Source: Burkholderiales bacterium
GTDB taxonomy: Bacteria; Pseudomonadota; Gammaproteobacteria; Burkholderiales; Casimicrobiaceae
DNA: 64,000 nt
Reading direction: 5' to 3'
Assembly: GCA_031270015.1 (NCBI GenBank)
Contig: JAISYH010000032.1
Location: 1 to 64,000, forward strand
Positions within the stretch are counted from its first letter, which is position 1; each line of letters opens with the position of its first letter. The notes under the pieces were generated by a model. The model saw only the letters and a program-made list of their open reading frames with translations, ran no database searches and was not told the origin of the DNA. The position numbers were made by a program, and so were the translations under genes. This document shows positions 1 to 64,000 of this stretch, piece by piece.

Positions 1-648
1 ACCGATCTTCGCCCGTTTTGGTCGTTGCGGAATCATGAAGGCGCATTGTGGCTACAGTGTAACGAACGGACATTGATGGCTTCCGATACTCTTTCTCTGA
101 TGGGACGACATAACGCGCTGAATGCTTTGGCGGCATTGGCATTGACCGCTTGTGTCGTCGGTATCGACGGTATCGACGATCACGTGTTGAGCGCGCTACG
201 CAATTTTCGAGGATTGCCACATCGTATGGAAATTGTTGGCGAAATAGGCGGGGTACGTTATATCAACGATTCGAAAGCGACGACGGTCGCCGCGACATTG
301 GCCGCGCTTGAAGGGTTGACTATGCCAACGATTCTGATCGCTGGCGGCGATGGCAAGAAACAGTCGTTTGTACCGCTCGCTGAAGCGGTGGCGCAACATT
401 GCCGCGCAGTTTTGCTGATTGGACGCGATGCTCCTCTAATCGAAAAGGCGCTGATGGCAAGCGATAGTAAAGTAACGATTGAAAATTGCGGAACACTCGA
501 TCAAGCAGTACGATGTGCAAAAACGATGGCGCGATCAGGTGATATCGTTTTATTGTCTCCGGCATGTGCAAGTTTAGACCAGTTCGCGGATTACTTGGCG
601 CGTGGCATAGCATTTACCGAATTGATCGGTGCCGGAGAAATGCGATGA
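1..648 (+). CDS. murD: UDP-N-acetylmuramoylalanine--D-glutamate ligase MurD (C-terminal part, 5' truncated by window)
   Basis: Cytoplasmic Mur ligase that adds D-Glu to UDP-MurNAc-L-Ala in peptidoglycan precursor synthesis. The reading frame is open from base 1, so the N-terminal half lies outside the window; about 215 C-terminal residues are visible. They hold the GRHNALNALAALA segment of Mur ligases, the NDSKATT motif typical of MurD (near base 270), and the C-terminal LLSPACASLDQF block that closes the active site. The stop at 646-648 overlaps the ftsW ATG at 645, as expected inside a dcw operon. The gene following is ftsW, which fits the usual murD-ftsW-murG order. Confidence 0.95.
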   Translation, partial: TDLRPFWSLRNHEGALWLQCNERTLMASDTLSLMGRHNALNALAALALTACVVGIDGIDDHVLSALRNFRGLPHRMEIVGEIGGVRYINDSKATTVAATLAALEGLTMPTILIAGGDGKKQSFVPLAEAVAQHCRAVLLIGRDAPLIEKALMASDSKVTIENCGTLDQAVRCAKTMARSGDIVLLSPACASLDQFADYLARGIAFTELIGAGEMR

Positions 649-1871
649 GCAGAATTCAATCCTCACCGACGCAACGGTTCGGCGAAAGCAGCATTTTTCC
701 GCTCAAAAAGAAAAAACGGGAAACGCTGATGTTTGATACGTCGCTGTTATGGACGGTATTGATATTATTGGCGATCGGTTTAGTTATGGTGTATTCGGCG
801 TCGATGGCTACGGCGGAAGCGGGCGCTTATACCGGATACCGCTCCACTTATTTTTTGATGCGCCATGTAATTTATCTTTCGATTGCATCAATATTGGCTC
901 TGGTTGCTTTTCAACTTCCGATGCAACGGTGGCAGCAGTTTGCGCCATGGTTGTTTATCGGTTGCCTGATACTATTATTATTGGTATTGGTTCCGAGTGT
1001 CGGCAAATCGGTCAATGGATCGCGCCGTTGGTTGTCGTTGATCGTTTTCAATTTACAACCTTCGGAACTGATGAAGCTGGCGGTCATTTTTTATGCGGCG
1101 AGTTATGCGGTACGTAAAGCGCAATTTCTACCGGCAGGACAACCGATGGGAGAAACGTTATTGCGTGGCTTTCTGCCGCTGTTTTCCGTCATCGTTTTCG
1201 TCGGCGCATTACTTTTGATGGAACCGGATTTCGGCGCATTCGTGGTGATCGTCGCAATCGGGTTGGGGGTCTTATTCGTCGGCGGTTTGGATTGGCGTAT
1301 TATTTTGGGGTTACTACTATTATTACCTGTTGCACTCGGCGCACTCCTCGTTTCGGCGTCTTATCGTTTGGAAAGATTGACGGCATTTTTACAGCCTTGG
1401 GATGACCCATTGGGGAAAGGATACCAATTGACGCATTCATTAATGGCATTCGGTCGTGGTGAATTCTGGGGTGTTGGTCTGGGCGATAGCGTCGAAAAAT
1501 TATTATATCTTCCCGAAGCGCATACTGACTTTATCTTGGCGGTCGTCGCTGAAGAATTAGGTCTTGTCGGTGTTTTGATCGTAATAATACTTTTCATGTG
1601 GTTGTTGTTACGTACTTGGATGATTGGCGCGCAGGCAGCGCGTTTACGGCAACCCTTTTCGGCGCTGACCGCTTACGGGATTGGTATTTGGATCGGCGTA
1701 CAAGCGTTCATCAATATGGGCGTAAATATGGGGATTTTACCTACCAAAGGATTGACATTGCCTTTCCTCTCATTTGGTGGAAGCGGTATCGTCGTGAATT
1801 GCGTGATCATGGCGGTACTGTTGCGGATTGACTTTGAAAACCGGCGACTTTTGAATGGGCATAAGCTATGA
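645..1871 (+). CDS. ftsW: Lipid II polymerase / cell division protein FtsW
   Basis: SEDS-family septal peptidoglycan glycosyltransferase in the inner membrane, working with FtsI. The ATG at 645 is preferred because it overlaps the murD stop (ATGA); an upstream in-frame ATG at 564 lies deep inside murD. The 408-residue product has a basic cytoplasmic N-terminus (PLKKKKRE), about ten hydrophobic helices and SEDS signatures: GSRRWL and NLQPSELMKLA in the middle, and LPTKGLTLPFLSFGGSG near the C-terminus. It overlaps murG by 4 bp. Confidence 0.96.
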   Translation: MSRIQSSPTQRFGESSIFPLKKKKRETLMFDTSLLWTVLILLAIGLVMVYSASMATAEAGAYTGYRSTYFLMRHVIYLSIASILALVAFQLPMQRWQQFAPWLFIGCLILLLLVLVPSVGKSVNGSRRWLSLIVFNLQPSELMKLAVIFYAASYAVRKAQFLPAGQPMGETLLRGFLPLFSVIVFVGALLLMEPDFGAFVVIVAIGLGVLFVGGLDWRIILGLLLLLPVALGALLVSASYRLERLTAFLQPWDDPLGKGYQLTHSLMAFGRGEFWGVGLGDSVEKLLYLPEAHTDFILAVVAEELGLVGVLIVIILFMWLLLRTWMIGAQAARLRQPFSALTAYGIGIWIGVQAFINMGVNMGILPTKGLTLPFLSFGGSGIVVNCVIMAVLLRIDFENRRLLNGHKL

Positions 1872-3007
1872 GCGCGGAACGCGATTCAAAAGGAATCATC
1901 ATGATTACGACCGGTGGCACGGGCGGACATATTTATCCAGGCGTTGCCGTTGCGCACAAACTTCAAGCGGCGGGATGGCAAGTTTTTTGGTTGGGAACAG
2001 AAAATGGAATGGAAGCGCGTATCGTACCGAATGAAAATATCGAATTCGAATCAATATCGTTTGATGGTATCCGTGGTAAAGGTCTGCGCACGATGATATT
2101 TGGATCGTTTGAATTATTGCGCGCGCTTTGGCAAAGCATGAATATCATTAAACGGCGGCGTCCCGATGTCGTTATTGGGTTCGGCGGTTTCGCGTCGTTT
2201 CCTGGTGCGTTTGCCGCAGTAGCAAAAAATGTCCCTTTGGTGATTCATGAAGCCAATGCCGTACCTGGATTGGCAAACAGAATATTACGTTATGGCGCCG
2301 ATAAGGTCCTTGTCGGTTTTCGAGGTGTTTTCCGCGAAGGAAAAGGACACGATGTAATTTGGAGCGGCAATCCAGTACGAGAAGAAATGTTACGGCAACC
2401 GCCACCCGATGATCGGTTTTTGAAACGCGCAGGTACTCTACAATTATTGGTCGTTGGCGGTAGTCTCGGCGCGCAGGCGATCAATAAAATAGTTCCCGCC
2501 GCATTGAAATCGTTGCCGGAAGATAAACGCCCGCGCGTCGTTCATCAGGTAGGCAAAAATCATCTCGACGCTGTACAGAAGATATACGCCGAACATCAGA
2601 TAGACGCCGTTTGTGTACCGTTTATCGATGAGATGGGACGCGCTTATTCAGAAGCTGATATTGTGATTTGTCGCGGCGGAGCGATGACGATAGCCGAATT
2701 GACGGCAGTTGGCGTCGGCGCGTTGATCGTTCCTTTGGCAAGTGCGATCGCCGACGAGCAAAGCGCCAATGCTGAAGCATTGACTCGCATACAAGCCGCC
2801 GACAAAATCAGCCAGAAAGATTTGACTGCTGATGTATTGGCGAAATGGTTGATGGGAATGACCAGAGAGCGAGCGTTGGCGATGGCAAACGCGGCTTACG
2901 CATTGCGCAGAGAAAACGCGGCAGAAGATGCGATGAAAGTTTGTATGGGTCTCGGAAGTGCTTTTCGCCGGAAACGGTTGTCGAAGGGGACGCTCAATGA
3001 GGCATAA
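1868..3007 (+). CDS. murG: UDP-N-acetylglucosamine--undecaprenyl-PP-MurNAc-pentapeptide transferase MurG
   Basis: Peripheral inner-membrane glycosyltransferase that turns lipid I into lipid II. The N-terminal donor/acceptor loop [12 protein letters not shown] and the [10 protein letters not shown] loop are present, followed by [13 protein letters not shown] and the UDP-GlcNAc-binding region with [11 protein letters not shown]. The ATG at 1868 overlaps the ftsW stop by 4 bp. A second ATG at 1901, with AAGGA before it, would remove 11 residues and start right at the glycine-rich loop, so the true start is not fully settled. The C-terminus carries a basic tail (FRRKRLSKG), making the protein slightly longer than is usual. 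Confidence 0.95.
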
Positions 3008-4385
3008 GGTTAAACGTTTACATTTTGTCGGTGTTGGCGGTTCGGGCATGAGCGGAATCGCTGAGGTGCTTGTCAATCTCGGCTATGAAGTGACCGGCTC
3101 GGATATCAACGAAAACGCGGCGACAAAACGATTGCGCGCGCTCGGCGTCAATATTTATAACGAACATGCCGCGCATAATATATCGGGCGTGGATGCAGTA
3201 GTTGTTTCCACGGCGATTGCCGAGGACAATCCCGAAATTGTGGCGGCGCAAGAAGCGGGGATACCGATAGTGGCTCGAGCAATTATGTTGGCTGAGTTGA
3301 TGCGTCTCAAGAAAGGTATTGCGGTTGCCGGAACGCATGGGAAAACCACGACGACCAGCTTGATCGCGTCGGTACTCGCCGAAGGTGGACTCGACCCGAC
3401 GTTTGTCATCGGCGGACGCTTGCTTCTGGCGGACGCGAATGCGCGGCTGGGCAGTGGCGAATTTCTGGTAGCGGAAGCCGATGAATCCGACGCGTCGTTT
3501 TTGCATTTGTCGCCGGTAATTTCCGTAGTGACCAATATTGATGCCGACCATATGGAAACGTATCAGCAAGATTTTTCGCAAGTCAAGAAAGCTTTTATTG
3601 AGTTTCTTCAACGTTTACCATTTTACGGTATTGTGGTTGCTTGTATCGATGATGATCATGTACGTGAAATTTTGCCGCAGATAGGGCGCCCTGTGGTGCG
3701 TTACGGATTCGCTGAAGACGCCGATATACGCGCGGTTGCAATGCGTCAGGAACGGGATATGATGTATTTTACGGTACGGCAACAGGGGTTCACCGATTTG
3801 CCGATCAAGTTGACGTTGCCCGGACGACACAGCGTGCAAAACGCACTGGCGGCGGTGGCGATTGGTCGAGAGCTCAATGTTTCGGACGAGGCGATTGCCA
3901 ACGCGTTGGCTCAATTCAAAGGTGTCGGACGACGTTTCCAACGTTATGGCACGATACCGTTGGCAAAAGGTAATATTTTATTGATCGACGATTACGGTCA
4001 CCATCCGACGGAGATCAAAGTCACGATCGAAGCGATCCGCGCCGCTTTTCCCGAACGGCGGCTTGTATTGGTCTTTCAGCCGCATCGCTACACGAGAACG
4101 CGCGATCTTTTTGAGGATTTCGTCGTCTCATTGTCACAAGCCGATTTGCTGATATTGACTGATGTATATGCTGCGGGGGAAACACCGATTGTGGCGGCTG
4201 ACGGGCGCGCACTGACACGCGCCGTCCGTGTTGCGGGCGTCGCCGATCCGGTTTTCGTCGAGAATGTCGTAGATATTCCAGCGCAACTCAAATCGTTGTT
4301 ACGCGACGGAGATGTTGTGTTGACGATGGGCGCAGGCAATATCGGCGCGTTGGCGCCACAATTGGCAGAAGGAGTATTACAGTGA
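2997..4385 (+). CDS. murC: UDP-N-acetylmuramate--L-alanine ligase MurC
   Basis: Cytoplasmic Mur ligase that adds L-Ala to UDP-MurNAc. The start at 2997 overlaps the murG end by 11 bp and has AGGGGA upstream; an in-frame start at 2958 would lie further inside murG and lacks family support. The 462-residue protein opens with the UDP-binding [17 protein letters not shown], carries the P-loop [10 protein letters not shown] near residue 110, the ADESDASF block, and [10 protein letters not shown] plus FQPHRYTRT of the C-terminal domain, all hallmarks of MurC. Confidence 0.96.
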
Positions 4386-5332
4386 TCGTCACTAAAAAGA
4401 GAACGATAGATTTGCCGATGCTCGATCAATTACGTGGACGGATCGTTCATGATTTGCCGTTGGCGCGTTATACGCGCTGGCGTGTCGGCGGTTCCGCGGA
4501 TATTGCGTTTTTTCCTCTCGATATCGATGATTTGACGCGCTTCTTACGCATGCTTCCCGAGACGATACCGTTGACGTTGATCGGTTTGGGCAGCAACGTA
4601 TTGATTCGTGATCGCGGTGTGCGCGGCGCGGTAGTCTTATTGCAGGATATTCAAGAAGAACCCAATATTGATCAAGAGGGCGCGATCTATGCGCCTGGCG
4701 GATTATCGACGCCGAAACTGGCACGTTTCGCGGCGCAACATCATTATATCGACGCGGCGTTTCTTGTGGGGATTCCCGGAACGGTCGGCGGCGCGTTGGC
4801 GATGAATTCCGGCTGTTACGGCGACGAGATTTGGCGACATGTACTGAACGTTAATGTCTTGCGGCGTGACGGCGTATTCATTTCTCGTATACCAGAAGAA
4901 TACATGATTGATTATCGGAGAGTGGTGTTACGCCCCGAAAGTGGCGAAACACAATTTGAAATATTTGTTGGCGCGAAACTGATTTTCAAACGCGACAAAA
5001 AACGCGATATTAGCGAAAACCTCGCGGAGATCAAACGTCTTTTGGCGAAACGCGCCGAAACACAGCCGCAGAACGTGCCGAACGCGGGCAGTGTTTTTCG
5101 AAATCCGCCGAATGATTACGCCGGACGATTGATTGAAATGTGCGGTCTGAAGGGGACAACTATTGGTGGTGCGCAGATTTCCGAAAAACACGCCAATTTT
5201 ATCGTAAATAAGAGCGGCGCGGCGAGCGCCAAGGATATCGAAACGCTCATCGGGCTGATCCAGAAACACGTGCGGGAGGCGACGGGAATCGAATTGACGC
5301 CAGAAATAAAAATCATTGGGGAGGCGTCATGA
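4382..5332 (+). CDS. murB: UDP-N-acetylenolpyruvoylglucosamine reductase MurB
   Basis: FAD/NADPH enzyme that reduces UDP-GlcNAc-enolpyruvate to UDP-MurNAc. The GTG at 4382 overlaps the murC stop and has GGAG at 4371-4374; the next in-frame ATG lies 12 codons later. FAD-binding segments include [20 protein letters not shown] and [18 protein letters not shown]. Towards the C-terminus, [10 protein letters not shown] contributes the catalytic Ser, followed by [15 protein letters not shown]. Length (316 residues) fits a type II MurB. Its place between murC and ddl matches several betaproteobacterial orders, whereas other lineages keep murB elsewhere. Confidence 0.95.
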
Positions 5333-6246
5333 GCCAATGGGGTAAAGTCGCGGTATTGATGGGTGGCGCGTCGGCGGAACGCGAAGTGTCACTGATGTCC
5401 GGTGGCAATGTATTGGAAGCGTTGCGTTCGCAAAATATCGACGCGCATATGTTTGATCCGGCGGAACGTAATATTTGGACACTGAGAGACGAAGGATTTG
5501 AGCGCGCGTTTCTGATGTTGCACGGACGTGGCGGCGAGGATGGTGTAATTCAAGGCGCGCTGGAGACGTTGAAAATTCCTTATACGGGCAGCGGCGTGAT
5601 GGCGTCGGCGTTGGCAATGGATAAATGGCGAACCAAGATGATTTGGCGAACATCGGGAATTCCGACGCCGCGTTATTTGATTGTGGATCGTTATAGCGAT
5701 TGGTCGATGGTGATCGAAACTTTGGGGTTACCATTCATGTTAAAAGCGGCACATGAGGGATCGAGTATCGGTATTGCCAAAATCGGGCATGCTGACATAT
5801 CGAAAATCATCGAAACCTTCAGCGAGGTCGCCAAATACGACGAGTTGATTTTGGCAGAAGAATTCATTGCCGGAGAGGAATTGACGGCGACGATTCTTGA
5901 CGATGTTGCTTTGCCTTTGGTACGGATCGCCGCGCCGGAAGGTAATTATGATTTTGAACATAAATATTTTTCCGATGATACTTGTTATTTCTGCCCGTCG
6001 GGAATCGAGACTGACCTGGAAGAAAAAATCCGCGAAGATGCATTATGGGCTTTCAATATCATCGGTTGCCGGACTTGGGGGCGTTTGGATGTGATTTTAC
6101 GCGAAGATGGGACTTGGTCATTTTTGGAAATCAATACCGTACCCGGGATGACGGCGCATAGTCTTGTACCGATGGCGGCGCGAGCGGCGGGGATTACTTT
6201 TGAACGGCTTTGTTTGATGATTTTGGAAGGCGCGCATGTGGCATGA
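5329..6246 (+). CDS. ddl: D-alanine--D-alanine ligase Ddl
   Basis: ATP-grasp enzyme that makes the D-Ala-D-Ala dipeptide for the peptidoglycan stem. The start overlaps the murB stop (ATGA) and has GGGGAGG directly upstream. The 305-residue protein shows VLMGGASAEREVSLMSG at the N-terminus, LHGRGGEDG, the Ser loop AAHEGSSIGI, and the metal-binding FLEINTVPGMTAHSL at the C-terminus. The length fits the DdlB type that sits in dcw clusters. It overlaps ftsQ by 11 bp. Confidence 0.96.
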   Translation: MSQWGKVAVLMGGASAEREVSLMSGGNVLEALRSQNIDAHMFDPAERNIWTLRDEGFERAFLMLHGRGGEDGVIQGALETLKIPYTGSGVMASALAMDKWRTKMIWRTSGIPTPRYLIVDRYSDWSMVIETLGLPFMLKAAHEGSSIGIAKIGHADISKIIETFSEVAKYDELILAEEFIAGEELTATILDDVALPLVRIAAPEGNYDFEHKYFSDDTCYFCPSGIETDLEEKIREDALWAFNIIGCRTWGRLDVILREDGTWSFLEINTVPGMTAHSLVPMAARAAGITFERLCLMILEGAHVA

Positions 6247-6970
6247 CCCGAGAACGATGAACGCGATTTCGTTGACGCTGGTAATTGTTTCGGTGTCGGC
6301 GTTACTCTGGGCGACGGGTCATTGGTTGGCGCGACGACCTATTTTTATCTTTCATAGCGTACAAATCAATAATATCCATCGTGCTGACGCGGCGCATGTT
6401 GCGGTAGTGGTGCGGCGCGAATTGAAAGGGACATTTTTCACGATGGATTTCGAGAGCGTGCAACATGCGCTGCGGCAAGTGCCTTGGGTGAGAATGGCGG
6501 GATTACATCGGCAGTGGCCTGACAAGTTAATCGTCACTATCGAAGAATATGAGCCTTTCGCGTTTTGGAACGAATCGGCATTGGTTTCGCGCGCGGGCGA
6601 AGTGTTTGTCGCGCCTTACGACGGCGATCTGCCGCAACTAAGTGGTATAGACGCGGAAGCATTGACAGTAGTCGAGGGGTTTGAGCGGTGGAGCGTTTTA
6701 TTGGCGCCATTGCGCATTGATTTGCGCGCGGTGCATCATTCGCCGCGCAATAGCTGGCACATCGAAATCACCGGTGATTATGGCACGCAATGGGTTGAAC
6801 TCGGTAAGGAAGATATGGACGAAAGGATCACACGGTTTGCTACCGTATATCGGCGCACTATGGGCGCGTTGGCGCGCAGCGGGATCGTGACGGACTATAT
6901 TGATCTTCGTTACCGGAACGGACTGACGGTGCGCGTACATGAGAATACCCAATCGCTATCGCGGAGTTAG
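6236..6970 (+). CDS. ftsQ: Cell division protein FtsQ
   Basis: Bitopic inner-membrane divisome protein that links FtsB/FtsL to the cytoplasmic ring. The ATG at 6236 lies inside the end of ddl and is preceded by GGAAGG at a good distance. The 244-residue protein has a short cytoplasmic start, one transmembrane helix at about residues 7-25, a POTRA domain (FIFHSVQINNIHRADAAHV onwards) and the FtsQ core with VPWVRMAGLHRQWPDKL, a well conserved signature. Order ddl-ftsQ-ftsA-ftsZ supports the call. Confidence 0.94.
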   Translation: MWHDPRTMNAISLTLVIVSVSALLWATGHWLARRPIFIFHSVQINNIHRADAAHVAVVVRRELKGTFFTMDFESVQHALRQVPWVRMAGLHRQWPDKLIVTIEEYEPFAFWNESALVSRAGEVFVAPYDGDLPQLSGIDAEALTVVEGFERWSVLLAPLRIDLRAVHHSPRNSWHIEITGDYGTQWVELGKEDMDERITRFATVYRRTMGALARSGIVTDYIDLRYRNGLTVRVHENTQSLSRS

Positions 6971-7030
6971 GCTTGAATCGACAAAATACGGATTTACGGA
7001 TTGCAGGAAAGGAAAGGAAAAGAAAACGCC

Positions 7031-8266
7031 ATGGCAAAAGAACAGCAAGATCTAATCGTTGGTCTTGATATTGGTACTTCAAAGACAATGGCGATCGTTG
7101 CCGAAATATCGTCTGGGCAGGAGTTGCGAGTGCTTGGTTTTGGTATGCAGCCGTCGCGCGGATTGAAGAAAGGCGCGGTGGTCAATATCGAGGCGACGAT
7201 GTCGTCGATTCAACGCGCGGTCGAGGAAGCGGAACTGATGGCAAACTGCCAGATTGCCGAAGTCTATACCGGTGTTTCCGGAAGCCATATCCGCAGCGCG
7301 AACTCTAGAGGGATGGTAGCGATCAAGGAAAAAAACGAGGTATCACAAGCCGATGTCGACCGAGCAATGGAAACGGCGCGCGCCGTCCCGATTACCAGCG
7401 ACCATCAGATCATTCACGTTCTTCCTCAGGAATTTCGCGTGGACGATCAGGACGACGTACATGATCCTTTGGGGATGAGTGGCGTACGCTTGGAGGTGAA
7501 AGTGCATGTCGTCACCGGCGCGGTATCGGCGGTTGAAAACATCGTCAAATGCGTTCGCCGCAGCGGGCTGGAAGTACGCGAAATTTATTTACAACCTCTG
7601 GTGGCAGCGACGGCGGTGTTGAACGACGACGAAAAAGAGCTGGGTGTGTGTCTGGTCGATATCGGCGGCGGCACGACCGACATCGCCATTTTCACCGGCG
7701 GCGCGATTCGCCATACGGCGGTGATCCCGATTGCCGGTGATCAAGTGACCAACGATATTGCGATGACACTGCGTACGCCGACCAAAGAAGCAGAGGATTT
7801 GAAAGTGTTGCACGGATGCGCGTTGCGGCAGCTTGCGAACCAAAACGATTTTGTCGAAGTTCCGGGCGTATCGGGACGCCTGCCGAGAAAATTGTCGCGC
7901 CATACGTTGGCGGAAGTTATCGAACCGCGCATCGAGGAATTGTATTCGCTGATTCAATCCGAACTGCGGCGCTCAGGTTACGAAGAACTGGTGTCCTCAG
8001 GCATCGTGTTGACTGGTGGCACGGCACAATTGGCGGGAATGGTGGAACTCGGCGAAGAAGTTTTTCATTGTCCGGTACGTGTTGGCGTGCCGATGTACGA
8101 GGGACCATTGTCGGAAATCGTGAAAAATCCGCGTTTTGCGGCAGCGATGGGTCTTCTCCACGAGGGCGGTGAACATTGGTCGCGGCTCCAAGCTGCGCGA
8201 AATCAGACACATGGGCTATTCGGCGGCTTACAAAGAATGAAACAATGGTTTAAAACTAACTTTTAG
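7031..8266 (+). CDS. ftsA: Cell division protein FtsA
   Basis: Actin-fold ATPase that tethers FtsZ filaments to the membrane and recruits later divisome proteins. The ATG at 7031 follows a purine-rich GGAAAGGAAAAG tract; a TTG at 7001 in frame is unlikely. The 411-residue protein begins with the phosphate-1 loop VGLDIGTSKTMAIVAE, has the SHI-containing 1C domain (GVSGSHIRSANS), phosphate-2 VDIGGGTTDIAIF, and adenosine motif VLTGGTAQLAG. It ends in an amphipathic basic helix (GGLQRMKQWFKTNF), the membrane-targeting sequence. Confidence 0.96.
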   Translation: MAKEQQDLIVGLDIGTSKTMAIVAEISSGQELRVLGFGMQPSRGLKKGAVVNIEATMSSIQRAVEEAELMANCQIAEVYTGVSGSHIRSANSRGMVAIKEKNEVSQADVDRAMETARAVPITSDHQIIHVLPQEFRVDDQDDVHDPLGMSGVRLEVKVHVVTGAVSAVENIVKCVRRSGLEVREIYLQPLVAATAVLNDDEKELGVCLVDIGGGTTDIAIFTGGAIRHTAVIPIAGDQVTNDIAMTLRTPTKEAEDLKVLHGCALRQLANQNDFVEVPGVSGRLPRKLSRHTLAEVIEPRIEELYSLIQSELRRSGYEELVSSGIVLTGGTAQLAGMVELGEEVFHCPVRVGVPMYEGPLSEIVKNPRFAAAMGLLHEGGEHWSRLQAARNQTHGLFGGLQRMKQWFKTNF

Positions 8267-8387
8267 GTATTACAATACACCTTGATGGAGAAACGAGATG
8301 AATAACAAACAATTTGAATTTCCCTATCCGTGGCAACACGATACTAATACAGAGAAAACAATGAGCAATACCAGACAGGAGATCGGC

Positions 8388-9551
8388 ATGAATGCAAGTT
8401 TTGAATTGATAGAACAAATCATGGATGGCGCGGTGATCAAAGTGATCGGCATCGGCGGCTGCGGCGGCAACGCTGTGGAACATATGATCGATCGTGGATT
8501 GGCGGGTGTCGAATTTATTTGCGCCAACACCGATATGCAGGCATTGAAACGATCGAGCGCGCCATTGCAGATTCAACTTGGCACGACATTGACGCGCGGG
8601 TTGGGCGCGGGAGCGCGCCCCGACATCGGTCGCAACGCCGCGATGGCTGATCGTGACCGCCTCGCGGAACTAATACGCGGCGCGGACATGTTGTTTGTGA
8701 CTGCCGGTATGGGTGGCGGCACGGGAACGGGAGCGGCGCCAGTGGTCGCCGATATCGCTAAATCGATGGGTATTCTAACGGTGGCGGTGGTTACTCGTCC
8801 GTTCTCCTTCGAAGGACGCCGCCAGAAAGTGGCGCAGGAAGGCATCGAGGAACTGTCGCACAAAGTTGATTCGCTGATTATCGTGCCGAACGATAAGCTA
8901 ATACAAGTCTTGGGCGAAGACGTATCGGTGCTTGACGCGTTTGCTGCGGCGAACGACGTGTTGTATGGCGCGGTATCGGGAATCGCCGAGGTCATCAGCA
9001 GTCCGGGCATGGTCAATGTGGACTTTGCCGATGTGCGCACGGTGATGAGCGAAGTCGGCATGGCGATGATGGGTTCGGCTTCGGCGAGCGGCGTGGATCG
9101 CGCTCGCGAAGCGGCGGAAGCGGCGGTGAAAAGCCCGCTTTTGGAAGACGTGAACTTAATCGGCGCGCGTGGCGTACTGGTGAATGTCACCGCAAACAAT
9201 GGTCTTAAGTTGTCTGAATACCATACGGTGATGGCGACAGTAAAAGAATTCACTGCGCCGGACGCGATAGTCATTGCCGGAACGGCGATTGACGAAAACA
9301 TCGGCGATACGCTGCGCGTGACCATCGTGGCGACCGGATTGGGCGAAGCGGTGAGACAGCGGACGCCCAAGTTGGAAGTTGTCGAAACCGTGCTTGAACG
9401 TACCGGCACCGACGGCGGACCGATAACGGAAAACTCTATCGACTACGATCAGCCGACAGTCGCGCGTCGGCGCGTCAGTGCCAATACGTCGTCCGGAAGT
9501 CAAGGAATGGATATGGATATTCCGGCGTTTTTACGTAAACAAGCCGACTGA
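8388..9551 (+). CDS. ftsZ: Cell division GTPase FtsZ
   Basis: Tubulin-like GTPase forming the cytokinetic ring. The GTP-binding signature GGGTGTG sits at residues 109-115 and the T7-loop region with NVDFADVRTVM follows. The C-terminal peptide DIPAFLRKQAD, which binds FtsA and ZipA-type partners, is intact. Start choice is uncertain: the ATG at 8388 (AGGAG 6 nt upstream) gives an N-terminus like known FtsZ proteins, 387 residues. An ATG at 8298, also with GGAG, adds 30 residues unlike any family start I know. A TACAAT at 8271-8276 could be a promoter -10 element in the ftsA-ftsZ gap. Confidence 0.96.
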   Translation: MNASFELIEQIMDGAVIKVIGIGGCGGNAVEHMIDRGLAGVEFICANTDMQALKRSSAPLQIQLGTTLTRGLGAGARPDIGRNAAMADRDRLAELIRGADMLFVTAGMGGGTGTGAAPVVADIAKSMGILTVAVVTRPFSFEGRRQKVAQEGIEELSHKVDSLIIVPNDKLIQVLGEDVSVLDAFAAANDVLYGAVSGIAEVISSPGMVNVDFADVRTVMSEVGMAMMGSASASGVDRAREAAEAAVKSPLLEDVNLIGARGVLVNVTANNGLKLSEYHTVMATVKEFTAPDAIVIAGTAIDENIGDTLRVTIVATGLGEAVRQRTPKLEVVETVLERTGTDGGPITENSIDYDQPTVARRRVSANTSSGSQGMDMDIPAFLRKQAD

Positions 9552-9819
9552 AGATCAGGATATTGGAAATTGGCTTCAGGCTAAAGCTGACAATATGTTC
9601 CGGGCGAAGTGATGACCATGAAACGAAAAGAGGCGTAGCGGGAAAGTTCGTCCGCCATTATGTTCCTCTGTTTTTTTATCGTCATTGTCAGAAGCGGGAT
9701 TATGACGTTTTCGTTGTTTCGCGTGACGAAACGAAAAAAGGTAGCGTCGAGGTGTTGTGATAATATTTGAAACCGCGTGATTTTAGCGCTTGACTGGATA
9801 TTTGGACGCCGTTTTCTTC
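9552..9819. other. Intergenic gap ftsZ-lpxC, no gene seen
   Basis: This 268 bp stretch separates ftsZ from lpxC. A 65-codon frame at 9563-9760 starts without a ribosome site and has no family features, so I do not call it. A short hairpin (GTTTCG, 5 nt loop, CGAAAC) lies around 9715-9731, and an AT-rich patch GATAAT at 9759-9764 could serve as a -10 box for lpxC, without a good -35. No T-tract terminator was found. Confidence 0.4.
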
Positions 9820-10731
9820 ATGTACAAACAAAGAACCCTTGAAAACACGATTACCACCAAAGGCTCAGGACTTCATACTGGCGCGCGTGTCGAATTGACA
9901 TTACATCCTGCGCCCATTGATACCGGTATCGTGTTTCGCCGTTCGGACTTACCCGGTTCGCCGTCCGTACCGGCAATCGCGCATCAGGTTGGCGACACGC
10001 GGCTTTCGACGCTTTTGCGCAAAGGCGATGCGAGCATTTCCACAGTCGAACATTTGATGTCAGCATTGGCGGGTTTGGGTATTGATAACGCTTATATCGA
10101 TGTGGCGGGACCGGAAATCCCGATCATGGACGGCAGCGCGGGACCGTTTATTTATCTATTACAGTCGGCGGGGATCGTCGAGCAATATGCGCTCAAGAAA
10201 TTCATACGAGTATTGAGCGTTGTCGAAGTTTCCGACGGCGACAAATGGGCGCGCTTTACGCCTTACGATGGTTTTCTTCTCGATTTTACGATCGATTTCA
10301 TGCATCCCGCGTTAGGACACGAAAACAGCCGTATCGTTCTCGATTTTGGCGAAAACGCTTATATCAAAGACATCGCGCGCGCGCGTACCTTTGGTTTCAT
10401 GCAAGACTTGGAGGCGATGCGTTCGGCAGGTCTGGCGATGGGCGGTAGCCTGCATAATGCGGTCGTCTTGGATGAAACCAGTGTTTTGAACAGCGGTGGT
10501 TTGCGCTATGAAAATGAACCGGTTAGACATAAAATATTGGACGCCATTGGTGATTTATATCTTTTAGGACATCCGGTAATCGGACAATATACGGCGTATA
10601 AATCCGGTCACGCGCTGAACAACGCGCTGGCGCGCGCGCTGTTGGAAAACAAGAAAGCTTATGAAATCGTCAGTTTCCGTGCTGAAGAAGCGCCCAAGGC
10701 GTACCAGCAATGGCGTCTTAGCCACGCTTGA
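9820..10731 (+). CDS. lpxC: UDP-3-O-acyl-N-acetylglucosamine deacetylase LpxC
   Basis: Zinc enzyme for the committed step of lipid A synthesis in the cytoplasm. The ATG at 9820 gives MYKQRTLENTITTKGSGLHTG, the typical start; a TTG at 9790 would add 10 odd residues. Zinc and catalytic motifs are visible: STVEHLMSAL (first zinc His), the GPEIPIMDGSAGPF block, and HKILDAIGDLYLLGHP with the other His/Asp ligands and the GHP catalytic histidine. Length of 303 residues is normal. Placement between ftsZ and secA is shared by many beta- and gammaproteobacteria. Confidence 0.96.
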   Translation: MYKQRTLENTITTKGSGLHTGARVELTLHPAPIDTGIVFRRSDLPGSPSVPAIAHQVGDTRLSTLLRKGDASISTVEHLMSALAGLGIDNAYIDVAGPEIPIMDGSAGPFIYLLQSAGIVEQYALKKFIRVLSVVEVSDGDKWARFTPYDGFLLDFTIDFMHPALGHENSRIVLDFGENAYIKDIARARTFGFMQDLEAMRSAGLAMGGSLHNAVVLDETSVLNSGGLRYENEPVRHKILDAIGDLYLLGHPVIGQYTAYKSGHALNNALARALLENKKAYEIVSFRAEEAPKAYQQWRLSHA

Positions 10732-10743
10732 GTGGCGCAGCGC

Positions 10744-10929
10744 ATGGTGATTGCGCGGTTACTGTTTTTCTTCGCGATTGCCGTTTTGGCGTTGGGAATT
10801 GCTGCCTATCTGATCACTGGCAACCGCCGTTATCTCATGTTTTGCAAACGGGTGTTGATCTTTTCGGTCGTGTTTTTTCTCATTATGTTGTTGTTTTTCG
10901 TTTTCGAGCGGTTGATCTTGGTCTTATAG
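10744..10929 (+). CDS. Small two-helix inner-membrane protein
   Basis: A 61-residue hydrophobic protein directly behind lpxC (GTG alternative at 10732, touching the lpxC stop). It consists of two predicted transmembrane helices (about residues 4-22 and 34-58) joined by a short basic/polar turn around TGNRRYL, so both ends are probably periplasmic or both cytoplasmic. No catalytic residues are present. I recall similar tiny open frames after lpxC in betaproteobacteria, but no function is known to me. Translational coupling to lpxC is likely from the spacing. Confidence 0.6.
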   Translation: MVIARLLFFFAIAVLALGIAAYLITGNRRYLMFCKRVLIFSVVFFLIMLLFFVFERLILVL

Positions 10930-11007
10930 TATTGGTAAATCTCGGTGGTCAGCAGACCGATTCGCCATTCTCTTGCGTATTTTTGGCATCATAATCAAAA
11001 ATAAGGC

Positions 11008-11090
11008 TTACCCGATGTCAATATTTGCGTCATGCAAAAGGAAAAATACACTTCGGGTAAATATCATTCGAGCGGATGTTAAGACCGCTC
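11008..11090. other. Nested inverted repeats in a convergent gap
   Basis: In the 199 bp between the small membrane gene (plus) and dciA (minus) there is a perfect 8 bp inverted repeat, TTACCCGA at 11008-11015 and TCGGGTAA at 11053-11060. It encloses a smaller TTTGC/GCAAA hairpin at 11024-11038. A second hairpin, GAGCGG/CCGCTC, follows at 11070-11090. None has a proper T-tract on either strand, so simple intrinsic termination is not obvious. It may be a bidirectional transcript-end structure. Confidence 0.4.
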
Positions 11091-11128
11091 CCGCAAATCC
11101 CCGATAAATATATATAAAGCAAGAATAG

Positions 11129-11563
11129 TTAACATCTTTTCATTAGTTTTCGGATGGCTTGCTTCAATCGTTCTGACGAAACTTTCCTTTCTAGTTCGCA
11201 AAGGAGCGCGCGTGGCGGCGGCATACGCTTAATCTCGGTATTTTTTGCGCTTTTATTGCGTCGCGGCGGTTGCACATGGACGAGAATTGATTTAAATTCA
11301 TACCCTTGTGAGGCTAGGGCTTTTATTAAATCGGGCGCGTGTTGTTTGACGACGGTCGCTACGGCGCCGGAAGGAACAGAAAGTTTCAATTGCCCATTAC
11401 GTAAGTCGGTGACGCGCGTTTGCTCGGCAACCAATCGTGGCAATCGACGGCGAACCGTATCGGTAAGCATGGTCTCCAAACGATAACGTCGCAGCCAAGA
11501 AACCAGATGCGCTTCTTGAGCCAGCGCGGTATCGAAAGGTTTCAGATGATCGGACAAAGGCAT
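11129..11563 (-). CDS. dciA: DUF721/DciA family protein
   Basis: A 144-residue basic protein of the DUF721 family. DciA is the replicative helicase operator in bacteria without DnaC and helps load DnaB. The call rests on the conserved N-terminal pattern (LVSWLRRY, then RRLPRLVAEQTRVTDLRNGQLKLSVPSGAVA) and on context: in Pseudomonas the DciA gene also sits between lpxC and secA with an M23 gene beside it. The C-terminal third is basic and probably flexible. It lies on the opposite strand to its neighbours and is divergent from the M23 gene. Confidence 0.8.
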   Translation of the reverse strand: MPLSDHLKPFDTALAQEAHLVSWLRRYRLETMLTDTVRRRLPRLVAEQTRVTDLRNGQLKLSVPSGAVATVVKQHAPDLIKALASQGYEFKSILVHVQPPRRNKSAKNTEIKRMPPPRALLCELERKVSSERLKQAIRKLMKRC

Positions 11564-11614
11564 GGGCGAACGTGAATTCGATCAAAGTTAAACAACGGAA
11601 ATAAGGATACTCCT

Positions 11615-12532
11615 TTGAACATTCTTTTGGTAAGTAACGACGTATCGCGGGCTGTGCGATCGATTACAATCGGTTGGCGGCAGATGGTATTGGCGGCGTT
11701 GGTCGGCATACTTTTATTCATGATTTGCTCATTGGGGATAAATTACGGCATCCTGAAATGGGCATGGGCGACGCAACAACCGTGGTTGCAGACGATGGCG
11801 CTTGCCGAACAACGCAAAGAATCGGCGCGCGCGCAGGAGAAATTACAAGGACATCTGAGCGCGATGGCGGTGCGTTTGGGCGAATTACAGGCGCAGTCGG
11901 CGAAATTGGACGCGCTATCGGAACATTTGGCGAAAGCAGTCGGCATGACGGAAAAGGAAATACCGAAAGCCAACGGGCAGGGTGGTATAGAAGTTATGCC
12001 GAAGGCGTTTACCGCGTCGGAATTGGGTGAACTCATTGATGAATTGACGCTGAAATTGACCGTGCAAAACGATCATTTCCATGTTTTCGATGGGCTTCTG
12101 CTTGAAAATTCCGCCAATCGCCGTTTTCTGCCGACGCAACTGCCTGTTGCGGGAACGAGCTGGCGATCGTCGGATTTCGGTTATCGCGTTGATCCGTTTA
12201 CCGGCATGAAGGCGTTTCATGAAGGAATCGATTTCTCGGCGAACCCCGGCACGCCAGTGATCGCGGCGGCAAGCGGCAGGGTGACTCGCGCGGGAGTGCA
12301 TCCGCAATATGGTAAAATCGTTGAGATTGACCACGGCAATGGTTTGATGACGCGTTACGCTCACAATTCTGACCTTCTGGTTAATGAAGGCGATTTGGTG
12401 GTACGCGGTCAGGCGGTTGCGTTGGTGGGTTCAACGGGGCGGTCAACCGGTCCGCATTTGCATTTTGAAGTTCGGCTCAATGGCGTCGCGCAAAATCCTG
12501 CTCGTTTTTTCAACATGGCGGAAGCGGGCTGA
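11615..12532 (+). CDS. M23 family metallopeptidase-like membrane-anchored protein
   Basis: Envelope protein with a single N-terminal membrane helix (about residues 25-48), a coiled-coil stretch (about 60-105), and a C-terminal LytM/M23 domain from about residue 180. Zinc-site motifs appear complete: FHEGIDFSA (H and D), and the HLHF-type GPHLHFEVRLNG, so it could be an active peptidoglycan endopeptidase. The start is a TTG at 11615 with AAGGA 7 nt upstream; no better start exists. An equivalent gene precedes secA in Pseudomonas and betaproteobacteria, in the place that secM takes in enterobacteria. A hairpin terminator follows. Confidence 0.88.
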   Translation: MNILLVSNDVSRAVRSITIGWRQMVLAALVGILLFMICSLGINYGILKWAWATQQPWLQTMALAEQRKESARAQEKLQGHLSAMAVRLGELQAQSAKLDALSEHLAKAVGMTEKEIPKANGQGGIEVMPKAFTASELGELIDELTLKLTVQNDHFHVFDGLLLENSANRRFLPTQLPVAGTSWRSSDFGYRVDPFTGMKAFHEGIDFSANPGTPVIAAASGRVTRAGVHPQYGKIVEIDHGNGLMTRYAHNSDLLVNEGDLVVRGQAVALVGSTGRSTGPHLHFEVRLNGVAQNPARFFNMAEAG

Positions 12533-12566
12533 GCGCGATCTGGCAGACGGCAGCGAATCGAAACGC

Positions 12567-12602
12567 AAGGGGTGAGCCGATTCTCGCCCCTTCATTTTCT
12601 TG
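12567..12602 (+). terminator. Intrinsic terminator after the M23 gene
   Basis: A 10 bp stem, AAGGGGTGAG (12567-12576) with CTCGCCCCTT (12583-12592), contains one G-U pair and a 6 nt loop, and is followed by the T-rich ATTTTCTT. It lies between the M23 gene and secA and would end or attenuate transcription ahead of secA. Confidence 0.6.
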
Positions 12603-12619
12603 GGGTATATTGAAATAAC

Positions 12620-15331
12620 ATGTTCGAAAATTTTCTGACCCGTATTTTCGGCAGCCGGAACCAACGGCTGCTCAAACAATATCAAAAAACCGTTCAACAA
12701 ATTAATGCGTTGGAACCGTCGATGGCGGCGCTTTCCGATACAGAATTGCGCGAAAAGACCGACGAATTCAAGAAACGCTATAACGAAGGCGCGACGCTGG
12801 ACGAGTTGCTGCCGGAAGCGTTCGCCGTCGCGCGCGAAGCCGCCAAACGCGTACTGAACATGCGTCATTTCGATGTGCAGTTGATCGGCGGGATGGCGTT
12901 GCATCAGGGGAAAATCGCGGAAATGCGCACTGGTGAAGGAAAAACGCTGGTGGCGACTTTGCCGGTTTATCTCAATGCGCTGTCAAGCAAGGGCGTGCAT
13001 GTGGTAACAGTGAACGATTATTTGGCGCGTCGCGACGCCGAATGGATGGGGCGCATTTATCGGTTTCTCGGGTTGGCGGTCGGTGTCAATCTGTCGCAAA
13101 TGCCGCATGACGAGAAACAAGTGGCGTACGCCGCCGATGTGACTTACGGTACGAATAACGAATTTGGTTTCGACTATTTGCGCGACAACATGGAAATGAC
13201 CGCGAGCAGCCGTGTGCAAAGGACATTGAATTTTGCGGTAGTCGATGAAGTGGACTCGATTTTGATCGACGAAGCGAGAACGCCGCTGATCATTTCAGGG
13301 CAAGCCGACGACAATATTGATATGTATTATCGTTTGGACGCGATTGCGCCCAAACTGTCGCCGCAGAAGGAAGAAAAAGGAGAAGGCGATTATTGGGTCG
13401 ATGAAAAATCGCGGCAGGTCTTGTTATCCGAAGAGGGACACGAACGCGCTGAGCAATTATTAGCCGACGCCGGTTTTATTCCTGAAGGCAGCGGTCTTTA
13501 CGATAGTGGCAATATCTCTTTAATGCATCATCTCAACGCGGCGTTGCGCGCGCATGCGTTGTATCATCGCGATCAACAATATGTAGTACAAAATGGCGAG
13601 GTCATCATCGTCGATGAATTCACGGGACGTTTGATGCCTGGACGCCGTTGGTCGGAAGGCTTGCATCAGGCAGTTGAAGCTAAAGAGGGGGTATCGATCC
13701 AACGTGAAAATCAAACACTGGCGTCGATCACATTCCAGAATTATTTCAGAATGTACGGCAGGCTTTCCGGAATGACAGGTACCGCCGATACCGAGGCGTT
13801 TGAGTTTCAGCAAATTTATAACCTCGAAACGGTCGTGATTCCGACACATTTGCCGATGATCCGAAAAGACATGAACGATCTTGTCTATCGCACGTTCGAG
13901 GAAAAAACACAAGCGGTCATCGACGATATCCGTGACTGTTACACGCGCGGACAGCCGATATTGGTCGGCACGACGTCGATTGAAAATTCCGAATTGCTTT
14001 CTAAATATTTGACAAAAGAAAAATTGCCGCATCAGGTTTTGAATGCCAAACATCACGAGCGCGAAGCGGAAATCGTTGCACAGGCGGGACGCGAAAAAGC
14101 GATTACCATCGCTACCAATATGGCAGGGCGCGGTACCGATATCGTATTGGGCGGCGCGATCGAGCCGTTATTGCTGAAAATCCGCGACGATGAAAAAATG
14201 ACCGACGCCGAAAAAGAAAAAACGATCGAGAAGGAGCAGCATGCTTGGCAAGAGCGCCATGAGCGGGTTGTTTCGTTGGGCGGACTCCATATCATTGGCA
14301 CGGAACGGCACGAGTCGCGGCGGATTGACAATCAGTTGCGCGGGCGTTCGGGACGTCAGGGCGATCCGGGGTCATCGCGGTTTTATTTGTCACTTGAAGA
14401 TCCATTACTGCGTATCTTCGGTGGCGAACGTCTCGGCAATATCATGCAACGACTAAAAATGCCGGCGGGCGAACCAATTGAACACGCGATGATCAATCGC
14501 TCGATCGAAAAAGCGCAGCATCGTGTCGAGACGCATAACTTTGATATTCGTAAACAATTGCTCGAGTACGACGACGTTGCAAACGATCAGCGGCGCGTGA
14601 TTTATACACAGCGCAATGAACTTTTGGAGTCCGACGATATTTCGGAAACCATCAATGGTATGATTGCCAACGAAATGCATGTGTTGGTCAGCCATTATTT
14701 GCCGCCGGAGTCGGTCGAGGAACAATGGGATTTGTCCGGACTGGAAACCGCGTTGGTATCGGAACTTCAGATGCCGGTCGAGATTTCGGCATGGATGGCA
14801 GAAGACACCAAGCGCGACCCCGAAAGCTTGAGCGGTCATCTGGCGGAAATGGCGCAACAGAAATGGTCATCACACATCGAACAAGTCGGCGAATCGCCGA
14901 TACGCCAGTTCGAACGTAGTTTGATGCTGACGATGATCGATCAGCATTGGCGTGAACACTTGGCGGCGCTCGATCATCTGCGGCAAGGAATCGGTTTGCG
15001 CGGTTACGCACAGAAGAATCCGAAGCAGGAATATAAACGGGAAGCGTTTGAGCTGTTTTCGTCGATGTTGGACCGAATCAAACATGATGTAGTGCGCGTG
15101 TTGTTGACGGTTCAGGTACGCGCGCCGGAAGACGTGGAAACGATGGAAGAAAAGAAAAGCGGCGTGTCCAATGTCCGCTATCAGCACGCCGATTACGACG
15201 AAGCGCTGAAAAACGCGGAAAGCGGTCCCGCGATTCCATTTACGCGCGTCGGCGAGAAAATTGGGCGCAACGATCCTTGTCCGTGTGGTTCGGGCAAAAA
15301 ATATAAACATTGCCACGGCAAGCTTACCTGA
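12620..15331 (+). CDS. secA: Preprotein translocase ATPase SecA
   Basis: Motor ATPase that pushes unfolded preproteins through SecYEG. The 903-residue protein contains MRTGEGKTL (Walker A, about residue 102), the DEAD-type [30 protein letters not shown], and the [18 protein letters not shown] motif VI. It closes with [19 protein letters not shown], the zinc-binding SecB/ribosome contact region. The ATG at 12620 gives the standard [16 protein letters not shown] start; the ribosome site is weak. A terminator hairpin lies just upstream. Confidence 0.98.
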
Positions 15332-15498
15332 TTCATAGCGCGGACGGCGAACGGAAAACAATATTCTCGAGAAATTCCGTCGAGAGGTAATCCGCCGTTG
15401 GATGACGTGTGTCTGTATGCGGAATGGAATTGGTATCGCCGTCGGCTTCTTCTGCGGTACAATGAAATGTGTCTAATGAGTGACTGCGGAGTGATGTT

Positions 15499-16752
15499 AT
15501 GTCTGTCCGTTATCAACCTGCTTCAGCCGAATCGATATTAACGGTTTCCGGCATCCGGCTCGGTACGGCTTCTGCTCGAATCAAGAATTGGGAGCGGGAC
15601 GACGTTTTATTGATCGAATGCGAAGAGGGGACAATCGCCGCGGCGGTGTTCACTCAAAATCGCTTTTGTGCCGCGCCAGTACTTCTCGATAAAGAGTATC
15701 TGACGTTGCAGCGCCAATATGGTAAAGGGTTGCGCGGCATTATCGTCAACGCTGGAAATGCCAACGCCGGAACGGGCGCGGAAGGATTCGCGCGCGCGAA
15801 GCAAACTAGTGAAGAAGTCGCGCGGATTCTTCTATGCGCGCCCGAAGAAGTCATGGTTTGCTCGACCGGCGTGATCATGGAACAGTTGCCAGTAGAGAAG
15901 TTGATTGCCGTGTTGCCGCAAGCGGCAAGCCGTCTCGACGCGTCAAGCGAATCATGGATTCGTGCCGCGCGCGCAATTATGACGACCGATACCGTTCACA
16001 AAGCGATTTCTACGCAGGTCATCATCGATGGCGAGCCAGTCACGGTGACGGGGATTGCCAAAGGCGCAGGCATGATTCATCCTAACATGGCGACGATGTT
16101 GTCGTTTATCGCCAGCGATGTGCCGATCGCCGCCGATGTGTGGCAGGCGTTATGGCGCGACGTCGTCGGTGTATCGTTCAACGCGATTACAATAGACGGC
16201 GATACTTCGACCAACGATTCATTGATTGCGATGGCGACAGGGCAAGCGAAGGTTCCGCCGATCAAAAATCAGCACGATCCGCGATTGGTCTTACTCAAGG
16301 AGGCGCTGCTCGACGTTGCGTTGCCTTTGGCGCAGGCGATTATCCGCGACGGCGAAGGCGCGAGTAAATTCATCACGATACATGTCGAGGGACACGATGT
16401 GGAAACTTGCCGGAAAGTGGCTTTTTCGGTGGCGCATTCTCCGCTGGTAAAAACGGCGTTCTTTGCGTCCGATCCTAATTTGGGAAGAATTATTTGCGCG
16501 ATTGGAAACGCGACACCGGAGGACTTGGATGCCGGTCGCGTTTCGCTATGGCTGGGCGATGTTCTCGTCGTCGATAAAGGCGGGCGCGCTTCGTCTTACC
16601 GCGAGGAAGACGGGCAGCGCGTGATGCAAGAAGAGGAAATCGATATACGCATCGATCTTGGACATGAAACGCATCAAAACGCGAAAATCACTATTTGGAC
16701 TTGCGATCTATCGCACGATTACGTCACAATCAATGCCGAATACCGTACTTGA
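15499..16752 (+). CDS. argJ: Bifunctional glutamate N-acetyltransferase / N-acetylglutamate synthase ArgJ
   Basis: Cytoplasmic arginine-pathway enzyme that recycles acetyl groups from N-acetylornithine to glutamate. The autocleavage region KGAGMIHPNMATMLSF is intact; cleavage before the Thr makes the alpha and beta chains. Other family signatures are NAGNANAGTGAEG, DGDTSTNDS and the DPNLGRI segment near the C-terminus. GGAG lies at 15488-15491 ahead of the ATG at 15499. A TACAAT at 15458-15463 in the 167 bp gap behind secA might be a promoter -10, but no matching -35 is seen. Confidence 0.96.
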   Translation: MSVRYQPASAESILTVSGIRLGTASARIKNWERDDVLLIECEEGTIAAAVFTQNRFCAAPVLLDKEYLTLQRQYGKGLRGIIVNAGNANAGTGAEGFARAKQTSEEVARILLCAPEEVMVCSTGVIMEQLPVEKLIAVLPQAASRLDASSESWIRAARAIMTTDTVHKAISTQVIIDGEPVTVTGIAKGAGMIHPNMATMLSFIASDVPIAADVWQALWRDVVGVSFNAITIDGDTSTNDSLIAMATGQAKVPPIKNQHDPRLVLLKEALLDVALPLAQAIIRDGEGASKFITIHVEGHDVETCRKVAFSVAHSPLVKTAFFASDPNLGRIICAIGNATPEDLDAGRVSLWLGDVLVVDKGGRASSYREEDGQRVMQEEEIDIRIDLGHETHQNAKITIWTCDLSHDYVTINAEYRT

Positions 16753-16761
16753 CCTGTTGCC

Positions 16762-17667
16762 ATGAAAGACGACGTTTTATCAATATTTTTAACGCGCGTA
16801 GAAAAACTGCTGGCGAGAGCGGAATTGTTGTTGCCGCAAGAGCCGATGTCGATAGACTGGCGCATAACTCATGCGGCGCGCTGGAAACGGAAAAATGGTC
16901 GCGGCGCTTTATACGCAGTTGCCAAACCGCATACCTTGTCTCTGGATAATCTGGTTGCCATCGACGAACAAAAAGCGCGCGTTGATCAGAACACCAAGCA
17001 GTTTGTCGGCGGTTATGCCGCGAATAATGTATTATTGACCGGCGCGCCCGGTACGGGGAAATCTTCGTTGGTCAAAGCGATGCTGGGACATTACGCCAAG
17101 CAAGGGCTGCGTCTGATCGAAGTCGATAAGCACGATTTGTTTGATTTGCCCGACATTCTTTCCGGAATCGAAGGATTACCGCAACGCTTCATCGTTTTTT
17201 GCGACGATTTGGCATTTGATGCTCAAGAAGGGGGGTATCGTGAATTGAAAGCGGTTCTCGATGGTTCGATCATGTCACCGCCCGACAATGTATTGATTTA
17301 CGCCACATCCAATCGCCGCCACCTGATGCCGACTTATTTTCACGAAAATTTTGTCTACGACGGCGATAAAAGCGAGATCCGTCCCGATGAAGCCAAAGAC
17401 GAAAAAGTATCACTTGCCGAAAGATTCGGTTTGTGGGTTTCATTTTACACTTTTTCCGAAGATGAATATTTAGACGCGGTGATGAATTGGTTGAACGATT
17501 TTGGAGTGGTCATGCCCAAATCGGCGAAAGCTGTTGAAGAACTCAGGTTTCGCGCATTGCGATGGGCTCGGATGCGCGGTGCGGTCTCCGGGCGCGTGGC
17601 ATGGCAATTCGCGCGCGATTATGTGGGTAGTATGATGATAATGCGTCGCCGTGGCGGGAAACGATGA
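16762..17667 (+). CDS. DUF815 family AAA+ ATPase
   Basis: A 301-residue AAA-type ATPase with Walker A GAPGTGKSS (about residue 94), a Walker B-like FIVFCDDLAF and a sensor region LIYATSNRRHLMP, matching the DUF815 family. In betaproteobacteria this family regularly lies between argJ and a mutT-like gene, as here. Its cellular role is unknown to me; comparison with MoxR/DnaA-like remodelling ATPases is only structural. The stop overlaps the mutT ATG by 4 bp, suggesting coupled translation. Confidence 0.88.
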   Translation: MKDDVLSIFLTRVEKLLARAELLLPQEPMSIDWRITHAARWKRKNGRGALYAVAKPHTLSLDNLVAIDEQKARVDQNTKQFVGGYAANNVLLTGAPGTGKSSLVKAMLGHYAKQGLRLIEVDKHDLFDLPDILSGIEGLPQRFIVFCDDLAFDAQEGGYRELKAVLDGSIMSPPDNVLIYATSNRRHLMPTYFHENFVYDGDKSEIRPDEAKDEKVSLAERFGLWVSFYTFSEDEYLDAVMNWLNDFGVVMPKSAKAVEELRFRALRWARMRGAVSGRVAWQFARDYVGSMMIMRRRGGKR

Positions 17668-18086
17668 CTCCTGTTCGAGTCGCCGCCGGTATTTTGATTC
17701 GGAGCGATGGTCGATTTTTGCTGACGCAACGACCGAAAGAAAAAGTTTACGGCGGATATTGGGAATTTCCTGGAGGTAAAAGCGAAGCCGATGAAACGTT
17801 ACCGCAAACGTTGAGGCGCGAATTGCTTGAAGAACTTGATATTGAGATTGCGCCACCGAAATTTTGGCGCAGCGAAAAATATCATTATCCGCATGCTTAT
17901 GTGGAATTGAATTTCTTTTTGGTGACGTATTGGCGCGGCGAAATTCGCGGGCGCGAAAATCAGGCGTTTTCTTGGATTGCGCCACCGGTTTTATCCGTTG
18001 CCCCGGTACTGCCTGCCAATGAAGGAATCCTTTCCTTGTTATTCGACTTTCTCGCGCAAGATGTACGAAAATCAGCGGCTCAATAA
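17664..18086 (+). CDS. mutT: NUDIX hydrolase, MutT (8-oxo-dGTP diphosphatase) type
   Basis: A 140-residue NUDIX enzyme, likely cleaning 8-oxo-dGTP from the nucleotide pool. The Nudix box runs from GGKSEADET through RRELLEELDI; the usual glycine near its end is Asp, a common variant. VAAGILIRSDGRFLLTQRP and WEFPGGK match MutT closely, and WIAPP near the end fits the family. Its start overlaps the DUF815 gene by 4 bp. The order argJ-DUF815-mutT is familiar from betaproteobacteria, supporting MutT rather than another NUDIX subfamily. Confidence 0.88.
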   Translation: MTPVRVAAGILIRSDGRFLLTQRPKEKVYGGYWEFPGGKSEADETLPQTLRRELLEELDIEIAPPKFWRSEKYHYPHAYVELNFFLVTYWRGEIRGRENQAFSWIAPPVLSVAPVLPANEGILSLLFDFLAQDVRKSAAQ

Positions 18087-18152
18087 ATTTTTGCGTTAGA
18101 ATGTTCGTTGGAAAATTCGGGTACTGTGTTTTGTTTCATTGAGGAGAACATT

Positions 18153-18740
18153 ATGCTTGGCACTATCACAGTCGTATTTGCTGTAATTATCATTTTGGTT
18201 GTTTTGGGCGTTCTGATTTATAACAAATTGATCGCTTCGCGCAATGCTTATAAAAACGCTTTTTCGCAGATCGATGTGCAGTTGACTCGTCGCTACGATT
18301 TGATCCCCAATCTGGTCGAGAGCGTCAAAGCTTACTTGAAACACGAAAATGAAACCTTGAATCAGGTGACGCAAGCGAGAAATATCGCGGCGGGCGATCT
18401 GAAAAACGCCGCAGCGTCCCCGGGTGATGCCGCATTGATGAGGCAGCTCGGCGAAGCCGATAGCGCGTTGAATGCGTCGTTGGGACGATTGATGTTGGTC
18501 GTCGAAGCGTACCCCGATCTCAAAGCCAATCAGACGATCATGCAATTCAATGAAGAGTTATCGAGCACGGAAAATCGCGTCGCTTTTGCCCGCCAAGCTT
18601 ATAACGACGAGGTGATGACTTTCAATACGTTGGTACAAGTTTTTCCGAATAATATTATCGCATCGTTGTTTGGTTTTACTTCGGCGGCGTTTCTCGAAGC
18701 TGGCGCGGAAAAAAGAGACGCGCCCAAAGTTCAATTTTGA
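18153..18740 (+). CDS. lemA: LemA family membrane protein
   Basis: A 195-residue protein with one N-terminal membrane helix (about residues 5-23) and a helical LemA domain. Motifs YNKLIASRNAYKNAFSQID, LTRRYDLIPNLVESVKAY and AYPDLKANQTIMQF are diagnostic. The ATG at 18153 follows GAGGAG; an upstream in-frame ATG at 18108 lacks a site. LemA proteins have no settled biochemical role but are often encoded with M48 membrane proteases, exactly as here: the first M48 gene starts 24 bp downstream. Confidence 0.93.
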   Translation: MLGTITVVFAVIIILVVLGVLIYNKLIASRNAYKNAFSQIDVQLTRRYDLIPNLVESVKAYLKHENETLNQVTQARNIAAGDLKNAAASPGDAALMRQLGEADSALNASLGRLMLVVEAYPDLKANQTIMQFNEELSSTENRVAFARQAYNDEVMTFNTLVQVFPNNIIASLFGFTSAAFLEAGAEKRDAPKVQF

Positions 18741-18764
18741 CGATGATCAGAATGGTGTTTCCGA

Positions 18765-20531
18765 ATGGATTTTTTCCGTAGCCAGCAAGACGCGCAACGG
18801 CGAACGATCGGCTTTTTATTATTATTCGTCGTTGTCGTTCTATTGGTTGCTTTTATATCTTCATATGTGGTGGTACGGCTCTTTTTCTTTGAAACAACGC
18901 AGATTTCGGATGTCGCCATATTGACGGTCGTTATATTGTGTATTATCGCCACAGGATGTCTCATTCGCGTCGTCATCCTACATCGTGAGGGTGGCGCGGC
19001 GGTGGCACACTCTTTAGGAGGGGAGTTATTGCCAGAAGCAGGAAACAGCGGAGAAGATGATAGATTGCACATTCAACGTTTTCGCAATATCGTTGAAGAG
19101 ATGTCGATAGCGTCGGGAACGCCGGCGCCGGCGCTTTACTGGTTGCCCAATGAAAGCTCGATCAATGCTTTCGTCGCGGGACTGTCGCCATCGGATGCCG
19201 TGTTAGCCGTGACGCGGGGCGCGCTGGAATGTCTCGATCGGAATGAATTGCAAGCTGTCGTCGCGCATGAGTTCGGGCATCTGCTCAATGGCGATATGCG
19301 CTTGAATACACGCGTGGCTTGTTGGCTTTTCGGTATTTTTTCTATTTATATCATCGGACGCTCCATTTTCAGAATACGCGCCAGGGCGAGCAGCGGCGAT
19401 TCTGCCAAAGCGTTCTTGTTAATATTGATTACTGGTCTGGCGTTAATGGCGATAGGCTATTTGGGAAAGATCGGCGGTCGTTTGTTGCAGGCGGCAATAT
19501 CGCGCCAGCGCGAATATTTGGCCGATGCTTCGGCGGTGCAATTCACGCGCCAGAAGGATGGGCTGGCAGGAGCGTTGAAAAAAATCTATTTTCTTTCATC
19601 GGAATTACAAACGGTCAATGCCGATAATTATAACCATTTGTTCTTGAACGACGGTGTCAAAATATCACGTTTATTTTCATCGCATCCTCCATTGCTGGAG
19701 CGTATTCGGAGATTGGATCCGTCGTTTCATCCCGAAATCGAAAGCATGAAATTGAGTCAAGCGCAAAACGGCGATTTTACGGAGCGTATGGATCATGCAA
19801 TTACGACGCAGTTCGCCGCGGAAAATTTGGCACAGAACGATACGACGTCAAGTATGCGAGACGAGTTGGCGTGGCTGTTTGCCGTTTTAATCGACAATAG
19901 TGATAAAGAAATTCAAGAGAAGCAACTTCGGCGAGTCGAAGCGGATTGGGGAGAATATGGCGTGACGGCGTTAGTACGCAAACTCGCCGGAGTCGCTTCC
20001 GCGCAGCCGGTTTATAGACGCCTCACTCGGCTTCGTGTCAGGTTGGCGCGTTTGCGTTATTTGTCAGCACAACAAAAAACGCAGCTTGAAAAAACGTTGT
20101 TTGCGTTAGTTACAGCTAATGAGGAAATTTCGTTACTTGAAGCGGCGGTGGCATATATGGTGCGTCGTTATCTCGACGATATAGAGCATCCGGCGCAAGC
20201 GGAAGTCGCCGGACATTTATCTTATGAGCAATGCCGGCAGTCGGTGGCGTTATTGAAAGTATTGGTTTCGGGGAATCCGCGCACCGCGCCGGAATACTTG
20301 ACACTCGTCACACTCGCCGGAGATTCCGGTCAAGAAGAACCATTGCGCGCGCGAGCGATGGAAAACGCGCTTGATCAACTCAATCGGCTTTCGTTTGAAG
20401 GTAGAAGGCGACTATTTCAAGAATTGGTGCAATCGTGCGGCGATGCCGTAAGCGAAGACCAATGGGAAATAATCGCTCTGATTGCGGTATGTTTACATGC
20501 ATCGCCTTTGTTGGAGGAATCGGACGAATGA
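18765..20531 (+). CDS. M48 family membrane metallopeptidase, copy 1
   Basis: A 588-residue integral membrane protease. Two hydrophobic helices lie at about residues 14-41 and 47-72. The HEFGH zinc motif is at 168-172 and the third-ligand region REYLADASAVQFTR is at 249-262, so the site looks complete; a further hydrophobic stretch lies at about 216-232. The C-terminal half (about 330-588) is helical, and its end (VSEDQWEIIALIAVCL) is reminiscent of TerB-like domains; that is inference. It is much longer than HtpX (about 290 residues). Stop and next start overlap (ATGA), so it is coupled to copy 2. Confidence 0.9.
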   Translation: MDFFRSQQDAQRRTIGFLLLFVVVVLLVAFISSYVVVRLFFFETTQISDVAILTVVILCIIATGCLIRVVILHREGGAAVAHSLGGELLPEAGNSGEDDRLHIQRFRNIVEEMSIASGTPAPALYWLPNESSINAFVAGLSPSDAVLAVTRGALECLDRNELQAVVAHEFGHLLNGDMRLNTRVACWLFGIFSIYIIGRSIFRIRARASSGDSAKAFLLILITGLALMAIGYLGKIGGRLLQAAISRQREYLADASAVQFTRQKDGLAGALKKIYFLSSELQTVNADNYNHLFLNDGVKISRLFSSHPPLLERIRRLDPSFHPEIESMKLSQAQNGDFTERMDHAITTQFAAENLAQNDTTSSMRDELAWLFAVLIDNSDKEIQEKQLRRVEADWGEYGVTALVRKLAGVASAQPVYRRLTRLRVRLARLRYLSAQQKTQLEKTLFALVTANEEISLLEAAVAYMVRRYLDDIEHPAQAEVAGHLSYEQCRQSVALLKVLVSGNPRTAPEYLTLVTLAGDSGQEEPLRARAMENALDQLNRLSFEGRRRLFQELVQSCGDAVSEDQWEIIALIAVCLHASPLLEESDE

Positions 20532-22354
20532 GTGACCATCAGCGTGTCGATTTTTTCAGAAACCAAAAAGAAGCGCGTCGACGCAGCGCGATATTCATTA
20601 TCGGTTTGCTGATTGTGGTGATTGGCGTATTGGTGTTGATTGCCGCGATTGTATGGCTGTTTATGTTATGGTCGGAGGGTGAAAAAGGAAAAACCACTTT
20701 TTTATTTTTGGCGGCAATAATAGGAATGACCATGATAGGCGGCTGCGCTATTCGTTTTTTCGAGTTACGCCGGTCGGGTGGCGCGTCGATTGCGCAACAT
20801 CTCGGTGGTGAACCTGTTCCGCAGTTGAACTTCGACGATTTCGAGCAAGAGATGATGTTCAAACGTTATATCAATATCGCTGAGGAAATATCTATTGTGT
20901 CGCGTGTACCGATGCCGTCTTTGTATTGGTTGCCGAATGAGAAAGCGATTAATGCTTTCGTCGCCGGATTGACGCATGCCGACGCGGTACTGGCGGTGAC
21001 GCGCGGCGCGCTGGAGAGATTGAATCGAGATGAGCTACAAGGAATCATTGCGCACGAGTTTAGTCATTTGTTGAACGGCGATATGCGCCTCAACACGCAG
21101 ACATCCAGTTTATTGTTCGGTTTGCACGCCATTTATGTCTACGGACGGGCAATTATCAGATTCGTTCGTTGTCCTCTGGGCGAATTTCAGGATGAAAAAA
21201 CGGTTGGGTTTTTATTTTCGCCGTTGTTGATTCTTTTTGGCGCAACGTTAAAAGTTTTAGGTTATATCGGTCATTTAAGCGGAAGGATACTGCAGGCTGC
21301 CGCGTTGAGGCAACGGGAGTATCTGGCGGATGCGTTCGCCGTGCAGTTTACGCGGCACGTAAATGGAATTGCCGGTGCGCTCAAGAAAATTTACTACGAT
21401 TCGTCTATGATTTTTTCTCCTGAGGCGGATAATTACAATTATTTTTTCTTCGCCGAAGCGGTCGATCTTTCATGTTTGTTGGCGTCGCATCCGCCGCTTG
21501 TCGAACGGATCCAAGCGTTGGATGGTAAATTCAATCCGGAGGACAGTATTCCCGCGCGTATCGATACCGCGTTGGATGTCGATACGCTCCATCAAACGTT
21601 GCCAATGTGTTTTTCTTCAGATTCTAGGGTAGGATCGGCGGAGACCTTTGGGATGCGCGACGGAGTGACGTTGATTTTTTCCTACTTACTGGATGAGCAC
21701 GACAAAAGCGTTCGCCATCGACAAATCCGTCTCATCGAGCAAGACTGGGAATACGATGTTGCCATGCAAACAAATATTCTCTTTAGGAAATATAGATATG
21801 ACCCCGTTTACCGAAAGCTGATGCGCCTCAGAATTTTTCTCGTACATTTGCATAAGTTGTCCGAGCCGCAGAGGAAACGATTGAAGTCGACCATAGTCGG
21901 GCTGATTGCCGCCAATCAGCAAATATCTTTGCTCGAGGCAGCGATAGCCTATATGGTGCAACATTATCTTACCGATATGAATCAGCCCGGCAAAGTGAAA
22001 ATATCCGGTCATGTCGTTTACGATAGCTGCCGGGAAGCAATCGAGTTACTGAAAATATTGGTGCGGGAAAACAGAAAGAATGCGCCCGGGCAGATTGCGT
22101 TGAATGGATTGAGCGATGGAAATCCGAATGCGCCTGACGCGCAAAAATTGGAAGAAGCGTTGGATCATCTCAACGGGCTTTCGATGGAAGGCAAGAAGCG
22201 TTTTTTTCAGGAATTGACGCAATCGTGCGCCACGTCTTATCTGAGTGAAGATCAGCAGGAAATATTGTCGTTGGTTGCCGTGTGTTTGCACGCGCCGCCA
22301 CTGGATTTGCTGGTCGATCATGTTGGTAACAGATTCACATTATTGCCTGTTTGA
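20528..22354 (+). CDS. M48 family membrane metallopeptidase, copy 2
   Basis: A 608-residue paralogue of the preceding gene, starting at the overlapping ATGA at 20528. It has the same plan: charged FFRNQKEARRR start, two membrane helices (about 20-47 and 56-78), HEFSH at 176-180, REYLADAFAVQFTR, and a helical C-terminal half ending in LSEDQQEILSLVAVCLHAPP. Blocks such as LYWLPNE, INAFVAGL, AVLAVTRGALE and LLNGDMRLNT are shared with copy 1, so the pair arose by tandem duplication. Both zinc sites look intact, so both may be active. An in-frame ATG at 20435 would lie inside copy 1 and is rejected. Confidence 0.9.
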   Translation: MSDHQRVDFFRNQKEARRRSAIFIIGLLIVVIGVLVLIAAIVWLFMLWSEGEKGKTTFLFLAAIIGMTMIGGCAIRFFELRRSGGASIAQHLGGEPVPQLNFDDFEQEMMFKRYINIAEEISIVSRVPMPSLYWLPNEKAINAFVAGLTHADAVLAVTRGALERLNRDELQGIIAHEFSHLLNGDMRLNTQTSSLLFGLHAIYVYGRAIIRFVRCPLGEFQDEKTVGFLFSPLLILFGATLKVLGYIGHLSGRILQAAALRQREYLADAFAVQFTRHVNGIAGALKKIYYDSSMIFSPEADNYNYFFFAEAVDLSCLLASHPPLVERIQALDGKFNPEDSIPARIDTALDVDTLHQTLPMCFSSDSRVGSAETFGMRDGVTLIFSYLLDEHDKSVRHRQIRLIEQDWEYDVAMQTNILFRKYRYDPVYRKLMRLRIFLVHLHKLSEPQRKRLKSTIVGLIAANQQISLLEAAIAYMVQHYLTDMNQPGKVKISGHVVYDSCREAIELLKILVRENRKNAPGQIALNGLSDGNPNAPDAQKLEEALDHLNGLSMEGKKRFFQELTQSCATSYLSEDQQEILSLVAVCLHAPPLDLLVDHVGNRFTLLPV

Positions 22355-22423
22355 ATTAGCTATCATTCGTCGTAGAAATCTTGGCGGCAACGGAAAATAT
22401 TTTTGGAAAGAAAAGACACTTCC

Positions 22424-22452
22424 CTTGATTTTTTTCAAAATAGTGCTATTTC
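22424..22452 (+). promoter_or_regulatory. Possible heat-shock-type promoter upstream of grpE
   Basis: CTTGAT at 22424-22429 and TGCTATTT at 22444-22451, 14 bp apart, loosely resemble a sigma-32 promoter (CTTGAA and CCCCATnT). The same stretch can be read as a weak sigma-70 site (TTGATT, 16 bp, TATTTC). It lies about 30 bp ahead of the grpE start. The match is poor at the -10. Confidence 0.25.
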
Positions 22453-22480
22453 TTGATAATCAGTGACCGGAGAAATGATA

Positions 22481-23059
22481 ATGGCAGAACGAAAACACTC
22501 TAAAACCGAGCAAGAGAAAACGCATCATCATATGCCGAAGCCGTCGCCGACTCTGTCGGAAACGGTGGAGAAGACTGAGCAAGCGGCGGATTTGAGCGCG
22601 TTTTCACAAAAGGCTAAAACCGAAACGGCAGAATTGCGTGACGCGTTTTTGCGCGCTAAAGCAGAAACGGAAAATGTGCGCCGTCGCGCTGAGGAGGATG
22701 TCATCAAAGCGGCGAAATATGGCGCCGAGCGTTTTGCCAGTGAATTGCTCGCCGTGAAAGACGCATTGGAACTGGCGCTTTCGTCGGAGAGCGTGACAGC
22801 GGAACAATTACGCGAGGGCGTTGCGCTAACATTGAAGCAGCTTTCCGCCGCTTTTGAGAAAGCGCGGATTACCGAGATCGATCCGCAGGGGCAGCTATTT
22901 GATCCACATCAGCATCAGGCGATGCAAATGATTGAAGCTGACGCGCCCGCCAATACGGTGGTACAGGTGTATCAAAAGGGTTACTTGATTCATGACCGTG
23001 TTTTGAGACCGGCGATGGTGGTTGTCGCCAAGGCAAAAAATGAGATAGACGATGCTTGA
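22481..23059 (+). CDS. grpE: Nucleotide exchange factor GrpE
   Basis: Co-chaperone that releases ADP from DnaK. Of three close starts (GTG 22463, ATG 22475, ATG 22481) the last has GGAG at the best spacing and yields 192 residues. The protein has a charged flexible N-terminus, a long coiled coil (about residues 45-95, with RAKAETENVRRRAEEDV) and the C-terminal beta domain with GQLFDPHQHQAMQMIEAD and the YLIHDRVLRPAMVVVAK signature. It heads a grpE-dnaK-dnaJ set. Confidence 0.95.
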   Translation: MAERKHSKTEQEKTHHHMPKPSPTLSETVEKTEQAADLSAFSQKAKTETAELRDAFLRAKAETENVRRRAEEDVIKAAKYGAERFASELLAVKDALELALSSESVTAEQLREGVALTLKQLSAAFEKARITEIDPQGQLFDPHQHQAMQMIEADAPANTVVQVYQKGYLIHDRVLRPAMVVVAKAKNEIDDA

Positions 23060-23132
23060 ATTGCGCCTGTCTGCCCCCATTTAGTCGGCATCGAGCAGAA
23101 AAATGTTCAAATTTAAAAATCGGAGATAGAAG

Positions 23133-25082
23133 ATGGGAAAAATTATTGGAATTGACTTGGGTACGACCAACAGTTGCGTGGCGGTTCTCGAAGGAGAACA
23201 ACCTAAAGTCATAGAAAATTCGGAAGGCGCGCGCACGACGCCTTCAGTGGTTGCATATATGGAAGACGGCGAAATTTTGACCGGCGCGCCCGCCAAACGG
23301 CAGGCGGTTACCAATCCTAAAAACACGTTGTACGCGATTAAGCGGCTGATCGGTCGCCGTTTTGAGGAAAAGGAAGTACAGAAAGATATCGACTTGATGC
23401 CGTATGAGATCATCAAAAATGATAACGGTGACGCATGGGTCAATGTGCGCGGCAAAAAAATGGCGCCGCCACAAATTTCGGCGGAAGTGTTGCGCAAGAT
23501 GAAAAAAACTGCTGAAGATTATCTCGGTCAAGAAGTGACCGAAGCGGTGATTACCGTGCCGGCGTATTTCAACGACAGCCAGCGGCAGGCGACAAAAGAT
23601 GCGGGAAAGATTGCCGGTTTGGAGGTCAAACGCATCATCAACGAACCGACAGCCGCCGCGTTGGCGTTCGGTCTCGATAAGAAAGAAGGCGACCGCAAAA
23701 TCGCCGTGTACGATCTCGGCGGCGGTACGTTCGATATTTCGATCATCGAAATTGCCGAAATCGATGGCGAACATCAGTTTGAAGTGTTATCGACCAACGG
23801 CGACACTTTCTTGGGCGGCGAGGATTTCGATCAGCGGTTGATCGACTATATCGTGACCGAGTTCAAGAAAGAGCAGGGTACTGATCTCAAGAACGACGTG
23901 TTGGCATTGCAGCGCCTCAAAGAGGCGACGGAAAAGGCGAAGGTCGAATTGTCGAGTTCGCAGCAGACAGAAATCAATCTACCGTACATCACAGCCGATG
24001 CATCGGGACCGAAACATTTATTGATGAAGATTACGCGCGCGAAATTCGAGGCGCTGGTCGATGATTTGATCGGACGCTCAATCGAACCGTGCCGTGTGGC
24101 GATCAAAGACGCGGGCGTCAAAATTTCGGATATCAGCGATGTAATATTAGTCGGCGGGATGACGCGGATGCCGAAAGTTCAGGAAAAAGTCAAAGAGTTC
24201 TTTGGCAAGGAACCGCGCAAAGACGTGAACCCCGATGAAGCCGTGGCGGTTGGCGCGGCGATCCAAGGTTCGGTGTTGTCTGGAGACCGGCGCGATGTAT
24301 TATTGCTCGACGTGACGCCGCTGTCGCTCGGAATCGAAACGCTTGGCGGTGTGATGACTAAACTGATCAAGAAAAACACGACGATTCCAACCAAAGCGTC
24401 GCAAGTTTTCTCGACGGCGGAAGATAATCAGAGCGCGGTGACCGTGCATGTGTTGCAGGGCGAGCGCGATATGGCGAGCGGTAATAAAAGTCTCGGACAG
24501 TTCAACTTGGAAGGTATTCCCACCGCGCCGCGCGGTATGCCGCAAATCGAAGTGACGTTTGACATTGACGCCAACGGTATCTTGCATGTGTCCGCCAAAG
24601 ATAAAGCGACCGGCAAGGAAAATAAAATCACGATCAAAGCGAACTCTGGACTGTCGGATGGAGAAGTGGATCGTATGGTCAGGGATGCCGAAGCGCACGC
24701 CGAAGAAGACAAGAAGTCGATGGAATCGGTGCAAGCGCGCAACGAACTTGACGGCTTGGTGTACAGCGTCAAAAAATCATTGACTGAATACGGTGATAAA
24801 ATCGGCGCTGATGAAAAAGCGAAGATCGAGGAAGCATTGAAAGACGCCGAAGAAGTCTTGAAAGACAAAAACGCGTCGAAAGAAACATTAACAGCGAAAA
24901 ACGAAACGCTGGCGACGACATCGCAAAAACTGGGTGAAGCGATATACGCCGCTGCGCAAGCGGAAGCGGCGGCACAGCAAGCGCAGTCGGGCGATGGCAC
25001 GGCAAACGGCAATGCCAAAGCAGGTGATGACGCGAAAGTCGTTGACGCGGAATTTACCGAAGTCGATAAGGACAAGCAGTAA
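23133..25082 (+). CDS. dnaK: Chaperone protein DnaK (Hsp70)
   Basis: ATP-driven Hsp70 chaperone of the cytoplasm. The 649-residue protein starts [18 protein letters not shown] (phosphate-1), has [28 protein letters not shown] and the linker [14 protein letters not shown] that leads into the substrate-binding domain. The C-terminal tail is Ala/Gln-rich and ends [14 protein letters not shown], typical for proteobacterial DnaK. A GGAG ribosome site precedes the ATG. A strong hairpin lies between it and dnaJ. Confidence 0.98.
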
Positions 25083-25096
25083 TCATGCCGTATATC

Positions 25097-25129
25097 GAAA
25101 ACAGGGGACGGTCTGCCGTTCCCGTTTTC
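25097..25129 (+). other. Hairpin between dnaK and dnaJ
   Basis: A 14 bp stem with a single-base bulge (left arm 25097-25111, right arm 25116-25129) has the loop TCTG and one G-U pair. It starts 14 bp after the dnaK stop. No T-tract follows, so it may stabilise the upstream mRNA end or attenuate read-through into dnaJ rather than act as a plain terminator. Confidence 0.5.
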
Positions 25130-25199
25130 ACATTGACGCTCTCCGATCGTGGGGGCGGCGCAACGCATGTGCGCCACGTGGCTGAAAACAGGAAGATCG

Positions 25200-26333
25200 A
25201 TGGCTAAGAAAGACTATTACGAAGTATTAGGTATAGGACGCGATGCGTCGGAAAATGATATCAAAAAAGCCTATCGCAAGCTGGCGATGAAATATCATCC
25301 CGACCGTAATCCGAACGACAAGACTGCGGAAGAAAAATTCAAGGATGTCAAAGAAGCTTACGAGGTTTTGACGGATGCCAATAAGCGCACCGCTTATGAC
25401 CAATTCGGACACGCGGGCGTCGATCCCAATATGGGCGGCTTTGGCGGCGCGGGCGCTGGTGGTTTTAGCGGTTTTTCCGATGCATTCGGCAATATTTTCG
25501 GAGAAATTTTTGGACAAGGCGCGCGTGTCAATCGCGCCAACGCGGTATATCGCGGCGCGGATTTGCGTTATAACCTTGAACTTACCCTTGAAGACGCGGC
25601 GCGCGGTACAGAATTAAAAATACGCGTGCCGACGCAAGAAACTTGCGAGACCTGTCACGGCAGTGGCGCGAAGCCCGGTACTGAACCGCAATCTTGTCCA
25701 ATGTGTCATGGTCAAGGCGAAGTGCGAATTTCGCAAGGCTTTTTCTCGGTACAGCAAACATGTCCGCAGTGTCACGGACTAGGTAAGATCATTACGGCTC
25801 CTTGTCCGGCGTGTCATGGCGCGGGTCGAGTGAAGAAAAGCAAAACATTATCAGTGAAGATTCCGGAAGGCGTTGATCAGGATGATCGGATTCGCTTGTC
25901 CGGTGAAGGTGAAGCGGGCATCAACGGCGGACCGCACGGTGATCTTTATGTTGTGATTCATCTCAAACCACATCCGATTTTTCGCCGCGACGGCGGCGAT
26001 TTGCATTGCGAAATGCCTATTAGTTTTGGTGCCGCGGCTTTGGGCGATGAAATAGAAATTCCGACGCTGGATGGGCACGCTAAAATCAAAATTCCGGCGG
26101 GAACACAAACGGGACAGGTTTTTCGCTTGAAAGAAAAGGGTATCCGTCCGGTACGCGGTACGCGCACCGGCGATATGTATTGTCATGTATTGGTCGAAAC
26201 GCCGCAGAAGCTGACGGCAAAACAGAAAGAGTTGTTGCGCGAGTTTGAGGAAATTTCACGTGAAGATCCTGATCGGCACAGTCCGCAAGCAAAAAGCTGG
26301 GTCGAGAAAATGAAATCATTTTTTTCGTCGTAA
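25200..26333 (+). CDS. dnaJ: Chaperone protein DnaJ (Hsp40)
   Basis: DnaK co-chaperone that delivers substrates and stimulates ATP hydrolysis. The ATG at 25200 follows AGGAAG; an in-frame ATG at 25149 is unsupported. Domains in order: J domain with YHPDRNPND (HPD intact), Gly/Phe-rich linker with [14 protein letters not shown], four zinc repeats ([32 protein letters not shown]) and the C-terminal beta domains. At 377 residues it is a full type I DnaJ. Confidence 0.97.
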
Positions 26334-26506
26334 ACAATCAAAATTTTGTGCGTAAAAACGCGCCGTACATCGCGTCATAAATGTCATTCAAGTTTTCCGT
26401 TGTTTATGTAATAGTTTTGTGTTTTCGACGAGATGATTTCTTCTGGATTTATTCGACAATGGCTCGCCAATTTCAAAGAATGTCCCAAACAGACAGTTTT
26501 ATTGTG

Positions 26507-26528
26507 CTATCGTAACAACTTACGATAG
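26507..26528. repeat. Perfect inverted repeat, 9 bp arms, CAAC loop
   Basis: CTATCGTAA at 26507-26515 and TTACGATAG at 26520-26528 are exact reverse complements around CAAC. No T-run follows. Sitting about 115 bp ahead of the promoter -35, it could be a binding site for a dimeric regulator or an RNA hairpin; function is inferred only. Confidence 0.55.
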
Positions 26529-26621
26529 GCAAGAGATGCTTCCCTAAAAAATCTTTGATTGACAAAAAGTACACAAATCGGAAGAAACGATCGGTATTTT
26601 TTGCAATCAGGCATAATGACA

Positions 26622-26651
26622 TTGACAAAAATCATTATTTTGGACTAAAGT
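26622..26651 (+). promoter_or_regulatory. Sigma-70 type promoter of the small membrane gene
   Basis: A perfect -35 TTGACA (26622-26627) and TAAAGT (26646-26651) are separated by 18 bp, giving a predicted start near 26658, about 40 nt ahead of the ATG at 26698. The -35 lies in the second copy of the ATTGACAAAAA direct repeat. Confidence 0.5.
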
Positions 26652-26697
26652 ACGTGTGAAGCTTTAGAGATATACGTGTTCTCACCGGGAGACAGAT

Positions 26698-26916
26698 ATG
26701 AGCATGTTTGAAATAGCGGCTTCTTTGTTCTTTTTCGTTGCAGGCGTTCTTACTTTGTTAGGTATTTACTACCTCCTGAAAATGCTTTTATCAAAGAAAA
26801 CGAGAGATAAAAGATATTATCACGACAAAATGAAGGGTAATTCCGTAGCGGATATTTTACTGTGTTTTTTCTTCGGGATCGCATTTCTTGCCGTGGGTTG
26901 GTTTTTGGGTCGGTGA
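26698..26916 (+). CDS. Small two-helix membrane protein, unrecognised
   Basis: A 72-residue protein with hydrophobic helices at about residues 5-29 and 51-71 and a strongly basic/polar loop between them (SKKTRDKRYYHDKMKGN). GGGAG stands 6 nt before the ATG, and a good promoter lies upstream, so expression is likely. By the positive-inside rule the loop should be cytoplasmic. I do not recognise a family. It stands alone, with a hairpin after it, opposite to ldcA. Confidence 0.65.
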   Translation: MSMFEIAASLFFFVAGVLTLLGIYYLLKMLLSKKTRDKRYYHDKMKGNSVADILLCFFFGIAFLAVGWFLGR

Positions 26917-27005
26917 AGTGGACAGACTTCGTTTTTGAGTACGTCGTCACCGACGTGACAGGTGAGGCGTTCTTATCGGAACAATCGCTGGGGTGTAAAG
27001 ATCTG

Positions 27006-27034
27006 AAGCTGCTTGAAGAGTCAAAGCAGCTTTT
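27006..27034 (+). terminator. Probable terminator after the small membrane gene
   Basis: AAGCTGCTT (27006-27014) and AAGCAGCTT (27024-27032) form a perfect 9 bp stem with a 9 nt loop, ending in TTTT. The T-run is short, so strength is uncertain. It lies between the small membrane gene and the end of ldcA, whose stop is at 27060 on the other strand. Confidence 0.45.
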
Positions 27035-27059
27035 CGAAAGGACTACGTTTAAGAAAAGA

Positions 27060-27977
27060 TCAAGGTTGATAATGGTAAATTTTGATCTTGCTTTGCCCTT
27101 GCTTTGCGATGTGTAATGTGCAAGACGCGCCTATTGGTAAGGTCAGTTTATCGCGCGCGTGTCCGAATGGCAGTTTACCGAAGAATGGAATATCGCCGAT
27201 CTTTTGAATATGCGTGATTACCGAGGAAAAGTCATAACCATAATCGTGTGCGCACGTCGGCATTTCACTGAAGTTGCCAAGTAATACGGCTTTTTGGCGC
27301 GGCAATATTCCACTATATAAAAGCTGATAAAGCATCCGTTCGATTCTGTAGGGCGCTTCGCCGACATCTTCAAGAAAGAGAATGCCGTTTTCGATATCCG
27401 GCATATAAGACGTTCCGATCAAATGCGCGATCATCGTCAGATTACCACCCCAAAGTGTGCCTTGCGCGGAAAAATCTTTACCGAGTGGGTTATCCAGCAT
27501 ACATTCGATTTCATATTGATTGGCGTTCAGTAAATCAAAACAATGTTGGGCGGTAAAGTCACTGGGCGTCTCGTCGCCGAAATCATAACAAGCCATCGGT
27601 CCGGCAAAACTGATACGCTGCGCGCACGCAAGCAACGCAAGTTGGAACGCCGTGAAGTCGGAATGACCAAGCCAAAGAGTCGTATCGTGGATAAAAGCAC
27701 TGTAGTCGATTTTGTCGAGCAAACGCGTCCAGCCGTAACCGCCGCGCGCGGGAATCGCAAGTTCGACAGTGTCGTCGCGCAACATACGATAAAGCGCGGC
27801 GAGCCGTTCTTCATCGTTGCCAGCGAAGCGTTGTTCATGGCGCAAAACACCGTGATCCAATGTCACGTGATGTCCGAGTTGCCGTAGATAACCTTGCGCG
27901 CGGATTAAGGCGCTTTCATCGCGCACATTACCGGCGGGCGCGTAAATTCCGATGTGAAAATGTTTGTGCGTTTTCAT
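27060..27977 (-). CDS. ldcA: LD-carboxypeptidase (muramoyltetrapeptide carboxypeptidase) LdcA
   Basis: S66-family serine peptidase that trims the terminal D-Ala from tetrapeptides during cytoplasmic peptidoglycan recycling. The 305-residue protein has an N-terminal IGIYAPAGNV strand, ARGGYGWTRLLD, and GHSDFTAFQLAL, where the Ser is the nucleophile. LWGGNLTMIAHLIGT, FLEDVGEAPYRIERML and PFGHARDKLTLPIG supply the expected Glu and His of the triad. It has no signal peptide. It starts 6 bp after the tadA stop, so the two form a minus-strand unit. Confidence 0.92.
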   Translation of the reverse strand: MKTHKHFHIGIYAPAGNVRDESALIRAQGYLRQLGHHVTLDHGVLRHEQRFAGNDEERLAALYRMLRDDTVELAIPARGGYGWTRLLDKIDYSAFIHDTTLWLGHSDFTAFQLALLACAQRISFAGPMACYDFGDETPSDFTAQHCFDLLNANQYEIECMLDNPLGKDFSAQGTLWGGNLTMIAHLIGTSYMPDIENGILFLEDVGEAPYRIERMLYQLLYSGILPRQKAVLLGNFSEMPTCAHDYGYDFSSVITHIQKIGDIPFFGKLPFGHARDKLTLPIGASCTLHIAKQGQSKIKIYHYQP

Positions 27978-27983
27978 GTTTTG

Positions 27984-28499
<516 letters not shown>

Positions 28500-28627
28500 C
28501 TAACTTTTTTGCTATTTTTTCGATTTTAGTACCGTCTTTTACATCCGCGCGGTTTAGAATGATGACATCAATGTGTACCATGAATCGGGCGCTTTCTTTT
28601 AAAACAGGCGGATTTTAGAATAGGACG

Positions 28628-30478
28628 ATGAGAATTCAATTTGACGACTACGGCGCGGCGCGAACGATCACGGTGAAAATATATCACCTGATATTGGGCG
28701 CATTGCCAACGTTGATATTATGTGCGACAGCGTTGGCGCAAACGGCGTCGTTGCCTCCTTCGGACGATGACGCCGAAAATAAATCGTCGCGAGTATTATC
28801 CAAACCTTATCGTATCGAGTTGCTTGTTCCTGTCAACATTGAAAATTATCTTGAAAATTATCTCGATATTTTCCGCGCTCAAAAGCGAAAAGATTTGATA
28901 CAAGAAGATTTATATTTGTTGACCGATCGCGCGGCGGATAACGCTGTGGAGTTGCTCAAAACATTGGGCTATTTTTCTGCGCGCGCCGATGCGCGGATCG
29001 ACGATGAAGGTGACCGCTACGTTATTTATTTGGCGGTCGTGCCCGGCGAGCCGGTGACCGTCGAGAGTGTGGATATTCGAGTCAAGGGCGACATTGAAAA
29101 CGACGAAGGAACGATGCAGCGGGTCAATGGCGCGATGCGCGGGTTATGGCAGTTGAAAAAAGGAGAACCTTTCACCCAATCTGCTTGGGACGAAAGCAAA
29201 CGACGTATTCTCGAATATATTTCATCACGCTCATATCCGACGGCGGCGCTAACGCACAGCTTGGCAAAGGTCGATAAAGAGAAACGAACAGTGGCGTTGG
29301 AAATCGAAATTGTCAGCGGTCCGTCTTATGTTTTCGGTGAGGTGACATTATCGGATTTTCAACGTTACCCCAAAGAGGCGATACAGAATCGTATCTCTAT
29401 TGTGGCGGGTAAACCGTATTTACAAAACGAGTTGCGCCGGATGCAGTCCGATTTGCAGGGGCTTGCTTATTTTAATGGTGTGGTGGTCGAGGCGATACCG
29501 AGTGAAAAAGAACCGTATATTGTTCCTGTCGAAGTCCGTGTCGAGGAGGCGCCATACAATAAGCTCGATGTATCGTTGGGTTATAGTACAAACGATGGCG
29601 CGCGAATCGTACCTAAATATGCTTTCCACAATATTGCTGGTCGTGGTTGGATTTTCGATAGTGCGCTCGATTTGAGCGAAAAAAAACAAGGCGGCGAATT
29701 GGGATTACAATTTCCGATGCGCCCGAACGGCTATGAGTATCGTTTGCTTGCTTCCTATCACGATAGCGAAATTCAGGGTTGGACATCACGCGTGGGACGC
29801 GGCGGAATCATGCGCGCGAGAACTGAAGGACAAATCGAAAGAGGTATCGTTTTTGAGCATCTACGCGAGGAACGGTACAACGATCATGGTCGAAACGATA
29901 CGCTACAAGCAACGCCATTATCGTATCGTTGGACAAAGCGCGCTGTTATTCCGCCGAATAACCCCAGACGTGGCTATGTAATACAAGGGGAAGCGAGCGT
30001 TGCTGTCAAGGGTTTGGCGACGGATGAAAATTTCGTCCGTTTATACGGGCGCGGCACGCATTATTTTCCTGTAGGTAGCCGGCACATCGCGTTGGCACGA
30101 GTCGAACTAGGACAAACTATTACCGAAAATCCTGAAAAGGTACCTACCGATTACTTATTTCGCGCCGGAGGCAGCGGCAGTGTGCGAGGTTATGATTTTC
30201 ACTCATTGGGGATCATCGATCATTCCACGACAGTACCGGGACGAGTATTGGCAACAGGATCGCTCGAATATCAGCATTTGGTTGTTAAAGACTGGCGTGC
30301 CGCATTGTTTGTCGATTACGGTGACGCGGCGGATCGTTGGGGCGATTGGGATGGTAAAACCGGTGTCGGTATCGGCGCGCGTTGGTTGAGTCCGGTGGGC
30401 GCGCTAGGCGCTGATTTGGCGTACGGTATCGACGAAGGAAACTGGCGTTTTTATTTTAATTTGGGAATGTCGTTCTAA
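28628..30478 (+). CDS. tamA: Translocation and assembly module TamA (Omp85 family outer-membrane protein)
   Basis: Outer-membrane subunit of the TAM complex, linked to outer-membrane protein and phospholipid handling. The 616-residue precursor has a signal peptide ending near ALAQTA (about residue 38). POTRA-like modules follow over about residues 55-310, with segments such as LGYFSARADARIDDEG and KGEPFTQSAWDESKRRI, then a 16-strand-type barrel with GRGWIFDSALDLSEKKQGGE and FRAGGSGSVRGYDFHSLG (the conserved barrel motif). The final residue is Phe, as expected for BAM substrates. The stop overlaps the tamB ATG (TAATG). Confidence 0.93.
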   Translation: MRIQFDDYGAARTITVKIYHLILGALPTLILCATALAQTASLPPSDDDAENKSSRVLSKPYRIELLVPVNIENYLENYLDIFRAQKRKDLIQEDLYLLTDRAADNAVELLKTLGYFSARADARIDDEGDRYVIYLAVVPGEPVTVESVDIRVKGDIENDEGTMQRVNGAMRGLWQLKKGEPFTQSAWDESKRRILEYISSRSYPTAALTHSLAKVDKEKRTVALEIEIVSGPSYVFGEVTLSDFQRYPKEAIQNRISIVAGKPYLQNELRRMQSDLQGLAYFNGVVVEAIPSEKEPYIVPVEVRVEEAPYNKLDVSLGYSTNDGARIVPKYAFHNIAGRGWIFDSALDLSEKKQGGELGLQFPMRPNGYEYRLLASYHDSEIQGWTSRVGRGGIMRARTEGQIERGIVFEHLREERYNDHGRNDTLQATPLSYRWTKRAVIPPNNPRRGYVIQGEASVAVKGLATDENFVRLYGRGTHYFPVGSRHIALARVELGQTITENPEKVPTDYLFRAGGSGSVRGYDFHSLGIIDHSTTVPGRVLATGSLEYQHLVVKDWRAALFVDYGDAADRWGDWDGKTGVGIGARWLSPVGALGADLAYGIDEGNWRFYFNLGMSF

Positions 30479-33400
30479 TGGCGGACAAAAACGATTCTAA
30501 TAATATTGTCAATGCGCGCGCATGGCGATGGCAGTTTGCGCGTTATCTCGCGTATAGCTTTATATTTCTCCTCTTTTTGTTTGTAGCGATATTGGGTGGT
30601 GTTTACGCGTTACTGCAATCAGAGGATGGGCGTAATTGGTTGGTCGAGCAGATCAATAAAAGCGAAACAGTCCATATCGACGCGTTAGAAGGTGATTTCT
30701 GGAATGATGTCGTCGTGCGCGAGGTGACGTACCGCGACAACGATATGGAGGTATATGTCGATTACGCGCGTTGGCGCTGGACATTAGGTGATTTGCGACA
30801 CAAGAAACTTACCATTCCTGAATTTGCAGCGAATATCGTCACGATTACTCTACGCGAAACTGCGCAACACGGGAAAAGTAATAACGAACCGCCAACTTCT
30901 TTAACAATACCGATTGCTATTGACTTGAGACAAGCCAATATCAGTGAAGTGGTCATTGACTCGACGAAATTAAAAAATATCGTTTTTTCACTGAATAACA
31001 ATGGCAGTGGATACGTTTTCGATTTGCGGCAGCTTGTTATAGAGCAGGACATGATTCTTGGATCGGCTCAGGGAACGCTCACGCTGTCTGAAAGTTCGCC
31101 ATTTGTTGCGGAAGGACATATTTCGTTTCAAGGTTCTTTTGAAGAATATACGGCGGGCTTCGAGTCGAATATTGATGGACATTTACGCGATCTACATTTG
31201 ACGGGTTACCTTTTCGGCGATGGTTGGTTTATCGTCAGTGACGGTCGCTTCGATGTTTTTGCCGATGAGTGGTATGCGATGTTGCATGAAATGACTTTGC
31301 GTCTTGACCACGTGGATATTTCACTCTTCTCACCACAAATTCCGCGTAGTGACTTATCGGTGATGTTGACGCTTGAGGCGTCGGAAGAAAAATCAGAAAA
31401 ACAAAGTTATTTGCAAGGCAGCGTACAAATCGAAAACGCGATGGCGGGCAAGTATGATGCGCGGAAGATTCCCTTGAAGACGTTAGCCGCGCGTTTCGAA
31501 TGGCAAGAAGATCAATTCCTTTTCTACGATCTTGACGCTTGGGCGTTGGGCGACGCGCACCTTACTGGATTGGGTTGGTTGCGCGAGGACAGTATGCGTG
31601 TACAGGCACAGTTAAATTCTATCAATTTAGCGGCATTGATTTCTTCTACACCGGAAACGGCGATCAGTGGCGAGATGTGGTTGACAGGCTCTTATGATGA
31701 TCCCCAACTAGCGGTGAATCTCACTGACCGCCTGTTTATGTTTGCATTCAAAAGTGACCTTGCGCTTGATAATTTGCGTGATCCCGAAAAACTCATGATA
31801 AGGAATGCTGCACTGACGTATGGCAATGCGACGATGACATTGACTGGAGATTATTTTCTGAACAAGGAACAATTGACGGTAGAGGGGAAGTTAGATCATA
31901 TTGATCTTTCCAAATTTGATATCGTCGAGAGCGACCTCAATATTGCCTTTTCAGTAGACACGATAGCTTCCCCCGAACTAGCGGCAGACATCCGTTATCA
32001 AGTGAAATCTAGCACAGCGGCAGGTTATCCTCTGAGCGGAGAAGGCGCGATGCGATTCGTGCCGACGCACTTTGAAAATATCGCGTTGCGTTTGCGCTCA
32101 GGCGAGACAGAGTTAACCGCGCATGGCGCATTAGGTACGGGCGCTGATATTTTGTCAGTACGCATCGAAGTACCGGATGTTGTCGAATGGTATCAAGATG
32201 CGCATGGCAGAATCGTCGGCGAAGGAACCATGGCGGGTGAGTTTCCCCATTTATCTTCATCCATGCAAGTAAGCGGCGAAAAACTTATGATTGCCGGCGT
32301 CGATATTTCCGTTTTGAATATACGTGCCGATGGTGTATTGACCGATAATTTTCCTTTTACAGTAAAAACGAAAATCGAGGGAATCCAGATATTGGATACA
32401 TCAATCGATTCGACAGAGTTATTGTTGGATGGTTCCTTGAAAGAGCAGAAATTCCACTTGGAAGCATTGGGCACGTATCAGGAAAAGCCTTTTACGATGA
32501 TAGCGCGCGCGCAAGGCGCATTAGTAAACGATGCTATGCCCTGGCATGGTGAACTTTCCGAATTGACGGTCGATGGTTTTTGTCCAGTAAAGCTAATATC
32601 ACCAATATCGATTTCGGCGAGTCCACGAGAAATTACGTTGGGACAAGCCGCTATTTCAGCCAACAATACCGATATACGAATGACTGCGCTACAATGGCGT
32701 CCTGATTATGTGCATACTTCTGGAACGGCTGAAAATATCTCGCTGAAACGATGGATGAATATCGCTGATATCGGGGAAGGCATTGCGCACAACGATCTTA
32801 CGTTTTCCGGAAATTGGCGATTGACGATAAGCGATAACGAACAACAAGGCGAAGTGATTATTGAACGGCAATCGGGCGATGTTGAATTGCATATCGCATC
32901 GCGCTCTATTTGGCAACCGCTGTATCTGAATCGTACATCGGCGCGTTTCGTTCTCGATAACGAGAAAATCGACTGGAACGCAAACGTCGAAAGCAGCCGT
33001 TATGGAAAAATAGAAGTTCGAGGCGACGCGAGACTTCCAAAAGCGATACCAGAATTCAGAGAATTGCCTTTCGATTTATATCTTACGGGTATCGTTCCCG
33101 ACCTTTCCAATATGGAATCTTTTTCAGGAGGAGGTATTAAGCTCACTGGCGATTTGAAGCTCGATGTTGAACATCACGGTTCATTGGCAAACGGACAAAA
33201 CAGCGGGCAATTGACAGGTGCTCATCTTTCGATCCATGATGACATGACTGGTGTTACGCTCGATGAAGGTGTGATGAGCATAACCTTGAAAAATGATCAG
33301 ATTGTGGTAGAAGAATTTACCTTTAAGGGCGGACGCGGCGAAATGAAAATCACCGGAGGCATTGATCTCTCTGGGGAAACGCCGCAGGCGCGTTTTGCGA

Positions 33401-34329
33401 TCAACGCCGACCGCATGAGGATCATTCGTAGTCAGGAAATGTTGCTTGTCGTTTCGGGACGCGGCGACTTGTCGTATGATGAAAACGGCGCTTCTCTAGA
33501 AGGTAATTTACGCGCGAATTATGGCAATATTAGATATCGCGATACCAGTGTCCCTACCTTATCTAGTGATGTGGTGATCGTTGGCGAAGAAACAGAAAGT
33601 TCAGATAATATCAAATTGGCGCGAATCGAATTCGATGTCGATTTGGGTAATAACTTTCGTTTGCGTGGTTATGGTGTTGATACAAAAGTCAAAGGCGCAC
33701 TGAAATTCCGCGCTCGCCCTGGACACGAATTAGGCGTCCATGGAGTGTTGCAGACATACGAAGGAAGTTATCGCGCGTATGGGCAAAATCTCGGTATCCA
33801 GCGTGGAATTATTTCTTTTTTGGGATCTATTGATAATCCGGCGCTCGATATTTTGGCGATTCGGGAAAATTCTCCGGTCAATGCGGGCGTTTCGGTAAAA
33901 GGAACGGCGCAACGGCCAAGAGTGGACTTATATTCCGAACCGAAAATGGCGACGAACGAAACATTATCATGGCTTCTTTTCGATCACGGTTCGGACAGTA
34001 TCGATGGTGGTGATTCGGCGATCTTGTTCCATGTGTTGAATTCAATGTTTGCCAGCAGTGATTCTGGAACGCTGACCGATGAATTGTTCGGTGGACTGGT
34101 CGATGAAATTAGCGTCGGGTCGAATCATTCAAGCGATGGCGAAGCGACACAGGTGGTGACGGTGAGCAAAAAATTGACCAGAGATATTTCTATCGCTCTG
34201 GAAAAGAGCTTTAATGGATTGCAGGACGCTATCCGCCTTTCTTGGCGTTTCGCGCGACGTTGGTCATTGACCGGTCGCTTTGGCGTTGAAGATACGTCGG
34301 CTAACGTTCACTATTCGATACGATATTAG
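30478..34329 (+). CDS. tamB: Translocation and assembly module TamB
   Basis: Very long AsmA/TamB-type inner-membrane protein (1283 residues) that spans the periplasm and pairs with TamA. One N-terminal helix (about residues 19-45, ARYLAYSFIFLLF onwards) is followed by a repetitive beta-rich body. The C-terminal DUF490 domain includes GDLSYDENGASLEGNLRANYG, GVLQTYEGSYRAYGQNL and ETLSWLLFDHGSD, closing with FGVEDTSANVHYSIRY. Direct TAATG coupling to tamA supports the pair. Confidence 0.94.
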   Translation: MADKNDSNNIVNARAWRWQFARYLAYSFIFLLFLFVAILGGVYALLQSEDGRNWLVEQINKSETVHIDALEGDFWNDVVVREVTYRDNDMEVYVDYARWRWTLGDLRHKKLTIPEFAANIVTITLRETAQHGKSNNEPPTSLTIPIAIDLRQANISEVVIDSTKLKNIVFSLNNNGSGYVFDLRQLVIEQDMILGSAQGTLTLSESSPFVAEGHISFQGSFEEYTAGFESNIDGHLRDLHLTGYLFGDGWFIVSDGRFDVFADEWYAMLHEMTLRLDHVDISLFSPQIPRSDLSVMLTLEASEEKSEKQSYLQGSVQIENAMAGKYDARKIPLKTLAARFEWQEDQFLFYDLDAWALGDAHLTGLGWLREDSMRVQAQLNSINLAALISSTPETAISGEMWLTGSYDDPQLAVNLTDRLFMFAFKSDLALDNLRDPEKLMIRNAALTYGNATMTLTGDYFLNKEQLTVEGKLDHIDLSKFDIVESDLNIAFSVDTIASPELAADIRYQVKSSTAAGYPLSGEGAMRFVPTHFENIALRLRSGETELTAHGALGTGADILSVRIEVPDVVEWYQDAHGRIVGEGTMAGEFPHLSSSMQVSGEKLMIAGVDISVLNIRADGVLTDNFPFTVKTKIEGIQILDTSIDSTELLLDGSLKEQKFHLEALGTYQEKPFTMIARAQGALVNDAMPWHGELSELTVDGFCPVKLISPISISASPREITLGQAAISANNTDIRMTALQWRPDYVHTSGTAENISLKRWMNIADIGEGIAHNDLTFSGNWRLTISDNEQQGEVIIERQSGDVELHIASRSIWQPLYLNRTSARFVLDNEKIDWNANVESSRYGKIEVRGDARLPKAIPEFRELPFDLYLTGIVPDLSNMESFSGGGIKLTGDLKLDVEHHGSLANGQNSGQLTGAHLSIHDDMTGVTLDEGVMSITLKNDQIVVEEFTFKGGRGEMKITGGIDLSGETPQARFAINADRMRIIRSQEMLLVVSGRGDLSYDENGASLEGNLRANYGNIRYRDTSVPTLSSDVVIVGEETESSDNIKLARIEFDVDLGNNFRLRGYGVDTKVKGALKFRARPGHELGVHGVLQTYEGSYRAYGQNLGIQRGIISFLGSIDNPALDILAIRENSPVNAGVSVKGTAQRPRVDLYSEPKMATNETLSWLLFDHGSDSIDGGDSAILFHVLNSMFASSDSGTLTDELFGGLVDEISVGSNHSSDGEATQVVTVSKKLTRDISIALEKSFNGLQDAIRLSWRFARRWSLTGRFGVEDTSANVHYSIRY

Positions 34330-34331
34330 TT

Positions 34332-35630
34332 ATGGATTCCTTGATAATTTTGAAAGCAAAAAGCGCGCGAGGCGTTTGCCATTTGCCTGGTTCGAAAAGC
34401 ATTTCCAACCGCGTATTACTGTTGGCTTCGTTATGTGAAAAACCGACGATATTACGATCGCTTTTAAACGCGGATGATGTGCGTTTCATGCGTGATGCTT
34501 TATCGCGGCTTGGCGTTGGTGTCGAATCTTTGGGTGGCGATGATTGGCGAATTATCGGCAACGACGGACGGTTTAAGGAAAAGAGCGCTAAATTATTTTT
34601 AGGTAATGCAGGGACGGCGGTACGTCCATTGACTGCAGTACTTGCGGTATTGGGCGGCAATTATGAGATTGACGGCGTTATGCGGATGCGTGAACGCCCG
34701 ATTACCGATCTCATCGACGCATTGCGGATGTTGGGTTGTCATATTGATTACTGCGACAAATCTGGTTTTCTTCCTTTGCGTATTGAACCGCGTAATTTGT
34801 CAATCTTTCCTGAGAAAGTGACTGTTCGCGGTGACGTATCGAGCCAATTTTTATCTGCATTGTTGATGGCGTTACCATTATTGCCTAAAGACGAAAAGAT
34901 GTTTACGGAAGTCGAATTGAGTACGCCGTTGATTTCTCGTCCTTATGTGGAAATCACGATGCATTTGATGGCGCGTTTTGGAGTCATAGTCGAAATGTCG
35001 AATGCCGATAGGTTCCGGGTACCGCGTGGTATCACGTATCGTAGCCCGGATGAAATAATAGTCGAGAGTGACGCGTCATCGGCATCCTATTTTATCGCTG
35101 CCGGAGTTTTGGGAGGTGGACCGATACGGATTTGTGGCGTTGGTCGTGATTCGATACAAGGAGATATTGCTTTTGCTGAATTCTTGCGTCAACAAGGCGC
35201 AAATATCTTGTTGGCGGATAATTATATTGATGCGCGAATCGGCAAGCCGTTTGTGGGTGGTGAAATCAATTGTATTGCCATTCCTGACGCTGCAATGACT
35301 TTAGCGATGACTGCCCTAAAAGCGCAGACGCCGACGACGTTGACGCATATCGGGAGCTGGCGTGTGAAAGAAACAGATCGAATTAGCGCGATGAGTACTG
35401 AATTACGTAAAACCGGCGCACGAGTAGAAAGCGGCGCTGATTGGCTTAAAATTTTTCCGGCGGAGACATTGCGACATGCCAAGATCGATACTTACGATGA
35501 TCATCGGATGGCGATGTGTTTTTCTTTATTGGCGCTTCTGGATACCGATGTGACGATCAACGATCCTAAGACGGTGAGTAAGACTTTTCCGGGTTATTTC
35601 GACGAATATAAAAAATTACTGCGATACTGA
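34332..35630 (+). CDS. aroA: 3-phosphoshikimate 1-carboxyvinyltransferase AroA (EPSP synthase)
   Basis: Shikimate-pathway enzyme joining shikimate-3-phosphate and PEP. The 432-residue protein has the N-terminal LPGSKSISNRVLLLASL, the class I motif LFLGNAGTAVRPLTA, RMRERPITDLIDAL, SSQFLSALLMALP, and KETDRISAMSTEL plus YDDHRMAMCFSLLAL near the C-terminus. It begins 2 bp after the tamB stop, so it is probably co-transcribed with tamAB. In betaproteobacteria aroA usually sits with tyrA/cmk/rpsA, so the location is unusual. Confidence 0.95.
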   Translation: MDSLIILKAKSARGVCHLPGSKSISNRVLLLASLCEKPTILRSLLNADDVRFMRDALSRLGVGVESLGGDDWRIIGNDGRFKEKSAKLFLGNAGTAVRPLTAVLAVLGGNYEIDGVMRMRERPITDLIDALRMLGCHIDYCDKSGFLPLRIEPRNLSIFPEKVTVRGDVSSQFLSALLMALPLLPKDEKMFTEVELSTPLISRPYVEITMHLMARFGVIVEMSNADRFRVPRGITYRSPDEIIVESDASSASYFIAAGVLGGGPIRICGVGRDSIQGDIAFAEFLRQQGANILLADNYIDARIGKPFVGGEINCIAIPDAAMTLAMTALKAQTPTTLTHIGSWRVKETDRISAMSTELRKTGARVESGADWLKIFPAETLRHAKIDTYDDHRMAMCFSLLALLDTDVTINDPKTVSKTFPGYFDEYKKLLRY

Positions 35631-35638
35631 TGAAACGG

Positions 35639-36100
35639 TCAATCGCAATCAGTGACTCTCTCGAATAGCGAAAGGATCGCCTCGCGATTGGACGGTGAAA
35701 ATGCTTTTTCAGCGGCGTTGATTGCTGGAAGCCATAGATACCGATTGTGTTCGCGCCGTTCCAGAGCGATTGAACATATTTGAGGAACGCGGAAAGAGAA
35801 CCAATGTTCAATATTGTGGGTAGTATTCGGTGAATAGCGATGCCGCCATTGAGGGTAGATTTCATAACGTACCTCGTGTTTTAGATCGGTCAGCACGCCA
35901 TCGAGGCTTGCGTTTAATCCTGTTTCTTCATGTAGTTCGCGCACGGCGGTATCGGTAAAAGATTCGCCAGATTCGATACTTCCGGTCACGGACTGCCAGA
36001 ATCCACAAAAATCGGAACGTTCCAAAAGAAGTACTTTTCGTTCTGGCGTATAAACGATTACCAATACTGAAAACGGTTGCTTAACATGACGGTACATCAT
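35639..36100 (-). CDS. nudB: Dihydroneopterin triphosphate diphosphatase NudB
   Basis: NUDIX hydrolase that takes dihydroneopterin triphosphate to the monophosphate in folate synthesis. The box runs GSIESGESFTDTAVRELHEETGL. FSVLVIVYTPERKVLLLER and the acidic/aromatic DFCGFWQSVTGS stretch match NudB, as do EIYPQWRHRY and EHWFSFRV further on. The ATGATG start touches the stop of the barstar-like gene, so it is translated from the same message. It converges with aroA, 8 bp away. Confidence 0.87.
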   Translation of the reverse strand: MMYRHVKQPFSVLVIVYTPERKVLLLERSDFCGFWQSVTGSIESGESFTDTAVRELHEETGLNASLDGVLTDLKHEVRYEIYPQWRHRYSPNTTHNIEHWFSFRVPQICSIALERREHNRYLWLPAINAAEKAFSPSNREAILSLFERVTDCD

Positions 36101-36505
36101 TTAACGCGTGTGGTCGATGAAAACCCAAAATGGGGTGTCCAACGAACGCCAATAATCAATGACTTCTTCCAGAGTTTCGTGCAACATTTGCCAATCGTAT
36201 ACGGTTCGGCTTTGTAGAAGTGCAGTATGTTTCAAATGCAAAACTACGCCGTGCTCATCGATCCAATCATCGTCACACAAAACGTCGTAAAGCGCGTCCC
36301 AGTTATATCCAAAGTAATCGGGAAATTCGAGCGCGTCGGCAAATAAATTCAGAAGTTGCTTTTTATTAAGAATATTTTCACAATTGACGGGATAGTAGCG
36401 TAATGACGACTGTCGACACGCCTCATGGAATTTTTCGACAGCGTTGGCGGTATTAATGTGACGGATGTCAGCACGTTTGGCATCATCGAGATTGATCGGT
36501 TTCAT
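36101..36505 (-). CDS. Barstar-family RNase inhibitor
   Basis: A 134-residue cytoplasmic protein with a C-terminal barstar domain (about residues 40-130). The hallmark FPDYFGYNWDALYDVLCDD (helix that plugs the RNase active site) is clear, and the ending PFWVFIDH fits a barstar beta strand. The start at 36505 is chosen because upstream codons read the RNase gene in another frame; it overlaps that gene by 23 bp, which suggests coupled translation. No signal peptide is present, so it would act inside the cell on RNase before export. Confidence 0.85.
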   Translation of the reverse strand: MKPINLDDAKRADIRHINTANAVEKFHEACRQSSLRYYPVNCENILNKKQLLNLFADALEFPDYFGYNWDALYDVLCDDDWIDEHGVVLHLKHTALLQSRTVYDWQMLHETLEEVIDYWRSLDTPFWVFIDHTR

Positions 36506-36884
36506 CACGAATTTCCTTAAAACTTTGGTAATGATCATTTGTGTAATAACAAATATCCGGTTGTCGGGGTTTCTGTCCGCCGCAGACGATACGGCACGCG
36601 CCGCGGTCTTTTGCCGTCGGCGTAGTGACAGTATATTCTCGATAATAGCCGTTCGTTTTTTCGGGAAGCAGCTTTTCCCGATTATAAAAGGTAGCGCCAT
36701 CTTGACGGTAAGGGAAAGGACCACCTTTGAGAATTAATGCATAAGTTTCGTGAGCCTCGACGGGAAGTTCGTGTAGCGCGACCCCACTGGCAGGCAATAA
36801 TTCCGTCTGTTTCGTGCAACCGCAAAGGGCGGTCAAAAACAAGAACAATATCGGAATGACGCGATAAATGGCTTGGATAAACAT
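36483..36884 (-). CDS. Barnase/RNase Sa-type ribonuclease with lipoprotein signal
   Basis: A 133-residue guanyl-specific RNase of the N1/T1 (barnase) superfamily. Key stretches are GGPFPYRQDGATFYNRE, YYREYTVTTPT (catalytic Glu, residue 83), GACRIVCGG (Arg 98) and TNDHYQSFKEI (catalytic His 118), so the active site looks intact. The N-terminus is a membrane-export signal ending LCGC at residues 20-23, a plausible lipobox that would anchor it as a lipoprotein (C23), which differs from the freely secreted barnase. The barstar-like gene follows immediately. Confidence 0.85.
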   Translation of the reverse strand: MFIQAIYRVIPILFLFLTALCGCTKQTELLPASGVALHELPVEAHETYALILKGGPFPYRQDGATFYNREKLLPEKTNGYYREYTVTTPTAKDRGACRIVCGGQKPRQPDICYYTNDHYQSFKEIRDETDQSR

Positions 36885-36919
36885 AGGCTAGAAAGCAGAA
36901 AATCGATAACGGTAAGATT

Positions 36920-36940
36920 AGTATACGACGGCGAAACACT
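36920..36940 (-). promoter_or_regulatory. Possible -10 element ahead of the RNase gene
   Basis: Reading the minus strand, TATACT (36925 to 36920) lies about 35 nt upstream of the RNase ATG and matches a -10 box at five of six positions. No good -35 is seen at 17 bp. It could allow the RNase-barstar-nudB set to be expressed apart from the transporter operon. Confidence 0.2.
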
Positions 36941-38634
36941 CAAGCGTGCGATAAAATTCCCCGTGGAATGGAGTCCAGTAGTTGTTGCGTATAGTCACTT
37001 TTCGGGTTTTGAAATATTTCTCTAATATTTCCGATTTCGGTCGCTTCGCCTTGCCGCATTACCATGACGTTGTCGCAAAGAAAATGGACGACGGCGAGGT
37101 CGTGCGAGATAAAAAGGTAGGAAATACCGAAATCGTCTTGAATGTCTTTAAGTAAATTCAATATTTGTGCTTGAACGGACACATCGAGCGCGGATACCGG
37201 CTCATCGAGAATCAAAAGATCGGGGCGAACGGTGAGCGCACGTGCCAATGCGATTCGCTGACGCTGTCCGCCCGAGAATTCGTGGGGGAATTTGTAAAAT
37301 ACGTCATGACTCAAGCCAACTCGCGACAACCAATCAAGAGCTTGTTCAATAGCGGTTTTTCGATCTGGAGCGACGCGATGTAAAAGGATGGGTTCGATCA
37401 GACTTTGCCCGACAGTAAATCGAGGATTGAGCGACGCATAAGGATTTTGAAAAACGATTTGCATACGACGACGAAACGGGAGGAATTCTTGATCGGACAG
37501 AGAAAAAATAGCTTGTCTGTCGAAAGTGACGTTGCCTTGGGTTGCTCGGCGCAGGCGTAACAGCGTCAAACCCAATGTCGTTTTTCCCGAACCGGATTCT
37601 CCGACGATGCCAAGTGTTTGCCCACGACGCAAAGTGAACGAAATATTTTTAACGGCAGGAATTTCGTATTTTCGCCATAAACCGTCATGTCTGAAAAAGC
37701 TTTTATATATCTTGTCCGCATGTAATAAGATGGGTGGGTTTCGGTTCTCGATAGTTTTTTTCACTATATCGGAATGAACGCGCGAGCGTTCGCCGAGGAA
37801 ATCTTCGATTACTGGTAAACGATTCGGGAAGTCGTCGATGGTCGGTCGGCATTGCAACAGCGCTCGCGTATAATGATCTTGTGGATTGAGAAAAATTTGC
37901 GATGTATCGCCTTGTTCACGAATGGAGCCATGACGCATGACGACGATACGGTCAGCAATTTCGCCAACCAATGCAAGATCGTGCGAAATAAATAATATGG
38001 ACATTTGATGCCGCGCTTTCAATTTTTTTAGGAGCGCGATAATTTGTTTTTGAACAGTAACGTCAAGCGCGGTGGTTGGTTCATCGGCGATCAACAAACG
38101 CGGTTCACACGCTAACGCCATTGCGATCATCACGCGTTGTTGTTGTCCTCCCGAGAGTTGACCGGGGAAATGCGTCGTCGTCCGTTCGGGGTCGGGCAAA
38201 CCGACTTCATCAAGAAGCTGAATACATCGTTGTCGCGCGGCAGTACGTGAAAAATGGCGCTTGAAACGCAATACTTCGATAATTTGATTGCCGACGGTCA
38301 TCACCGGGTTAAGCGAAGTCATCGGCTCTTGGAATATCATCGCGAAATCGGCACCACGCATTTTCCGTCTTTCGTTTTCAGAAATCGAGAGGATGTTTCT
38401 TTCGTGATACATGATGCGGCTCGATACAGGTATTTGAGTAACGATATTGGGGAGCAATCCTATAATAGCCAATGCCGTCACACTTTTCCCCGAACCAGAT
38501 TCGCCGACAATCGCCAATGTTTCATTTTCTCGAATGGCGAAGGAAATATCATTGACGGCAATGAACGGGTTCCGTTGTCGCCGCCGAAATGCGATACTGA
38601 GATGCTCAATGAAAAAAAGCGTATCCGCCGTCAT
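36940..38634 (-). CDS. Peptide-type ABC transporter, fused two-domain ATPase
   Basis: A 564-residue protein with two complete ABC cassettes, as in YejF or fused OppD-OppF. Cassette 1 has [28 protein letters not shown] and Walker [10 protein letters not shown]. Cassette 2 has [27 protein letters not shown] and [12 protein letters not shown]. It energises import of peptides or similar solutes through the two permeases encoded just upstream. Its start overlaps the preceding permease stop by 4 bp. It is the last transporter gene before the RNase gene. Confidence 0.93.
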
Positions 38635-39755
38635 GCGCCCGCTCCTTGCGCTTTCGGGTCGAGCGCGTCGCGTATTGCGTCAGTGAACAAACTAAACGCC
38701 GTTACCAATAGCGCCATTGCGCCACCAGCGGCAACTAATTCCCACCAATGCCCCAAGATCAGTTCACTTTGCGCATCGTTCAGCATAGAACCCCACGAGA
38801 CATCGTCAACGGCAACGCCGAAGCCGAGAAAAGACAGTATAACCTCCGATTTGATGAAGGCAACGGTAAGGATGGAAATTTCCACCAACACGATATGTGA
38901 GACATTGGGTAGAATGTGTATGAACATAATGCGCAGCGAAGACACTCCGAACGCGCGCGCTGCCATCACGTATTCGCGCGCGCGATGCTTCATGTATTCT
39001 GCGCGGATAAGACGAAATACACCCGTCCATCCGGTAAGTCCCAGAATGAGCACGACGGTGGCGATGCCGCGTTTTTGTAATACGGCAGCGATGGCAAGCA
39101 CCAGCAACAAGTAAGGAATAGCGTTGAATACGCTATATATCCAATTGAGCGTATCGTCAATATAACTACCATAATAGCCGGCAAACGCGCCGAATAGTGT
39201 TCCTAGAAAAGTGGCGAGTAATGCCGCTGTTAAACCGACGAATAATGAAGTTTGCGTTCCTTTAATCGTCTTCTTTAAGACATCGCGTCCCCAACGGTCT
39301 CCGCCGAACGGAAGGCTTGTCCGCTTTTCAATAGTAGTCGGATCGGTCGATACATATTGCGAATAACCGATGTCGCGTAAGGTGTCTGCCAGAGGATCAA
39401 TGATGTGACTTGAAAAATCTATCGGCGTACGGAGTTTCGCAATGTCTTCGGCTAACGGATCGACTACGGAAAGCTCAGGTAAAGGTTCAGAGATTTCGGA
39501 TAGGGTATTATTACTCGAAGGCTGGATAACCGACGTATGTTTGTCCGTCAATATTCCCCATAAATCAGGTGGCGCATCGTTGATCGCAACTTCGTGATTC
39601 CAGTCGGAAGCGATAAGACCGAATGCGGAGAAGAGGATAATCATAAAAAACATGAGAACGATTATCAATGAGACGACACCGACACGATCCATGGCAAGTC
39701 GTCGCCAAGTCAATTGCCAGAACCCTTTGGAGTAATGAGAAACAGCGGCGCTCAT
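38631..39755 (-). CDS. Peptide-type ABC transporter permease (OppC/YejE type)
   Basis: Inner-membrane permease of 374 residues with a first helix at about 25-50, a long periplasmic stretch (about 50-160), and the transmembrane core. The EAA-type loop EYVMAARAFGVSSLRIMFIHILPN contacts the ATPase. The ending DAIRDALDPKA is typical of OppC/DppC/YejE. The periplasmic insertion is larger than in plain DppC. It overlaps its neighbours by 4 bp on both sides. Confidence 0.92.
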   Translation of the reverse strand: MSAAVSHYSKGFWQLTWRRLAMDRVGVVSLIIVLMFFMIILFSAFGLIASDWNHEVAINDAPPDLWGILTDKHTSVIQPSSNNTLSEISEPLPELSVVDPLAEDIAKLRTPIDFSSHIIDPLADTLRDIGYSQYVSTDPTTIEKRTSLPFGGDRWGRDVLKKTIKGTQTSLFVGLTAALLATFLGTLFGAFAGYYGSYIDDTLNWIYSVFNAIPYLLLVLAIAAVLQKRGIATVVLILGLTGWTGVFRLIRAEYMKHRAREYVMAARAFGVSSLRIMFIHILPNVSHIVLVEISILTVAFIKSEVILSFLGFGVAVDDVSWGSMLNDAQSELILGHWWELVAAGGAMALLVTAFSLFTDAIRDALDPKAQGAGA

Positions 39756-40690
39756 TTTAATTCAACACGGGGATCGACCGCTTTATAAATCAGGTCGGCG
39801 AGCAAATTAGCAAATATGGTGGCGATAGCAACGTAAACCGTAATTGCTTTGATTACAGGGAAATCGGATCGCTCGACTGCAAGGATGACCTCGCGCCCGA
39901 TACCAGGAATCGAGAAAAAACGCTCGATCAAAAAAGCTCCGACCAATAGACCGGGTAACGCCGCCATAATATAAGTAATGATCGGAATAGATGCATTACG
40001 CAGCACATGGATCCAGAGAATACGTTTTTCGCTTAGTCCTTTGGCGCGTGCTGTACGCACATAATCTTGGCTGATTTCGTCGAGCATGAACGAACGGAAT
40101 AATCGCAAGTTTGGCGCTAATCCAACCATCAGGCTGATCAAGATCGGCAACATGGCATAAGTGAAAAGATTTTCCCGTAAACTATTTCCCCATCCCTGAA
40201 CTGGAAACCAGCCGAGCCGATATGCGAATAAATATTGAAAAACTATAATATAGACAAGAATCGAAATCGACATGCCGATGGTGCAGAAGATCATGATCAT
40301 TCTATCGGTCAGCGAACCGCGTATTCGAGCAACGGCAAGTGCCAATGTGATTGCGAGCAATGTTTCGATGAACAGTAGCGGGAGCAGGATGGTCAGCGAC
40401 GGACCTAACCGAGACAGAATGATCTCCGAGACGCGTTCTCCGGTACTCCAACTGTTACCAAAATCACCGGTGACAATTTGCTCTAAGAAAATACCGATTT
40501 GTACATAAGCGGGACGATCAATACCGAGTTGATGGCGGATATTGGCAATTTGTTCTTCATTGGAAAATTTTCCCGCGAGGATGTATGCGGGATCTCCGCC
40601 AACCCAATTGAACAAGAAAAATAACAACAGCACAACACCAAGCATGATTGGAATGATTTGCAACAAGCGTCGAATGATATATATGATCAT
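39752..40690 (-). CDS. Peptide-type ABC transporter permease (OppB/DppB type)
   Basis: A 312-residue permease with an N-terminal helix in the IIYIIRRLLQIIPIMLGVV pattern that is standard for OppB/DppB, about six helices, and the coupling loop EISQDYVRTARAKGLSEKRILW. FSIPGIGREVILAVERSDFPVI near the C-terminus is another conserved block. The length fits OppB/DppB better than YejB, which is about 50 residues longer. Start and stop overlap flanking genes by 4 bp, indicating tight coupling. Confidence 0.93.
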   Translation of the reverse strand: MIIYIIRRLLQIIPIMLGVVLLLFFLFNWVGGDPAYILAGKFSNEEQIANIRHQLGIDRPAYVQIGIFLEQIVTGDFGNSWSTGERVSEIILSRLGPSLTILLPLLFIETLLAITLALAVARIRGSLTDRMIMIFCTIGMSISILVYIIVFQYLFAYRLGWFPVQGWGNSLRENLFTYAMLPILISLMVGLAPNLRLFRSFMLDEISQDYVRTARAKGLSEKRILWIHVLRNASIPIITYIMAALPGLLVGAFLIERFFSIPGIGREVILAVERSDFPVIKAITVYVAIATIFANLLADLIYKAVDPRVELK

Positions 40691-42498
40691 TGCTTTAATG
40701 TGAGATCGATATCGAGATAAAGCCAGGGAGCGTTTAAGATGGGATGTCTTTTATAGCCGAGCACCCACGGGCGTACTAGTACATTACTTTTACGCGAAAC
40801 GCCAAGTACCCACGCGCCATCGACCTCCATTTGTCGTGTCATTTCAAGAAACAAATGATTGCGCTCCGGGGAGTCTGGCAATCGGTTTGCTTTTTCGTAA
40901 AGAGCGTCGAAAGCCGAAGATTCATAACAACCATTATTACTTTGTCCGGTATTGGGTCCGTATAAAAGTTGCATGAAATTATCGCCATCTGGATAATCGG
41001 CAATCCACGCCGTGCCCCACATCTGAAGCTGGCATGCTTTGGTAGCTTTGATGTGATCAGCGAACTTGCCCGGATTGAATTCGATATGGACAGCGATCTT
41101 GTCCATCGCCTTTTTCCATAACTCATTGAATTGCCGATCAATAGCCGTCGTTCCGGTAGCCAGCTTCAAGGTTAATGGCGAACCATCAGGCAACGTGCGC
41201 CATCCGTTCTTGTCTTTTCGATAACCAAAAGCGTCGAGCAGTTTGTTGGCTAGCGCAGGATCGTAACGATTCAACGGACGATAACGCGGATCATGACCGA
41301 CAACGCCCGCCGGAATGGGCATGTTTGCTTGAATCGCCTGGTCTTTGCGGATAACACGTATTTCTTCCTGGCGATCGTAAGCCATAATAATAGCTCGCCT
41401 CAATGCTAATTTTTCTTTTGAAAAACCACCGATCATGGGATCGCGAAAGTTGAAGAAGGTATAAGTGATTTCAGGATCGATTGCTTGAACCAAACGCACG
41501 TTTTGTTTTTGCCAAACAGCTTTCAACGACCCGTCGTGTTCGAATACTTTGTCACGAAAAACACCGATACCGACGTAGTCAAGCTCGTTGCGCTCGAATG
41601 CCAACCAAGAGGATTGCGCCTCTTCGATAATAAATATTTCGACGCGGTCGATCAACGGTAGACGCTTTCCTTCCATTTCACGAATCAATGGGTCATCGTT
41701 TTTATCGTTAGATTGGAAATCCCAAACCATACCTCGGTAATCAGTTCTTTTTTCTAACACGATTCGTGCGCCACGTATCCATTGTTTCAGCCGATATGGT
41801 CCGGTACCAACCGGATGTGCCATGATATCTTCGCCGTAATGCTCGACTACTTCGCGTGCTACTGCGGAAAATGGCGTATGCGCGACGATGTAGTTGAAAT
41901 TATAGTCAGGAGCATTTAACGTGATACGTAATGTATAGCGATCGACGACGTATAAACCATCTATCGGCGTGTCGTAGTCAAATTTGCCATTACGTTTGGC
42001 TTTTTCGACGAGTGCATCCAACCCGGCGATCTTGCCTTCAATCATGAACGCCCAAGGCGAGCGTAACCGAGGGTCGAGCATTCGCTTGAAACTGTAGGCA
42101 AAATCTTCCGCCACAAGTTCTCGTGGCGTAGAAAACGCAGAGTCGTCTGAGAAATAAATACCTCGTTTGATACGGAAAGTATAAGTTTTTCCATCATCGC
42201 TTATTTTGGGTAACGATTCGGCGACCATAGGCGTCAATCGTGCCGGTCGCGCAAGATAATCATAAGTCAACAACCTCTCGAAAATAGATTCATTGATAGT
42301 ACTGGAGTACATATCATGAACTCGCGCCGGATCGAAGCCAGTTTCTGCCGTCGGGAAAGCGACACGTAATACTTTAGGTTCGCCGTTATCGGCATGAACC
42401 GCGGAGGTCGGCATAAACATTGATAAGACGCTGCCTATGCATAACACGCAAAAACGGGAAACCGCTCTGTTTAAGAGATAATGTGTAAGCCGTAACAT
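40687..42498 (-). CDS. Peptide-type ABC transporter substrate-binding protein
   Basis: A roughly 603-residue periplasmic binding protein of SBP family 5 (OppA/DppA/YejA-like). The signal peptide ends near SAVHA, with no lipobox, so it should be a soluble periplasmic protein. Family blocks are RVAFPTAETGFDP, DGKTYTFRIKRGIYFSDD, VGTGPYRLKQW and DYPDGDNFMQLLYG. Ligand is unknown: peptides, microcin-like compounds and other substrates are possible. The ATG at 42498 is preferred to the TTG at 42501. It heads the four-gene operon, divergent from the glycosylase gene. Confidence 0.9.
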   Translation of the reverse strand: MLRLTHYLLNRAVSRFCVLCIGSVLSMFMPTSAVHADNGEPKVLRVAFPTAETGFDPARVHDMYSSTINESIFERLLTYDYLARPARLTPMVAESLPKISDDGKTYTFRIKRGIYFSDDSAFSTPRELVAEDFAYSFKRMLDPRLRSPWAFMIEGKIAGLDALVEKAKRNGKFDYDTPIDGLYVVDRYTLRITLNAPDYNFNYIVAHTPFSAVAREVVEHYGEDIMAHPVGTGPYRLKQWIRGARIVLEKRTDYRGMVWDFQSNDKNDDPLIREMEGKRLPLIDRVEIFIIEEAQSSWLAFERNELDYVGIGVFRDKVFEHDGSLKAVWQKQNVRLVQAIDPEITYTFFNFRDPMIGGFSKEKLALRRAIIMAYDRQEEIRVIRKDQAIQANMPIPAGVVGHDPRYRPLNRYDPALANKLLDAFGYRKDKNGWRTLPDGSPLTLKLATGTTAIDRQFNELWKKAMDKIAVHIEFNPGKFADHIKATKACQLQMWGTAWIADYPDGDNFMQLLYGPNTGQSNNGCYESSAFDALYEKANRLPDSPERNHLFLEMTRQMEVDGAWVLGVSRKSNVLVRPWVLGYKRHPILNAPWLYLDIDLTLKQ

Positions 42499-42585
42499 CA
42501 AAGAGGTAATGAAATGTGAGTAAAAATGATGAAATCAAAATGATACTTTATCATTATAAATTTGCTGTTTCCAATAGGGTAAATC

Positions 42586-43227
42586 ATGAAACCGGTGTAC
42601 TGGGATAAAGCAATTCGGATTTTAGCGCGCCGTGATCCGGTGATGCGTAGATTGGTTCGCGCGTATCCCGAATTTCATTTGCGACGCAGAAGCGACGCGT
42701 TCACGACATTGGCAAGGGCTATTGTCGGTCAACAGATTTCCGTAAAAGCGGCAGAAGCGGTGTGGCGGAAATTTGTGATTGCGGTTGAACCGGAAAACGC
42801 GGGTAAGGTTTTCCCTAAATTATTGCCAGCGGCGGTCGCGGCGACAGATGATGAAACGTTGCGCATGGTGGGGTTATCGCGGCAGAAAGCCGAATACGTT
42901 CGGGATTTGGCGCGTCATTTTGCGGAAGGACGCCTTAAACCGCGTTCGTGGAAAAAACTTGACGACGAAACATTAATTACAGCATTGTCGTCCGTCAAGG
43001 GAATAGGTCGTTGGAGCGCGGAAATGTTTTTGATTTTTCATGAATTACGCGCCGATGTGTTTCCGGTTGCGGATTTGGGTTTGCAACGTGCCTTGCGCCT
43101 GTTTTATCCCGAACAATGCGACGATGTGACGTCGATGCGCAATATTGCCGAAAACTGGCGTCCGTATCGCAGTGTCGCAACTTGGTATTTATGGCGGTCG
43201 CTTGATCCATTGCCCGTAGAATATTAG
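42586..43227 (+). CDS. DNA-3-methyladenine glycosylase (AlkA-like HhH-GPD)
   Basis: A 213-residue base-excision repair enzyme removing alkylated purines. It has the HhH-GPD fold: FTTLARAIVGQQISVKAAEAVW, helix-hairpin-helix LSSVKGIGRWSAEMFL, and the catalytic Asp in FPVADLGLQRAL. It lacks the N-terminal TATA-like domain of E. coli AlkA, as is usual for the short MAG/AlkA form of betaproteobacteria. No iron-sulfur cysteines are present, arguing against Nth/MutY. It converges with zapD 32 bp away. Confidence 0.9.
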   Translation: MKPVYWDKAIRILARRDPVMRRLVRAYPEFHLRRRSDAFTTLARAIVGQQISVKAAEAVWRKFVIAVEPENAGKVFPKLLPAAVAATDDETLRMVGLSRQKAEYVRDLARHFAEGRLKPRSWKKLDDETLITALSSVKGIGRWSAEMFLIFHELRADVFPVADLGLQRALRLFYPEQCDDVTSMRNIAENWRPYRSVATWYLWRSLDPLPVEY

Positions 43228-43259
43228 TGTTAGATATTTTCTGGTATGTTATTACGGCA

Positions 43260-44021
43260 TCAAAGTTGACAGAGCGTCAACTCGAAAGAGGTGTCGCAGT
43301 CACACGGACTACCTCGCGTTATCCCGGCGACGCTGATGAAGCGAATATTAATGGCGTATTTATTGGCGCTGATTTCTGGAACGCACGAAATCGCGTCGTT
43401 GACCGAAACACGTAAGAGTTGCGCCGTTTTACTGTTATTTTGCATTAACTGGAAAACGCCGCTCTCGGCGACATAGGGGATGGACTGCCCGCTTTCCCGA
43501 AGTAAATTGAGAATGATTCTGACGCCGTTCTGTATCGGTTGGAAAGGTATTATCCATTGTCGTAGATCATGTCGTCGTTGCTGGACGGGTTGATGTAACC
43601 AGAAATGAAATGCCGGCAAGTCAAATCCACTGGCGCCACCGGGCAGAGACATGCGTTGTTTGATCGACATCAGCCATTCATTTTCGCGTAAATGCGCTCC
43701 GACTTTTCCGGTACAAGAAAATATTTCGGAAATCGCTTCGCTAATATCGGTGAGCAGACGGTCCAAGGCAGTCAAATCGACATTTTGGCGATGACGCAAC
43801 GAAGCGAGCGCCAATTTCTGCCGTTCGAGTTCCTGCAATAAATCTGACTTGAGGTCGGCGCGCGCTGAAACATCAGCGCCTTCGAAAAGGGCTTGTAGTG
43901 CGGCATGGTGATCCCAAAATGTTTCTCGCGCTGAAAAGAAGTCGATACGCGCAAAGATTCCCTCAAGCCGCATTAGAGTGCGGATACGTTCATTGAGAGG
44001 GTGCTCGTAGAAAATGGACAC
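43260..44021 (-). CDS. zapD: Cell division protein ZapD
   Basis: FtsZ-ring cross-linking protein (DUF1342), 253 residues, all-helical N-terminal part then a beta domain. The start YEHPLNERIRTLMRLEGIF is a clear ZapD signature; FDLPAFHFWLHQPVQQRRHDLRQWI is the second conserved block. The start is a GTG at 44021 without a strong ribosome site; no ATG in frame fits. It lies downstream of coaE. The small zinc protein YacG, often next to zapD, is absent here. Confidence 0.92.
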   Translation of the reverse strand: MSIFYEHPLNERIRTLMRLEGIFARIDFFSARETFWDHHAALQALFEGADVSARADLKSDLLQELERQKLALASLRHRQNVDLTALDRLLTDISEAISEIFSCTGKVGAHLRENEWLMSIKQRMSLPGGASGFDLPAFHFWLHQPVQQRRHDLRQWIIPFQPIQNGVRIILNLLRESGQSIPYVAESGVFQLMQNNSKTAQLLRVSVNDAISCVPEISANKYAINIRFISVAGITRGSPCDCDTSFELTLCQL

Positions 44022-44102
44022 TCGAATGGACCGTAGAAATGACCACAGCCCACATTGTGCCGCAAAACCGGAAAATAATTAAGTCTTTTTTGAGAAAAGC
44101 AA

Positions 44103-44699
44103 TCAAGCAAACGAACGATAAAAATTATCGAGTTTGTCAATCTGCGGCAGCAGATCTTCGTAAGCGCCGCTGTTGTCGATGATGTCGTCGGCTTGAGCGT
44201 GGCGTTGTTCGCGGGAATATTGGGTTGCCATGATGGCGCGTACATCGCTTTCGCACAAATCACGGGACGTGACAACGCGGGCAATTTGCTGCGATTCGAG
44301 ACAATCGACAACAAGGATGCGATTCACCAGACGGCGCAAATTAGGTTTTTCCAATAGGAGCGGCACGATCAATAAGCCATAAGCGCCTTGCCATTGTGCG
44401 ATACATTGCGCCGCTTCCTCGGTGATATGGGGATGCAGAATGGATTCAAGCTGTTGTCGTAATTCGGGTTGGGCAAAGATGCGTTGGCGAATCAAGGCGC
44501 GGTCAAGAGTTTTATCTGAGAGCAGGATATCGTTACCAAACAACGCGATAATCTCGGGATATACTTTGCCGTCGGGCGCGCTGAGTTTACGGGCAAGGTC
44601 ATCGGCGTCGAGCGTTTCAACGCCAAGATTACGAAATAATTGCGCGACGGTCGACTTTCCGCAACCGATTCCACCCGTGACGCCGACGATAAGAGACAT
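44103..44699 (-). CDS. coaE: Dephospho-CoA kinase CoaE
   Basis: Last enzyme of CoA synthesis, phosphorylating dephospho-CoA at the ribose 3' position. P-loop VGVTGGIGCGKSTVA opens the 198-residue protein, followed by the conserved DADDLARKL, LHPHI and VPLLLE segments and QIARVVTSRD. It begins 4 bp after the pilD stop, in the usual pilD-coaE-zapD order. Confidence 0.96.
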   Translation of the reverse strand: MSLIVGVTGGIGCGKSTVAQLFRNLGVETLDADDLARKLSAPDGKVYPEIIALFGNDILLSDKTLDRALIRQRIFAQPELRQQLESILHPHITEEAAQCIAQWQGAYGLLIVPLLLEKPNLRRLVNRILVVDCLESQQIARVVTSRDLCESDVRAIMATQYSREQRHAQADDIIDNSGAYEDLLPQIDKLDNFYRSFA

Positions 44700-44702
44700 A
44701 GA

Positions 44703-45584
44703 TCAAAAGGCAAGCGACGACAAATGCAACCATTGTATAAGGTGAGACTTAAAAAACAGAACGATGGCGCCAGCAATCGCTAAAAAGGGCCCGAATGGCA
44801 TTGGGGTATCGTGATCGCGTCCGCGCGCGATCATCAATACGATACCGATCACAACGCCGACGACAGAAGATATCAGGATGATCGGTAACAGCGCTGTCCA
44901 GCCCAGCCATGCGCCGAGCGCCGCGAGGAGTTTGAAGTCGCCATATCCCATACCTTCTTTGCCACGCAGCAGTTTAAACGCCCAATAAACCGACCATAGT
45001 ATGAGATAACCGACAATCGCGCCGATTACCGCGCTGGCAAGCGGCGCGAAAAGACCGAACAAATTGACGATCAGCCCCGCCCACAATAAGGACAATGTTA
45101 AATCGTCCGGCAATAACTGTGTATCAAAGTCGATGAAAGTCAGCGCCAACAACGTCCATAAAAAGAGGCAGGCGGTCACCGCTTGCCAGCTTGCTCCGAA
45201 ATGCCAAAAGGCGAGTCCTGCCAAAAGCCCGCCCAGAAATTCGACAAAGGGATAGCGGGTGGAAATCGGCGCCTGACATTGCGCACATTTTCCGCGCAAT
45301 ACTAACCAGGAAAGGAGTGGGATGTTTTCAAGTGCGGTGATTTTATGACCACAAGTCGGACACGCCGAACGTGGGATAGCCAGGTTATAGGTAGATTCTT
45401 CTGGAAGCGGTTCTCCACGCAATTCGGCGCATTGCCGATTCCATTCGCGCTCAAGCATTTTGGGCAGACGGTAAATCACGACATTGAGAAAACTGCCGAT
45501 ACACAACCCGATGACCACAGCGCAAATTATTAGGATCAATGGATAATCAAACAGCGGCCATAGCGGGAGCGGGGATAAAGGCAT
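44703..45584 (-). CDS. pilD: Prepilin peptidase / N-methyltransferase PilD
   Basis: Inner-membrane aspartyl protease that cleaves and methylates type IV prepilins and type II secretion pseudopilins. The 293-residue protein has GSFLNVVIYRLPKMLE, the zinc-binding pair CPTCGHKI and CAQCQ in the cytoplasmic loop, and catalytic aspartates in FIDFDTQLLPDDLT and GYGDFKLLAALGAWLG. About seven or eight membrane helices are expected. A strong hairpin separates it from pilC. Confidence 0.95.
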   Translation of the reverse strand: MPLSPLPLWPLFDYPLILIICAVVIGLCIGSFLNVVIYRLPKMLEREWNRQCAELRGEPLPEESTYNLAIPRSACPTCGHKITALENIPLLSWLVLRGKCAQCQAPISTRYPFVEFLGGLLAGLAFWHFGASWQAVTACLFLWTLLALTFIDFDTQLLPDDLTLSLLWAGLIVNLFGLFAPLASAVIGAIVGYLILWSVYWAFKLLRGKEGMGYGDFKLLAALGAWLGWTALLPIILISSVVGVVIGIVLMIARGRDHDTPMPFGPFLAIAGAIVLFFKSHLIQWLHLSSLAF

Positions 45585-45601
45585 ACGATTGAAGTCGGAA
45601 C

Positions 45602-45642
45602 AAAATCCATTTTCCGAGGTGTGGGAACCCTCGGAAAATGGA
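45602..45642 (-). terminator. Perfect 14 bp hairpin with T-tract between pilC and pilD
   Basis: Arms at 45606-45619 and 45629-45642 are exact reverse complements with a 9 nt loop. On the minus strand the stem is followed by TTTTG (45605 to 45601). This is a textbook intrinsic terminator layout, with a short T-run, so it likely ends or attenuates pilBC transcription before pilD. Confidence 0.6.
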
Positions 45643-45669
45643 GGAAGTGAAGAAGAAATTTATAGAAAT

Positions 45670-46923
45670 TTATCCAACAACATTGCCTAATTGGAAAATG
45701 GGCAGATAAATCGAGATAACGATCCCGCCGATTACGACACCAAGAATAACGATGATCATCGGCTGCAGCAAACTGGACAATGATTCAACCGCATCGTCAA
45801 CTTCACGCTCATAAAAATCAGCGATTTTGGTCAACATTTCGTCCAGAGCGCCAGACTCTTCGCCGATTTGCGTCATTTGCAATACCATCGAAGGAAAGAG
45901 TTGTGAATTGGTCATGGCGTTGGTCAATGACGCGCCGGTACTGACTTCGATTTTGATTTTTTTGGTCGCTTCTGCGTAAACGCCATTACCTGACGAGCCG
46001 CCAACGCTGTCGAGCGCTTCTACCAACGGCACGCCGGCGGAAAACATCGTCGATAAAGTTCGCGTCCAACGCGCCAATGTGGATTTTTCAATCAGAGGAC
46101 CGAAGACAGGTAGGCGTAATAAAGTACGGTCGACCAGCATTCGAAACGACGCGGAACGTTTGTGAATGGCAACGATACCGACAACCGACGCGATGATCGA
46201 GATAAGGAAAAGAAGACCGTGATTGACGACGAGATTGGATAAAGCAACGACGAATTGTGTTGGCAACGGGAGTGATGCGTTCATGTCATTAAACATCTTA
46301 ACAAAAGCAGGGATTACTTTATACATGATCACACCGATCACGGCAGCGGTAATGACCAACACGGCAATGGGGTAGGTCAATGCCGATTTGATTTTCCCTT
46401 TTAACGCAATAGTCTTTTCTTGATATGTCGCCAGCCGGTCAAGCACATTGTCGAGAATACCGGCTGCCTCGCCCGCCGCGACCAGGTTGCAGTACAGGTC
46501 GTTGAAATACAACGGATGAGCGCGAAACGCTTGCGCCATACTGGAACCGGATTCGATTTTCCCTTTGATATCGAACAAAAGGCGAGAGAATCTCGGGTTT
46601 TCGTGACCACGCCCGATGATGTCAAAAGTTTGCAATAACGGTACGCCGGCTTTCATCATAGTCGCCAATTGGCGGGTGAAAAAACTGATGTCTTTGGACT
46701 TGATCGATCTGCCACCGCTGAAGGATTTCTTCCTGATTTTCTGGACTTTGACGCCTTGTCGGCGTAACGCCGCGGTGACACTGCTGCTGGAGGCGCCGCG
46801 CATTTCGCCGCGGACGGAACGCCCGCCTTTGTCAACGCCTTTCCAGACAAAAAGCGCTTCGTGAGCTTGTCTTCTTGTCGATGAGCTTTTTGTTTCTTGC
46901 CGCCGTGTTGCTGCTGTTGCCAT
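45670..46923 (-). CDS. pilC: Type IV pilus inner-membrane platform protein PilC
   Basis: Platform protein of the type IV pilus (type II secretion GspF family), 417 residues. It has the N-terminal GspF-like cytoplasmic domain (FFTRQLATMMKAGVPLLQTFDI), the second GspF domain after the middle membrane helices (WTRTLSTMFSAGVPLVEALD), and membrane helices at about 185-215, 230-260 and the C-terminus. GGGAG is 7 nt ahead of the ATG. It follows pilB by 15 bp. Confidence 0.95.
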   Translation of the reverse strand: MATAATRRQETKSSSTRRQAHEALFVWKGVDKGGRSVRGEMRGASSSSVTAALRRQGVKVQKIRKKSFSGGRSIKSKDISFFTRQLATMMKAGVPLLQTFDIIGRGHENPRFSRLLFDIKGKIESGSSMAQAFRAHPLYFNDLYCNLVAAGEAAGILDNVLDRLATYQEKTIALKGKIKSALTYPIAVLVITAAVIGVIMYKVIPAFVKMFNDMNASLPLPTQFVVALSNLVVNHGLLFLISIIASVVGIVAIHKRSASFRMLVDRTLLRLPVFGPLIEKSTLARWTRTLSTMFSAGVPLVEALDSVGGSSGNGVYAEATKKIKIEVSTGASLTNAMTNSQLFPSMVLQMTQIGEESGALDEMLTKIADFYEREVDDAVESLSSLLQPMIIVILGVVIGGIVISIYLPIFQLGNVVG

Positions 46924-46938
46924 AATAATTCTCCCGGG

Positions 46939-48654
46939 TTATTCATTGGTAATTGCTTCGATCTCTTCCAGAGAGGTGACGCCGTTTTTCACTTTAACCA
47001 AACCAGATTGTCGCAGGCTTTTGACGCCGTCGCGTTGTGCTTGAGCGGCGATGTCGAGCGATGTGCCTTCTTTCATGATGATTTCACGCAAGGCGTCGGA
47101 AATGGGCATGACTTCATAGACGCCGACTCGTCCCTTGTAACCGGTTTTCTTGCAGGCTGGGCAACCGACAGGACCATAAGGTTGCCAGCTGCCATCGAGT
47201 TCGTTTTCTCGAAAACCGGCGGAAAGCAAAACCTTATGCGGTAAATCGACCGGTTTTTTACATTTGCCGCATAGTCTTCTGCCTAAACGCTGTGCCGTAA
47301 TCAAAATGACCGACGAAGCGATGTTGAACGCAGGGACACCCATATTCGCCAAACGGGTCAATGTCGTCGGCGCGTCATTAGTATGTAATGTGGACATGAC
47401 CAAGTGACCTGTTTGCGCCGCTTTGATAGCAATATCGGCGGTTTCGAAGTCACGGATTTCGCCGACCATCACAATGTCCGGATCTTGTCGCAAAAATGCG
47501 CGCAATGCGGTAGCAAACGTCAAACCAGCTTTGTCGTTGACATTGACTTGATTGACGCCGGGCAACTGGATTTCCGCCGGATCCTCGGCGGTCGAGATAT
47601 TGACACCGGGCTGGTTCAGGATATTGAGACAAGTATACAGCGAAACGGTTTTGCCGCTGCCGGTTGGACCTGTGACCAGAATCATTCCGTAGGGGCGGGC
47701 GATGGCATTCAACAAAAGCTCTTGCTGATCTGGCTCATAGCCGAGAGCATCAATTCCCAGCTTTACCCCCGACGAGTCCAGAATCCGCATCACGACTTTT
47801 TCGCCATAAAGCGTCGGCAATGTGGAGACGCGGAAATCAATGGTTTTTTGGTTGGACAATAAAAGCTTCATCCGCCCGTCTTGCGGTACACGCTTCTCCG
47901 AAATGTCCAGTCGGGAAATGACTTTGATTCGTGACGCGATAGGTTCGCGTAGATCTATGGGCGGTTGAACGATTTCCTGCAATTCGCCGTCGATACGATA
48001 CCGGATGCGAAAGAACTTTTCGTAAGGTTCGAAATGAATATCGGACGCGCCCATCTGAATTGCGTCGAGCAGAATTTTTTGAAGGTAACGGACAACCGGC
48101 GAGTTTTCGACTTCACTGCTTTCTTCGGAAACAGCGGATAGCCCTTCCAAAGATAGATCCATTTCCGCCATTTCTGCGGCAGCTTCTTCTAGAGAAACAC
48201 CGCTTTCTTCAACTCGTTTCTGGATGACGGCGCCTAGTTTGTTGTCTTCAACCAGAACCGGAACGACTTGAAGGTTGGTTTTGAAACGTATTTCATCGAG
48301 CGCCGCCAAGTTAGTTGGGTCGGAAACGGCGACAAACAACGTTTTTCCACGCAGATGCAGAGGCATGATTCTGTACTGCGATGCAAATTTGGGTTCGAAA
48401 TGTTCGGTAGCGGAACGCTCGAAATTATATGAGTCCAGGTCATATAAAGGAACCCCAAAGCTTTGAGCGGCGAAAAGTCCAAGCTCGTTCGCCGTCATCT
48501 TTCGCGTCAATAGAAATTGCTCAACGAACGCGATGCCGTTATTTCTCGCCTGCGCGGCAAGGTTTTCCGCTTCTTTCTGGGATAGCGTCTGTTGCTTGAC
48601 CAACGCGCGCGCCAATCCGCTGATGACCGGAGTAGAGGAAAGTTGTACAGCCAT
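46939..48654 (-). CDS. pilB: Type IV pilus extension ATPase PilB
   Basis: Hexameric cytoplasmic ATPase powering pilus extension (GspE family). The roughly 571-residue protein has an N-terminal MshEN-like domain, Walker A GPTGSGKTVSLY, Asp box AEDPAEIQLPGVNQV, Walker B RAFLRQDPDIVMVGEIRD, His box TGHLVMSTLHTNDAP, and the four-Cys zinc motif CGKCKKP ... CPACKK. The ATG at 48654 is chosen over the TTG at 48660. No pilin gene lies in this window. Confidence 0.95.
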   Translation of the reverse strand: MAVQLSSTPVISGLARALVKQQTLSQKEAENLAAQARNNGIAFVEQFLLTRKMTANELGLFAAQSFGVPLYDLDSYNFERSATEHFEPKFASQYRIMPLHLRGKTLFVAVSDPTNLAALDEIRFKTNLQVVPVLVEDNKLGAVIQKRVEESGVSLEEAAAEMAEMDLSLEGLSAVSEESSEVENSPVVRYLQKILLDAIQMGASDIHFEPYEKFFRIRYRIDGELQEIVQPPIDLREPIASRIKVISRLDISEKRVPQDGRMKLLLSNQKTIDFRVSTLPTLYGEKVVMRILDSSGVKLGIDALGYEPDQQELLLNAIARPYGMILVTGPTGSGKTVSLYTCLNILNQPGVNISTAEDPAEIQLPGVNQVNVNDKAGLTFATALRAFLRQDPDIVMVGEIRDFETADIAIKAAQTGHLVMSTLHTNDAPTTLTRLANMGVPAFNIASSVILITAQRLGRRLCGKCKKPVDLPHKVLLSAGFRENELDGSWQPYGPVGCPACKKTGYKGRVGVYEVMPISDALREIIMKEGTSLDIAAQAQRDGVKSLRQSGLVKVKNGVTSLEEIEAITNE

Positions 48655-48736
48655 AAACAAAGCTTATTGAAATATTATTCCTATGCCCTGAAAATCTATG
48701 TCGTAAGCGTATTTCAATGTTTTCAATACGATATCC

Positions 48737-49621
48737 TTATCCATCCGATAATGCCCGCTCTTGTTCGATTTGTAAAGGCGGCGTGGTGGCAGGCGCTTTG
48801 AGAAAGGTCTTCTCATCATCGATCATGCGCAGTTTTACAACATATATCCGGTTTTTTTTGACTTGCAGCACGGATATGCGGTAACCGTAAAGATCGAACT
48901 GAGTTCCAGCTTCGGGAATTTCACCAAGGTTTTCGATAATCAATCCGCTCAACGTTTTGGGTCCATCCAACGGGAAATCACTGCCAATCCGGCGGTTGAG
49001 CGCCCGCAGTGGCGTACTTGCGTCGATCACGATACCGTCTTGGGACAATACCGTCACGGCGGTTTGCTTTTGTGGCAGTAGCGTCGCGGCAATTTCATTC
49101 GTCAAGTCAGACTGTGTTACCAATCCTTGCAATTCTCCGTACTCATCGACGACTAGCCCCATCCTTTGCTCATCAAGACGGAATTGCTCGATTTGCTTTA
49201 ATAACGGTGTGGCGGAAGGAATGTAATAAGCGGGGCGTAGCAATGCGCGCAAAGTTTCAACGTCTAGAGTAGGCATTGCGGAAAGACGTAACGCGTCACG
49301 CAAATCCAGTACGCCGACGATCTTGTCTAACACGCTTTCATAGACCGGCAAACGCAGATGATGATAAGACACAATTTGTTGGCGCAACAGGGTAGGGTCG
49401 TCCTCGAGATCAATCGCCTGAATATTGGGGCGCGGAATCATGACGTCGTCGACGCAAACATCCGCTAGCGAGGAAAACGTGGCTTCCAGAACGAACGCAG
49501 TTCCTTGTTCTTCGGAAACTGTTTTCGGATGCGCATGCTCACCCTTACGGAGATGGTCGTATAGGAAACGGGCGATCAAGCCGAGCAGAAAACCGAGAAC
49601 GAGCCAAAAAACGATGGTCAT
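48737..49621 (-). CDS. HlyC/CorC-family CBS-domain protein, lacking the full DUF21 membrane domain
   Basis: A 294-residue protein with one N-terminal membrane helix (residues 3-20), a short linker, a CBS pair (about 60-180, with DVMIPRPNIQAIDL and LGLVVDEYGELQGLVTQSDL-type blocks) and a CorC_HlyC domain (about 195-275, with LSGLIIENLGEIPEAGTQF). Full members carry a four-helix DUF21 domain; here only a single helix remains, so the protein resembles short CorC. Role in divalent-cation handling is inferred from the family. Confidence 0.85.
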   Translation of the reverse strand: MTIVFWLVLGFLLGLIARFLYDHLRKGEHAHPKTVSEEQGTAFVLEATFSSLADVCVDDVMIPRPNIQAIDLEDDPTLLRQQIVSYHHLRLPVYESVLDKIVGVLDLRDALRLSAMPTLDVETLRALLRPAYYIPSATPLLKQIEQFRLDEQRMGLVVDEYGELQGLVTQSDLTNEIAATLLPQKQTAVTVLSQDGIVIDASTPLRALNRRIGSDFPLDGPKTLSGLIIENLGEIPEAGTQFDLYGYRISVLQVKKNRIYVVKLRMIDDEKTFLKAPATTPPLQIEQERALSDG

Positions 49622-49640
49622 TTAAAAGAGATCAATGGGG

Positions 49641-50456
49641 CTATAAAATGATTTCGACAATAAATTTATAACCAAGATAGGCGAGCAACAGCGTTGCCGT
49701 TCCCGAGAGAATCCAATACAGCGCGCGCCTTCCGCGCCAGCCGAAGCGCCAGCGTCCCAAGAGCAATGTGCCGAAAATCAACCAAGCGATGATCGAAAGT
49801 GAAGTCTTGTGCGTCAGCTCAAAAGGCTTGCCAAAAATTTCTTCAGTAAAAAACAGACCGCTGATGAGCGTTAAGGTCAACAAAACAAAAGCCAGAGTAA
49901 TCAGCCGGAACAGGTAATGTTCGAGCGTCAGCAGAGGAGGCGTACGCGAAGGATTTTCGCTGGTCACGCCACGGTGCAATCGTTTTTCGAGTCCCAACAT
50001 TGCCAGTGCCTGCATCGCGGCGACAAAAAACAACGCATAAGCGGAAATCGCAATCGCAATATGAAACGCCGCCCACGAATGCGTCGAATACGCGTACAGA
50101 TAATTACCTGGCAATAATGCGGGCATCAACGCCGCCAACGCGGCGCCACCGAGTACGATACTGGAAAAACCCGCCAGCGCGCGCATCAATCCAGAAACCC
50201 AAGCGACCAGCACGCACAAAAAAGCCACCAATGATGTCGCGTTACCAATGGAAATATCAATTCCGTCGGGCGTGGCAATAGCCCGAAAGAGCGCGCACGC
50301 GTGTAATCCCAGTGTCAATAGAGCGAAAACGCGGACGTATATGGGCATGGATGTATCATCATTATTCGGACGCAACGAAGTTCGCCAGCGCGCCCAAGCG
50401 CCGACAGCGTATAACGCAGCGACGACAAAATGAAAAAACGAAAGCGGTATAATCAT
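49641..50456 (-). CDS. CcsA/YpjD-like cytochrome c assembly-family membrane protein
   Basis: A 271-residue protein with about eight hydrophobic helices, related to the heme-handling CcsA/CcmC superfamily. The conserved centre is HSWAAFHIAIAISAYALFFVAAMQ, followed by LEHYLFRLITLAF and LTHKTSLSIIAWLIFG, with His residues that could serve as heme ligands. In proteobacteria the YpjD-like member next to ffh is conserved, but it has no proven function in cytochrome c assembly. The ATG at 50456 is preferred over the TTG at 50465. It is divergent from ffh. Confidence 0.85.
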   Translation of the reverse strand: MIIPLSFFHFVVAALYAVGAWARWRTSLRPNNDDTSMPIYVRVFALLTLGLHACALFRAIATPDGIDISIGNATSLVAFLCVLVAWVSGLMRALAGFSSIVLGGAALAALMPALLPGNYLYAYSTHSWAAFHIAIAISAYALFFVAAMQALAMLGLEKRLHRGVTSENPSRTPPLLTLEHYLFRLITLAFVLLTLTLISGLFFTEEIFGKPFELTHKTSLSIIAWLIFGTLLLGRWRFGWRGRRALYWILSGTATLLLAYLGYKFIVEIIL

Positions 50457-50579
50457 AAGAATCAATTATTCTACCATTGACTTTCTCTAAGTTTCCAAAG
50501 GCGTTTCACTGTTGCAATATTTGTGACGATGTGGCGGAGAAAGAAAATGATGTGAATTCGTGTTGAAAATAGGATAACT

Positions 50580-51929
50580 ATGTTTGATAACCTCACTCAG
50601 CGTCTGTCGCGTGTCGTCAAAACCCTAAAGGGCGAAGCTCGGCTTACCGAAGAAAACATTCAAGAAGCATTGCGAGAAGTACGTTTGGCGCTTCTGGAAG
50701 CGGATGTCGCGTTACCTGTAGTGCGCGATTTTATTCAACGAGTGCGAGAAAAAGCCGTCGGGGAAGATGTCGTCGGTTCATTGACGCCTGGTCAGGCGCT
50801 GATCGGCGTCGTTCATCGTGAAATGACAGCGTTGATGGGCGGCGAAGCCGTGCCGCTCAATCTGGCGGTGACGCCGCCGGCGATCATACTCATGGCGGGT
50901 TTACAGGGTGTTGGGAAAACCACCAGTGTTGCCAAACTGGCGCGGTTACTTAAAGAAACGCAAAAGAAAAAAGTGTTGCTGGTATCAGCGGATGTATATC
51001 GTCCGGCAGCAATCACGCAGTTGGAAACACTGGCGGCACAGGTCGGCGTTGATTTCTTTTCGTCGTCACCCGAGCAGAAGCCCGTAGATATTGCGCAATC
51101 GGCATGGGCATGGGCGAAAAAACATTATTATGACATATTGATTATCGATACCGCCGGACGGCTTTCTATTGATGAAACGATGATGCAGGAAATCGCCGCG
51201 CTGTATCGGGCAGTTACTCCGGCTGAAACGTTGTTCGTCGTTGACGCGATGCAGGGTCAGGATGCCGTGAACACCACCGCGGCGTTCCGCGAAGCCGTAC
51301 CATTGACCGGCGTCGTGCTGACCAAACTCGACGGTGATGCGCGCGGCGGCGCGGCATTGTCGGTACGCTGGGTGACGCAAGTACCGATCAAATTTGCTGG
51401 AGTTTCCGAGAAAACGGACGGCTTAGAAGTTTTTCATCCCGAACGAATGGCATCGCGCGTTCTCGGTATGGGCGATGTGCTGTCACTGATTGAGGATGCG
51501 CAGCGCACGGTTGATGCGGAAAAAGCGCAGGCGTTGGCGAAAAAAATCAAGACAGGCAAAGGATTTACGCTGGAAGATTTCAAAGAGCAGATCGAGCAAA
51601 TGCGGAAAATGGGAAGTATCCAAAACTTGCTCGAAAAATTACCGGCAGAATTAGCGCAGGCGGCGCAAAATGTGCCGATGCAAGATCGGAAAATCAATCG
51701 GATGGAAGGGATCATCAATTCGATGACGTCCGCCGAACGCCGTAAGCCGGAAATGATCAAAGCGTCGCGCAAAAGGCGCATTGCTGCAGGCGCAGGTGTG
51801 AGCGTACAGGAAGTCAACCAGCTCTTGAAACAGTTTGAGCAAACACAGAAAATGATGAAAATGGTCGCCAAAGGCGGTCTTCAGAAGATGATGCGCGGCA
51901 TGCGCGGGATCATGCCGGGAATGCGTTGA
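50580..51929 (+). CDS. ffh: Signal recognition particle GTPase Ffh
   Basis: Protein subunit of SRP that targets nascent membrane proteins to SecYEG. The 449-residue protein carries the N domain, G-domain loop GLQGVGKTTSVAKLA, DTAGRLSIDETMM, TKLDGDARGGAALS, and the methionine-rich M domain (about 300-449, with MRKMGSIQNLLEKLP and RRIAAGAGVSVQEVNQLLKQF) that binds signal peptides and 4.5S RNA. The 4.5S RNA gene is not in the window. Confidence 0.97.
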   Translation: MFDNLTQRLSRVVKTLKGEARLTEENIQEALREVRLALLEADVALPVVRDFIQRVREKAVGEDVVGSLTPGQALIGVVHREMTALMGGEAVPLNLAVTPPAIILMAGLQGVGKTTSVAKLARLLKETQKKKVLLVSADVYRPAAITQLETLAAQVGVDFFSSSPEQKPVDIAQSAWAWAKKHYYDILIIDTAGRLSIDETMMQEIAALYRAVTPAETLFVVDAMQGQDAVNTTAAFREAVPLTGVVLTKLDGDARGGAALSVRWVTQVPIKFAGVSEKTDGLEVFHPERMASRVLGMGDVLSLIEDAQRTVDAEKAQALAKKIKTGKGFTLEDFKEQIEQMRKMGSIQNLLEKLPAELAQAAQNVPMQDRKINRMEGIINSMTSAERRKPEMIKASRKRRIAAGAGVSVQEVNQLLKQFEQTQKMMKMVAKGGLQKMMRGMRGIMPGMR

Positions 51930-51943
51930 ATGGAAAGAGAGCG

Positions 51944-52582
51944 ATGAAAGAGGCGATGGCGAAACAAATCGTTTTTTCTTCAAATCGGGAAATCCAGGGC
52001 GATTTGACGGGTTGTTTTTTACTGGCGATGCCGACATTGGGCGTAGAAGCCGATGAAGAAACACCGTTCGCTGGAACGCTGATCTATATTTGTGAACATA
52101 CCAAAGAAGGCGCGTTGGGTATCGTCATCAATCGCTTGACCGATCTTACCGTCGTGCAACTTTTCGAAGGCGCGGGCGTACCCGTAAATAAACTGTCGCT
52201 GGATAGTCGTTGGCAAGGCATGCCGGTTCATTGGGGCGGACCGGTACGTAATGATCGCGGTTTCATATTGCATCGACCATTGGGCGAATGGCAATCGACG
52301 CTCACCGTGCGCGGAGAGTTGGGGATGACCACTTCGCGTGATTTGCTCGAAGCAATGGCAAGTGGCGAGGGTCCGGAAGAAGCGTTGGTCTCGTTGGGTT
52401 ATGCGGGTTGGTCAGAGGGACAATTAGAACAGGAATTGGCTCAGAATGCTTGGTTGGTCATTCCTTGCGAAGATGCCGAAAAGCTATTATTTCGTTGTGA
52501 TCCTATGCAACGCATACAGGAAGCGATGAAACAGATTGGCGTGGATTGGTTGCATTTTTCCGGCAACGCGGGTCATGCCTGA
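51944..52582 (+). CDS. YqgE/AlgH family protein
   Basis: A 212-residue member of the YqgE/AlgH (DUF179) family, of unknown biochemical role. Signatures: LTGCFLLAMPTL, IYICEHTKEGALGIVINRL, and the GGPVRNDRGFILH block. The ATG at 51944 follows a GGAAAGAGA tract; a TTG at 51926 would overlap the ffh stop. It overlaps ruvX by 8 bp, and a yqgE-yqgF arrangement is common in proteobacteria. Confidence 0.88.
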   Translation: MKEAMAKQIVFSSNREIQGDLTGCFLLAMPTLGVEADEETPFAGTLIYICEHTKEGALGIVINRLTDLTVVQLFEGAGVPVNKLSLDSRWQGMPVHWGGPVRNDRGFILHRPLGEWQSTLTVRGELGMTTSRDLLEAMASGEGPEEALVSLGYAGWSEGQLEQELAQNAWLVIPCEDAEKLLFRCDPMQRIQEAMKQIGVDWLHFSGNAGHA

Positions 52583-53009
52583 CGCAACGATACTTGCTTT
52601 CGATTTCGGTCGCAAACGTATCGGCGTTGCGATTGGAACGACCATCATTGGGCAGGCGCGTGCGTTGACGACGCTCATCGCCGAGCGACGGGAGAATCGC
52701 GAGGCAGAAATCACCGCGTTGATCAGAGAGTGGCAACCGCAGGAATTGGTGGTCGGGTTGCCCGTTCATATCGATGGAAAGGAGCACGAAATGACGCAAA
52801 ACGCACGCGCGTTTGCGGCGTGGCTAGAAGAACGTTTCTTGTTGCCGGTTCGATTGATCGACGAACGGTTGACAACGCAGGTAGCGCAAAGTTTGCTTGA
52901 AGAAAACGGCGTTTACGGCGAAAAAGCGCGAGCGGTACGCGATGCGGTTGCCGCGCAAATCATTTTGCAAGCGTACTTGGATGAGCGGGAAACCAACGAG
53001 CTTTTCTGA
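52575..53009 (+). CDS. ruvX: Pre-16S rRNA nuclease / Holliday-junction resolvase-like RuvX (YqgF)
   Basis: A 144-residue RNase H-fold nuclease (YqgF) involved in 16S rRNA 5' end maturation. The first acidic strand FDFGRKRIGVA, ELVVGLPVHIDGKEHEMT, IDERLTTQVA and the final RDAVAAQIILQAYL block are all conserved. The start at 52575 overlaps yqgE. The 126 bp after it hold no gene; its end converges with the helicase gene. Confidence 0.94.
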   Translation: MPDATILAFDFGRKRIGVAIGTTIIGQARALTTLIAERRENREAEITALIREWQPQELVVGLPVHIDGKEHEMTQNARAFAAWLEERFLLPVRLIDERLTTQVAQSLLEENGVYGEKARAVRDAVAAQIILQAYLDERETNELF

Positions 53010-53135
53010 CGCTGGATATCATTTTTCTAAACTCCAAATTGTCGCGCCGGTTTATTGCGGCAAATATCCTTGCTGTTGCGGAGGCAAATATTTCTATTGA
53101 TCGTAGTCGGAAGAGACTAACGATAAACGATTATC

Positions 53136-55118
53136 TCAGGGGCGGCGGACAGCTTCATTGCGTACCGCGTGATCACGAAGGAAACGTAATACTTCATCAA
53201 GCTCCCGCGTGCGGCGCATGGACGGCAGGCTGCGCCATAATCGTCGACCATAAGGTTTTTCTACCAGACGCGGATCGCAAATCATCAGAACACCGTAATC
53301 GCTTTCGGCGCGGATCAGGCGCCCGGCGCCTTGTTTCAAACTAATTGCCGCCTGCGGGATTTGCCAGTCGAAAAACGGTTTGCCGCCGTTTTTTTGTAAA
53401 AATTCGAGACGTGCCGCGAGTAGAGGATCGTCGGGCGGCGCGAATGGCAGCTTGTCGATGATGACTAAAGACAACGCGTCGCCGACGACATCGACGCCTT
53501 CCCAGAAACTCGCCGCGCCCAATAAGACCGCGTTGCCTTCTTCGCGGAAGCGCGACAACAATTCGGAACGCGACATGTCGCCTTGCGCGAGCAGAGCGCG
53601 ATTATATTGTTGTTCGGCAAAAATGGACGTCAGTCGTTGTTGTGCGTATTGCAACGCACGGTGCGATGTGAACAAAAAGAACACACCGCCACTATTGGCT
53701 TCTAATAACGGCAACGCGGCATTAACGACAGCTTCGGTGTGTTCGCGCGAATTAGGCGGCGGCAGGTCAGCCGGCACGTAAAGCCGCGCCATCGTGTCGA
53801 AGTCGAACGGGCTGCCCCATTGCGCGGTACGCGCGTTTTCCAGTCCGAGTTCACGTTGGAAATGCGTGAAATCTCCAGCGACGGACAATGTCGCCGAAGT
53901 CAGTATCCAAGTGCGTTCGGGGGTTTCGATAAACGCGCGAAAGAGCGGCGCGATCGAAAGTGGCGAAGCGTGCAGTTGCCAACTGTACGTCGAAATATCC
54001 GCCCAACGGATCATTACATTTTGTCCGTCATCGCTATCGCAATTGGCGTCGTTCCAGCGACACAATATTTGTCGGAGCTTTTCGGCATTGGCGTAGGCGA
54101 GTTCCAAGTCTTCGCTGCGTTCCGCGACTAAACCAAGTCCGGAAGCGGAGTCGTCGAGCGCTTTGACGAGCTCTTGAATCGCTTCGACGAAATCGGCGCG
54201 TGTAAGCAAATGCGTCGCCGAATATTTTCCCGGAAATTCTCCGACAGCCAAGCGAAGTTTACGGGAAGCGGTAACGACCCCGTTCAGTCTGGGCAACAAC
54301 TCATCGACATCGGCGGCGCTCGTCCGTACAGCGATTTCGGCGTCGCGGGCAAATTCTGATAATTGTGTACCGGAAATTCGTTCACCGAAAAAAACCGTAG
54401 CAATATCAGGTAACTGATGCGCTTCGTCGAGAATAATAGTATCGCAGGTCGGCAAAAGTTCGGCGAAACCCTCTTCGCGTAACAGCGCGTCGGCGAACAA
54501 CAAGTAATGATTGATGATCAGCACGTCGGCGTCAAGCGCTGTTTTGCGCGCGCGTGATACGAAGCAATCGTCGACATAAGCGCAATGGCTACCGAGACAA
54601 TTATCGCGCGTCGAAGTAACCAGAGGCCAGATGCTCGCGTTTTCGGGAACGTTGGCAAGCTCGTTGCGGTCGCCGCGCTCGCTGGTACGCGCGAAAGAAA
54701 CAATGGAGCGAAGATAATGCGTATCCTGTCGTGACGGGAACAAATCGGTTTCTTGCGCTTGTTGCAGACGATGTAAACAAATATAGTTGCCGCGCCCTTT
54801 GAGTTGCGCAACCGCAAGCGGCAATTTCAATGCGTCGCGTACCAGCGGCAGATCGCGCTCAAAAAGCTGATCTTGCAAAGTTTTCGTTCCAGTCGAAATG
54901 ATGATCTTGCCGCCGGAAATCAAAGCGGGAATCAAATAAGCGAACGTTTTGCCTGTACCCGTACCCGCTTCGGCGATCAAGCATTGTTGTCCATTGATGG
55001 CTTCGGCAATGGTCTTTGCCATCTCGATTTGCTGTGGACGCGAGCGAAAACCGGATAAGCGCTCCGCCAAAGGTCCATCGTCGGCAAAAAGGGCATCGAT
55101 ATCGGAAGGGTCTATCAA
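53136..55118 (-). CDS. ATP-dependent DNA helicase, DinG/YoaA (XPD-like) type
   Basis: A 660-residue superfamily 2 helicase with an iron-sulfur cluster. It shows the Q-motif start FRSRPQQIEMA, Walker A EAGTGTGKTFAYLIPA, DEAH in TIILDEAHQLPD, a four-Cys region (YICLHRL and later NCLGSHCAYVDDC), and the C-terminal motif VI, QGAGRLIRAESDYG. The start is a TTG at 55118 with no clear ribosome site; no ATG in frame keeps the Q motif. YoaA is preferred over DinG on length and the neat Cys spacing, but both fit. Confidence 0.88.
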   Translation of the reverse strand: MIDPSDIDALFADDGPLAERLSGFRSRPQQIEMAKTIAEAINGQQCLIAEAGTGTGKTFAYLIPALISGGKIIISTGTKTLQDQLFERDLPLVRDALKLPLAVAQLKGRGNYICLHRLQQAQETDLFPSRQDTHYLRSIVSFARTSERGDRNELANVPENASIWPLVTSTRDNCLGSHCAYVDDCFVSRARKTALDADVLIINHYLLFADALLREEGFAELLPTCDTIILDEAHQLPDIATVFFGERISGTQLSEFARDAEIAVRTSAADVDELLPRLNGVVTASRKLRLAVGEFPGKYSATHLLTRADFVEAIQELVKALDDSASGLGLVAERSEDLELAYANAEKLRQILCRWNDANCDSDDGQNVMIRWADISTYSWQLHASPLSIAPLFRAFIETPERTWILTSATLSVAGDFTHFQRELGLENARTAQWGSPFDFDTMARLYVPADLPPPNSREHTEAVVNAALPLLEANSGGVFFLFTSHRALQYAQQRLTSIFAEQQYNRALLAQGDMSRSELLSRFREEGNAVLLGAASFWEGVDVVGDALSLVIIDKLPFAPPDDPLLAARLEFLQKNGGKPFFDWQIPQAAISLKQGAGRLIRAESDYGVLMICDPRLVEKPYGRRLWRSLPSMRRTRELDEVLRFLRDHAVRNEAVRRP

Positions 55119-55125
55119 GGCAAGG

Positions 55126-55743
55126 TCACGGTTTGAAGATGGTCAACGTCGGACAAGGCACGTCGATATTTTGTGATGTTCTGGCAATAGACTCATGGAT
55201 TTGTTGTCTATAAGCGGCAAATGCCAGATAAGGGACGGTGATTCGTTGCTGATACTCCGTTTCAGTTTCATCGGGTCGTTGTTTCAGTGCGAACAACGAA
55301 GTATGCCAGACTGCATATAACTCGTTGATATGACGTATTGTTTCGCAGGAAAAAAACATTTGCGCTTCACGAAGCGCCGCATCGAAGTAAGGAGGCATAC
55401 TGACTTTTTGCTTACGGCGACAAAAATCGCTTTTGAATGCGTTGGCGCCATCTTCGGCTTTGTCGAAGCCATGCTCGATCAATTCGATGGCTTTGACTTG
55501 GCGGCATACGGTATACAGATGTTCGGTGGCGTCGATAAAACACTCGGTCGCGTTTATCCGATCCGTATGCGGACAAACGAATCTTGCTGAAGGTTGTGCC
55601 GAAACTTCGACGGTAGACTGTGTTTGGGATATCGCGACGGCGTTTTGGTCAGTTTCGCCGAGCGGTGGGATGGCTTGTGCATCACCGAACCATAAACCGA
55701 AAAGAACGGCGCATGATATGTAGGAAAGAGAAACGTGAATCAT
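55126..55743 (-). CDS. Exported cysteine-containing protein of unknown function
   Basis: A 205-residue protein with an N-terminal signal peptide (about residues 1-24, ending near DAQA). The mature part has several Cys (FVCPH, TECF, YTVCRQ, DFCRR, FFSCET, VPCP), suggesting periplasmic disulfides. No catalytic motif is recognisable and I cannot assign a family. It ends 7 bp before the helicase start on the same strand, so the two are probably co-transcribed, yet an exported protein and a DNA helicase have no obvious common task. Confidence 0.7.
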   Translation of the reverse strand: MIHVSLSYISCAVLFGLWFGDAQAIPPLGETDQNAVAISQTQSTVEVSAQPSARFVCPHTDRINATECFIDATEHLYTVCRQVKAIELIEHGFDKAEDGANAFKSDFCRRKQKVSMPPYFDAALREAQMFFSCETIRHINELYAVWHTSLFALKQRPDETETEYQQRITVPYLAFAAYRQQIHESIARTSQNIDVPCPTLTIFKP

Positions 55744-55924
55744 GGTATTCGACTAAAATGACAGAGCTATCGTGTTCGCTTATTGTGGCGGAAACCAGTA
55801 ATTCTACAAGAACGAGGAAAATAAAAGGACATAATTAGTAGCATTGCGCCGAGTCATCAATTAACATCACACTTTAACCTTAAATGCTTACGTAGAACCC
55901 GCCAGAAAGAAGTATTATCGTCCT

Positions 55925-57913
55925 ATGCCGCTTTTTTCGATATATCATGCGTTGGGAATGTCCGAAACCGCTTCCGATCAGGAAGCGCGTTGCGCTTTGC
56001 GTCAAGCGTTGCGTGAAAATTATAAAAAAACGCGCGATAACTTTGGCGCGTTGGAAGAGTCGTTGCGTTTTTACAATCAAGCAAGCCAGATTCTAAACGA
56101 TCCACAGCGGCGCAGACTGTATGACAAAGAATGGACTTTGTCGCAGGGAAGTTCTGAGAAAAGAATCGATTTCGTCGTACAGGAAATCGTCGGCGACAAT
56201 CCCAATCCGAATGTCGCTAGTTTGCCTCCGGTCGAGATTACTGGCGTTGTTGATTTGTCGCCGAAGAAAAAACCATCGCTGGATTTGGAATTATTGCCTG
56301 AATCGGATATGGATTTCCGAATGCCGCCGCCCAAACCTGCGGAACGATCAGCGGCGGCATTGGCGGCGGAAATGAAATTGCCGAAAGTCGTTTTTCAAGA
56401 AGCGCCGATTTCTGGTATCGAAGTAGATGTTCGGTCGCGTGAGCAAGTACAGACGGCGGCGCTGACCTCTCCGCCAGAAGATATTCCGCAAGAAAATAAA
56501 GAAAAGCCGACATTGCCAGTCAAGCAACACTATCATCCAGTGTTAACCGAAAATATTGGTCATGCGCGTTCACTGATTTTTGTCGGTTTGAGTAGCGGAC
56601 TGGTGTTATTGCTGGTTGTGATATTGTTCTATATGAGTTGGGGATATGTCGCCTCCTCGTTCGAAATTACCCGAAGCTGGGTATGGGGCGTTTTGCTGCT
56701 GATCGGTTTTTTGTTTTATAACTTTGGCGTACGGCAGGGGATGAAACGCACGCATAAAAATTATCAACTCCCGGGCGAACCAGACGACGAAGCGATCAAG
56801 AGCTGGCGGCGCAAACGAACCATTTTTCTAGGCAGCAATTATCTTGCCGAAGATTCAAGCTGGGTCTTTCAATTAAGACTCACCGAATTGGAGCGGGCGC
56901 GGGTTCAGCGTACCAGCTATATCAGTCCTTGGCGACGCGCGTTGGCAAGAATGTTTGACTATGCGTTTTGGGGCTGGCTGTTGATCTTTCCGCTCAGCGA
57001 GTTGGTGAGCAGAGAAGCTCTCTCTCCGTCAATATTAGGACTTATCGAAAATCCACTGATCGCGCCCATCGTGATCACAGCGACATGGATACCGATAGAA
57101 GCGTTGTTGATGGCGGCAGTCGGTACAACGTTGGGGAAATGGTTGTTTGGCGTGTACGTTCAATTCCGCGTCTCCAATCCCTATGCGCCGAGAGACAGCT
57201 TCTCTTGTTGGCGTTACGCCTTTGCGCGGGCGTTTCGGGTTTGGTGGCAAGGAATGGCATTGGGTTTTCTGCCGTTACTCGCTTTTGTCGCGGCGCGTTC
57301 GCAAGCGATGCTGGAACGTTTTGAAGAAACCAGTTGGGATGACGATCATGATGTGCTGGTGACGCATACGCCGATTAGAACATTATCTTTCTTTGTCGGC
57401 GTGATCGGTTTGGCGATGTTATCGTTTTTATACATTGCCGCCTGGCAAAAACCGTTGACGTTGATGGGTGTGCGTACGACACAGCTTATCGCGGAACAAA
57501 TGGAGTCTTGGCAGAAGGAGTCGGGAAATGGCGCTACGCCGTCGCCAAGCGCGACTCTACCTGGTGTAAATAATGGCGCGCAACCTAGACCGATAGACCC
57601 TGAGCAAGCGGAAAGCGAAAGGCGATTAGCGGAATTCCGTGACGCGATCGTTAAAGCAAGCGAAGAAAGCCGGACGCTTCTCGATCACAAAGAATGGCAG
57701 CGCGCATATGAGAGCTGTCAGCAGTGGGCGAGGCTGGAAATCGCCAATCCGGCGCCGCTGCGCTGCCAGGGCGACGCGCTGCAAGCGATGGACAGACACC
57801 AAGAAGCCATCAGCGCGTATCGCAACGCGAAGCTTTACGCGCCGGAAGATCGATCGATCGATGCCGCGATTCAGCTTTCGCAGGAAAAGATTTTTCAGCA
57901 ACTGAATCGTTGA
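55925..57913 (+). CDS. Mosaic membrane protein: degenerate J-like domain, RDD domain, TPR-like tail
   Basis: A 662-residue protein. Residues about 5-68 resemble a J domain (YHALGMSETASDQEAR ... NQASQILNDPQRRRLYD), but the HPD motif is missing, so DnaK activation by the usual route is unlikely. A Pro-rich acidic linker (70-200) leads to two helices (216-240, 251-268), an RDD-type membrane domain (335-470, with ARMFDYAFWGW and GTTLGKWLFGV), a further helix (487-505), and a helical, TPR-like C-terminus (560-660, ending with an AMDRHQEAISAYRNAKLYAP repeat). The role is unknown. Confidence 0.75.
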   Translation: MPLFSIYHALGMSETASDQEARCALRQALRENYKKTRDNFGALEESLRFYNQASQILNDPQRRRLYDKEWTLSQGSSEKRIDFVVQEIVGDNPNPNVASLPPVEITGVVDLSPKKKPSLDLELLPESDMDFRMPPPKPAERSAAALAAEMKLPKVVFQEAPISGIEVDVRSREQVQTAALTSPPEDIPQENKEKPTLPVKQHYHPVLTENIGHARSLIFVGLSSGLVLLLVVILFYMSWGYVASSFEITRSWVWGVLLLIGFLFYNFGVRQGMKRTHKNYQLPGEPDDEAIKSWRRKRTIFLGSNYLAEDSSWVFQLRLTELERARVQRTSYISPWRRALARMFDYAFWGWLLIFPLSELVSREALSPSILGLIENPLIAPIVITATWIPIEALLMAAVGTTLGKWLFGVYVQFRVSNPYAPRDSFSCWRYAFARAFRVWWQGMALGFLPLLAFVAARSQAMLERFEETSWDDDHDVLVTHTPIRTLSFFVGVIGLAMLSFLYIAAWQKPLTLMGVRTTQLIAEQMESWQKESGNGATPSPSATLPGVNNGAQPRPIDPEQAESERRLAEFRDAIVKASEESRTLLDHKEWQRAYESCQQWARLEIANPAPLRCQGDALQAMDRHQEAISAYRNAKLYAPEDRSIDAAIQLSQEKIFQQLNR

Positions 57914-57931
57914 TGTCAAAAACGAATATTG

Positions 57932-58405
57932 ATGAATATTTTTAGTAATTCTGTCGTGGCGTTGAGCTTTCGTTTATTGAACAGCGACGGCGAACTAATC
58001 GAAGAAAGCATTTCCCCGGTCGTCTATTTGCACGGCGGGTATTCGGGACTTTTTCTCAAAGTCGAAGAAATGTTGAACGGTAAAACGGTAGGCGACCAAA
58101 TCCGTGTTTCGCTGGAGCCGGATGAGGCTTTCGGCGATTATGATCCGCAACTTATCCGGCTTGTCGGATTAAGCGATCTTCCTCCCGATGTGGCAGTTGG
58201 CGGGTTTCTGACTTCGGGCGAAGCGGACGACGAAATCGTTTGGCGAGTAACCGATGTGTCCGATGGAAAAGCGGTGCTTGACGGAAACCATGAGCTTGCC
58301 GGACAGCGTCTGTGGTTCGAATGCACGGTGCTTGACGTGCGTGAAGCGACCGAAGACGAAGTTAGGCACGGTCATGTCCACGGCGACGGGCATTGTCATC
58401 ACTGA
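57932..58405 (+). CDS. FKBP-type peptidyl-prolyl isomerase, SlyD-like
   Basis: A 157-residue FKBP/SlyD-type folding factor: an FKBP strand set (FRLLNSDGELIEES, GYSGLFLKVEEMLNGKTVGDQ), a SlyD-like insert-in-flap region and PDEAFGDYDPQL. The tail ends HGHVHGDGHCHH, a short His/Cys cluster suited to nickel or other metal binding, smaller than in E. coli SlyD. The start may be the ATG at 57932 (TTG 57929 is adjacent); no good ribosome site is seen. It ends back-to-back with ygfZ. Confidence 0.88.
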   Translation: MNIFSNSVVALSFRLLNSDGELIEESISPVVYLHGGYSGLFLKVEEMLNGKTVGDQIRVSLEPDEAFGDYDPQLIRLVGLSDLPPDVAVGGFLTSGEADDEIVWRVTDVSDGKAVLDGNHELAGQRLWFECTVLDVREATEDEVRHGHVHGDGHCHH

Positions 58406-59440
58406 TCAGGAATCCAAGCCGTAAGGCAACGTCAGTAACGTCAGCGTTTCTCCGTCCGTAGATTGCGCATGTACTGTGTCGCTTTTAGCGACGGTGCGCA
58501 TGGCGACGAGCATCACCTGTCCTGTTCTATCCGGCGCGGCGTTGACGACTATGCCGCATGCCTGTTCGCCGAATACCGAGCTATACACCGGCGTGCCCGC
58601 CGCGAAGAGTTCCTCGTAGTCGCAACGCGCAAGATAAAGACGTTCTTTGACGTGTCCGAGATAACGGGTGCGCGCGATGATTTCCTGACCGACATAGCAG
58701 CCCTTGTTGAAATCCACGCCGCCGAGCGCGTCCCAGTTCGCCGCTTGAGGAATGAGTTTTTCCGAAGTCGGCGCGGTAATGGTCGGAATCGCCGCCAAAA
58801 TCGCGGCGCGTTGCCAGAGGTTGCGTCCAGACGGTTGCGCATTCGGAGCAAACAGCGCCCAAGTTTCCCGTAGTCGCTGCAGCGCGGCGAGGATCAGCAC
58901 ACGGTTTGTGGAAAGCATAATCATCGTCGCCTGTTTTTGAACGACATCGCCATCCGTCAACGCGATTCCCATTCGGCAAACCGTTTCATTTGCCGTCACG
59001 CCGCACAAACCGAGATAGGCGTATTGCGCGCTGACATCCTCGATCACAACTTTGGCGCGCAGGACGTACATCGACAAGCGGTTTTTGATCGTTTCGACCA
59101 GGTCATCAGACAGCAGCGCGTAAAAACCATCCTCTGCTCGCCACAGGAAAAGGCTCGCCAGCATCCGTCCTTTCGCCGTATTGTAGGTGGTGTAACCGCC
59201 TCGTCCGACCGGCAGCGCGTTGACATGGGTAGAAAGTTGCCCGTGCAAAAAGGTAGCGGCGTCATTGCCGCTAATTCGCAATAATCCGCAACCAGTAGCG
59301 TCACACAAACAAACAGTATGTTCGAAGGCGTCGCATTCGGCGGCATAATTACCAAAATCGGCGACGATTTCCGCGCCGTTCGGCGCTCTAACGATACGCC
59401 CGCCGCGTTCGGCGAGAAACGATAATTGTGTTTTTGTCAT
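58406..59440 (-). CDS. ygfZ: Folate-binding iron-sulfur assembly protein YgfZ
   Basis: A 344-residue GcvT-like protein that supports iron-sulfur cluster assembly with tetrahydrofolate. The diagnostic KGCYVGQEIIARTRYLG motif (Cys essential) sits near residue 230. The N-terminal ISGNDAATFLHGQLSTHV block and the C-terminal beta domain are present. It converges with the slyD-like gene: both stop codons abut in TGATCA. Confidence 0.94.
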   Translation of the reverse strand: MTKTQLSFLAERGGRIVRAPNGAEIVADFGNYAAECDAFEHTVCLCDATGCGLLRISGNDAATFLHGQLSTHVNALPVGRGGYTTYNTAKGRMLASLFLWRAEDGFYALLSDDLVETIKNRLSMYVLRAKVVIEDVSAQYAYLGLCGVTANETVCRMGIALTDGDVVQKQATMIMLSTNRVLILAALQRLRETWALFAPNAQPSGRNLWQRAAILAAIPTITAPTSEKLIPQAANWDALGGVDFNKGCYVGQEIIARTRYLGHVKERLYLARCDYEELFAAGTPVYSSVFGEQACGIVVNAAPDRTGQVMLVAMRTVAKSDTVHAQSTDGETLTLLTLPYGLDS

Positions 59441-59499
59441 AATTTAAGGTTCAAGTTTGATGCATAGAAGCGAGAATAGCAAATCGTAGCCCATAAGTA

Positions 59500-59508
59500 T
59501 GCTACAAT
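59500..59508 (+). promoter_or_regulatory. Extended -10 promoter for rpsB
   Basis: TGC followed by TACAAT (-10 at 59503-59508) is a good extended -10 element. No clear -35 is found 16-18 bp upstream. It would give a start near 59515 and a leader of about 140 nt before the rpsB ATG. Confidence 0.4.
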
Positions 59509-59579
59509 CCAAAACCGTCTTTTATAGGCGGCATGGCGATCAAGAAAAAATTATTTCGCCAAATTCACACACTGGCGGT

Positions 59580-59648
59580 TCAGGGTGCGACGCGCCAAAT
59601 CAGCGCAAAGCCAAACGCCGTCGGTGGCGGTTCAACCCTGATGAGGAG
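59580..59648 (+). promoter_or_regulatory. Structured leader ahead of rpsB, possible S2 feedback site
   Basis: TCAGGGT (59580-59586) pairs perfectly with ACCCTGA (59635-59641) and encloses about 48 nt. The ribosome site GAGGAG (59643-59648) starts just behind the right arm, 9 nt ahead of the ATG. Ribosomal protein S2 represses its own leader in enterobacteria, so a similar role is plausible; this is inference from layout. Confidence 0.35.
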
Positions 59649-59657
59649 TCTATATCA

Positions 59658-60443
59658 ATGTCTGTCAGTATGCGACAAATGCTGGAAGCGGGTGTGCATT
59701 TTGGTCATCAAACGCGCTTCTGGAACCCCAAAATGGCCGAATACATTTTCGGTCATCGTAATAAAATTCATATCATCAATCTCGAAAAAACGCTCGGGAA
59801 ATATAACGAAGCGATGCAATATGTGCGTCGCCTCGTCGCCAATCGTGGCAGCGTTCTTTTTGTTGGCACGAAACGGCAAGCGCGCGACATCATCCGTGAA
59901 GAGGCGACTCGCGCCGGTATGCCTTATGTCAATCACCGTTGGCTTGGCGGTATGTTGACCAATTTCAAAACGGTCAAACAGTCGATCAAACGTCTGAAAG
60001 ATTTGGAACAGATGGAAACCGACGGCACATTTGACAACATGAGCAAGCGCGAAGCGTTGACGCTGACGCGCGAACTGGCGAAAATGCGCCAAAGTCTCGA
60101 CGGCATCAAAGAGATGGAAAGATTGCCTGACGCGATTTTTGTGATCGATGTCGGTTATCACAAGATCGCCGTTAATGAAGCGCAGCGTCTTGGTATTCCC
60201 ATTGTTGCGGTGATCGATACCAACCATTCGCCGCTCGGCATCGATTACGTCATTCCGGGCAACGACGATTCGAGCCGCGCCACACGCCTTTATGCGCGCG
60301 GCGTCGCCGACGCGGTGCTGGAAGGAAAGAACGACGCATTGTCCGGTATTCTGCAAGCGGGCGACGAATTCGTCGAAGTCGAGAAAATCGAAGCGGTTGC
60401 CGGACAGGAAGTCGAAACCGCAACGCTTACGAAAGAAGAGTAA
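59658..60443 (+). CDS. rpsB: 30S ribosomal protein S2
   Basis: Small-subunit ribosomal protein of 261 residues. The ATG at 59658 has GAGGAG upstream and starts [20 protein letters not shown], the family start; an in-frame ATG at 59499 would read the leader. [24 protein letters not shown], and the [20 protein letters not shown] block are conserved. It heads the rpsB-tsf-pyrH-frr-uppS-cdsA series. Confidence 0.98.
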
Positions 60444-60478
60444 ATCGCGGATAGCGGCGTTGTCGCCTGTCTTTTCGA

Positions 60479-60510
60479 TGGTTTGCCGGTGTAATGTTTT
60501 CGGCAGACCG
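60479..60510 (+). other. Hairpin between rpsB and tsf
   Basis: TGGTTTGCCG (60479-60488) and CGGCAGACCG (60501-60510) pair over 10 positions, two of them G-U, with a 12 nt loop. There is no T-tract. It lies 22 nt before the tsf ribosome site and may adjust the rpsB-to-tsf ratio. Confidence 0.4.
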
Positions 60511-60542
60511 CTGTGAACAGTGAACAAAATATGGAGTCAAAG

Positions 60543-61430
60543 ATGGCAGAAATTCCCGCAGGCGTAGTCATGGAAATACGTCGCCGCACCGGGCTTGGCA
60601 TGATGGAATGCAAAAAGGCTTTGCAGGAAGCCGGTGGTGATGTCGAAAAAGCCGAAGAGCTTTTGCGTATCAAATCCGGCGCGCGCGCCAACAAAGCCGC
60701 TGATCGGGTGACAGCAGAAGGCATTATCGGCGGTTTTGTGTCTGGCGATGGTAAAAAAGCGGCACTGGTCGAAGTGAATTGCGAAACCGATTTCGTCGCG
60801 CGTAACGCCGATTTTCAAGCGTTCGCGCAGCGATTGGCGCAAATCGTCGCGGAAAAGAAACCTGTTGACGTGACGGCGCTTTCCACATTGCCGATGAACG
60901 ACGGCACGGTCGAATCGACGCGCCAAGCGTTGGTGCAGAAGATCGGCGAAAACTTGTCGCTGCGCCGTTTCGCTTATCGTGAAACTTCACAACGTCTCGT
61001 GCAATATTTGCATGGCGGCGGGCGTATCGGCGTGACGATCGAGTTAGAAGGCGACGAAGCCACTGGAAAAGATATCGCATTGCATGTTGCCGCGTCGGTC
61101 GCCGGTACTCGTCCAATGAGCGTATCTAAAGATCAAGTGCCGCAAGAGCTGATCGAGAAAGAACGCGCGATTTATCAGGCGCAAGCCGCTGAGAGCGGTA
61201 AACCGCCAGAGATCATCGCCAAAATGGTGGAAGGTCGCGTTGCGAAATATCTTGCGGAAATTACGTTACTTGGTCAGCCGTTCGTCAAAAATCCCGACGA
61301 AACCGTCGAGCAGTTTTTGAAAAGCAAAAACGCGCGCGTCGTGGCGTTTGATCTTTTCGTCGTTGGCGAAGGCATCGAAAAACGCAAGGACGACTTTGCG
61401 GCGGAAGTCGCGGCGATGACCAAATCGTAA
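60543..61430 (+). CDS. tsf: Translation elongation factor Ts
   Basis: Nucleotide exchange factor for EF-Tu, 295 residues. The ATG at 60543 follows GGAG and yields [20 protein letters not shown]; earlier starts (GTG 60513, ATG 60531) lack this fit. The UBA-type N-terminus ([19 protein letters not shown]) and the TDFVARN core motif that contacts EF-Tu are intact. A strong terminator follows. Confidence 0.97.
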
Positions 61431-61439
61431 TATTGATTT

Positions 61440-61473
61440 GTCGGCGAGCGCGGCATTCGCGCTTGCCGACTTT
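61440..61473 (+). terminator. Terminator after tsf
   Basis: A 13 bp GC-rich stem (61440-61452 with 61458-61470, one G-U pair) has a 5 nt loop (GCATT) and is followed by TTT. It starts 9 bp after the tsf stop. It likely ends most rpsB-tsf transcripts ahead of pyrH; the short T-run leaves room for read-through. Confidence 0.65.
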
Positions 61474-61514
61474 GAATACGCTGTTTGCAACCGATCAACA
61501 ACCTGACCGATACC

Positions 61515-62264
61515 ATGAATACCATGTCAACCTCTGCTGGAGACGATCTGCCCAGCCCGCGTTATCGGCGTATTTTGCTGAAGCTTTCGGGAGAAGCGTT
61601 AATGGGTGATGACCCGTTCGGGATCAATCGCAAAGTGATTGATCGTATCGTCGGAGAAATCGCCGAAGTTGTACGGATGGGCGTGCAAACGGCAATCGTC
61701 ATCGGCGGGGGCAATATTTTTCGCGGCGTTGCGCCCGGCGCGGCGGGTATGGATCGGGCGACCGCCGACTATATGGGCATGTTGGCGACGTTGATGAATT
61801 CTCTGGCGCTGCAAGACGCTCTGAAACGCGCCGGTATCGTTTCGCGCGTGCAATCGGCGTTGCAAATCAATCAAGTGGCAGAACCTTATATCCGCGGAAA
61901 AGCGCTACGTTATCTCGAAGAAAATAAGGTCGTCATTTTTGCTGCCGGTACGGGCAATCCGTTTTTCACCACCGATACCGCCGCCGCGTTGCGCGGGCGG
62001 GAGGTCGGCGTCGATATCGTGCTGAAGGCGACGCGGGTAGACGGCGTTTATACATCCGATCCCGAAAAAGACGCCAACGCGACGCGCTACGAGTCACTGA
62101 CTTTCGACGAAGCGATCACCAAAAATTTGCGCGTGATGGATGCGACGGCGCTGGCGTTGTGCCGCGATCAAGAAATGAAGATCAATGTTTTTTCTATCGT
62201 CAAACCCGGCGCGCTCAAGCGCGTGGTGATGGGCGAAGACGAAGGAACATTGGTGCATTGTTGA
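61515..62264 (+). CDS. pyrH: UMP kinase PyrH
   Basis: Hexameric amino-acid-kinase-fold enzyme that makes UDP from UMP. Motifs: [54 protein letters not shown] and the C-terminal GTLV. Starts at 61515 or 61524 are equally possible; neither has a clear ribosome site, and a TTG at 61485 is also in frame. Length is about 249 residues. Confidence 0.96.
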
Positions 62265-62295
62265 AATTGCGTTCAATACGATCAGGAGAAATATG

Positions 62296-62853
62296 ATGAT
62301 CCCCGAAATCAAAAAACAGGCAGAACACAAAATGTCGCGTTCCATCGAGACGCTAAAAACCGAATTGACCAAGGTTCGTACTGGTCGCGCGCATACTGGT
62401 ATTCTCGACCATATTCAGGTCGATTATTACGGAACGATGACGTCGATTACGCAAGTAGCGAATGTGTCGTTGATTGACGCGCGTACCATCGGTGTTCAGC
62501 CTTGGGAAAAGAAAATGGTATCGGTCGTCGAAAAGGCGTTGCGCGATTCCGATCTTGGCATCAACCCGTCCACACAAGGCGATATCATTCGTTTGCCGAT
62601 GCCGGCGTTGACCGAAGAGCGCCGCCGCGAGCTTACCAAGATCGTGCGTCACGAAGGCGAAAATACTAAAATTGCCGTGCGTAATGTCCGGCGCGACGCC
62701 AACGAGCACCTTAAAAAGTTGCTCAAAGATCACGAAGCCGCCGAAGACGACGAACGGCGCGCGCAAGACGAGGTACAAAAGCTGACCGATCATTTTGTCG
62801 CGGAAATCGACAAAATCGTCGCCGCCAAAGAATCGGAAATCATGACTGTTTGA
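62296..62853 (+). CDS. frr: Ribosome recycling factor
   Basis: A 185-residue two-domain factor that splits post-termination ribosomes with EF-G. It reads [18 protein letters not shown], then [22 protein letters not shown] and [24 protein letters not shown], all conserved. The ATG at 62296 (7 nt from GGAG) gives the standard length; the adjacent ATG at 62293 adds one Met. Confidence 0.97.
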
Positions 62854-62954
62854 TTTCGTTAGCGTAGGAGACTAATCGTCATCATTTTGTCAGACTCGAT
62901 CTGTTTTTTTGCCGCATTGTCAAGATAAAAACGAAATCCTTTCTTTTTTTGATC

Positions 62955-63755
62955 ATGTTCATATCCTCGACCGTGTCGGTTCCTGAAACGCTTAAGACGC
63001 CGTGTCACATCGCCATCATCATGGATGGTAATGGACGCTGGGCGAAAAAACGATTCTTGCCGCGTATCGCCGGACATAAAAAAGGCGTCGAAGCGGTACG
63101 CGGTTTGGTTCGCGCCGCGATTGAACGCGGCATTTCGTATTTGACGTTGTTTGCTTTTTCCAGCGAAAACTGGCGTCGTCCGCCCGATGAAGTTTCACTG
63201 CTCAAGGGACTTTTTCTCGGCGCGTTGGAGCAGGAAATCGACGAGTTGCACAAAAATAACATTCGCCTGAAAGTCATCGGCGATATTTCCGGTTTTGGCG
63301 CGCGCATCGAATCACTGGTTGCGTCTGCTGAAAAACGGACAATCGAGAATACGCGCTTGACGCTGACGATCGCTGCCAACTACGGCGGGCGCTGGGACAT
63401 CATGCGCGCGGCTTGCGCTTATTTTCGCGCTCATCCGAACGTTTTGCGCGCGCCCGACGACAGTGAAATCAGACCGGAAATGATCGAACCATATTTGGCG
63501 ACCAGTGACCTGCCCGAGCCTGATCTTTTCGTTCGCACCGGTGGCGAAAAGCGCGTTTCCAACTTCATGCTTTGGCAATTGGCATATACTGAACTGTATT
63601 TCACGGATACGTTGTGGCCGGATTTCGACGCACGAGCGCTGGATGACGCGATTGCTTCTTACCAGCAGCGCGAACGGCGTTTCGGGCGTACCAGCGAACA
63701 AGTGCAAGCGACGCGAACGGCAAAAACGGCGTCCGCTGTCGATACTGCCTCATGA
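62955..63755 (+). CDS. uppS: Undecaprenyl diphosphate synthase UppS
   Basis: Cis-prenyltransferase that makes the C55 lipid carrier for peptidoglycan and other wall polymers. The 266-residue protein has IAIIMDGNGRWAKKR (catalytic Asp), HKKGVEAVR, TLFAFSSENWRRP and the C-terminal DLFVRTGGEKRVSNFMLWQ and YTELYFTDTLWPDF blocks. The ATG at 62955 has no clear ribosome site; a TTG at 62949 is the alternative. The 101 bp gap after frr has a weak 4 bp stem followed by seven T. The stop overlaps cdsA. Confidence 0.96.
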   Translation: MFISSTVSVPETLKTPCHIAIIMDGNGRWAKKRFLPRIAGHKKGVEAVRGLVRAAIERGISYLTLFAFSSENWRRPPDEVSLLKGLFLGALEQEIDELHKNNIRLKVIGDISGFGARIESLVASAEKRTIENTRLTLTIAANYGGRWDIMRAACAYFRAHPNVLRAPDDSEIRPEMIEPYLATSDLPEPDLFVRTGGEKRVSNFMLWQLAYTELYFTDTLWPDFDARALDDAIASYQQRERRFGRTSEQVQATRTAKTASAVDTAS

Positions 63756-64000
63756 ATATCACCCAATATTCGCCGCTGACGCGACGTGTGCTGACTGGCG
63801 GGGTTTTGCTGGTTCTTCTTCTCGCCGCGTTGTTTTATTTGACACCGATTGCTTGGGCGTGTTTGACGTTGTTGGTTTTGGTTGCGGCGGCATTCGAATT
63901 GGGACGGTTGCTTGCTTCGGATCATTTGGCTCGATTCGGGCTGAACGTCGCGCGGCATTATCGCTGGTCATTGCCGATGTGCTTGATGATTGTCGCCGGT
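63752..64000 (+). CDS. cdsA: Phosphatidate cytidylyltransferase CdsA (N-terminal part, truncated by window)
   Basis: Start of the CDP-diacylglycerol synthase gene. The ATG overlaps the uppS stop (ATGA). The 83 visible residues have a basic start (LTRRVLTGG), a strong hydrophobic helix pair (about 14-55) and the AAFELGRLLAS stretch that resembles the CdsA N-terminus. The uppS-cdsA order is the standard neighbourhood, which supports the call although the diagnostic C-terminal motif lies outside the window. Confidence 0.88.
   Translation, partial: MNITQYSPLTRRVLTGGVLLVLLLAALFYLTPIAWACLTLLVLVAAAFELGRLLASDHLARFGLNVARHYRWSLPMCLMIVAG

Follow-up and report, generated by a model that had tools for sequence, protein, structure and literature searches.

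An RNase Sa-type ribonuclease gene overlapping a barstar gene in a Casimicrobiaceae bacterium: a common kind of pair with a possible lipobox

The RNase Sa enzymes of Streptomyces are freely secreted, and it is textbook knowledge of the barnase/barstar system that a barstar kept inside the cell protects the producer. Barstar controls the secreted RNase from inside the cell, and its residues Asp35, Asp39 and Glu76 take part in barnase binding (PMC8837141). Simple barnase-barstar gene pairs are widely distributed (PMC3482391). For a lipid-anchored nuclease there is a precedent in the Mycoplasma membrane lipoprotein nuclease MnuA which, in the sections of the source relied on here, serves nucleotide acquisition and was assayed on DNA, those sections mentioning no inhibitor partner; both the enzyme and the envelope type differ from those of the RNase described below (PMC11729948).

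The window, which is the whole analysed stretch of 64,000 nucleotides, carries an RNase gene followed by a barstar gene and then nudB. The features are as follows.

36483..36884, minus strand: RNase Sa-type ribonuclease, 133 amino acids, predicted to be exported and guanyl-specific (PF00545, RNase Sa3 match, AlphaFold, conservation)
36816..36884, minus strand: signal sequence with lipobox-like L20-C21-G22-C23, SPase II cut predicted before Cys23 (sequence)
36101..36505, minus strand: barstar-family inhibitor (by family), 134 amino acids, without export signal (PF01337, AlphaFold, Asp70/Asp74)
36483..36505, minus strand: 23-bp overlap of the RNase 3' end and the barstar 5' end (sequence)
35639..36100, minus strand: nudB (dihydroneopterin triphosphate diphosphatase), directly after barstar (NF006961, E 3.1e-57)

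Both proteins match their families far beyond chance, which bears out the preliminary description of a barnase/RNase Sa-fold ribonuclease with a barstar partner. The RNase matches PF00545 with E 2.7e-22 (79.6 bits against a curated cut-off of 24). Its best solved relative is RNase Sa3 (E 6e-25); the match to barnase is weak (E about 0.04). The AlphaFold model resembles RNase Sa2/Sa3 (TM-score by target length 0.90), with about 47-51% identity over the RNase domain in Foldseek alignments. Fold and catalytic Glu, Arg and His are thus those of RNase Sa, Sa2 and Sa3 of Streptomyces, also PF00545 members, from which the window RNase differs in its possible lipobox and in its cysteine pair (C101-C112). 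The genome has a single RNase of the PF00545 family and a single barstar.

Of 399 genomes sampled from the order (called Burkholderiales-type betaproteobacteria by record titles), 152 carry PF00545, as do 55 of 64 in a family sample and 21 of 299 in a phylum-wide sample. Within the genus it is present in nine of 11 genomes, and the two without it are incomplete (73 and 84% completeness). Named relatives with the RNase include Acidovorax, Variovorax, Limnohabitans, Zoogloea and Aromatoleum, among others. At 138 of 141 loci, a set that includes four duplicates of genomes counted already, a barstar gene comes after the RNase gene, and the remaining three lie at contig ends. Two distant PF00545 loci (L042 and L045; E about 1e-11 to 1e-12) also show a barstar-like gene close by, and their RNases score weakly or not at all against a close-family model. 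Our literature searches found no experimental work specific to betaproteobacterial RNase-barstar pairs and nothing specific on barstar essentiality.

The catalytic residues, recognized earlier by type, are Glu83, Arg98 and His118, kept in 138, 141 and 140 of 141 related sequences, respectively, and Glu70 is a putative guanine-site residue. C101 and C112 are both present in 124 and both absent in 17 of the 141 relatives. This co-occurrence suggests a likely disulfide, which in turn suggests that the RNase is exported. Two departures in individual genomes were also observed. The window RNase has Cys97 where 129 of 141 relatives have Arg; it is apparently unpaired, and no other examined genome has it. 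In one genus member (G010, locus L038), Asp takes the place of the catalytic Glu (YYRDYTV), and this enzyme may be weakened.

The inhibitor matches PF01337 with E 1.6e-24 (86.1 bits against a cut-off of 23.4), and its AlphaFold model matches solved barstar structures. Its Asp70 and Asp74 align with barstar Asp35 and Asp39; of 141 related sequences, 140 retain the first and 139 the second. No export signal is visible in the barstar sequence, in line with the earlier description. RNase Sa and barstar also occur together as chains of PDB entry 1ay7, which speaks for reading the two proteins as a pair. As in Bacillus amyloliquefaciens, an RNase that is exported (here by prediction) would be matched by an intracellular inhibitor with the Asp35/Asp39 equivalents kept. 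Relative to that system, the window RNase belongs to the Sa branch, the inhibitor is extended at its N-terminus, and the inhibitor gene overlaps the RNase gene.

The overlap is exactly 23 bp, as first reported, when barstar is read from its ATG at position 36505, which is immediately preceded by a GTG codon. In all nine genus members having the gene, the overlap is 20 or 23 bp. A ribosome-binding-like AAGGA stands just upstream of the overlap, within the RNase gene; inspection of the sequence upstream of the RNase ATG found no clear ribosome-binding site. The nudB ATG abuts the barstar stop codon. Promoter and terminator scans gave nothing above chance level, and the layout of RNase, barstar and nudB is compatible with a single transcript.

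That nudB comes next after barstar was correctly read at the outset, and the expectation of the same three-gene order elsewhere holds in part. The order recurs in 56 loci, which span the genus, the greater part of the family and some other lineages, Zoogloea, Aromatoleum and Sulfuritalea among them; it is not found in Comamonadaceae-type genomes, where nudB does not lie next to the pair. We therefore reject a functional part of nudB in the system: outside the window's family and certain other lineages it does not adjoin the pair, and it is probably a neighbour outside the RNase-barstar mechanism. In the window (within 34332-38634) and in its sister G009, the three genes stand between oppDF and aroA. 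Six of the nine genus members have an aspS-like gene upstream, and in a seventh a contig ends there; we take this gene to be aspS from its protein sequence, not from a database match. Because the location differs in this way, RNase, barstar and nudB have moved as a unit. Elsewhere in the window, at 18765-22354, two adjacent and similar long genes carry an HEFxH zinc-peptidase-like motif (M48-like by eye) and are apparently a tandem duplication.

The preliminary description had also proposed that an LCGC lipobox tethers the RNase to the envelope. The lipobox itself stands for the window protein, whose N-terminus, MFIQAIYRVIPILFLFLTALCGC, has a positive n-region and L-C-G-C behind a hydrophobic stretch. 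LCGC fits only the permissive lipobox pattern [LVI]x[GAS]C, with cysteine at position -2, and cysteine is uncommon there. A pattern search found no SPase-I-like [AVSTG]xA site in the window RNase. Since LCGC fits the lipobox and an SPase-I-like site is absent, predicted cleavage by SPase II is the best reading for this protein. The tether is not supported as a defining trait of the system. Among 124 relatives from outside the genus whose hydrophobic region is clear, 118 carry an SPase-I-like site and five a lipobox-like match; these sites were called by simple patterns of our own, not by SignalP, and the lipobox counts rest on orthologues only. Most relatives probably have their RNase cut by signal peptidase I. 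Within the genus, a strict lipobox was counted in three of nine members (LCGC in the window, LTAC in G002, LSAC in G003) and cysteine at the position in six, the other three of these reading LPAC, LSTC and LWMC; one further member has AHA (an SPase I site), and two have no cysteine. The lipobox is thus not conserved among orthologues; such conservation is supportive and does not strictly define a single protein.

Read at its fullest, this evidence would describe a functional lipid-anchored envelope RNase, cut by SPase II before Cys23, lipidated and placed at the outer membrane in a dedicated role. We regard this as a real possibility that falls somewhat short of probable. Beyond the window protein's own site, the lipoboxes of G002 and G003 speak for it, as do the linker rich in Pro, Glu and Thr that often follows the cysteine in genus members having one, and the presence of both lspA and lgt in the genome. 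It is weakened by the rarity of lipobox matches outside the genus, by ACA in G002, G003 and G010, which can be read as an SPase I site too, and by the variation among the remaining genus members. The nearest relative, G009, has no cysteine at the lipobox position, and the window groups with it in a three-protein tree (support is low within the other genus clade). Because genus sites vary and this sister has no cysteine, the lipobox appears labile, and lipid anchoring would be a lineage-specific possibility and not a conserved property of the system. A broader proposal strikes us as unlikely: that the RNase Sa of this genus, originally periplasmic or secreted, became tethered to the envelope, by a lipobox (window, G002, G003) or possibly by an uncleaved signal anchor (G004, G009) and in several members with an extended linker, to give a cell-bound RNase with a dedicated inhibitor. 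Linker length varies widely in the genus, and the G003 RNase (L030) has a long Pro/Glu/Ala-rich linker between signal sequence and RNase domain. A literature search on membrane-anchored RNase lipoproteins returned nothing relevant, Mycoplasma lipoprotein nucleases being the nearest precedent.

Two further readings concern the use of the RNase against cells. The overlap of RNase and inhibitor genes would suit an intracellular toxin-antitoxin module, which we nevertheless consider very improbable: nearly all relatives have a hydrophobic signal sequence on the RNase, its cysteine pair fits export, and we reject the module on the signal sequence together with the conserved context. Contact-dependent antagonism, raised in the preliminary description, would turn the RNase into a contact-dependent or polymorphic toxin that is delivered to rival cells, with barstar as its immunity gene. 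Polymorphic toxins do use barnase-like domains paired with Imm-Barstar (PMC3482391), yet a domain search found that the 133-amino acid RNase consists of a signal sequence and one RNase domain and nothing more, with no delivery domain, repeats or variable cassettes, and there is one conserved pair in a housekeeping context (the aspS-like gene and nudB). Architecture and context lend this suggestion no support, and we reject it, giving it hardly any credence.

What we find very probable is a barnase/barstar-type pair of the usual kind, belonging to the RNase Sa branch, with a Sec-exported RNase, a cytosolic barstar and RNA breakdown outside the cytoplasm. The RNase would be made with a Sec signal and act in the periplasm, at the outer membrane or in the medium, cutting RNA, probably after guanine. 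Translation of barstar would be coupled to that of the RNase through the overlap, and barstar would remain cytosolic and block RNase molecules that do not leave. The signal peptide of this species' RNase probably has a lipobox, and the enzyme may be lipid-held on the envelope. The most likely role would be extracytoplasmic RNA breakdown for nutrients; a weak point for nutrient scavenging is that the genome gave no match to the 5'-nucleotidase C-terminal domain.

Protection of the producer by barstar is not new. Toxin-then-immunity order, single RNase domain and Imm-Barstar are shared with the simple barnase-barstar pairs (PMC3482391), with no essential difference, the possible lipobox being lineage-specific. 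The gene pair is real and of a known and common kind, and its sole unusual point is the lipobox, which is plausible for this species. The locus adds a well-conserved RNase Sa-barstar pair to that kind and documents how common such pairs are in the order. Should the RNase indeed carry a lipid anchor, it would stay bound to the cell, unlike the other known enzymes of its family, which are freely secreted.
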